Assembly (NCBI GenBank): GCA_039096225.1 | Contig: JBBPEB010000004.1 | Coordinates: 357,001-421,000, forward strand | Length of the DNA: 64,000 nucleotides | Source: Blastocystis sp. Blastoise | Taxonomy: Eukaryota; Sar; Bigyra; Opalinata; Blastocystidae | Reading direction: 5' to 3' | Shown: positions 1 to 64,000 of the stretch, piece after piece | How the letters are laid out: the number at the start of each line of letters is the position of its first letter | Numbering within the stretch: the stretch's first letter is position 1 | The notes under the pieces: model-generated | What the model saw: the letters and a program-made list of their open reading frames with translations, nothing else | Told to the model about the DNA's origin: nothing | The model's database searches: none | Translations under genes and position numbers: made by a program

Positions 1-93
1 CTGAATAATATCAAACGAAACTTGTCGATTCAAATACGACATTCTGTATGATTTATTATAATAACTACTTCCAATAAGAGGTATAGACTCCAT
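1..93 (-). CDS. 5' end of unknown protein-coding gene (cut by window edge)
   Basis: Reading the minus strand from the ATG at 93-91, the frame stays open for 31 codons to the window edge (begins MESIPLIGSSYYNKSYRMSY). No stop and no splice donor is needed in the visible part. An open frame of this length is mildly unusual at this base composition, and the fragment is richer in G and C than the DNA upstream of it. The product is not recognised. It could also be a chance ORF. Confidence 0.35.
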   Translation of the reverse strand, partial: MESIPLIGSSYYNKSYRMSYLNRQVSFDIIQ

Positions 94-694
94 CGATATC
101 AAGTATTAACTAAAAAAATTGAGAAATACAAATGAAAAGAATTAATTTATTTAAGAAAATTTATTCATTTCATTTTTCTTTTATTTTTTTTTTGAATATT
201 TTGTTTTTAGAATTCGTTAAAAAAACGAATTATGTAGGGACTGACTTTTTCTGTTTTTATTTTGTTTCTCTCTTTCTTGAAACACTATTTCATCTTTTAA
301 TATAAGTATATATTATTTTCCTTAATAGAATAAGAATTAAATAAAATAATTCTTATAAAAAAAATGAAATTGATTTTATATAAGAACCACTATTGAATTA
401 AAGATTATTTTTTTTCTAATATTCCTTGAATTGAACTATTTGATAGAGCAAGTAGAGTCACCAATTTAAACCCAAAACATAATAAAATAAAAAATATCAA
501 ATATATAAATAAAATATATAAAGTAAATACATAAAAAAGAAAATAATTATTTTTCAAATATAGTAAACAATATACTTTGTGATTTCAAACAAAAAAAAAA
601 AAAACAATAATTAAAATCTAGAAGAATAACTGAATTCACAAATATATATCCTAGACAATATGATTCATGTTAATAATATAAAAATATAACTCAA
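94..694. other. Intergenic, AT-rich
   Basis: No ORF or conserved protein segment was seen. It holds the 14-mer ACTGACTTTTTCTG at 240-253, which recurs upstream of the NOG2 gene, and A and T homopolymer runs. It probably contains the promoter of the gene at 1-93 and the 3' end of the gene at 695-1369. Confidence 0.5.
240..253 (+). promoter_or_regulatory. Candidate shared upstream motif (ACTGACTTTTTCTG)
   Basis: Identical 14-mer to 56799-56812. Its core GACTTTTTC also occurs upstream of SepSecS (6706-6714) and ESF2 (59674-59682, minus strand). All four copies lie in upstream non-coding DNA. A role in promoters is inferred only from position. Confidence 0.3.
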
Positions 695-1369
695 TTATAG
701 ATCGTCAAAGGCTTCTTCTTCAATATCCCATGCTTTTGATATTATTTGTTGTTTTGATTCTATATTTACAGGAGTAATATCATTCGAAACGTTATTTATA
801 ACTTTATTCTGATTGTTTAATTTGATGTTTTGAACCTTAACTACTTTTCGTCTATAATATTCAATATACATTTGATTAAAAAAACGTGAGTATTGAATAG
901 AAATACTTTAGAGTGACAGAAACCTGCTGTTGAATCTCATTCTATAGAATTATTAATAATATAATTTAGAAAAATACAGAATTCAGTATAGGAAAGAACA
1001 TCTCATACTGTTTTTTACCATCCATTACTTGTTTACTAAATACATAAATATATTTCTACAAAGAATTACAGTTTTTCAGAGATAGAAATCGATTTTGTCT
1101 CAATTTCAGGAAACGACGCTATCTCTTTAACTAATGTTTTTAACATTTCTTCTGTAGCCATAGCTAAAATTGGAAAATAACATAAGAAGAAGATGATTTA
1201 GATGTTTTTAAAAGATTAGCAAGTGTATATACCTAAAACCTCAGGAACTTCAGCTTTCATTCGTCCTATATTAGAATTATTTTGCATAATTCTTTTGACT
1301 TTGACCTAGATTATGTTAAAATAAATATTATAAATGTATTACAGCTCGTATATATTTTGATCTTGGCAT
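695..1369 (-). CDS. Histone-fold protein, NC2-alpha (DRAP1/Bur6)-like
   Basis: Six exons join in frame: 1369-1343, 1305-1233, 1163-1070, 1035-978, 941-907 and 851-695, giving 147 codons plus stop. The introns are 34-69 nt. The first half reads as a histone fold of the NC2-alpha/NF-YC/POLE4 type: a basic start (MPRSKYIRAVKVKRIMQ), then NIGRMKAEVPEVLAMATEEM and a third helix after SEKLKQVMDGKKQYEMF. In such families the protein pairs with a second histone-fold subunit; NC2-alpha pairs with NC2-beta on TBP to repress or tune transcription. The tail is polar and ends in a short acidic-aromatic segment around AWDIEEEAFDDL. NC2-alpha is the best guess, but a CHRAC or DNA polymerase epsilon histone-fold subunit cannot be excluded. 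The start ATG gives the complete basic helix and there is no better upstream ATG. Confidence 0.7.
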
Positions 1370-1701
1370 AAAAAAATAATGAAAATGCTGTTAATAAAAA
1401 AACAGGATTCTTAGTTAAAAGTCCTCTGTGTTTTAAATCATTTTAATGATTTTCTTTTAAAAAAGTTTTTTAATGAAATATAATGTATTTTCATTTATTA
1501 GCTGCTCTCAATTGCTATAAATAGTTTATTAAGTACAACAAATTAGATAGAACATAAAATAAAAACAAATTGAAAACTGAAAAAAGACATAAATTTGAAA
1601 AAGATGAAAAATAATACAGTCATTAATATCTATATGTTTTTATATATTGAAATATAAATAGTAGACTAATGAAAGAGGAAAACCACATGCTTTTTTACTA
1701 A
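1370..1701. other. Short intergenic between two minus-strand genes
   Basis: About 330 bases lie between the stop of the HOOK-protein gene and the start of the histone-fold gene. A- and T-rich, with no ORF, repeat or RNA gene seen. Confidence 0.5.
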
Positions 1702-6312
<4,611 letters not shown>

Positions 6313-6763
6313 TGTCTTCTCGTATCTATATACTTTCTATAAACACGTTCTTTAAGTTTATAAGCCGTTTAGAAATAAGAAATTGAAAAGAAATTAATAA
6401 CAAACATTTTCCCAGAATTAAATTTATTTTTTTTTAATAATGATATTCTGTCTTTATTTAACATAGTTCACACATTAAAAATATTTATATTCAATATAGA
6501 TAATCTATCAATTCTATAATTTATGCTTTTTTAACAAAATAACTATTTTTTTGTAACTGATTGAGTTGCTCATCTGCTATAGTGTAATTCTTTCTTTATT
6601 GAAACGATAGTTATCAATCATTTCGTTTCCAAATATAGATTGATAATAAATATTATAAAAGGAAGAGAAATAATACTTTTTTAAAGATAGCTGATTTTTT
6701 TTTGAGACTTTTTCAGTTATTAGATAAGAAAGAGTTATTAATAATTTGAATAATACTGTCAAT
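6313..6763. other. Divergent intergenic region between HOOK-protein and SepSecS genes
   Basis: About 450 bases hold the promoters of two divergent genes. It includes the GACTTTTTC core at 6706-6714, about 50 bases upstream of the SepSecS start. An in-frame ATG at 6746 lies upstream of the chosen start, but the homology begins at 6764. Nothing else was recognised. Confidence 0.5.
6706..6714 (+). promoter_or_regulatory. GACTTTTTC core upstream of SepSecS
   Basis: Part of TGAGACTTTTTCAGT. It shares the core and the trailing pyrimidine-W-G pattern with three other upstream regions in the window. Function inferred from position only. Confidence 0.3.
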
Positions 6764-9390
6764 ATGAATGAAAAGAATTTTAAATTAGCTGAGCAATATA
6801 TACCCAAGACATATGTTTGTCAAGGTCAGGATGCGATCCATAGAAGAGAAAACTTGATGAATGATCTACTTTCTCATCGTAAGATTCCAGAAGTTGGATG
6901 GGATGATCAAACTATTGAATACATTTTGAGTCAATTATCTCTTATGGATAGTAATAATTTTTATGGAAATACTGGTGTTGGAGAGCGAGAAGGTCGAATA
7001 TTAAGTGGAATGGTATTTTAGGTTGATTAAATATGTTTTTAAATGTTTTTTGTTTTGTTTAATAATTATTTGTATATATATATATTATATATATCTAGGT
7101 AGCACGACGTCATTTTTATTTGGCTCATGGAATAGGCCGTGCAGGAGATGTACAAGCATATCAAGTACATTTAAAATAAATTAGTTTTTATGTATTATTT
7201 CATTATATTCACTATAGCCAAAAGCTGCTGGATCTTCTTTAATTGTTCAATTAACTCGAACTTTAGCTATTGATTATCTTCATTTTTATGGTATATAATA
7301 CTTGTTTATTAAGATAGAATAGTTATTTTAATATATATGTATATTATTACATATAATGATAGTTATAAAATAGTATTCTCTATTATTTTTCATAGGATAT
7401 GATAATTTTTAAAATATAATAATATATAATATAATAATATTATATATTTAATATAATAGTATGTATAATAATAATATATATAGGTTTAACAGAGATAAAA
7501 GATTGTTTGGTACTTCCTCTGGCTACAGGAATGTCGATTACTTTAGTTCTATTAACATTAAAGAAATGTAGACCTCAAGCGAAATATGTTATCTGGCCAA
7601 GAGTAGATCAAAAAACATGTTTAAAAGCTATTATTACTGCTGGTATTGTTGATTATATATATATATATATTTTTTATTTGTTTATAATTTATATATGTAT
7701 ATTTATTTATTTAATAAATATCATTATCCTATAATATTATTTATAAATAATTATATTCATTATAAATATCTATATAGGTTTTATTCCTATTGTTGTAGAA
7801 AATATTTTGGTCGGTGACGAACTTCAAACAGATACAGAAGTATATATATATATATATAATATTAAATAGAAAATTATTATAATAACAATTCTCTATCGTA
7901 TTCAATTCTATATATATATATATATATAGACTTATGAATCATTAGTAAATAGTTATGCTCCTGAAGAGGTCGCTTGTATTATGGGGACTACTTCTGTATT
8001 TGCACCGAAAGATCCGGATAATATTAGTTTTATTAGTCAATTAGGAAAAGAAAAGAATATTCCCGTGGTTATTAATAATGCTTATGGCTTACAAGCGACT
8101 TCTACGTGTAAATTAATTAATAAAGTATTGAATTATTTTTATTTTATATAAATATTATAAGTGTATATTGTGTAGATTATAAAAATGATTTTATTATATA
8201 TTTATTATTATATATTATTAAAAATGATTTTATTATATATTTATTATTATATATTATTAAAAATGTTTTTATTATATATTTATTATTATATTATTAAAAA
8301 TGTTTTTATTATATATATATAGTGTATTCAAAACTATCGAGTAGATGCTATTATTTCCTCAACTGATAAGAATCTTATGGTTCCCGTCGGAGGAGCTCTT
8401 ATATATAGTAATAATAAGGAATTTATTAATCAAATCCAAACTCATTATCCAGGTATATAAGAATATTATTTTTATTTAATTTAATTTTTATTATTATTAT
8501 CAATTATTTTTTTTTTTAATTATTTGTTTATTTTATTTTTATTATTAATGTATTTTTATTATTATATTCTTTATTAATATATAATATACGATGAATATAA
8601 ACAGATTTATTAATATTATATATGTATTCAACAACATATATATATAAATAGGTAGAGCTAGTATGAGTCCAGTTTTAGATGTTTTTATTACATTTTTAAC
8701 AGCAGGAAAAAATCAATTAATTGAATTAAGAAAACAAAGAGAAGAACTTTATCCGTATATATATAGTGTTATAAATATATATTAATATATTAATATTCTG
8801 TGATGATTATCTATAGTTATATGTATTCAAAATTAGTTGAAACCGTTAGTTCTATAAATGAATCGATACTTGTTACTCCTAATAATCCTATTTCTATTGG
8901 AATCACATTAGATCATTTACCTGGTGATATCACGAAATTCGGAGGAATGCTATATACACGAGGGGTCTCCGGTATATATTATTATATTATTATTATACTT
9001 ATTATTATGTTTCTTATAATTATATTTATTATTATAATTATTATTATACTTATTATGATATTATTATTATAATTACTATTATTATTATTATTCATATGAT
9101 TATACTTATATTATTCCTATGACTATAACTATATAGGTAGTCGATGTGTAGGAATGAGTGGTAATAAAGTGATTGGTGGCATCACGTTTGAGAATTATGG
9201 TAGTCATTCAAATCATTATCCACATCAATATATGACTGCTGCTTGTGCTATTGGACTGAATAAAAATGATGTTGATGTATTTATAGAGAGATTTTTAAAA
9301 ACTATAAAACAATATAAGAAAGATGAGTTAAAGAAAGAATTAAAGAAAAAGGAACAAACAGATAATACCGAAATAATTCAAGAACAATAA
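6764..9390 (+). CDS. SEPSECS: O-phosphoseryl-tRNA(Sec) selenium transferase (SepSecS)
   Basis: This PLP enzyme converts O-phosphoseryl-tRNA(Sec) and selenophosphate to selenocysteinyl-tRNA(Sec), the last step of selenocysteine synthesis in eukaryotes. About ten exons join in frame. Family landmarks in order: MDSNNFYGNTGVGEREGR near 6940, VARRHFYLAHGIGRAGD near 7105, PKAAGSSL near 7220, LPLATGMS near 7520, YVIWPRVDQKTC near 7590, VVINNAYGLQAT near 8070, and STDKNLMVPVGGALIY near 8360, whose lysine is the expected PLP-binding residue. The C-terminal part has GGMLYTRGVSG and SHSNHYPHQYMTAACAIG. The start at 6764 aligns with the family N-terminus; the ATG at 6746 adds six residues. The last exon ends in a K/E-rich tail. 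The gene appears complete and undamaged. It implies a selenoproteome in this organism. Confidence 0.95.
8181..8323. repeat. 39-bp tandem repeat in a SepSecS intron
   Basis: Three copies plus a partial fourth copy of a unit starting AAAAATGATTTTATTATATA begin at 8181, 8220, 8259 and about 8296. The later copies carry small changes (GATTT to GTTTT, loss of two bases). All lie within one intron of the SepSecS gene. Confidence 0.8.
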
Positions 9391-9565
9391 AGTTTGCAGA
9401 AATTATCATTATATATACTATTTTTTAGATAATTATTATTGTTCTTATGTATGTAATGTTTTTAAATGTTTTTATTGTTTTTATTGTTTTCTTAAAACTT
9501 ATATATCTACAAACAACGATTTATTAAAATGTTTTTTACAAATTTCAATTCTAACAATTTTTTGT

Positions 9566-10757
9566 TTATAATAAATAATATTCTAGAAATGAGAAGGAAA
9601 AGCATACAATGGAAAACACAGAAAATAAAATAGAGAGTAAGTAAGTGGACTTCTGTATAAAGTAAATAATATATATAAATATGAATATAATAGAATAAAC
9701 AATATACTTGAGATTCTTGTTGATTATCAATAGATATTAGTAAAGGAGAATTCTATAGCATAGAATAATATATAATATGTAATTTTATATAATATTCATT
9801 ATTATTATATACTTTGGTTCCTTTAAGAAGATATTTATCATTTTCTTTAACTAATTGACCATATAAACAAACATCAGTATTTGGCTATTTATATATTATA
9901 TTTATATATTATATTTATTATTATTATTAAAATAATACATAATATATATACATAAAGTGAATATTTTTGAATACATAAATTAGTTGCATGTTTATATATA
10001 GATAAAGAAGAAGGTTTTATTATATTCATATATCTATATATATTTATTAAACTATGAACTAAATTTACACTTTTTATTTTTTTTTAAAGAATTGATATAT
10101 ATAAATATATATATATATATACTTTTCTCTATTAGTATCACAAATAGTTTCATCGTCTTCTTTTTGTAATTTTATTATCGAACAATATTCTGGATCAACA
10201 ATAATTTCTTCTATATTTAAATGTATATATATATTTTAATTATTTTAATGAAAAACAAAATAATATATATATATAATAATTAATATTCATACGTTCATTT
10301 GTTTTAATAATAAACTTTTGAGTTTCAATATGTTCACCCACTATTAAATATATAATATATAATATATATAATATATAATAAATATACAGATTGTTTGGGA
10401 TATATTCACTTTATTTTTTTCGGTATATTCATCTTCAACAACAGTAATAAGAGATTTCGTAATTAAAGAAGATTGTATTTTATTTCCTTTTAAATCACGA
10501 GACATAGTTACACCTTCTACTGATGCATAGATAGGTTGGTTCTTGTTTATATCTTTAATATCTACCATAGCAATTCGTAGAGGTGAATATTTTGATAAGT
10601 CGATAGCTCTAGATTTTTTATAACATATAAGTCCTGTAACACCTAGAATACTTCCCATTAAAGTAAGACTTAGCCAATCGAAAGACATTGGAATTGATGG
10701 AAGAGGATTATTACCATTCATAGATTTTAAAGCTGATACATTCGAGAAAGCATCCAT
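9566..10757 (-). CDS. MUL1-like GIDE-domain membrane protein without RING
   Basis: Read on the minus strand from ATG 10757. The first exon gives a short soluble start, then a membrane segment near residues 27-45 (LSLTLMGSILGVTGLICYKK). The GIDE/BAM domain follows with PIYASVEGVTMSRDLKGNK and SLITKSLITVVEDEYTEK; later exons carry HIETQKFIIKT, EEIIVDPEYCSII and DVCLYGQLVKENDKYLLKGT. The last join, after SIDNQQESQ, gives a second membrane segment (STYLLSILFSVFSIVCF) and a stop at 9568-9566. Human MUL1 (MAPL) has the same plan, two membrane segments around the domain in the outer mitochondrial membrane, followed by a C-terminal RING finger. Here the protein stops about eight residues after the second segment, so no RING is present. 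Ubiquitin or SUMO ligase activity is therefore unlikely. The gene lies tail to tail with SepSecS. Confidence 0.65.
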
Positions 10758-10853
10758 ATTAATAAAAATAAGTGCAAATAAGTAAGGAAAACAAATATTT
10801 CCTACAAAAATAAAAACAAATTTTTTTTATTTTTTTAAACTCCCTTTATTATT

Positions 10854-11098
10854 ATGGAGACCAACTATAATTTCAGATTTTCTATTAAATTCACATGTAA
10901 ACCAGAGAATCGTGAAAAGTTTCGTATATATCTAAATGCCTTAAAACCTGCCGAGTCTGAAATAGTAAGACTTATTTTGCATTTTGAGAGTGATAATATA
11001 TAAATTCATAGAAAGAATATCAACAAAAGAAAATGCGATTCGTTCAAGCGAAGTGTATGATATATACATTATTGATAGAACTTCATATTGTTGTTTAA
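10854..11098 (+). CDS. Small hypothetical protein
   Basis: The ATG at 10854 opens METNYNFRFSIKFTCKPENR and then RIYLNALKPAESEI. The unspliced frame stops at about 11003. A donor GTAAGA at 10968 and an acceptor ending CATAG restore an open frame to TAA 11096-11098, giving about 60-65 residues. The beginning vaguely resembles the first strand and helix of the Pcc1/LAGE3 fold (a small KEOPS subunit), but the second half does not support it, so no function is given. It is divergent from the MUL1-like gene with under 100 bases between the starts. Confidence 0.4.
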
Positions 11099-11197
11099 AA
11101 TATTATTTATTCGTATAAATGAATATTTCTTTGTCAATTTTTATGGCTAATGGAATAATAACTTTTAGTAAAGGCTAGAAATACATTCGATTCCATT

Positions 11198-11766
11198 ATG
11201 GTTCAATTTAGAAATAGTAGAGTTCAACAAAAATTAGATTATATTATATCTGAGTCAATACTTCCTGATTCTTTCATAAAACAGACAAAAAAAGAATCAA
11301 TTGCATTTAATGGAAATGATTTGAAGCTTTTAGAATATATGGGATTTGTAAAACAAACTGAAAGTAATTATAAAGGTGAAATGATGATTCTACAGGACAA
11401 AGTGTATTATAAGACAATTAGCGTATATTATTTATTTATTTTTTTTATTATTATTATTTATTATTATTATTTATTTATTTATTTATTATATATTATTAAA
11501 ATATATACTTAAAAATATATATATAAATATATGATATATATATTATTATTATATATAGCCCCTAATGTCTCCAGGAATAGAATGTATAAGCTTTTCATTG
11601 GAATGCCAAGAAAATGAAACTGAAGAAACTATTAAACAAATACAATATATTGAAGCATATTTTAAAAAGTATGTTTAAATATACTTATTATTGTAGTATA
11701 TCTATTATTTATATATATAGTATTTTAGATCCAGTACCTCAAACTCTATCCAATTCAATTAAATAA
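11198..11766 (+). CDS. Hypothetical protein, three exons
   Basis: Exon 1 from ATG 11198 encodes about 75 residues beginning MVQFRNSRVQQKLDYIISES and including NDLKLLEYMGFVKQTE. An intron with a GTATAT-type donor follows. Exon 2 (from about 11560) encodes PLMSPGIECISFSLEC and an acidic helix. A second intron leads to exon 3 (ILDPVPQTLSNSIK) and TAA 11764-11766. Exon composition is clearly less AT-rich than the introns. The product, about 120 residues, is not recognised. An upstream coding exon is possible, because another ATG lies about 55 bases 5' but its frame stops. Confidence 0.55.
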
Positions 11767-12023
11767 TTCTTTTAATACTAATTTTAGCATTCTATTCTAT
11801 ATAGAATATAACAAGAGTTGTGTTATTTCTAATAAAAGATTCAATAATATTTGGTTTTACACACAAAAAAAATTAAGAATAACAAAAATAGATTAAAAAA
11901 TAACAACTATAGTTTATAAGGAGACTCTCTATATATATAAATATCGGTCATAACATATAGAATAATGAAACTCTTTTATTTATTGAAAGAAATGAGATGA
12001 AAGATCTTTATTTTACATTCTAT

Positions 12024-12701
12024 TTATATATCTTTATATAAAAGATCATATTGTGTAACATGTTCTTTTGGAATCGGAGACGTTATAATCACATGGCCAT
12101 ATAAAGCACCTCGATAAATTGTCTATATATAAATATAGAATAATACCTATTTTTAATTGTTAAATATATAATTCTATACATTAATGAGTGTTTTAATTTC
12201 ATACTATACTATTATTTATATAAAATACTCTATACATACTTCAATAAGATCAATAAAATCTTCTTTTGTGTAAAATGCACCTACCCATTTTGAATGATCT
12301 GGTGTTCCTGCATCAATTTTCATATGATGAGCATTAAAAAAGAAGATTGTTGAAGGAATATACGTAATATCAAAATATTGACAATAGAAAGGTACGTCGT
12401 CAACGTCAATAACGTAGATTTGTGCCATTTTTGATAAGAGTCTCTCACATTTAAATAGCTATATTTCATTATAAGATATCAGTGAATTGAAATTAATTGT
12501 ATTTAATGCAAATATACAATGTCATCTTGTTGCATACACACGGGATCTGTGTCTTTTCCAAACCTTAAGACAACTACCTATTCGAGACATGCGATTTATG
12601 ATAAAAATTAAAATAAAAATCAAATATACCTTATCTTCAACGTTACGAATAACAGAATCGATTTCACTTTTTGAAGTCAATTTATTTAGTATATAACTCA
12701 T
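12024..12701 (-). CDS. TXNL4B: Thioredoxin-like U5-associated splicing factor TXNL4B (Dim2 type)
   Basis: Four exons on the minus strand from ATG 12701 to TAA 12026-12024. The protein begins [18 protein letters not shown], continues [20 protein letters not shown], then [20 protein letters not shown] and [20 protein letters not shown], and ends [15 protein letters not shown]. This is the thioredoxin fold of the Dim1/Dib1 family. The segments [11 protein letters not shown], the KEDFIDLIE stretch and the final YDLLYKDI match TXNL4B (Dim2/DLP) rather than the core U5 15-kDa protein Dib1, which ends in a tyrosine-rich tail. TXNL4B binds PRPF6 and acts in pre-mRNA splicing and the cell cycle in animals. 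It is one of three splicing genes in the window. The gene appears complete. Confidence 0.9.
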
Positions 12702-13271
12702 CAGAATCTATGTTGTTTTATTTATGAATTATTTAATGGAGTGTATTATATATAAAGATAGGATTGAATGAATAAATGTTGATATATTCGTAATAATTAT
12801 GTGTAATTGAGGGAAACACAAAAATATAATCAAAATATATTTTTTATTTTTTATTTTGTTAGTCTATTATTATAAAGAATAGTATTCATTAATAATTTGA
12901 TATTGTATATATATGCGCAACCTCGAAATTAAAGAATCAAGAGAGAATTCTATAAATTTCAGCAATAATGTGAATTTGAAAAACAAAAAGTGTGTTTTTA
13001 CGTTGATTAATCATTTAAATTATTTGTAATGAAATATAAAATATTTTCATGAATAATTTTAGCAAAAATTGTTAAAAATAATTTAAAAAACGTATGTAAT
13101 TTGTGTGAATGAATTCATAATTCAATATTATACATATATATTATCATAAGTATACTCGTGCAATAAAATAAATACAACAACATTGTTTAAAGAATAATGA
13201 ACACAATAAAAAACGGGAAAATAAGAAAAGTATAAAAAAAAAGAATCCTATATATATATATATAATGAATA
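12702..13271. other. Intergenic between CDC45 and TXNL4B
   Basis: About 570 AT-rich bases. No ORF with recognisable content and no repeat of note. It holds the TXNL4B promoter and the CDC45 3' end. Confidence 0.5.
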
Positions 13272-16200
13272 TTATTCATTTAAAGTAGCATTAATATAAT
13301 GTTGTGTGAGTTGTGTATGTAATTCATCAATAAAATATAATAAGTCATCTTTATATATTTCTATTATAGTACCACTGAATGAATCTAATTTATTTCTTGG
13401 TTTTATGGAGTCTATAGCTAACTTGAAAAAATGTGTAAATTGACTATATATAGAAAAGGAATAAAAAATATTATAGATTTATATAGAATATTTTATTATA
13501 TATATATTTTATTATATATAAATATAATACTATTATTATATATATTAATATACTTTAATTTTGTTTCTCCCCATTGACTACAGGGTACTCCAAGAACAGT
13601 ATATGTATTTGTATTACTATTTAATATACATAATATAAAAGGTAATGCAGATCGTCCTGTCCATTTCCCTTGGTTCTTAAATACATTTATTATAAACGAT
13701 GTTAATCGATTTAATATTAATGGCTATTTATATATTATATAGAATTATTAGTATTATTATTAATACTATTATTATATATATCAAATATGTTCAAGTGTAT
13801 TAAATAAATAATAATAAAAAAGAAATAATATTATATATAAATATACTTTAGTAAACATTTCAACATCTTCTTCTGTAATATCATTGACAATAGCATATCT
13901 GAAATGTTCTGAAATATGAATCAGTCTCTTTTCAATAATACTAATCCCAAAACGAACAATAGATTCTTGTTGTATTTGTGCATAATGAATACCTTTTGTT
14001 AATATACTCTCATTTGTTTTACATAATAAGGCATCGTATGCATTATTCCAATTCAATTCCCACTATATATATATGTATTAGTATATTTATTTATTTATTT
14101 ATCATTATATTAATTATCATAATTATTATTATATTATTTATTATATTAATTATTCTATAATTACTTTATAAATATACATATGAATAATAAAAAAAAAATC
14201 ATTATATATATACACTTGAGTCATCTTTATTTAAAGATCTCATTTCTAGTAATGCAGATATACAGTAAACAATATCAGAAGCACATAATAACATCTTATA
14301 ATCTATATATATAAATAAATAATAGTTTTATAGTAGAAAATAAATGTATGCTAGTCTATATATATATTAATAATAACAAATCATAAATATATACCATATC
14401 TTCTACAATAAGAATGATAATAAAAATTATCAAATCCATAATCTTCAAGATTTGAAGATAATAAATAATACAAATCATTCTTTGATTTTTTATTAAAAAA
14501 TGTAAATCTATGAAAATAAAAATATATATATATATATATATAATAAACAATAATAATTATATTTATATATATATACTGTTCTTTACATTTTTTTAAAGGT
14601 ATTCCCATTTTCGCAAATAATGAATATAATTCACTTGCACCTATATATAAATTATATATATAATAGTATATTCTAAAGCAAATAATAATAATGTTATTCT
14701 TCAAATAAATACATAATATAATATAAAATTATAATACTATTATTAATTAATAAAGAATAACATAAAAATAATAATTATTCAATATTAATACTTAATAACT
14801 ATATACCTTGAGAATTCCATGTTCCTAATTTAGAGGCAACATACGAAGAATAATAAAATGAATTGAATAATGACCAATGACGATATAACATTAATTGAGG
14901 CTCTTCAGAAGGAGATATATATCCTATGGATAAATCCATATCTATATAGAAAGTGATCATTATTTAATAGTATATAATATATTTATTTATATTAAAAAAA
15001 AGTAGTTTTAAATAAATGTATATATATATATGAAAAAATAATGATGAAAAAATAATGATGAAAAAAATAAAAATAATAAAAAAAAAAAAACATATCAATA
15101 TAAAATTAAAATAATATATAAATATATACCATTTTCATGATCATTTGTAGATACATTTTTCGCAATAATATCACCTTGAAGACTAATAAGAATGGAATCA
15201 TATGCTTCTCTATTTAATCGTCCATTAATAAATGTATCTGTTAATCCAATAATAGCCATCCATAGCATTTCATTCGTATCATAACTTATTTGACGAGATA
15301 AAGAATAAAACTATATATATATTTATATACAGAATACTAAATATTATTATTATTATATTCATAAACCATATTTATTTTCAAAAAATATACATAATTATCT
15401 TATTAATAAATGCATAAAAATAAATATATCTACATAAATGCATAGAAATAAATATTCATATGAATAATAACTATATATATACAGTTGGAGCAATTGGATA
15501 GGCATAATAAGAATACTCATAATAATGATCAATATCTCGTTTCTTCTTTAATGATTTTCCTTTTTCTGTTTGATGTTTACGTTTAGTTTGATGTGTACTT
15601 GCGTTTTCATCATGTTCTTCTCCATCATCATCATATTCTTCTTCCTCATCTTCTTCATCTTGACCATCATCTTCATCATCTGAATGTTGTTCTAATAATT
15701 CTTGTTGCTCATCAGTTAATAATTCAGGAACATCATCCAAAAGAATAGAACCATCATTTATTACTATAATCTATAAAAATTTCATTCATTTAAAAAAAAA
15801 TCACCCATTTTAAAAAATTATATATACTTGTTTTGGGGATCTTATATTTTCAATACTGATAGGTCTATGTGAGTCAATTACATAACATATAGTATCTTCA
15901 GATAACGTAAGAACAGAACTTAAATCGACAGAACCACCACAATTAAGAAAAATAACAGATCGAAGCTATAGAAATATATATATTTTATAAGTTCAATCAA
16001 TATATACATCCATATTATCTTTAATAATAGTATCATTGGCATGTTTTATATCTTCATAACCCATTACTTGTTTGATTTTATATGCAATATTATCTACTCT
16101 TAATAATGACTATAGAAATACAGTTTATAGAACCATTAAAAGATCAAATACAGTTAATATTCTACAAGCACACAAAGAATCACACACAGAAGAGACAAAA

Positions 16201-16283
16201 ATGAGAATAGAAGAGTCAGAATTCAATCCATTTTTTATGATCTTTGTATAATATGTTGAAAACCTATTTGAATCAATCAGCAT
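13272..16283 (-). CDS. CDC45: Replication initiation factor CDC45
   Basis: A minus-strand gene of about 13 exons from ATG 16283 to TAA 13274-13272. CDC45 is the third part of the CMG helicase (Cdc45-MCM2-7-GINS), acting at replication origins and forks in the nucleus. The first exons read SILIFVSSVCDSLCACRILT, then VIFLNCGGSVDLSS and CYVIDSHRPISIENI. These are the DHH-like phosphoesterase core motifs of CDC45, with LCAC, NCGG and DSHRP in the expected order. Next comes the usual acidic, low-complexity insert (SDDEDDGQDEEDEEEEYDDD) at about 15690-15620 followed by a basic stretch. C-terminal exons carry SYDTNEMLWMAIIGLTD near 15280 and FTHFFKLAIDSIKPRNKL near 13430. The frame is intact through the joins checked. 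The first exon starts just upstream of the core, as expected. Confidence 0.9.
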
Positions 16284-16504
16284 GCTTCTTCTAATACGCT
16301 TATAATGAAATCACTTTTTTGATTCTAAAGTTGCCAAAGTATTAGGGCGGGCTTTTTATAAAAATTTTTGTATTTTGATAATTGTTTTTATAGTCATTTT
16401 ATAATAATAAACATGATTCCTATTTATTCTTATTTTTTGAAAAATTATCGTGGAAATTCAATAGAATAATAATGAATTGATTTTGAATTATTATTTCAAT
16501 AGAT

Positions 16505-17236
16505 ATGGGTATTTAAGTATATGTATAGGATTATATTAACTATGATCTAGGTGCTTTTGATAAAATTCGTAAAAGAAAGAGAAATCCAAATGCAGGTGTC
16601 GTTACTAACAACGATTCCTCTGATGAGGACAGTAATGTTGTACTCCCTGAACCAAAAAAAGTTAAAGTATGCTAATTATTTTTTATTTTGATTTGCTTGA
16701 ATTTTATGTTTTTCATCAAAATATAGAAAGAAGTTGTATCTGAAACAAAGACGATTAAAGTAAACGAAGATCTGTATGTGGGATAATTTTTATTTATTGA
16801 ATGAAATCATGTTAATACTAATTTTTAATTATATATATTTTTTACATGTTTTATTTTTTTATATGTTTTATTTTTATAGTGCTGTCAAGTCAAATTTAAA
16901 TTCAGAACCTACTCGAAATGCAGGAGATATCACAGCGATTAAGGATGATAATACTGCTTTAGATAGGTATATCTTTTTCTATTTATTAATAAAATTGAGT
17001 TGTATATATATATTTATAGAGATGCTCGTGCATTAGCAGAAAAAGCTCTTCAAATGAATCAAGAAGAAAATAAAGATGTATTTATTAGTATTATATTTGT
17101 GTTTATTATAGTATTTTATATTATATATATATAGGGTAAAGAAGTCTATAGAGGTAGTAATAATTATCATCAATATATACCTAAAACAATGGATCAAATT
17201 CGTGCTAATAAATTCACAGGAACACAAGTATTTATA

Positions 17237-17275
<39 letters not shown>

Positions 17276-17914
17276 GGGTCCTATAAGAGCTCCTGCACAT
17301 ATTAATATCTCAAATCGTTTTGATTATGAACCATGTATATATATATATATATATAATATTATTATTATTATTATTATTATTATAATAAAATAATTTATAA
17401 TATTATGATATTCTATATAGGTATCTGTAAGGATTATAAAGAGACTGGTTATTGTTCATTTGGAGACAGTTGCATCTTTTTACATGATCGATCAGATTAT
17501 AAATCAGGGTGGGAAATTGAGAGAGATTATCAGGAAGAAGAACGTAAGAAACGAGAGGCGCTTGAAAAAGGAGAAGAATATAACCCCTCGGATGATGATA
17601 ATAAATATATTATTGAATCCTCTTCTGATGATGATGAAGATGGAGATAATTTACCATTTGCTTGTTATATGTGTAAAAAAGAATTTGTGAAACCAGTTGT
17701 TACCAATTGTCATCATTATTTCTGTCAGAAATGTGCCTTAGATTATTATAAGAAATCCACAAAATGTGCATGTTGCGGTGCTCAAACGAGTGGTTGTTTT
17801 AATAAAGCAAAAAATATAGAAGCAAAATTAAAAGAGAAACATGAACGACAATTATCAAAGAATAATAATAATAATAGTGAAAGTGACAGTGATGATCATG
17901 AAACTAGTGAATAA
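16505..17914 (+). CDS. CWC24: Spliceosome-associated zinc-finger protein CWC24/RNF113
   Basis: Eight or so exons. A four-base first exon (ATGG at 16505-16508) joins exon 2 at 16551 to give MGAFDKIRKRKRNPNAG. Middle exons carry GKEVYRGSNNYHQYIPKT and GPIRAPAHINISNRFDYEP, the conserved block just before the CCCH zinc finger. The last exon has the CCCH finger (CKDYKETGYCSFGDSCIFLH) and a C3HC4 RING (CYMCKKEFVKPVVTNCHHYF, then CQKC and CACCG). This order, conserved block, CCCH then RING, defines RNF113/Cwc24, which binds the 5' splice site region of the activated spliceosome and is a ubiquitin ligase in animals. The tail is Asn-, Ser- and Asp-rich. The four-base first exon is the least certain part. 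Confidence 0.9.
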
Positions 17915-18757
17915 AACCAAATATATATATATATATTTTTATTATGTTAATATATCAAGTAATTGTTTTTTTTTTTTGGATAGTTTTCTATTTGCTTATT
18001 ATTATTTGTTTTTAATTTGAAACATTTATTTATATATACTATAAAAACAAAACACATTGAATAAGTAACATTATAAAAGAAAATATTCTATGTTATCGAT
18101 ATATAAAATGGAATAAGACTAATAAATATTTTAAAAATATGTTGCATACACAAGGAGAGAAAGAACATAAATAAGTGGACAAAAAAATTTTACAATATAT
18201 ACATATATTCAATAAGAAATGTTTAATAAAAATTCAAATTCTAGATAAATATTTATGGACAATTATTTATAAATGTAGATAAATAATATTACACAGAATC
18301 GAATAAAAGAGAATTCCCCAAAATATTATTGATAAAAATAATTATATTACTCTTTAAATAAGCAATATATACATATTGATTATTTATAATAAAAACAATA
18401 TATTGTCATATAATTTAAAAAAAAACAATATATTCATGATATATAATCAAATAAAAATTTTAAAAAATTGTTATAACAAATAAAAAAAAACAAGAAATAA
18501 GAAAAAAGCATAAATCTAATTGAGAAAAAAGACAAGATTACAAATCATTTGAAAAGAAAATGAAAAAGAAAATGAAAAAAAACATGTACATAAAAAAACT
18601 CCATGATAAAATAAGAAAATTATAAATAAATAAAAAAAAAAGAATAGAAAACATAAATAAAATAAAAGATTATATAAATATATATATATATATACATAAG
18701 AATAATGAGAATAAAAAATATAATGATATGAAAGCAAAGAGAAGAAATAATATAAAT

Positions 18758-18798
<41 letters not shown>

Positions 18799-19102
18799 TG
18801 AAGAAATAAATATATATAATAAAAATATTATGAATATATAATGAAAATATAAAAGGAAGATAGGGAGAACTACATATGTAGTATACATATAATAAATATA
18901 TATAAAGGATGAAAATGAAACATTATTAATATATTTTTAGGGTATATTAAATAAATGAAAAGGATATATTATAATAAAGGAATTCTGAATTGTTAAATAA
19001 AAATATATATATTATTATTAATATATATTAAAAAATTAAATATTATATAGTAAATAAAAACAAAGCAATATAATAATGAATATAAAAATATATGAATACC
19101 AA
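17915..19102. other. Intergenic, very AT-rich
   Basis: About 1.2 kb between two converging genes. It holds A-rich tracts and an (AT)n run near 18761-18795. The open frames here are low-complexity and unconvincing. No RNA gene or transposon end was seen. Confidence 0.5.
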
Positions 19103-20758
19103 TTAATAGAATTTTCTTAATAATTGAATTCTATAATATTGAGATTGTCTGAAAAGAATGGTTTCTTCATATTTTTTTACTTCACGAAAACGGATTTTTG
19201 CCGATTCATATTCTAAAGAAATATTTATGGATAATAAATATATTAATAAAAACAAATATTATAAATATTATAAATATATATCAATATATATCAATATATA
19301 ATCAATATATATCAATATAATAAATATAATAAATAAATATATACGTTGTTTATTATCATAAGGTGATTTAATAAAAAGAATAATAATAATAGCTTGAATC
19401 AAATAAGAGAGAGGTAGAATTGCATAGACAACAAGCATAGCAATATATATAATTTTATATTTAGAGCATAGTTGAGAATTAGCATAAGTATAGCATGAAG
19501 AATAAAGAGTAGAATATAAATCTTTATGTTTCATATAAAATAATTTTTCTGAACAGATAAAGAGAACAAACAGAAGAATAGTGGTGTATATTTATTAAAG
19601 AAACTATAAAAATAAATTATATATATATATATATAAGCTCACATAATTATTTATAGAGTATTCTTATATGAATATAATATATATATAAATAATATATAAT
19701 ATGAATCTATAAGGATATTATAAAAGGAATCAATCGATGAATGTGAATCATTTGAACGAGTGTTATATACTCATATATAGTAAATAAAAAGAATAAAAAG
19801 ATTCCCATAGAAGATAATGAAGTATAAAAGATTAAATAATGGATCTATAAAAATATTATTATCATTTTATTACATGTAAAATTAAACAAAGGATAATATA
19901 AGTATATATAGAATAATAATTAATAAAAATATTTACAAGGACAAAAATAAGACATAACTGATAAAAGTCAATGATTTTATTCATATATCGATAAGTTTTA
20001 TATTCACTGAATTGATTTGGACCAAGTTTACTCAATAATAACTATTATAGTATAGTATAGAATATATATATATATAAATTATTAAGTATTAAATATTAAA
20101 CTATATATACGTCATTAACTTTCCTATATATATATATATATTAATAATAAAAAAATATTAAATATAGATCATTCAATTAATAATAAATAAAATATTAATA
20201 ATAAATAAAATAATAAATAATAATAAAAAAATAAGCAAATATATATACATATGTATATTATTTTCATCGATAGTAATATAATTACCCATCTTAATAGATC
20301 CATCATCATTATATTCTAAATCTATTTCATTTCTATTTAAACTATCATTCACTATTAATGAATCCATTGCCTCTATATCATCATCACTATATATTTATTT
20401 AGAAATATTCTATAATACTCATAATATTATTAAAAAACGTACATATTTCTTAAATGTATATCTCTTGGACCTCTATATAACATATAATATTATAATTTCT
20501 ATATTTTAAATATGATTATATTTCAATATACTCAAAGGAACGCTTTGCTTGAGTACCCAATGTGTCATTCAACGAGTCTGTAGATCCACTAAATATATTG
20601 TTCATATATAAATATTTACTCTTATACTTAATAGTCATAAATAAGTAAAGAATTACAATGTATAGACAAGATGAAAAGAAAAACATAAATAAATACAGCT
20701 GAGTGATGACTAAAGAAGGCTTAAAAGGTGTTTTTTCATTGATATTAATTGTAGACAT
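19103..20758 (-). CDS. Multipass membrane protein, unknown family
   Basis: Minus-strand gene of about seven exons. From ATG 20758 the first exon gives a short polar start (MSTININEKTPFKPSL), then a membrane segment (TQLYLFMFFFSSCLYIVILY). Soluble exons follow with NNIFSGSTDSLNDTLG and MDSLIVNDSLNRNEIDLEYN. Then come LGPNQFSEYKTYRYMNKIID with a hydrophobic continuation, a second hydrophobic exon near 19850, and KIIYIAMLVVYAILPLSYLI near 19440. The last exon ends SQYYRIQLLRKFY at TAA 19105-19103. At least four hydrophobic segments are visible. I do not recognise the family. An upstream in-frame ATG at 20812 would add hydrophobic residues and is less likely. Exon borders were only partly checked. 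Confidence 0.55.
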
Positions 20759-21704
20759 CAGAAAATAGTTTAATAAAAAAAGCAATAACCGTAAAACAAT
20801 AATGATTGGCAAATAAAGATTCCTTATAGCCTATATAAATAGTATATTTAGATGCAAAATATGAAATTCAGATAAGTTCAATAAATACTTTATTTATGAA
20901 GACAAGAAACAACCTAGTCTTATAAAAAATAAAAAAATCCATGAAAAGAAGAGTCGTATCATGAAAATTTGTAAATGCTAAAGCGAAATTATACATATTC
21001 TAATGGAAATACAAAACATATGTTTTTATGTGTGTTTTTAATGTATTATTTATGAGTTTCTACAAATGAACTCAAGTAATAGATTCTTCATATGAAAGAG
21101 AACTTTATGAGTAATATCTAATTTATGGTAACAATGAAAATTTAAAGATTTATTATTTATTGTTGATATATTGTTTTATTTCAGTACAATAAAGAACATA
21201 TAATACACTAAAATTATGAATATTTAATAAAATAGAGATATCATTCAAAACTGATTGTTATAAACATTTACAATTCATATTATTTAGAAAGATATATATG
21301 TTATTAGAACAAAAAGATTCGATGAAACAATAAAAGGGGTCTATGAACAGTTTAATAAAGAAAAAATACTTTACAAATACTTTCTCTTTATATATTCTAA
21401 TATCACAGTTATTGCGTCTATCATAATTCTAGCAAGTCAATCCCACTCCTTTATATTACATTCACATAAATTAGAATAAAACACATTAGTGTGATTCACT
21501 ATCATTTTTTCTTCTATTGTGATTACATCCATAATATAATTAACTCACAACAAGTCTTTATTATATTATCAAACTATTACAAATACAAAATCCAATTTTT
21601 CAAAATATCACAAACAAAATAAAAAACTTCGTTTCATTTTTCTCTTCATTTTTTTGTTTGAATAGTAAAAATGCTTCAATTAATTTATGTAATTAGTTCT
21701 TAAT
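20759..21704. other. Divergent intergenic region
   Basis: About 950 bases between the divergent starts of two membrane-protein genes. Less repetitive than other intergenic stretches, but no ORF with coding character, no tRNA and no clear motif was found. Confidence 0.5.
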
Positions 21705-23223
21705 ATGAACGCTAATGATTGGGTTAATATTGCATCATTCGTTATATGTTTTATTATATTTGTGATCATGGATGTGATGATCATGAAATACTTTCAATCA
21801 ACTTATGAAGAAGGGAAAATATCTATTGGATATAAAGTCATTGTTGTATGATATAAATTAATAATATTAAACTCATTTTTATTAGTTATTTGGTATGATT
21901 ATTATTGAATTACTTGTTTTTCTTCTTCCATTTGATGCAGAGAATGGTGAAGGTGAAGTTGGATGCAATGTATATTTTTATATTAATCATAGAAATCATT
22001 GAATATATTCATTTAATCTATACTAGATCTTTAATATTAAATGTGGTGGTTTCCATTTATCAACTGTTTGGTTTATCATTTATTGCTTATCTTTTCTTAT
22101 GGTCACTATTGTTCTTCCATTCACTATATTCTATTACGAAAGTAATGACAGTATGGGATATCTTTAATAAATATTATTGTTTTTCATTATATATAATACT
22201 TATACTTTTTCTTATTTATTTATTCATATATATATTCCTTAAACCTTTATACAATGACATTATATGTAAAACGATTATTTTCTTCTTTTATATTTACTAT
22301 AATTTCTGTTGGTATTTGGGGAGTAATAATTGCTATTATATGGGTATTTTTAAAAGAAGGATCTATTTCTGTTTCTGAATATCAAAATTTAATTATTGAA
22401 AATTCTATACAAGGTAATTCTATTAGTACTCTTAGTGGTCTGTTTATATTGATATTTATTATAATGTTTATATATATATTTGTTTTATAAGTAACTGAAT
22501 TGTTAATATAGATAAAAGAGTTGTTTAACATTTTTTGTTGATTATTATTATTATTATATATATATAGATACTGTGTCTGCATCACTTGATTATTCATGTG
22601 ATGGTTCAACCTCATGTATTCATTCACAAGGTTATATACACTATGATGTATATATACATATATATAAAATAATAACTAATAAAAATATTAAAAAAAAGAA
22701 TTGTTAACTATTTTTTCCATATATATATATAGAGTTCTGTTTATTTGATCTCATTAGGAGTATTTACTATAGTAGGATGGATATTATTGGTTATATATGG
22801 AGGAATTGGAATAGTATTACTGCCTTGCATGTGTGTTAAGTATATATACTATATTAGTTTTATATGTATATATATATTATGATTATGAAATAAGATATTA
22901 TTGTCACAAATAATTCTGATAATATATATATATATATAGTCAGTATATACATCGTCCAAGAGCTATATCAATAGATGAATATAAAAAGAAGAATCAAGAA
23001 TATTCATTAAGAATAAATGAGATGAAAACTATTTGTTTATTTATGAAAGATATTTGTATGTATATAACATATATATATATAGAATTAATAAGAAACCCAT
23101 GTATATATAGTAGTTGTTCTACCTAAATCAAATATAACAAATAAAGTGAAATATAAAATAAAATCACAGTTAAATCAATTAAAAAAAAGATATCAATATA
23201 TTTGTGTATATAAACTGTTGTTC

Positions 23224-23301
<78 letters not shown>

Positions 23302-24920
23302 TAAAAACATAAAGTATATAATAGAATATTCCTTATATTCTATATATAGATATGATTTAGAAAAGAAGGTTACTACTCTACAAGAGAGTTATATATATAA
23401 GCAATCTATTAATGTTATGAAACCTATTCTCTATTTAATCGCGGGAATTGTATCGTATATATAATGTTTATATATGAATACTTTTATGTGTTATTTCTTA
23501 TTAGAATTTTCTTTTTATATAATATATTTATTTATATAATAATATATATAATCTATAGGATATGTCTTTCTTTGCTTCTCTATATACATATGGGTCTTTA
23601 TACAATTCCATTATATTTTAATAAAACACCTCTATCTCTCTTCTTAAACTCACTTTTCATCTTCTTCTCTGACTATGTACCTTTTCTAGCTACATTCTCT
23701 GTATCTTTATATATATAATATATTATTATATTATTATATTATTATATTATATTATTATTATTATTATATTATATTATTAATATATACTTATTATATACTT
23801 ATTTATCATTATATAATATCATATAAAGAATTACGTAATATATATAGGTGTGTATCTTAATAGGATATTTATTATTATGCACTATTACTGGCATTTTCCA
23901 ATTTGGACTCAAATTTACATTTGTTAGTGTATCTACTATAAATATATATTATTTTTTATCTATATATAATTATTATTATATGTATATTCTTTTTTATCTA
24001 TATATAATTATTATTATATGTATATTCTTTTTTATCTATATATAATGATTAATATATATAAAGATCCATGAAATGAGAAAAGGAGATACATTAATGAATT
24101 CATTTCTATTTAATGAAATGTATATACTATATACTATATACTATATACTATATACTATATACTATATATATTGAATCCATAATAAATATATATATTTTCA
24201 CAATTATGATGTATAATGAATATATTATGAAATAATATAACTATATAGATTAATCTTATTAGTGTCTCCAGCAATTATTCATTTTTCAATAATTAATTAT
24301 CAAGTTTATTTCCATAATTCATCAATAATAACATTATTTTCTACTTTATCTTCCTTAAATATATTAGGATATATATTTAAATATAGTTATTGTATTTGGG
24401 GAATGATTATTGTCACTATTCTTACAATTATCTCTATAGTATATATAAATAGTATCTTACACTTATAATACAATATTACTATTATATATAATATAATCTA
24501 ATAAATATTATATATATAATATAATTTAATAAATAAAAATTAATATAATATAATATAATCTATATATATATAAAATTTAGTAAATATAAAAAAATATAAT
24601 ATATATATACATATATAATCTAATCAATATACATATAGTCATTATCACCATTAATAAAGATGATAAAACGTATAAGGAATCAACAAAAAGAAGTAGAAAG
24701 AGAAAGAATGAGAGTAATTAATGAACGATTGAGTTGGTTTGCTCGTTGGAAAAAGAAGAGAAATAGTCAGAAACAACCTAAATTAAGTGAATATATGAAG
24801 ATCAAAGAGAATTATCGAAAATGTTTGGCTTATACACGATCTCAAGGAGTTATTCCTGAATCAAAACGTATTTATAAACAAGTTCCAGATGAAGAAGATA
24901 TTCTTGTTATCAATATATAA
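21705..24920 (+). CDS. LMBR1/LMBD1-type multipass membrane protein
   Basis: Starts MNANDWVNIASFVICFIIFV and joins LFGMIIIELLVFLLPFDAEN, then CGGFHLSTVWFIIYCLSFLM followed by IVLPFTIFYYESNDS. Later exons read SSVYLISLGVFTIVGWILLV, IYGGIGIVLLPC, and QYIHRPRAISIDEYKKKN. The pairs LLPFD, PFTIFYYE and YGGIGxxLLP, then an RPR loop, are hallmarks of LMBR1/LMBD1 proteins (lysosomal or plasma-membrane, about nine segments; LMBRD1 works in cobalamin export). The junction at 22158-22252 has no AG acceptor and appears to be an AT-AC intron. The last membrane exon (to TAA 24468) can instead splice from GTATAT at 24439 to 24639, adding a basic tail (MIKRIRNQQKEVERERMRV) that ends at 24920. That tail has no start context of its own, so I include it, with less certainty. 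Several middle exons (23100-23900) are approximate. Confidence 0.75.
22158..22252 (+). other. Apparent U12-type AT-AC intron
   Basis: The 95-base interval starts ATATCTTTAA and ends TTTATAC. It contains TTCCTTAAAC near 22235-22244, about ten bases before the end. These are close to the minor-spliceosome signals (ATATCCTTT donor, TTCCTTRAC branch site, AC acceptor). No AG dinucleotide occurs anywhere in it, so a normal GT-AG intron is impossible here. Removing exactly these bases joins SNDSMG to MTLYVKRLFSS in frame and keeps the membrane protein continuous. Other introns of this gene are GT-AG. Confidence 0.7.
23229..23293. repeat. (AT)n tract in an intron
   Basis: About 32 TA units without interruption, in an intron of the LMBR1-type gene. 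Confidence 0.85.
24122..24168. repeat. Short ATACT-type tandem repeat
   Basis: About six copies of a seven-base unit TATACTA lie in an intron of the LMBR1-type gene. Confidence 0.75.
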
Positions 24921-25799
24921 TTCTATTGGTTTTACTCTTCTTGTTGTCAACAAGAAATATTTATATTTATTTAAATTTTACTATTCTATTTTTTTATTCA
25001 ATGTGCTTATTTAGATATATTATTTATTGTTATTTAGTTTTTTATATCTTGTTCAAGTATTGTTATTTGATATATTAAAAAACATGTTTTTAATTCAAAG
25101 GAAAAAAATAAATTTTATATATATGAATCATTAATTATATATAGAAAAAAATCTATTGTAAAAGCCATATATATTTCAAAATAAATCTGTAAAGAAATAC
25201 TTATAGCTTCTGTAAATTCATATGAAACTATTTTAAAGTGTTGTTAACAAGAATATGAAATGCTAATTAAGAATATATGTTCACCATATACGTTAACTAA
25301 TAAATAATTTCAGAATAAAGGCCAGAACTATGCTCTTAATACCTTAAAACTTCTATAGTTCAATTATTAGAAACAGAAAGGTAGAAATTGAGACATCAAA
25401 GATATTTTTTATTTCCTTTTTGAGATCTACATATGAATCTATTTTACTACTATACCAATCCTTTCAACAAAACATAAAGTTTCATATAAAAAGAATAATA
25501 AATCACCTTATTGAATAAAAAACAATGATTCCTAGGTCTTCTTTCTTTTCTGTTGTATACCAGAATCATTAAACAATGAATAAACTATTATCAAAGATCT
25601 AACTAAATAATTAATAAAGATAATGTATAAAATAACATTTGACACAATATCAAAATAAAATTGGTGAAAAAAAGATAAAACCGCGGTTTGTCTCGCTTAC
25701 GACGCGATATAATCATATTCAGTAATGGTTCTCGAAAAATTCCCCTAAAAAAAGAAAGAAAATATTTTTTTATATATTTCTTCAATTCTATCAATCACC
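24921..25799. other. Intergenic upstream of TOM40
   Basis: About 880 bases. Not repetitive, but no coding exon or RNA gene was recognised. A minus-strand open frame at 25603-25794 is short and hydrophobic and lacks support. Confidence 0.45.
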
Positions 25800-26433
25800 A
25801 TGGAAGCTATGGATACTATGAATGTAAGAAAAGATATATCATATATGTTAATTATTGAAAACTGTATAGATTCCTGATCTTGCTACTCTTGCAATGGATA
25901 AACAAAGACCTGCTCAAAATAAATTAAAGAATCCTGGTCAATATGATTTCTTAAATAATGCTATTGCTGGATTAACTAATATGGAGTTAGATGGTATCAG
26001 CGTTGAATTGACCAAAAGTCCTAGTTCAAATTTCACACTTCAAGCAAGTTATTTTTATATTTTACAAGATCAATGGATTGATCGTTCTTGTTTTTATAAG
26101 TAAAATAAAGTAAGTTTTTACTATTCATTTATGTATCTAGTTATTTATATGGTCAAAGTATGTTTCCTGTTGAAATGGGAAGTTCTATGGGTAGAGTCAT
26201 GGCTGTTTGTCAAAAGAATATTTGGAAAGATATGCCTTTAACTATCAATTGCTTTGTTGATACGATGCACAAAGTAACTGCTAGTGGTACTCTTTCTATT
26301 AATAAGAAATGGGATGCTAAAGCTGATGTTATGATTGATCAAGAATATAATAGTCGTCTCTCTGCTGAAGCCAATTATAAAGGATCCGTATGTTATTATT
26401 ATCATTATGCTTATATTTATAATTCTTATTCTC

Positions 26434-26471
<38 letters not shown>

Positions 26472-26883
26472 GAATTATACTGTTACTAGTAATATTTCTA
26501 ATGAGGGCATTCTTGGAACAAAAGCACTTGTACAATGTACAGATAATCTTATTCTTGGAGGTATATATATATATATTTATATTTATGTTTATGTTTATAT
26601 TTATGTTTATTCTTATAATTATATGTTTATATTTATATTATTATCTATATATATATATGTTTCTATATATATATTATTCTATAGGTGGTATGAATTGGGT
26701 ATTTGGTTATAATACTTATTTTGTTGATTGGATTGCTCAATATAAATATAAACGTCTTACTATGGGTGTTAAATATAATATGATGGAAGGCTTTAGTTCT
26801 CATTATATGATGGATCTATCGAATAGTTGTGCCGTTGGCGGTCAATATACACTCAATCTCCAAGATGGTAGTGCTTCTGTATA

Positions 26884-26918
<35 letters not shown>

Positions 26919-27271
26919 TTAATATTATTATATTTATTGTATTATATTAATAATAATAATGCAAATATATACTATATAATATGTATAGGCTGCTGCTGTA
27001 TATTCTTATATGTTTAATGGTGGTAGAGATCTCTTCAAGGCCATTCTCAATACTGAAGGAGTTGTCTATACTGCTATTGTATATATATAATAATAATAAT
27101 AATAAAAATAATAATAATTATAATAATTATAATAATTATAATAATAATACTATATATATATAGCAACGTACAATCTCACCTTCTATGCAAACTACCCTCA
27201 ATGCGTCAGCTAATCTTCTTAACAGTTCTGTTAAAGTAGGTTTATCTGCACGTATGGGCTTTGCTAATTAA
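25800..27271 (+). CDS. TOM40: Mitochondrial import channel TOM40
   Basis: About seven exons encode a beta-barrel of the porin/TOM40 family. The start is MEAMDTMN, then an intron, then IPDLATLAMDKQRPAQNKLK and NPGQYDFLNNAIAGLTNMEL, the usual N-terminal helix region before the barrel. Barrel exons carry FPVEMGSSMGRVMAVCQKN, INKKWDAKADVMIDQEYNSR, GGMNWVFGYNTYFVDWIAQY and MMDLSNSCAVGGQYTLNLQD. The final exon ends NSSVKVGLSARMGFAN, with alternating polar/hydrophobic residues and a last strand like the beta signal. TOM40 forms the general import pore of the outer membrane of mitochondria or related organelles. The second junction works only with donor GTAAAATAAAG (about 26101), giving an unusual FYNYLYGQS join. 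The gene is otherwise intact. Confidence 0.9.
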
Positions 27272-27679
27272 GTTATATATATATAAGCATATATTGCTAT
27301 TTGAAACTATAGCAATGATATATTTTTGATTATCTACATTATTTAATTATCTATATTAATATATTTTTCTCTCTTTATAATTACTATTGAATTCTTATAC
27401 ATATCTGCCTTTTTCTATATTTATGGGGGAATATTTTTTATCGTAGACTTTTTTTCTTCTTTATTAATTCTATATTCTAGTATCTTGTTTTGCTATTATG
27501 TATATTTTAGCAAGTTATGCACAAAACCTATTTTTGTAAAAATAAAAAAGAAAAAAATTAATTATAAGAAAATAAAGTAAAAAAATATAAAAAAAATATC
27601 ATTATATTTATTTTTTAATTATTTCTTATATAAATCGTATTTAAAAGAAGTCAAATAGAAATACAAGTTTTTTATTATC
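27272..27679. other. Intergenic between TOM40 and nibrin
   Basis: About 400 AT-rich bases with T-rich and A-rich runs near 27540-27600. Nothing else recognised. Confidence 0.5.
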
Positions 27680-31807
<4,128 letters not shown>

Positions 31808-32673
31808 AATACTATTATAAATATATTAATTAATCATTATTTTTCACTTTTTTTCAATAATCATTTGTTTTATTCATTATTTTTCATTGTAATTATTTAC
31901 ATTTCTACAAATATATTGTGTTCTTTAAAAAAATTGTTTTACATATAATAGAATAATATATATATAATTATTTCATAAATGATAATAGTCATTTTATGCA
32001 TTTAGAAATGAATATTACAGATTCTTTCCTTAGTAAAATAAAATATATATATATATATTTTTCATTTAATAATAGAGAGTTTTTCTTTCAACTTATTCAC
32101 TTAAAGAGACTAAAACAATTATCTATAAACTCCATAAATAAAAAAGAGGATGATAATCAACTTTCTTACTATCCAGAATAGACATAATGATAATCATTTC
32201 CAGCATACAACTATATTATTCAATATATAAATATTTTTTCAAAAGAAAGCACACCTAAATGACCTAAGAAGCAGTGATTGAATCTGATATAGATTGTTTT
32301 TCATTACAATATCCATTAAGTTCATTTATTTGCCTAATTATTTAATCTTCCTCAGAATATTTCAATTCTTAAAAATATTATGTACTAATTTAAAATATAG
32401 TATACTATTTAAGAACCTTAGAAAACATTGTTCAGTCATATACATCATAAAAAGCAATAAAAAACATATTTTATTTAAAAAAGAAACATATTGAAAACAC
32501 ACAACAGTCTGCTGTATTTTTCATTTTTCCCGTGATTTAAGAAGTGAAACACTTTTTCTGTCTTTATTATCATTCTTCGTTTGTTTGTTAATTCTATCAT
32601 TCTTATCTAGTTTTTAATTATAATTTTTATTTCAACATTTAGAGCACAAAGAATTGTTTGAAACTGAAACGAA
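31808..32673. other. Intergenic between nibrin and cullin
   Basis: About 870 bases. Open frames at 31996-32181 and 32294-32494 have no recognisable content and the latter is T- and A-rich. CACTTTTTCTG at about 32551, upstream of the cullin start, resembles the upstream motif seen elsewhere but differs at its first base. Confidence 0.45.
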
Positions 32674-36557
<3,884 letters not shown>

Positions 36558-37497
36558 ACAAATTTAAACTATTTATTTTTTAGATATATATAGGAAATAC
36601 TATATACTTTTTCTTTTCTTTTTTTTTAATTTTCTGTTCTCTGTTCTGTGAGTTGTAAATATACCTATTACAGTATTTTTAAACGAAATTTTTTTCATTC
36701 TTAGCTTTATTTTTTTTTATAACTCACGCTTCGATCTTAAATAGTTGTAATTGAATATAATTTTTATTAATAGAATCTTAAAAGTGATAATTGGGAGACT
36801 TTTAAAATATTGAACAGCATCATAATAATTCTTTCACATAAAATATATTTATAAAGTTATTTTCAAAAGAGTTCGATAATAATTGAAACTTATCTAGCAT
36901 AAACAAACATCATAAAGTCAATTACCGACAAATATGATGAGATTCATAGAGTTATTTTTGTTATAAAAAACCTAAAACAGTTTGAAACTTTCCTAACAAT
37001 TTACAAACCAATTAGGATATATATATAAACATCATTTCCACAAATTGGCTTGATTTTCTTGAATAATTTGTATCCTAGTATCTTTTAGCAATTCATGAAT
37101 TCTTAAATATTTAAGAATAACAATACAAGACATTTGAGTAAAATATTCTAAATTAATTTATATTTAAAAGAATGTTTCAATTCATTCATTCATCATTTTG
37201 AATAGTTCTGACACGATTATTTAAACTTATCAAGTCGTATTTGTTTATTTTTAACAATAAAATGAAATAAAAATTAAGAATAAAATATTTATGAAATAAT
37301 GAGAATTTGTGCTGATTTTCAATAGAATTCCACGGGAAAAGGAAAGTATTTCTTCATTTGTGGTGAAAGTTCGTCAAAGAAAGCAAATAGAGATTTACTT
37401 GTCTAATTAATCCATCATTTCGTTGATTCGGATAATTACTGAATAAATCAAAGAATAGTAATTATATTCACTTCTCTAAAATAAAAATCAATTCAAC
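36558..37497. other. Intergenic between cullin and MAK16
   Basis: About 940 bases, AT-rich but not microsatellite-like. No coding exon, RNA gene or repeat was recognised. Confidence 0.5.
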
Positions 37498-39024
37498 ATG
37501 CAACATGATGATTTAATTTGGACTATTATCAACAATGAATTTTGTAGTTATAAATCAAAATTAAGATTAGAAAAACAGACATTCTGTAGAAACCCTTACA
37601 GTTTGACTGGTTTATGTAATAAGAGAACTTGTCCATTAGCTAATAGTCGTTATGCCACTTTACGTGAAGAGAAAGGTGAAATTTTCTTGTATATATTTTA
37701 TATATAAATATTTGAATATGTTATGAGACCTATTTTCTGTATCAATTATTATTTATTTTATTTTATCAATTATTATTTATTTTTCTTTTAAATTATTATT
37801 ATTATTTTTCATTTAGATGTATGAAGACTATTGAAAGAGCACATACACCAAGAAAGCTATGGGAAAAAGTGAAATTACCTAAAAATTATGAAGCTTCAAT
37901 TAAAGTAATTGATAAAGAATTACAATATTGGCCTTCTTTTATTATTCATAAAACTAAACAAAGACTTACTCGTATGCATGAAGTATTAAAGAGAATGAGA
38001 AAACTTAGAACTAAAGTCACGTATGTTTTTATTATTATTATTTTTTTTTATTTATTATAAATATATTATTATTTTGTTTATATATTATAGTCATTATAAA
38101 TGTATTATTATTATTATAAATAATATTATTACTATTATATATAGTCCTGAATTAGAAATTGTTCAAAAGAAGACAGAAAAGAGAGAAGCTGTCAGAGAAA
38201 AGAAGGCTGAAGTATTATATTATATTATATTATATTATATTATATTATATTATATTATATTATATTATATTATATTATATTATATTATATTATATTATAT
38301 TATATTATATTATATTATATTATATTATATTATATTATATTATATTATATTATATTATATTATATTATATTATATTATATTATATTATATTATATTATAT
38401 TATATTATATTATATTATATTATATTATATTATATTATATTATATTATATTATATTATATTATATTATATTATATTATATTATATTATATTATATTATAT
38501 TATATTATATTATATTATATTATATTATATTATATATATTTAAGACTTTAAAAAATCTTATTGAAATAGAATAAACTATATATAATATATAAAGTGCTGC
38601 TAAGTTAGAAAAAGCTATTGAAAGTGAATTATTAGAACGTCTTAAGAAAGGTGTTTATGGAGATATTTATAATTTCCCTGAAAAGAACTTTGATAATGTT
38701 ATGGATGAAAATGAAGAAGAACAAGAAGAAGAAGAAGATATATATATTTCATTTATGAATTCATTTATCTATTTATTATATTTTATTATTATTATTATAT
38801 TTTATTATTATTTATTTATTTATTATATTTATATTATCATATATATAGAAGAACCTGAGATTGAATATGTTGAAGATATGGATGATAGTGAAATGGATAT
38901 GGATGCTGAAGATATGTACGGAGACGAAGAAGATATGAATCCTAAAGGAAAGAAAGGAAAGAAATCAGGTATTGAATTGGAATATGAAGAAGAAGAATCA
39001 GATAAAGATGAATTACAAGAATAA
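37498..39024 (+). CDS. MAK16: Ribosome biogenesis protein MAK16
   Basis: Begins [20 protein letters not shown] and continues [20 protein letters not shown] with [15 protein letters not shown], the MAK16 N-terminus with its conserved cysteines. Exon 2 from about 37817 gives [18 protein letters not shown] and [20 protein letters not shown]. Then come [40 protein letters not shown] with [14 protein letters not shown], and a strongly acidic tail that ends at 39024. MAK16 is a nucleolar factor needed for 60S subunit assembly, working with RPF1. The gene is complete. One intron (from 38212) is almost wholly a five-base tandem array. The start codon is the family start. It shares its pathway with NOG2 and its general role with ESF2 further right. 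Confidence 0.95.
38213..38535. repeat. (TATAT)n pentanucleotide array in a MAK16 intron
   Basis: About 64 copies of the five-base unit TATAT in perfect register over about 320 bases, beginning right after the splice donor at 38212. Confidence 0.92.
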
Positions 39025-39537
39025 ATTAATAGTATTTATATATATTTATTATCTTTCTTACACTTATTCTCTTCTATTTACTATATATATACATTGTATA
39101 TAGTATATATTCATCTTCTTTAGTCTATTTTAATCTATAATATTTGTTATTTATTTCATTTCTGTTATTCGTTTTTCTTTGTTATCATGGTATATACATT
39201 TTATTTGTTGTTATTGTTCTTTGTTGTTTATTTTCCATATTTTTCAATTCTTAAATCTATTTTTTTTTTGTTTGTTTGTTTTGCTTTTTGTTATTATTAA
39301 TCCTATAAACAGATATTTCAAGAATAATAAACCATTCATATTTTTATGTTATCTATCATAGTTTTTATATATCAAATCATTTTTTTTTATAAGAGTTTAC
39401 TATAAAAATTTTTTTAAACATAAATATAAACTAATAATATTGAATACTTGTTAATAAATGCTAACTAAACATTTTTCATTTTTTTTAAAAAAAAGAATAA
39501 ATAATACAAAAAAAAACTTAAAAAATGAAAAATAAAA
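39025..39537. other. Intergenic between converging genes
   Basis: About 510 T-rich then A-rich bases. This change of strand bias fits two 3' untranslated regions meeting. No other feature was seen. Confidence 0.5.
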
Positions 39538-40136
39538 TTAATAAAAATGATTAAAAACGCACGTACTAGTTACAAGTATACTTTCTTGATTTAATAAAAC
39601 TTTAACTTCTTTAATAAATGTATATAGATCATTAGAATTGAATGATATTATTGTATAACATAATACATTTTCTTTTATTTGAATAGAATCTTTATAACGA
39701 TAATAACCTTCTGATTGTGTTACAGTGAAATTTGAGGTATAGTTTAATAATATCGAATTTACTATTTGTATAGCCTTCGAAGTATCTATAATTTGTTCTT
39801 TCCTCATCTTATCATTCAATCCAATATATATAGTATATTGAATAACTAATGGTATATAAAGTTTATATATTAGAAACAAGATTATAAATAAACATAAACA
39901 TATATAAATCCAAACATAAGAGTAATTCTTCCTTCTTTTCTTCTGTATTTTAGAGTTTAGCTCATTCTTTTCAAGATCATCTGTAGATAATTATATATAA
40001 TAATACATTAATTTAAATTATAGAAAAAATTATAAAAACAAACAAAAAAAAATATTCTTAACAGTTAATAATTACCTAATAAATATTTTGATTCCTCCTT
40101 GTCCTGGAAACTGTATATATCAGCAATGTCCTTCAT
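39538..40136 (-). CDS. Small type II membrane protein, unknown
   Basis: Two exons on the minus strand. Exon 1 from ATG 40136 gives MKDIADIYSFQDKEESKYLL. A phase-1 intron follows, then exon 2 begins DDLEKNELNSKIQKRRKNYS. A single membrane segment (VWIYICLCLFIILFLIYKLY) comes next, then a mostly soluble domain of about 95 residues with NYTSNFTVTQSEGYYRYKDS and ending LVTSTCVFNHFY. A basic flank before the segment and possible N-glycosylation sites after it (NYT, NFT) suggest the C-terminal domain is outside or in a lumen. The family is not recognised. The ATG lies 190 bases from the left end of the CACTA transposon. Confidence 0.6.
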
Positions 40137-40323
40137 AATAGGATCCTATAGAGAATAATCTGAAGATTAAACAAGGTAAAATGATAAAACAATAAATGTA
40201 TTTATGCATAAATGAATATATAGCACTACTTTGATATTCTAAATTACTTCTGATGATGATTGTAAATAGAATAAAACTGTGTATTGAAAACTATAAGGTA
40301 AATGATTTTAATTAGTAACTTGT

Positions 40324-40326
40324 TTC
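40324..40326. repeat. Target-site duplication TTC, left copy
   Basis: Three bases next to the left CACTG end, identical to 53151-53153. Three bases is the expected length for CACTA elements. Confidence 0.8.
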
Positions 40327-40343
40327 CACTGGCAGGCATATTT
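40327..40343 (+). repeat. CACTA element left terminal inverted repeat
   Basis: Seventeen bases, CACTGGCAGGCATATTT, exactly inverted at 53134-53150. It is much richer in G and C than its surroundings. The match ends at 17 bases. Confidence 0.88.
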
Positions 40344-40461
40344 GACTTGTTAAAGGTTTTTAATTGGCTAATTTCCGTTCAAAATTCATTCATCCAATGA
40401 GACATGAATAAAAAAAAGACTTAGGCAAAAAATGTTAATTTTTCACAAAAATTTAAAGTTA

Positions 40462-40627
40462 CAGTCCTAATAAAATTTTTTTGGACTTGAATAAAATTCT
40501 TGTTCGAAAAAATATTTATGGTTTTTTATAATAAAATTAGTTTTAGTACGATTATATTTACGATTCAAAATAATAAAATTTAATTGAGGATAATATAATT
40601 CTTGTTTTACTTTATTTTTTAAATAAG
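40462..40627 (+). repeat. 166-bp terminal inverted repeat, left
   Basis: Reverse complement of 42402-42567 with no difference seen. It ends 28 bases before the transposase ATG and probably carries its promoter. Confidence 0.9.
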
Positions 40628-40654
40628 CTCTTACAACTATTAGATTTATTTTCA

Positions 40655-41944
40655 ATGAGTGGTTCAAACGATGACCAGCAGGGTGAAACACCTCTTTCAA
40701 CTTCAACCCTTTTTCAATATAGAGATTCCCTTAATCAAGTTGTTGATGTACCACGTAGAGGAAGAGGAAGACCACGCAAAGACGAGCAATGGCAAAACGA
40801 ACAAAGAAGGAGTTACAAAAAAACTTCCATCAGTGATGATGTCAAGAAAGAGTTCCAAAGACTCTTTACAATTCACGGATTCAAGCGAACTGCTAAGGAT
40901 TATGCTTTAATGCTACCGATTACGGAAGACTGTGCAAAAAGATTTATGAAAAAAATGGTCAACGGAGAATCACTTATCAATGAAAAAAAGAAAACAGGTC
41001 CTAAGGTCATAATCACAAGACAGATGTCAATACGTATCAAAAACATGTTTTTCATCAATCCAAAGTTTCATGTCAAGGATGTTGTTTTAGTTTTATCCAA
41101 CCCAAATCCTTCTGAAGCTGATGTTCTTAGTGACGATTCATATGATGTCACCGAAGAAAAAAGAAAAGCTATGATTGAGGAGGTTGATAGATTAAGACAA
41201 GATTCCACAATCACTCCAATATGCAGCTCTTCAACTGTTCAAAAGCATATGCATAGTACGTTAATGTGTGAGCATATTGGCAAAACTTTTTCCGTTACAC
41301 GACTCTACCCTCGAGGAAAAGCATCTAATAGTGATGAAAATAAGAAACTTAGAATTGAAGTTTTTAAAGAAGTATTCAGAATAAAACAACGTGGTACTTG
41401 TATCGTTTATTTAGATGAGGTTCATTGGGGTTTTAACAATTATGCTCAAAAAGGATGGGGATTTAAAAATCAAAAAATTTATTATCATACAGTTTCCAAA
41501 CGTTTACCAGTTACTGCTATCGCTACAATATCTTCAAATGGAAATGGATATGCAGAAATCTTTGGATGCTCTGTTAATGGAGCTATTTTTCTAGAGTTTT
41601 TTGAAAAATGTATTAAAGAATACAAAAAAACAGAAAATGATTTGTGTTTCTACATGGATAATGCTCCAATTCACATAGAACAACTCTTAGAAATTGCCGA
41701 AAGATATGGTGTTAAAGTAATTTTTGGTCCTCCGTACACTCCAGAAATGAATCCTATTGAACATATTTTCTCTATTTGGAAAAGTAGAGTCGAAAGTAGC
41801 ATTATTTCATGGATTAATCTTGAAAACTTTTATCAAAAACTTGAAGATGTGTGGAATAAATTATCCAGAAATGAAATAAGACGTTGTATTGAACATACAA
41901 ATACTATTACTTTTTCCAAAGTTATGGATAAACATGATCTTTAA
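40655..41944 (+). CDS. Tc1/mariner-IS630 superfamily transposase
   Basis: A single uninterrupted ORF of 429 codons. A basic AT-hook-like segment (RGRGRPRK, residues 35-42) is followed by a helix-turn-helix region around KDYALMLPITEDCAKRFMKK. The RNase H-like catalytic core has VYLDEVHWGF (Asp254), FYMDNAPIH (Asp335) and PEMNPIEHIFSIWKSR (Glu369). There are 33 residues between the second Asp and the Glu, by hand count. The DE part with NPIE and W is typical of this superfamily. It cuts and pastes the surrounding element at TA sites. No intron, frameshift or stop is present. The AT-hook is interesting in a genome this AT-rich. The first ATG is chosen because it follows the left inverted repeat directly. 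Confidence 0.95.
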   Translation: MSGSNDDQQGETPLSTSTLFQYRDSLNQVVDVPRRGRGRPRKDEQWQNEQRRSYKKTSISDDVKKEFQRLFTIHGFKRTAKDYALMLPITEDCAKRFMKKMVNGESLINEKKKTGPKVIITRQMSIRIKNMFFINPKFHVKDVVLVLSNPNPSEADVLSDDSYDVTEEKRKAMIEEVDRLRQDSTITPICSSSTVQKHMHSTLMCEHIGKTFSVTRLYPRGKASNSDENKKLRIEVFKEVFRIKQRGTCIVYLDEVHWGFNNYAQKGWGFKNQKIYYHTVSKRLPVTAIATISSNGNGYAEIFGCSVNGAIFLEFFEKCIKEYKKTENDLCFYMDNAPIHIEQLLEIAERYGVKVIFGPPYTPEMNPIEHIFSIWKSRVESSIISWINLENFYQKLEDVWNKLSRNEIRRCIEHTNTITFSKVMDKHDL

Positions 41945-42401
41945 AAAATTAATTAAAACATTCTTATATTTGGGTTTGTTTTTTGATTATTATTCTTTTT
42001 TATTTTGTAATAGAACATTATCTAATTAATTGTAATTTTCTATTCCACGAATATTTTTGTAAGTAAAGAATTCATAATTATGTTTTGTTTTTATTTAACT
42101 TTTCATCCTCAGCAAGTATTAAATAAAATAAATACATTAGACAATGATGGCTTAAAAGCGAGTTTAGTTTTATTATAGCCGAATTATAAAATTTAGTAAA
42201 AACTTTTTAATATTTTTTGCTGAATAGAATAGAAACCATAAATACATCTTATATCAATTCAAAATAATCTGAATCTCTTTCTTTATGTAGATCAATAAGC
42301 AATCATTATATTGACCCAATATTTTAAAGAAAATAATGCCTTTAGCCCTTGTTCGTGTATTATTTAGAATGCAGAAAAGTCATTTTTAAGTTCAAAATAT
42401 C

Positions 42402-42567
42402 CTTATTTAAAAAATAAAGTAAAACAAGAATTATATTATCCTCAATTAAATTTTATTATTTTGAATCGTAAATATAATCGTACTAAAACTAATTTTATTA
42501 TAAAAAACCATAAATATTTTTTCGAACAAGAATTTTATTCAAGTCCAAAAAAATTTTATTAGGACTG
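42402..42567 (-). repeat. 166-bp terminal inverted repeat, right
   Basis: Mirror of 40462-40627. Ends in AGGACTG followed by the TA duplication. Confidence 0.9.
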
Positions 42568-42569
42568 TA

Positions 42570-45500
42570 ACTTTTGATTTAGACTCAAATACCCTATTAG
42601 ACATATTTTATCAAAGAATGGACATTATTTTTTATTTACAGCGGGTCACATAATATCAAAAACGTTTTTATTTATTTTAAAGTCGTAATTTTGTCAAAAA
42701 AGGGGGTCAATATTTTAAAATATTTTATAGTTGTATTTAAAACGAAGACCATCTAAGAGTCATAAATATGTGTAAAAGTGAATAAAAAGACCTCTATGGG
42801 TCGAAACCAAAAGTCAGCCAAAAAGTCAAAAATTTATATTTTTTTTACACTGAAAAAGAGAACCGAGCCTATTTGTTCCATGGGCAGCCAGACCAGAGTT
42901 TGGAATTTTTAAAATATTTACGGGAATAATTCTTTTGTTCAAAAGTTGGTCTATTTATATTTGTTCACTTTTATTGAGATATAGCATATAAAGAGTTCAT
43001 TTTACAAAAATTTTAAATATATTATGAGATGCGCCATAATATAAACTAATCAAAACTTTAAACAAAGGCTTTTTTTTACATTTTTCAAATACAGTCACTT
43101 TAATTTGTTTCTAAATGTTTATGACTTTAAATAAAATACATTTTCGTAACAGATATATGGTTGAAATACTTTATATACTTAATTGACAATTTTGACATAA
43201 TGAGTACTTTAAATTTTCGAGATTCCCTTTATGTTATACACCAAATAAATGCTGATTAAACTCATTTTGAATCCTTTAGAACACTTGACTCAACTCCAAG
43301 AATTAATTTTAAAATTTTTTTTTGTCGAAAATTCTTCGTTTTTAAAGCGAAGAAAAAATTTAATTCTTCGTATTTTAAAAGAGAACAAATACATAACCGT
43401 GACCATAATTTATTTCAATTTGCCCGTTATGTTCAAACCTTAGATAGATACTAGTATACATATTTTGTTATAATTTAGCATGCATTTTCTACATTATGAA
43501 CTATATAGGTATTTAGAATTTTTTTACACATAACAAGTTATTATGAGGACTTATCATTCAAATATTAGTTCTTTATCAACATAAAAAAAAGCAAAAGTAT
43601 ATAATTATGTCTTGTTTTAACATAAATGATTTTATTTCTTTAATTATTTCTTTCTTTTTATGATTCGTTTAATTCTATTATTTTTTATTTATGTTATTTT
43701 TTGTTTTTCTGAGAATAATTTTAAAATTAGAATTTAATTAAAAGAAATTTATTAATTTTATGATAAATAATATTTTAACAGAATTTATATACTATTATCT
43801 GATTAATTATGCTTATTTTCAGCATTATTATTAATAAATATTCGTTCATTTATTATTTAATTATTCTTTTTATATATTCATTTAGTTTTTATTACTATAT
43901 ATTTGAATATTTATAATTATTTATCTATTTATAATATTAATATAGATATGGATGTTTATAATTCATTATCTTATTTTACATTATGATCTCATTTAATCGA
44001 AAATAGATACTTCATTATGGTTTTCACTTTTCTATATTAGATTAAAACAGTATGAATTATTTCCTAAATACAATCAATGATCCTTATGGTTTATGAACCA
44101 TTTATAGTATATATATATGGTTATATTTCACCTTCCTCCACAAATATAGGTATATTTTATTATTATCATCTACTAAATCGAACCAATATATATAGATCAA
44201 GTTGTTTATTATAATTAGGAATCTTCTACTTATTACTAATATATGTATCTACTCTTCTCGTTATTTGTCTTCTAGGCAAACTAATACAATTTTATTACTT
44301 TTTGCCAGATTCTGGTGTGTTTTTATGAATTATACTAATTATTTTTCATTGTATAACATATATTCCTTTATTAATCCTCCTTCTAACAATATTCAATTAC
44401 TAAAATGCTCATTTATGTTTCTTATATAATACTAGAGCAATAAGAGTGAGTCTAAACAATGAAATATGCTTATATTAAATAATATATATTCTATCGCCGC
44501 TATTATATTAATTCTCTTTGATATTCTTGAGATGCATATATTAATAGTTCTGTACTTACTCTTCTGATACAACTATTAATAATTATATATTAACTAAGCA
44601 TTATAATATGATTCAGATACATTCAAATTATTCGAAATTAGATTTTTAGTCTTGTCAACTCTAATAATAAACCTAATAATGCTATATGTTCCTTTTATTA
44701 AGGTCTTGATATTCACGTTATTAAATTAATAGTTATAAAAAACAGCTATATATTTATACTTCCTACTACTCCCTAGTATCTTTTTGTATACTTTTCTCTT
44801 TCATTATATTTCAAATAATCTATTATTGCTGCTTACATAAAATAAAAATAACTCTCCACTTTCATATCATTTTCTTATTATGAACATATAACTAGTGTTA
44901 TATTCATTAATTGATTTAAAATATTAATTTAATAATACAATTAAATACCTTTAGGTATAATGTATTCATCCTAATATTTCTTCTCGTTAACTTATTTTTA
45001 ATGTGATAAAAATCTATCAATATAAATAGAAGATGATTACGTTTTTATTCATTATTCTTTTTATCAATTATGTGTTTGTTTCTTTCGATTATGTATTAAA
45101 TTGTTCTATTATCAGAGTTATTAATTCTGTTCTTGTCAGTTTATTGTTCCATAGTTACTGATCCCTACTACTTTTAATATTACATACGAGCACTGATAGT
45201 TGCTTTGTTTATATAATTATGTCTGATTTTCTTGTTATTGGATTTATTTATTAGTTCTATATAAACTCTTTAAACATGTGATTATTCTCTCTCTCGAATT
45301 GTGGCTTAATTATGTCATTTCTTGCATCTTTCTCCTGTTATATGTATTATTCTTTGGATATTACAAATGATCATTATGGTGATATTATGATTTACTTCGT
45401 TGTTTATTTCTAAATTACTCCTTATCCTATATTTTATTCTATTTTCACAATTATATTCATCATTTATACAATTATATATGATGATTTGATTTACTACTAC

Positions 45501-48184
45501 TCCTCACTTATTACTAGTTACTGTTTCACTCAACCTATATAAACTTGTATTACATTCTGATTTATTATATCTATCATTTTCTCAAGGTTTATTTATCCCA
45601 TAATGCGTATCATCATATATTTGATACTATTTTAATTGAAACAATACTATTTTATTCAGTTTCTTTCTATTATTAACAAATATACAGTTGATTTCAACAT
45701 TGATATGCTTCAAAGATTCTATATTAATTGAATTCTTCTTATTATTCAATATTACTTCGATCATAACCAAAAAGTATACTATACATATGTTTACTATCAC
45801 TAAAGCTATTATACTTACTTCATATATTATACAACACATATTGATTACTAGTCCATCTTTTCTTATAACTCTTTTGTTCAAACAAAAATCCCCTTATTGA
45901 TTATCATTAACAATTTCAATATCACTAATTGTAACATTTGAGATTATTGTGACTATAATAAGAATTATAACTATTGCATTGAAAGCAGGTTGTTTTCATT
46001 TACAATTTATTATTAAAGGCATGAGTCTAATTTTGCATGATATTACCGTTTTTATTTCTTGTAATTTCGGTACTCATATTACTGATGAAATTAATTCTGA
46101 TCATTTATTTGTTTATTATATTCAATTTCAACATATATATTATTCACATCACTTCATTTATTCATTTTATATTAACTAATGATAGTTTTTATTTTATTTC
46201 TGTTGTTTATTTGTTTTAATTCTTATATCATACTCTTAAGCATGAACATTATTCCTTTATCCTAGGTTTTTAATATATTTGATCCTATTTGTATATGCTT
46301 ATCACTGTGTCGAGAGTGTTCATCAATGATGTTTCTACTTCACCTACTATTTGTATTATTGGTCTCCGTTATATATATATATATATTTAATATGATCACA
46401 ACATTTATGATATTCCTTCTATTCTACCTACTATTTATATTCTTAAAACATCTACATGGCACAAATTTGGCATTTATATTTACTATTTGGTATTTGTTTT
46501 TACTTTCCCCACTAGTTTCTAGTATTAGTACTCATATAACTAATAGTACTACAATTCTTCTTTAATTGTATGGTACCAACTAATATTAAACTACATATCA
46601 ATCAATTAATATCTTGATTTATATGATAATCTTTCTCATCATCATACATTCAATGAATTATGTTATTCATATTTATTCAATATAAATATATTTACAACAT
46701 CTATAATGATAATCAATTCTACTGTGCTTATGCTTCTAAAAGCCTTTAATTTTTCCTACTTTTATTCTCATTGGTTACTTTTAATAATAGTCACTTATAT
46801 TATTATATATAATTTAATAGAATTAATTATCTAGTAATACTATTATTCCACAAATTTCTGAGTTCCACTATTCATTCATTCTACTACTTTTAATATGCCA
46901 ATAACTATTTCTTTTTACAATAATTCAATATCAAATACTCATATTACGAATATTGTTCCATTTAATTCTTAAAATCTTAATTGATTTAAATGATACTTAT
47001 ATATATTAAACATCTGGTATTATTTCTATAATCTTATTGCTATTTCTATACTTCTTATTATTCAGTAAATATTAGTGATTTTATTATAAGAATTCATATT
47101 ATTTGATCAGCATTTAGTATTTATATATCCATTTAATTAATACTATTAATCTTGAATATATTAATACTATTAATATGAAGTCATGCTACTTTCATGTATA
47201 CTATCCCCAATATTGCAATATTTAATATATAACTACTAATCATATACTAAATTAGAATAATATCTTTCTTCAGATATTTATATTTTCTTATGATTATTAT
47301 GGTTGCATTTGGTTTTTCTTTAATACTACATAATATTTGAATATATATATGTACCTATTTATTCATGCTAAAAAATACAAAATATATTGTTTGTTGAATA
47401 CTATTCTTTCGTATCAATTTTTTAAGGCATTATTACTCCCTTTTAGCTACTATTAATACTAATTCTGTGTTACTACAATCAATACTTTCTTAACTTATTA
47501 TTGAATCAAAATATTATTCCATCATTAACTCTATTTGCAACTAATTCAATCCTTTTACTAATATAATCTATTCTAATTTATCTTCTATTCAAATGTTTAT
47601 AATCAAGTGTTACTGAATATCGATTATTCTTACTTGAAATTATTTTATAATTAATAATAACAAAATATTAATTCTAATCATAACGTTTATATTATATATT
47701 AAAGAAGTATAGGTAGAATAATGTCTTTTATATATCAAATTATCATGATAAATAAACATATAGCCACTTCTTATGAAAATACTCTAATATTCTCTTTTAT
47801 ACTGAAGACGTTTTGACCTCTACTATTTATTATATATTCTAATTAATTCAAGAAAAGAGATAATAAATATTTTAGTTTTGCATATGAAAAAGCTTACAAT
47901 ATGCTTCAACTAGTTATACTATATAGAGTATTATTTGTCCCTTTATTAATACATAATATATATGGAGTCATATTTAGAATTGAAATGATTATACAAATTG
48001 TGTATATTCTCCTGTCTAAAAACAAAACAAATCGTTACTAATGTGAATAATTAGAATACTAGATAGGTACTTACATATATATGAGGGAGATAAGAATTAT
48101 ATAAGAGAGATATATAGTTTTAATAAATCATTATAGATATATATAATACTTTATTATATGATGATCATTGTAATAAGCAGATTA
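42570..48184. other. Left arm of CACTA element: no recognisable gene, strongly G-poor on the plus strand
   Basis: From about 43450 to 48180 the plus strand is rich in T and C and very poor in G over more than 4 kb; lines near 45481, 46861 and 47521 have about 10-13 C but 1-4 G in 60 bases. Long A/T-only tracts typical of host introns are rare. Open frames are all under 90 codons and hydrophobic. A short ORF at 43249-43443 contains LNPLEHL, which faintly recalls a transposase but is unsupported. The 42570-43440 part is less skewed and contains an inverted repeat around 43335-43370 (TTCTTCG and CGAAGAA). Confidence 0.55.
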
Positions 48185-51100
48185 TTAAATATAGCTTTCG
48201 TAACGTGCCATGAATACTGTATTGGTAGTCACACTATTTCCTTGAACGGTATGATTTTCTTTCTTCCTTTGTTTTCCTTGATTCTATATATATATAATGT
48301 AAAAGTATAAAGTGATTAAATACCAATTCTGTCTCAAAAGATTCATTTACTATATTATGTTTATCTTCGTGAATATCAGCAATAATTATATTTTCGGGTA
48401 CAATATCCACTATAGATAAGAAACTTGATGAAAATTTATTTTCTCTGGACATTATTCTATTTGAATCTTTTATAATGTAATACAAATTAGTCATTGATTC
48501 ATGTGCCAAAGGATATTCGTGTTTTCTTATTAATATTAAATTACCAATTTGGAGATAGTACAATGCCTTTATCAAATGAATCTCTGATTTTCCATTTATG
48601 TCGTTAGTAATATACATAATATATGAATTATCACGTTGTTCTACTCCTTCATCTTCTGATGATGATGAGAATATTTTATATCTATTTATTATGATTTCAG
48701 AATAGAAATATGTTTCAATGTTTCTAAAGTTATTCACTAGACTGTGAAATACATCTTCATTATTAGTTTCTTCTAATACAGCTTCTATATTATTTATATT
48801 TATATTTTTGAATAATAATCTATTAATAATATGATTATTTGAATGTATTAATATCTTTAAAACATCTTTTATTTCCAATTCTGAGAGTTCCATCCTATCC
48901 ATAGCTCTTATACCTTTTATCATATGTATACTCCCTTTATTTATGTTTATCTCTTTAAAACCTTGAATATTATCTTCTTGATAATTTATATAATTATAAT
49001 CACTAATATTATCATTCTCAGCTGATCTATCTTCAATTGAGACTTGAGAATCATTAATATGATCTGGAATAGAAACAGTATTACTACTAATACTAATCAC
49101 CTCTTTTTCTATTATGGATACTATACACGAATTATTAAAATGTTGTCTCCCAAATGTAGATCGTTTTAAAAATGAATAATAGCGTTCAGATTCATATGTT
49201 GATCCATATTGTAATGATCCTACATTTTGAATAGTTAGATGAAGGTGTTGAATAAGATGAATTTGGGAATTAATGAGTTCTCTAGGTAATAAGAGTTCAC
49301 ATAGAAAACAAAATAAGAAACATTGATCTTTGAGAACTTGCAATAGATGATTTTCAGTATTACCATTATAACGCTGTATTTGACGAACAACAGTTGCAAA
49401 AGGACTTATTAGTAAAACAATTGGAGAATCCTTAACAGTAAATCCATATGTTATAAGAGGAAGAATATAGGAAATAAAGAAGATACGTGTATGAGAAGAC
49501 ATATGATTAAACTTCTTTTCATCTAGAATGTAACGAAATTCATATTCATTCTTATTATATAACGTATTTATTCCTTGAATTCTTGTTTGAAGTATTAGAA
49601 TGTTTTCTTTACTAAGATAAAGTTTCTTCAGTGTGTTCTCTGGATTTATTTTCTTATTCTTAGATAATATAGATATGTATGTATTACTATTATAATGAAA
49701 TAATAAACTTAATAATAAAGTTGCTATATTGTTAAATAGATGCATTATGTCTATACTATAGAAAGTTGCTGCATCAAAATAAAACAAAGATTCAAAAACT
49801 CCAGGTACTTGCTTAACTCCTTTAACAGATTTATCCTTAACACATTCATTTCTATTCTGAATAATAGATTCTTTAGTTCTTATAGGATAATCATTATTAT
49901 TAATAGCATCCTTATATAAATATTTACTAGATATATTATTTAATACTATCTGACTGGAGATATTACACTGATCTATTTGTGACGATATTGATGATGTTGC
50001 TGAATAAGTATTAATTCGGCTGAAAGATGGATATGAGACTGTTATGATATTACCTGTTTCTGTATCAAGTGATATATATTGCTTTATCTTGTTATATGAA
50101 CACTTTATACCACTATGAAATGTTTCATTCTTCCTATCCCATTGTAGTTCGCAATTACGACATGGAAATAATGAAGATGATCCTGTAAAACTAGCTACTT
50201 GAGTTATTGCCGCGCAGTCACCATATATATTCAAAAGTATAGCAACAACTCGTTTTGATTCTATATGTCCATTTGTATATACATCCATAATGATACCAGA
50301 AGATAGTAGTTTAAACTCTTTAGCGATAATATCCAAAACAACATTAGAATAGGATTCATTTGTAATACAGTATGGCCAATAAGAACGAGTATCAATTTTC
50401 CTATTAGTATTGTAGTTGAGAAGTTTTAGAAGTATTGGAAAAGAAGAAGCATTATCATTAGAAACTGGGTTACTAAAAGGAGATATACCATCACAAGTTA
50501 GACTAAATACCAGAAATATATCTCCATTATTAATCACAGATTCAATACATCTTCTATAGTTACCTCCTGACATATATAATGGAATATTTTCAGAATTCTG
50601 TTGTCCTAAAGATAAAACAGAAAATATTTCGTTTTTATCATAGAATGATATATCCTGTATTAAATCTTTGGAAGATAATAGATAACGAATTCTTGGTATG
50701 AGAGGTACTATTGATATTTTTGTACCTATATTATAAACATATAATAATGGCTGAAATTTATTTAAGATAATAAAGTACATAATATACCTATTGTATTATC
50801 ACATTCTTCTCTATGACAAGTTACTCTTATTGGTCTTAACAAATTTCTTCCTGTATTATATCCCAAAAAGGAATTACATGTTTTACAGATATATATATTC
50901 TTATATATTGGCATTTCACTATGTGTGTTACAATACTTTCTTACTACATCCTGACCATTTCGAGGTATTGGAATACTTGGTTGTTGAGGAACTAGAATAT
51001 GAATTGCCTCGTTTATTAATTCATATAGAATTCTTATTTTTGATTTACTAACATTGAGTTGGCACCAATATTTAAATATTATATCTTCTATTCTTGATTC

Positions 51101-51355
51101 CCTTGTATCATTCATAGTACATTTTTGTTGCTAGTAGAAAAAATATATTAATTATTACAGATAACAGTAATGATAAACAAATACAGAATTAAATATATTC
51201 TTCAACAGTGGTCCAGCAGGTGAATCAATGAATAATGGGTCACAAAAAAAATCTGAAGGCTGTTCGTACATATTTTCATCATTTATTATCCATGTGTTTA
51301 CTGAATCTATGAATGCATCACTGTCATCAATCCCTAGTATAATTAAAGCAGTCAT
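48185..51355 (-). CDS. Tnp2-type (CACTA/EnSpm) transposase, intact, four exons
   Basis: Exons 51355-51185, 51130-50788, 50725-48324 and 48283-48185 join in frame: 1,004 codons plus stop. Introns are 54, 62 and 40 bases, all GT-AG and AT-rich. The N-terminal exons include a zinc-binding pattern (YICKTCNSFLGYN, then TCHREECDNT). The main domain matches Transposase_21: FLVFSLTCDGISPFSN, RSYWPYCITNE, GDCAAITQVASFTGSS, FPCRNCELQWD, YSIDIMHLFNN, then HLIQHLHLTIQNVG and YESERYYSFLKR. This is the D-D-x family of CACTA transposases. The ATG at 50780, which starts the longest uninterrupted frame, falls inside intron 2, and splicing at TATAG replaces it. The C-terminal exon is basic and polar. It binds the ends of its own element and cuts with 3-base duplications. 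No stop or frameshift was found. Confidence 0.9.
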
Positions 51356-51483
51356 TCTATTATCATACTCTTTTTTTTAGATTCAAAACCATGAAAGCCA
51401 TATGTCCTTGTTCTCATTATAGCTTGAACAAATAGAAAAAAAAGTGATTGGATTTTAATTATTATTTTAATTATCTTACTTGA

Positions 51484-52351
51484 ATGGAGTATTTATGAAT
51501 TTATATTTGCATAATTGAATTATTAGGAAGAATAGTAAGCTAACTGTTGAGGATATTAAAAAAATTAGAAGATTCAAAATGAATATCAGTCTTGCATGTA
51601 AAGAATTTTATTGTACTATCAGGTTTCCCAATCGAAAAAGTATATAACTAATCTTTTATTCAATTAGTTTTGTATCTAGGTGATTATGGGACAAAGTATT
51701 TAACAGATGATTTAGAAACTGCTTTAAGAAAGATAGCTCTGAATAATGGGATTAGCGTTACTTCATGTAAAACGTCTACAAGAATGATTAAGGTATATAC
51801 ATATTTTTGCAATTTAATTATATTATTTGTAGAAAGTACTACAATATATTCCATATGTTTTAAGTCAACGAGAAAGAAATAGTGCAAAAGATATGTTTAT
51901 ACATTCTGAAGAATGTAATAGATTGAATATTCATAATTCTTTATACCTTCTTATTTTAAAAATTATTAAGAAATACTTTTTAAGTTATTTATCTACAATT
52001 TATGTTGATGACTATACTATTATTAAAGAAGTGAGATCTTCATTAGCGGATAAATTGAATAAATGTACATTTCATTCTTTTTTTGGTTTTCAACTTATTT
52101 CAAATGGAAAGAAAATACAGAAAAGTACAATTAAAAAGAATGATATCTTTGTATATTTATATATTATATTAATATTTGTTTTATTTTATTCTTTTACTGT
52201 TTAAACACTAAATATAATATATATATAGATATACTTATGGGAATCCAATTTTAATAAAATAGAGAAAACCGATTATATTTATAAAGCCAATCAAAAAATA
52301 ATAGATAATATTAGCGTCATATATGACGCAATTCAAAATACAATTAATTGA
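51484..52351 (+). CDS. Accessory gene of the CACTA element, unknown product
   Basis: Five exons join in frame: 51484-51488 (ATGGA), 51527-51639, 51680-51792, 51833-52150 and 52229-52351, 223 codons, TGA stop. The protein starts MEKNSKLTVEDIKKIRRFKM and continues NISLACKEFYC, then DYGTKYLTDDLETALRKIAL, KDMFIHSEECNRLNIHNSLY, YLSTIYVDDYTIIKEVRS, and ISNGKKIQKSTIKKNDIF. It is helical and basic. CACTA elements commonly encode a second, DNA-binding protein (TnpA/TnpD types) divergent from or beside Tnp2, and this gene is divergent from the transposase with 128 bases between starts. A function in binding or regulation is inferred from that only. Intron 2 could instead end at 51667, adding residues ILYLG in place of S. 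The five-base first exon is the weakest join. Confidence 0.6.
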
Positions 52352-52516
52352 TTTTTTTATTGATTCTTGATTGGTTTATTATCAAGAAATTTCTTATATT
52401 TTCTTTATTTTCTTATTTATATATATATATATTTCTACATATTTCTTTTATGTTTTTAACAGTTTTACAATAAAATCCAAGTAATTATACTATATTGTTT
52501 TGTTTCTATTATTTTA

Positions 52517-52800
52517 GGCTTCTATGTTTTCAAATAGCTTTATATAGAGAATTTTTTGTAAATGCTATACTTAATTTTAGTTTGTTTTTATTATATATAG
52601 TGCCATTTTAAAGGTGACTTCCAACTTATTAGATCACTGTTTGTTCAACAATTAAGGTATGTCATTTACATTTTTCATAATTTTTTTATATAGTATTTCA
52701 AATCAAGAACATATTAATATAGAAGGTATTTACTTTTTTTTACAATTTATCCATTTCTATATATAGATATCGTCTAGTATTATACACAGCAAAACTAATT
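52517..52800 (+). CDS. Possible further small exons in the CACTA right arm
   Basis: Segments after plausible acceptors join in one open frame: LLCFQIALYREFF, then CHFKGDFQLIRSLFVQQL, SISNQEHINIED and a short final exon IV with TAG. Donors GTAAAT, GTATGT and GTATTT and acceptors ending TATAG fit. About 45 codons have no stop, and the piece at 52602-52656 is richer in G and C than its flanks. No start exon in frame was found, and the joins were chosen for openness, so this could be chance or a decayed gene. Confidence 0.3.
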
Positions 52801-53133
52801 AAACACTAATATACCAGAAGCTATGCATTATTAGAGCTAAAATAATATTTTTTTTTGTTTATAATATATTATATACTGATAAATTAATCTATTGTTATTT
52901 ATTTCGTTTTTGTAATATAAAATTTATAAAAAAATAATATGCTAATTAGAATAATTGTTTTGTTTTGTCAAGTATTATTTTTTAAATTATAATCAGAAAA
53001 CCAGGGAGTTATTTTATAACTAAAAAATTAGAAGAAATTAAAGCATCATTCTTTTGTCGATCAAAAAGGTAATCTGAAATGGTCTTAAAAATAATTAAGA
53101 AAAAATTCTCATAACGCGGAGTTTTATTTCCAT

Positions 53134-53150
53134 AAATATGCCTGCCAGTG
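53134..53150 (-). repeat. CACTA element right terminal inverted repeat
   Basis: AAATATGCCTGCCAGTG, the exact reverse complement of 40327-40343, followed directly by the TTC duplication. Confidence 0.88.
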
Positions 53151-53153
53151 TTC
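53151..53153. repeat. Target-site duplication TTC, right copy
   Basis: Same three bases as 40324-40326. Confidence 0.8.
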
Positions 53154-53380
53154 TATATAATTATTCATAACAAAGATTAACACATACTCTTATATATAGG
53201 TAAACGAAGAATCAAATTAAAATAGAAGGTTAATTCATTTAAAACAATGAAACAATACAACGAAGTTAGTTTTAATGAAGGAGATGACGAAACCTCAAAA
53301 GATACACAAGAAAAACCCTTGAATTCCAGTAAGAAACGATTTTTAAAACAGTTTATTGTTTCATTATTTGGCACATCTCT

Positions 53381-54557
53381 ATGGCTAGAATGATGAGTAC
53401 ATCAGATTCATCTTGGGTTCCATTAGTCTCAAATGCTTACACTCCTGATGGAGATTCTTCGTCGTCATCTAGTAGTCAATCAACACAAAAAGAATCTCAA
53501 ACTGTTTATTTGAAAGACAGTCATGTTTCACCAAACAACAGCGTCAATAGACTTCTTGAATTAAAAGGTTTATTGGAATCAGGACAGATTTCAATGGAAG
53601 AATACAGAGTATATATACTTTTATTTTTAGTCTGATATAGTTTAGAATAAGTACAAGCTATATATTCATTATATTATAAATATTATGGAGTTCATTCATT
53701 ACGTTTATCTTTCTATAGAAGAAACTCACGGAGATCTCTTATCCATCAATATCCTCAAGCCCAATGACTCAACGAGAATCGAATCCTGGAGACGATACTC
53801 GATCTTTAAGTAAAGTTTATGTGATTCCTCAGGATCCACCCACTTCTTTCAACTTAATACCCTTAGAAAACGCTATTAAATATATATATACGATTGATGA
53901 TAAAGGAGTTGGAAATGTATTTTATTCATTCATTATATTTGTTATTTTATTTATGTTGTTTTCATTTTTCTTTTATTATATATATTATATATTATTTCAT
54001 TTTTCTTTTATTATATATATTATATATTATTAGTGGTCCCATGATAGATGTTGTGTTCGAATGTGTAATATGCCATTTAGTCGTGGATGCTATCGAGCAG
54101 CTTATCATCTGATGGAGTATGATATCTATGATTCAAATACTAAGGAATATACACTTGAAGAACCCTTTGATAAAGAAGGAAAAAGAGTATTTATTATATA
54201 GTTATTCATAATTCAATATATATAATTTTATTTATATTATTTTTAAAATTGTTTTCTTAGGATACAATTTAATATATCAATTATTATTATTATTATTACT
54301 ATATATTTAAATTTATACTTCATAATCTTTCGATACTCTATATATATATATATATATATTATATATAGATAACTTTTGTAGGTAAGGTTCCCGATACTCA
54401 TAAGATTAATGAAGAGAGTTTTATTAAAGATGTTGAAATGCAAATACTATGTGAGAAATATGCAGCTCTCTATAACTCGTATTTATATTATGAATTAGTT
54501 ATTATATTATATGGATATCTTATGTTTTTCCTTTATATTATTATTATTATTATTATT

Positions 54558-54600
<43 letters not shown>

Positions 54601-55443
54601 TCTCTATTTATTATATATATAATACTATAACAATTATCTTCAGTCATAATCCTCCATTATGTATTCATTTCAACAATACCTGGTTAATACGTTTAATAGA
54701 TCGTCCTCAACAGCCACTTATTTCTGTTGAACCTTATTTAAATGGTACTTATATAAAACAGAATAATAATGATGGTTATGTAAATAATTCAAGAAATACT
54801 CCACAAGCATTTAGTCATTTTACTTATGAAGCTTCAGGACATACATTAATTATTGTAGATATACAAGGAGTAGGAGATATATATACAGATCCTCAAATAC
54901 ATTCTTCAGATCCATCTCAATTTGGAATGGGGAATCTTGGTTTAGAAGGATTTGAGAAGTTCTTTAGAACACATCGATGTAATCGTTTATGTGAATGGTT
55001 ATATTTAAAACCAGTCAATTATTGTGATGACCAAGGAGATGGAACACTACCGGAAACAGAACACATCCAGGACAACAAAATATCTCCTTTTATATTTCGA
55101 CCCCAACGTATTCTTGACATATTTGATCCAAATGCAGTTCGACCTACGTATATATTATATGTTTATTATTATTTTTATTATTATTATTATACTGTGTTTT
55201 TATTATTATTATTTTTTTATTATTCTTTTTTTATTATTCTTTTTTTTTTATTCTTTTAATATTATTCATTTTATAAAAATATTTTTATTATCCTATATGT
55301 AATTCAAATCTCATATTTAATTGAATTCTATATCTATTTTATTATTTATTAATCTATATATATATATACATAGTCCAACTTCACCCTATAAATTTACTTC
55401 AAAGTTCTTTCGTCTCTTTGGATGTAAATGTTGTTATGAATAA
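53381..55443 (+). CDS. Alpha-kinase (eEF2-kinase/MHCK family)
   Basis: About seven exons. A Ser-rich start (residues from MARMMSTSDSSWVP) and LLELKGLLESGQISMEEYR precede the kinase domain. The domain begins WSHDRCCVRMCNMPFSRGCY with RAAYHLM. It continues FVGKVPDTHKINEESFIKDV and EMQILCEKYAALYN, then PPLCIHFNNTWLI, VEPYLNGTYIKQNNNDGYVN, TPQAFSHFTYEASGHTLIIV, DIQGVGDIYTDPQIHSS, FGMGNLGLEGFEKFFRTHRC and NRLCEWLYL. The DIQGVGD-TDPQ block, the GxGNLG loop and the His/Cys zinc set at the end are specific to alpha-kinases, most like eEF2 kinase. The C-terminal SEL1-type repeats of animal eEF2 kinase are absent; the protein ends GCKCCYE. An open frame from ATG 53246 (MKQYNEVSFNEGDDETSKDT) could be a 5' exon. 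The CACTA right end is about 230 bases upstream of the chosen start. Confidence 0.88.
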
Positions 55444-56938
55444 TAATCATTTATAACAAAACAAACACTCTCTTTATATACATATATATGTATAGTTTTT
55501 AATAGGTAATTATTAAAATAGTATAATAATATACCTTTTTATTGTTTCTCTATATATTCATTTTCTATATAAGACCTTTTTATTGTTTATTTCTAGTATC
55601 ATATTTCATTAATATATAGAGATTATTATTGTCATTTCTGTCATCAACGCTTTTTCTTATTTTCTTTTCTTTTCAATATTTATTTGTTTATTCTTTTTTT
55701 CTATTTGAAATCTTGCAAATATTTCTTTTGTTTTTATCTTTGTTTTTTTTTATTTATTATTTATTAATTCATTTTTTAGCATGAGTTTTTATAAAATTTC
55801 TTATATATACATTTTATATATATTTCATTATCTATACTGCTTAATTTATTTTTTGTTAAATATCATTTAACAGTTCTAAGTTGTGTTCCTCTATAAATTA
55901 TACATTTTGTCATTCTAGTTTGTTGCTTTTTACTATGTAATATTATTAACTAGCTTTTAATAATTACTTTCCTTTGAATCATTAAGTCTATATCTAGATT
56001 ATTCAACTCTAAAGATAATTGTTCACAATCACACACCAAAATGAAGCTATAAAAGCTATTTATTATTGTCATTGATTACTCTATTTCTCAATAATCTTCT
56101 ATTGAATAACGGAGTATTTTTATTTCATAAGAATTCATAAAAAAAGAAAACAAAAAATATGATATTTTTCTTTCTTCTGTTCGCACTCTATAATGATTGT
56201 ATTTGTGTCAAATATATAAATTCTATATTGCAAAAAGTACTGCTATTCACTGAAGGTATATATATATATTCTTATTGCACCAATTTATTGATATCATCGG
56301 AACAACGGCTCATATTTTGAGTAGAGAAACGCTCATAATTTCATAACTTGTTCCTATATTAACGAAACACAACAGACTTCATGTATTAAAGATAATGCAT
56401 GTTGCTATATTGTTTTCAATATTCTTTGTTTCATTGCAATTCTATTGTTATGTTATAACTCAATAGATTTCTACTATTTTTTTTATTTCTATAGAAATTA
56501 ATTAAATACAAATCAAGGTTTTTCGTCCTCATCTACTTTTATACTCTGAGTATAATCTTTTTTTTAATTCAAAAATTTACTTTAGATTCTTATGTCTGTC
56601 TTTACAACAATAAAATGGCATGTCATGAGTTATAAGACATTCACATCTTTTTTCATTTTTTTCGAAGAATCAATAGGTTTGTCGTCATTCAAGACTTTTT
56701 GTCTATCGATAAAATAAACAATTAGATAATATAGTTCTTAAAACGACGATAAAACAACATTAATCAAAGAAAAGACTGAATATAGAAATCAGAGATAAAC
56801 TGACTTTTTCTGAAATATGATATTTATAAATATTTCTAAACCATTCACTGTCGTTTTGCTATTTTCCAGGAATATCAAAAAATTCACTTTTTTGCTGGTT
56901 TTAATGGTATATATATTTTTTTTGTTGATATATCTCGA
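55444..56938. other. Intergenic between alpha-kinase and NOG2
   Basis: About 1.5 kb. T-rich at first, then mixed sequence with few repeats from about 55850. No coding exon or RNA gene was recognised. It ends with the NOG2 promoter region, including the motif at 56799-56812. Confidence 0.45.
56799..56812 (+). promoter_or_regulatory. Candidate shared upstream motif (ACTGACTTTTTCTG)
   Basis: Identical 14-mer to 240-253, 127 bases upstream of the NOG2 start codon. Role inferred from recurrence upstream of genes only. Confidence 0.35.
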
Positions 56939-59311
<2,373 letters not shown>

Positions 59312-59753
59312 ATTATATACTTATAATGTTATTATTTGTTTATTCATTCATCCTATTTAATTTCTTATGTATAACAAAACAAGTATTCTTCTATATCTTT
59401 GTTATTTCTCATCAGACTTTTATAATTCTTTTATAATATACTGGTTTTTCCTCTTTTTCTTTATTATGTTTGTTTGTTCATTTATGTATATGTCTTCATT
59501 TTATATTATTGTTTAGTGTTATTCTCTTTTTATGTTATTATTATTATTATATATATTATAATATAGACTCAGTTATTCTTTATACTATTTGCATGATAAA
59601 TCTCATAGATAATCAATATACTACTTTAAAACAACAATAAATATAAACGTATTATTTTTTAGAAAAGTCAACTGAAAAAGTCTGGAAAACAGAAAAACCA
59701 GAAATTTTTAATTCTTTTCATTTACCTATTTATCGTTATAAAATTAGCTTTTA
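59312..59753. other. Intergenic between NOG2 and ESF2
   Basis: About 440 bases. The GACTTTTTC core lies on the minus strand at 59674-59682, about 75 bases upstream of the ESF2 start. Nothing else recognised. Confidence 0.5.
59674..59682 (-). promoter_or_regulatory. GACTTTTTC core upstream of ESF2 (reverse orientation)
   Basis: Reads CCAGACTTTTTCAGT on the minus strand, sharing CAGT/TCAGT context with the SepSecS copy. Function inferred from position. Confidence 0.3.
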
Positions 59754-61390
59754 ATGTCAGTATGGTTGTTTTTAGATATTAAGTGTTATCTTTTATATTA
59801 GAGTGATAACGAAAACTTAAATTTAAAAAGTGATGAAGAATTACTCAATACAACTGAAGATGAACAAGAAGAAGTATATAATAATTAGCATAACTGTAGT
59901 TTTCTGATTCTCTGGATATAAATATTCTATCATTTATATTACATATTTAGGTAAATGATTCTCAAAAAGAAAGTAATATTGAAGATTCGAATCTTGCTGA
60001 AGATGAGATTGATGCTGGTAGTGATATAGATGATGATGATGATGAAAATCAACAAGACGATGGAATTGAAGACGATATTGATATTGGCAATGATGTAGAT
60101 GATGATGATGATAATGATGATGAAAGCCAGCAAGACGATGGAATTGAAGACGATATAAATTGGGATGAAGCTGATGAAGATGAAAATGAGCATGAAAATG
60201 AGAATGTTGATGATCGTTTTGCTGAGAAATTTTCTGATGATGATAATGATACGGATATTAATAATATTGATGAAGAAACCTTAAAAGAAGAAATTCAAAT
60301 TGAAAAAGGAAAACAAAGAAAGGTTTTCGATAACATAACTCCTCTTACTGAAGAAGAAATCAACGAATATAATGATAAAGTCAATAAAACTGGAGTGTTA
60401 TATATCTATATATGTTTGTTATATATTTTTTTGATTATATATATATTTTTCTTTAGTATATAGGTGAATATATATAGTTTTTTTTAATTTAAGTTAATTT
60501 ATTATTATACTTATTATATTTATTATATTTATTATATTTATTATATTTATTATATTTATTATATTTATTATATTTATTATATTTATTATATTTATTATAT
60601 TTATTATATTTATTATCCTTCTAGTTATATATGAGCCATGTCCCACCATATATGAGACCTTATAAAGTTCGTATATTATTATCTCCTTTTGGAGAAATAG
60701 GTCATATGCATTTCGTTGAAGAAGATGCTGCACTTCGTCGACGAAGAATACGAAACGGAGGCAATAAAAAAATGAAATATACTGAAGGTATTTATTATTA
60801 TATTTATTATATTTATTATATTTATTATATTCATTATATTCATTATATTTATTATATTTATTATTATTATCATATAGGTTGGATAGAGTTTTTAAATAAG
60901 AAGGATGCCAAGAAATGTGCTTCTCTTCTTAATGGAAACGTTGTTGGAGGTAAGAAATTGAATTTCTTCCATGATGATATTTGGACATTAAAATATTTGA
61001 AAGGATTTAAATGGAATAACTTAGTTGAAAAAATTGGTATTTATTTTTTTTTAATCTGTTTATTTATGTATTATAAATTTATAATATTATTTGTTTTTAC
61101 TACTTCTAATAAAATACTATTTATAATAATAATAATATATATATATAGCTTATGAGAAACGTATTCGTCAAGATCGTCTTAAGACGGAATTCTCTCAAAG
61201 CAGAAAAGCTGATGAATTATACTTGGAGAATGTTGAAGAATCTAAAATATATAAAAAGATACAAAATAAAAAGAATCAGAAAAGAAATACAAATGATATG
61301 GATAATAATAATGATGATATTCATATCAAACGTGTATTTAAACAAAAACCTACGGTTCAAAAAGATGATTCTAAACAGAATAAAGAATAA
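59754..61390 (+). CDS. ESF2: 18S rRNA processing factor ESF2/ABT1
   Basis: A two-codon first exon (ATGTCA at 59754-59759) joins SDNENLNLKSDEELLN. A long acidic region follows with a repeated block (QQDDGIEDDI seen twice near 60050 and 60130). The conserved part begins KTGLYMSHVPPYMRPYKVRI with LLSPFGEIGHMHFVEED, the RNA-recognition fold of ESF2/ABT1. It continues KYTEGWIEFLNKKDAKKCAS, LLNGNVVGGKKLNFFHDDIW and TLKYLKGFKWNNLVEKIAYE, then EKRIRQDRLKTEFSQSRK. The tail is basic and Asn-rich, ending 61390. The protein works in the small-subunit processome with the helicase DBP8. Two of its introns carry the same nine-base minisatellite. The duplicated acidic block could be replication slippage. Confidence 0.9.
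60503..60615. repeat. Nine-base minisatellite in ESF2 intron (first)
   Basis: About 12 copies of TTATATTTA in register before the acceptor CTTCTAG. Confidence 0.88.
60790..60862. repeat. Same nine-base minisatellite in next ESF2 intron
   Basis: About eight copies of the unit TTATATTTA, two of them with T to C changes (TTATATTCA), directly after the donor GTATTTATT. This is the next intron after 60503-60615. Confidence 0.85.
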
Positions 61391-61800
61391 ACTCATTTTT
61401 TTAAAATTTATCTATCATTTTTTAAAGTTTTATATATATATATATAAATATACATTTTTTTATGGTATTGAATAAATGTACTATTTGTTATCATGTTTTC
61501 TTCCATTGTTTGTTTTCAATTTTGAAATTTGTTATTCAGTGAGAAATCAACATTATTTTTAAATATATTCACTTGTCTCTGAAAAGTATTTATACCATTA
61601 TATAAAATAATGATCACAAAAAAGAGAACAAAACAATATATAAATACATACATGGATAAATAATGAAAAGAAATACAAAAAAAAAATAACAATTGTAATA
61701 ATAAGTTGAATTAATCTTTATATATAATTATAATTAATTATAATAATATTTATATGTAGAAATAACTCATAATTAGTATGCAACAACTAGTAGATTCATT
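61391..61800. other. Intergenic between converging ESF2 and SmD2
   Basis: About 410 bases, T-rich on the left and A-rich on the right, as expected for two facing 3' untranslated regions. Nothing else seen. Confidence 0.5.
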
Positions 61801-62520
61801 TTAATTGTTAATATTTTTACACACAAGAACAACACTATCTCCTCTAAGAAACATCTATAGATATTATTATTATTATTTTATATATATATATATTTTATAT
61901 GTATTATATTTATGATTAATACATTAATGAATACTAATACTAATCATAATAATTATTATAATTATTATATTTATGATGATCATTAAAACTATCATAATAT
62001 ATATTTTCTTCAAAAAAATATAAACACATACTTTTTGAATATATCTATCTTTGTTAACAGGTTGTGCCTTCTTTTTGCCTTTACCAGTTTTAGGAGTTTC
62101 TGTCCAAATTTCTTTTACATTTTCTAAAACCCTATAAAATATATACATTTAATTGTTGCATGTATTACTAATATCTCTGTAATTATATTCATATAAATGA
62201 TACAATAATTAGAATAATTTTTCATAAATGAAAAAAATAAAATAATTATTTAACAAATATATCAAATGAACAAATAAAAAATAAATATATATACATATTG
62301 CAATGTCTGTCGAAAGCTTTAACACGTCCAAATAAAGAGTGACTGTTTCTGCATCTGATTAAAAGTTGAGTATTGTTCTTTACAGCATTAAATAAAATAG
62401 ATAAAGGACCTGAAGCGAATTCTTGTTCTTCACTTACTTCAGGAGATTTGGCAGCTTCACTATATAGATCAAATACAATTAAAATAAGCAAAAAAAAGAT
62501 ATAAATAAGTACCTAGACAT
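61801..62520 (-). CDS. SNRPD2: Core spliceosomal Sm protein SmD2
   Basis: Four exons on the minus strand. Exon 1 (ATG 62520) gives MS and joins [20 protein letters not shown]. The Sm1 motif reads [20 protein letters not shown] with [15 protein letters not shown]. It continues [20 protein letters not shown] with VNKDRYIQK. The last exon begins [14 protein letters not shown], the Sm2 motif, and ends at TAA 61803-61801. The spacing and the insertion between Sm1 and Sm2 are those of SmD2, which sits in the heptameric ring of U1, U2, U4 and U5 snRNPs, and of U11, U12 and U4atac. Total length is about 110 residues, normal for the family. The gene is complete. Confidence 0.95.
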
Positions 62521-62805
62521 TCGATTTAATTCAAAAATAAAAGTTTATAACAAATTCTATTTTTTTTTTATATAAAACAAAAACGAGAAAAAATTGTGAA
62601 TAAAAGTAGTTTTTAATTAGAGATCATATTTTCAAGATATCAGGTCTTTCTAAAATAATTAATCATTTTATTTATATAAAAATAGAAAATAAAAGCCCAT
62701 ATATTTTACCGTCGGTAGAGAACTTATGAAAAGAAAATAGCCAAAAAAACAAATTATTCACGATTATATTATTTTTATGGGAAAAGACGTAATTTATTTT
62801 AAATT

Positions 62806-62845
62806 CAGATGAAATCAGATGAAATCAGATGAAATCAGATGAAAT
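62806..62845. repeat. Ten-base tandem repeat (CAGATGAAAT x4)
   Basis: Four exact copies, ending in ATCTGAA, which is inverted relative to the starting TTCAGAT, so the block can also fold back. Confidence 0.85.
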
Positions 62846-63529
62846 CTGAATCATTGAAGATATACTTTTGTTGAAAATATTCCTTAAACTCATAATATTT
62901 CTTAATTTAAAATAATTCAACTCTTCATTTGATTTAGAATAAGATGAAATAGAAAAGTAAAATGAAACGAAACATAAAAAATAAAAAAGTTGGCTACATG
63001 TGCTTATTAATTAATAGAAACATAATATAATGAGCAATTTAAAAAAAAGTCAACGAGAAAATAGAACAAATGAAATATAAATAAATAAATTTAAAGATAA
63101 AAATAAACAAGAAAAGAAGCAGATACTGATAAAATAAATATATATATGAAAGATAAACTAACTATAAGATGTACATAAAAGTAAATAGTTCAGCAGCTAT
63201 TTATAAAAAGACAAAGAGAGGAAAGATTATATAATTAATAACGAAAAAAAAGACTTGTCAAAAAAAAAATGAAATGAAATACCATATTAATAAATATACT
63301 TATAATTATTATCAATAAAGACAAATTAAATACATAAGCGATTCATAAAGAACAAGTAATAGTAACTAATATATATATATATATATATAAGACGAGTCTT
63401 AAGACTTATATAAGCATATATATAACTATTGTCTTGGACTTACATATATATAGATATATATAAATGAAATGAATATAAATATTGATTAAATGTATGTATA
63501 TATATATATATTATTGTAGGAAAGGATAC

Positions 63530-63660
63530 ACGAAAAAAAAGAATGAAGAAGAATAAAGAAGAATAAAAAAAGAATAAAGAAAAATAAAAAAGAATAAAGA
63601 AAAATAAAAAAGAATAAAGAAAAATAAAGAAAAACACAGAAAAACACAGAAAAAATTTTA
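63530..63660. repeat. Purine-rich imperfect tandem tract
   Basis: About 130 bases of A and G with units of AGAATAAAGAA and AGAAAAATAAA, followed by two ACACAGAAAA units. No coding character. Confidence 0.75.
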
Positions 63661-64000
63661 AAAAAAGGAAAATTTTTAATTAATAATAACATTAAATATC
63701 ATGAAAAAAAAAGAAATATATATATTTAAACATAAACTCAAGATAAAAATGAAAATAGTATTTTAAAAAAATGAATTTAATTTATTATTAGAACAATGAA
63801 AATAAATATATAGTTATAAAAATAGAATTATAGAATAATTGTTAATTGTTTTAAATTGATTTATCATATAGATTTCAGTAGATAAAGAAAAAATTTGCTT
63901 AAAAATAGAACATCACTCGCATATAAAAATTTGATTACTTTCGGCAATTTATAATAAAATTATAAAAAAGTTCAGCTATATACAAAATATTAGAATATAT

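Follow-up and report, generated by a model that had tools for sequence, protein, structure and literature searches.

A two-gene CACTA/EnSpm transposon and its near-identical second copy in Blastocystis sp. Blastoise

Introduction

The closest described systems are the CACTA/EnSpm elements of plants and the EnSpm/Plavaka (CMCT) elements of fungi. In the fungal work (PMC12730594), CMCT transposases combine D, D, and E residues with the motifs C(2)C and H(3-4)H; the elements make 2-5-bp duplications, end in CA..TG in most cases, and may carry accessory genes. In the brown alga Ectocarpus, EnSpm elements of the giant families are generally >10 kb, with a maximum length of 15.2 kb, and most giant families contain nested insertions; giant EnSpm elements that carry accessory genes are mentioned there for red algae as well (PMC12477816).

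For Blastocystis, assemblies of ST1, ST4, and ST7 comprise 16.5, 12.9, and 18.8 Mb, respectively, and the main text describing them contains none of the words transposon, transposable, or transposase (PMC5608401). The ST7 genome paper uses “transposon” once, for repeat masking. None of the titles listed in our literature searches, which showed part of the results, describes CACTA elements from Blastocystis. Here, we describe such an element in Blastocystis sp. Blastoise.

Results

Ends and target-site duplications

The window analyzed is a stretch of 64,000 nucleotides (C13:357001-421000) from a genome of 33.3 Mb in 34 contigs. The element and its boundaries are as follows.

40327-53150, CACTA (EnSpm) element of Blastocystis sp. 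Blastoise, 12.8 kb
40324-40326, left target-site duplication, TTC
40327-40343, plus strand, left terminal inverted repeat CACTGGCAGGCATATTT, exact 17-mer
53134-53150, minus strand, right terminal inverted repeat, exact CACTGGCAGGCATATTT
53151-53153, right target-site duplication, TTC

The exact 17-bp inverted ends starting with CACTG and the TTC outside both of them are thus present as described in the first-pass annotation, which had also proposed a genome-wide search for inverted pairs of the 17-mer. With up to three mismatches allowed, CACTGGCAGGCATATTT matched the window twice, against 0.05 matches expected. Genome-wide, the exact 17-mer occurs three times, and a fourth end, the left end of a second copy on contig C15, differs from it by a single mismatch. 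A search with a related end yielded right/left pairs on C23 (14,145 bp), C18 (14,116 bp), C28 (7,915 bp), and C29 (6,853 bp), and a further pair lies on C16 (7,851 bp); related elements with inverted ends 6.9-14.1 kb apart and 3-bp duplications therefore exist, and the proposed check succeeds. The 3-bp duplications are perfect in all eight boundary pairs examined, namely those of the window element, the C15 copy, the element nested in the C15 copy, and the C23, C18, C28, C29, and C16 elements; end matches outside these pairs occur, for example, on C1, C10, and C14. Inverted CACTA or CACTG termini, which characterize CACTA/EnSpm elements, delimit the window, C15, and nested elements. An Rfam search of 40300-53200 at E <= 1 gave three matches, all far under their gathering scores.

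The transposase

Two divergently oriented genes lie between the ends.

48185-51355, minus strand, CACTA transposase gene, 4 exons, 1004 aa
51355-51185, 51130-50788, 50725-48324, and 48283-48185, minus strand, transposase exons
51579-52254, plus strand, accessory gene (P0011, WA158_002783), 149 aa, divergent from the transposase gene

The exon model follows the protein annotated in the C15 copy (P0001), whose splicing was applied to the window. The spliced product of 1004 aa contains no stop and is identical to P0001 at 1002 of 1004 residues, which bears out the earlier claim of an uninterrupted transposase; the proposed extent of the gene needed correction, the fourth exon (48283-48185) lying outside the long open frame. 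The protein contains D250, D341, C360, C363, H661, H665, and E685, that is, the D, D, E arrangement of CACTA/EnSpm transposases with C(2)C and H(3)H between the second D and the E.

A direct match to Transposase_21, which the first-pass annotation had expected, was obtained for none of eight family members, and the window locus was not among the matches of a genome search with this model (PF02992). The best direct Pfam similarity was a sub-threshold one to DUF4218, weak in seven of the eight members (best E 1.2e-4). Three relatives in the genome scored 30.2 (L062), 28.8 (P0012), and 27.7 bits (P0013) with Transposase_21, the cut-off being 28.6. These bridging relatives are tied to the window family by BLASTP (E 3e-34) and by profile comparison (hhalign, 99.95%), and at the level of sequence, the link from the window transposase to Transposase_21 holds through them. 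Homologue searches, which scored word-sharing candidates only (7989, 22, and 7994), returned 10, 1, and 2 proteins, all from Blastocystis sp. Blastoise; no EnSpm proteins of other organisms were recovered among the candidates scored. The structural model of the transposase is poor (mean pLDDT 52.7; best Foldseek E 0.038). In this model, a weak resemblance to a BAH fold is seen in the C-terminal region; a sequence search of the region gave no match to BAH (PF01426), and a literature search for BAH-domain transposases returned no title on one.

A six-frame genome search with the 853-aa frame gave at least 74 matches (a lower bound, with 53 of 89 candidates scored), which merged into 50 transposase genes or remnants, several containing stops. 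Nine transposase loci of one other group, on C3, C4, C8, C13, C14, and C34, have identical scores, which suggests a recent burst.

The accessory gene

An accessory gene inside the element had also been reported earlier, and it is present. Three of its exon positions (51579, 51682, and 51833) were placed by script, and the outer limits and last exon by eye. P0011, probably the annotation of the window locus itself, was the sole database protein returned by the homologue search (22 word-sharing candidates).

In the genome, the 104-aa accessory exon has 41 matches. An accessory match lies within 9 kb upstream of 38 of the 50 merged transposase genes; one of these, the same-strand match of the transposase at C18:22771, is borrowed from a neighbor, so that 37 of the 50 genes or remnants have a head-to-head partner of their own, 1.0-5.4 kb upstream, and 13 have none. 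Conversely, no transposase is listed for four of the accessory matches. Unpaired members of both kinds could be due to limits of the search or to loss. For alignment, 12 loci and the window were pooled and nine members kept; L071, L072, and L073 (the most divergent, with no tblastn match) and L063 (nearly identical to L021) were left out. All nine aligned members share an invariant FGF near their end. Pfam searches with P0011 and the nine members gave isolated weak matches only, below cut-offs; comparison with PDB sequences gave nothing better than E >= 0.39; and single-sequence folding yielded an unusable model (35.2) in which no fold was found. CACTA/EnSpm elements have a second gene that aids transposition; the family has a conserved second gene, which may have such a role.

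Nested mariner and ORF-poor stretch

Between the left end and the transposase gene lie the following features.

40327-42962, plus strand, left terminal region, split here by the mariner; 527 bp excluding that insert
40462-42567, plus strand, nested Tc1/mariner-like element, 2106 bp, with TA at 40460-40461 and 42568-42569
40655-41944, plus strand, mariner transposase ORF (DDE_3, 67.7 bits), first ATG placed by eye
42963-48184, ORF-poor stretch of 5.2 kb, longest stop-to-stop frame 99 aa

The interruption by another transposon noted in the first pass is real; the limits of the intruder had to be moved to 40462-42567, where TA duplications flank it. Its DDE_3 transposase and TA duplication identify it as Tc1/mariner: TA stands on both sides of the insert in the window, and the C15 copy, which lacks it, has an uninterrupted GTTAAC. 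The mariner begins 135 bp inside the left end of the CACTA element, within the conserved left region. A near-identical copy occurs at C29:102789-104903, and shorter matches to the mariner ends were seen on C3, C20, and C25.

The ORF-poor stretch is present in both CACTA copies, is 99.5% conserved in the C15 copy from 43020 onward, and is purine-rich on the minus strand, the strand of the transposase. Stops are not depleted on that strand, and lag-3 autocorrelation is slightly raised (0.373 versus a mean of 0.341). We considered a degenerate tandem array and rejected it, repeated 8-, 10-, and 12-mers being within the range of a first-order Markov model.

A second copy on contig C15

The right-hand 4951 bp of the window element differ from C15:435975-440925 by 14 substitutions, and the next 5181 bp by 23 substitutions and one 2-bp gap, giving 99.5-99.7% identity over 10.1 kb. 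Excluding the mariner, the left 590 bp are 98.6% identical (5 substitutions, 2 gap openings). The C15 copy has ATT on both sides and is an independent insertion, since it carries this duplication of its own.

At the position equivalent to window 43020-43022, the C15 copy is itself interrupted.

C15:446104-472326, insert of 26,223 bp with CACTA ends and ATA duplication

The insert starts with CACTAATAGGTG and ends with CACTAGTAGGTG (inverted). ATA flanks it on both sides, and the window copy, with a single ATA, represents the empty site. Because the insert holds transposase and accessory matches and a further left end, CACTATCAGG, near C15:470784 (locus L030), it is probably nested itself, its own length being smaller. 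Annotated transposases of a related group (P0009, P0010; C15:452768-456538) contain long runs of an ITSIYYINS-type repeat, as if a minisatellite had expanded within the gene.

Conservation of the element ends

The first 527 bp, taken from the C15 copy to avoid the mariner, have matches of 82-86% at 20 loci: the nested element, L060, L061, and the 17 loci L027-L043. Two of the 20 match only from position 8 or 137, and the nested element from 15. Four adjoin a listed transposase (L041, L060, L061, and the nested element), and these transposases are 42-53% identical in protein to that of the window; other linked left ends, 81-85% identical over about 130 bp, accompany transposases that are 40-56% identical. 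The DNA of the transposase genes, in the comparisons made, is mostly 65-68% identical. For the right 211 bp, matches are confined to the two copies, though by eye right ends are alike over some 40 bp.

In this element and in the nested element, left-end similarity to the other loci stops near 527-530, and 50-bp bins before that stop reach 0.90-0.94 against L027 and L029 but 0.78-0.88 against L060. Among the other left-end loci, mutual similarity of 73-100% continues for 1.0-2.0 kb, which counts against a discrete left-end module. The genome contains 56 occurrences of a 16-base motif from the left region and none of its reversed control. At 17 of the 56 sites, a listed transposase lies no more than 20 kb away and is oriented as expected; 15 different genes are involved, three C15 sites (one of them the host copy's own end) sharing one gene, and one of the 17 sites is 19.5 kb from its gene. 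Two sites have a transposase in the wrong orientation. Many of the remaining sites may belong to transposase-less elements. The sharing of left ends may reflect either a constrained cis-acting site or an exchange of ends.

Ten tests for conserved RNA structure in the left region (five stretches, both strands) were unconvincing (best z -2.25). A coding exon was also considered there and rejected: several copies have a short frame (by eye), with 1-nt length changes against it.

A C16 element has CACTA-type ends and a TTT duplication; it is covered for the most part by L074:2090-8001 (C16:944089-950000) and runs to C16:951939. The 8-kb locus read, which spans most of the 7.85-kb element, gave no transposase match. 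Its frames of 113, 191, and 195 aa are without Pfam match and are possibly captured sequence.

Discussion

We are highly confident that window 40327-53150 is a two-gene CACTA/EnSpm cut-and-paste transposon. The alternative that a chance inverted repeat surrounds an unrelated captured transposase gene has practically no probability left: it would have to produce two matches where 0.05 are expected, and it is refuted by an independent C15 copy with identical bounds and a different duplication, which rules out a chance arrangement. Membership in another CMCT lineage, for example a Plavaka-like one, instead of EnSpm proper is improbable. The absence of a direct Transposase_21 match would fit such a lineage, and CMCT lineages share C(2)C, H(3-4)H, and mostly CA..TG termini (PMC12730594); against it, CACTG/CACTA ends with 3-bp duplications follow the EnSpm pattern, seven of eight members have weak DUF4218 similarity, and profile comparison links the family to PF02992 proteins. 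With respect to the literature searched, Blastocystis is a new host of a known transposon superfamily, not the source of a new kind of transposon.

Compared with plant CACTA/EnSpm elements (PMC4158355), the window transposase is too divergent for the Pfam Transposase_21 model, the partner gene is head-to-head and without a Pfam family, and the window ends begin with CACTG, whereas those of the nested element begin with CACTA. The element resembles those of Ectocarpus in its stramenopile host, length >10 kb, and nesting, a likeness of architecture (PMC12477816). With the fungal CMCT group it shares the D, D, E residues and the motifs C(2)C and H(3)H; the accessory gene, having no Pfam match, gives no sign of TET/JBP, and the termini differ from the TGT..ACA or CATCA..TGATG of Plavaka (PMC12730594). 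Transib target duplications are 5 bp. The window element differs from RAG1/Transib in making 3-bp duplications, and its transposase matched no PDB sequence at E <= 1.

A more elaborate proposal is a distinct Blastocystis CACTA lineage in which a RAG1-like transposase would read chromatin through a BAH-like region at its C-terminus and would act together with a head-to-head partner of a new family, and divergent groups share an exchangeable left-end module of ~530 bp that also mobilizes transposase-less elements with other sequence. We regard this combination as rather unlikely.

Mechanistically, the transposase would pair the CACTG ends, cut with its DDE site, and insert with a 3-bp stagger; the partner protein would assist, as the second protein encoded by plant CACTA elements does, and would most likely bind DNA close to the ends. 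Following the separation of the two copies, a Tc1/mariner element inserted into the window copy and another CACTA element into the C15 copy. Recent movement is supported by the divergence of the copies of only about 0.3-0.5%; the earlier description of the element as possibly active stands to that extent and goes no further. Judged by sequence, the coding capacity of the window copy is intact. That the element moved recently and is now immobile, both copies being split by insertions, is a reading to which we give somewhat less than an even chance: the mariner sits within the conserved left region of the window copy, 135 bp from its end, and in the C15 copy one end is mutated and a 26-kb insert is nested, but the window copy keeps an open transposase frame and perfect ends, and internal insertions in transposons need not block mobility.

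With about 50 transposase genes or remnants of this kind and 56 left-end motif copies in the 33.3-Mb assembly, CACTA elements may explain part of the size difference from the other Blastocystis genomes. Near-identical copies, reciprocal nesting, and perfect duplications make this family well suited as a natural system in which to study the ends and partner proteins of CACTA elements outside plants.

To the right of the element, window 53247-55259 contains an alpha-kinase frame (54369-55256, 153.7 bits). A possible start ATG, located by eye, lies about 97 bp from the right end of the element, and from this placement, the insertion may be near the promoter of the alpha-kinase gene.
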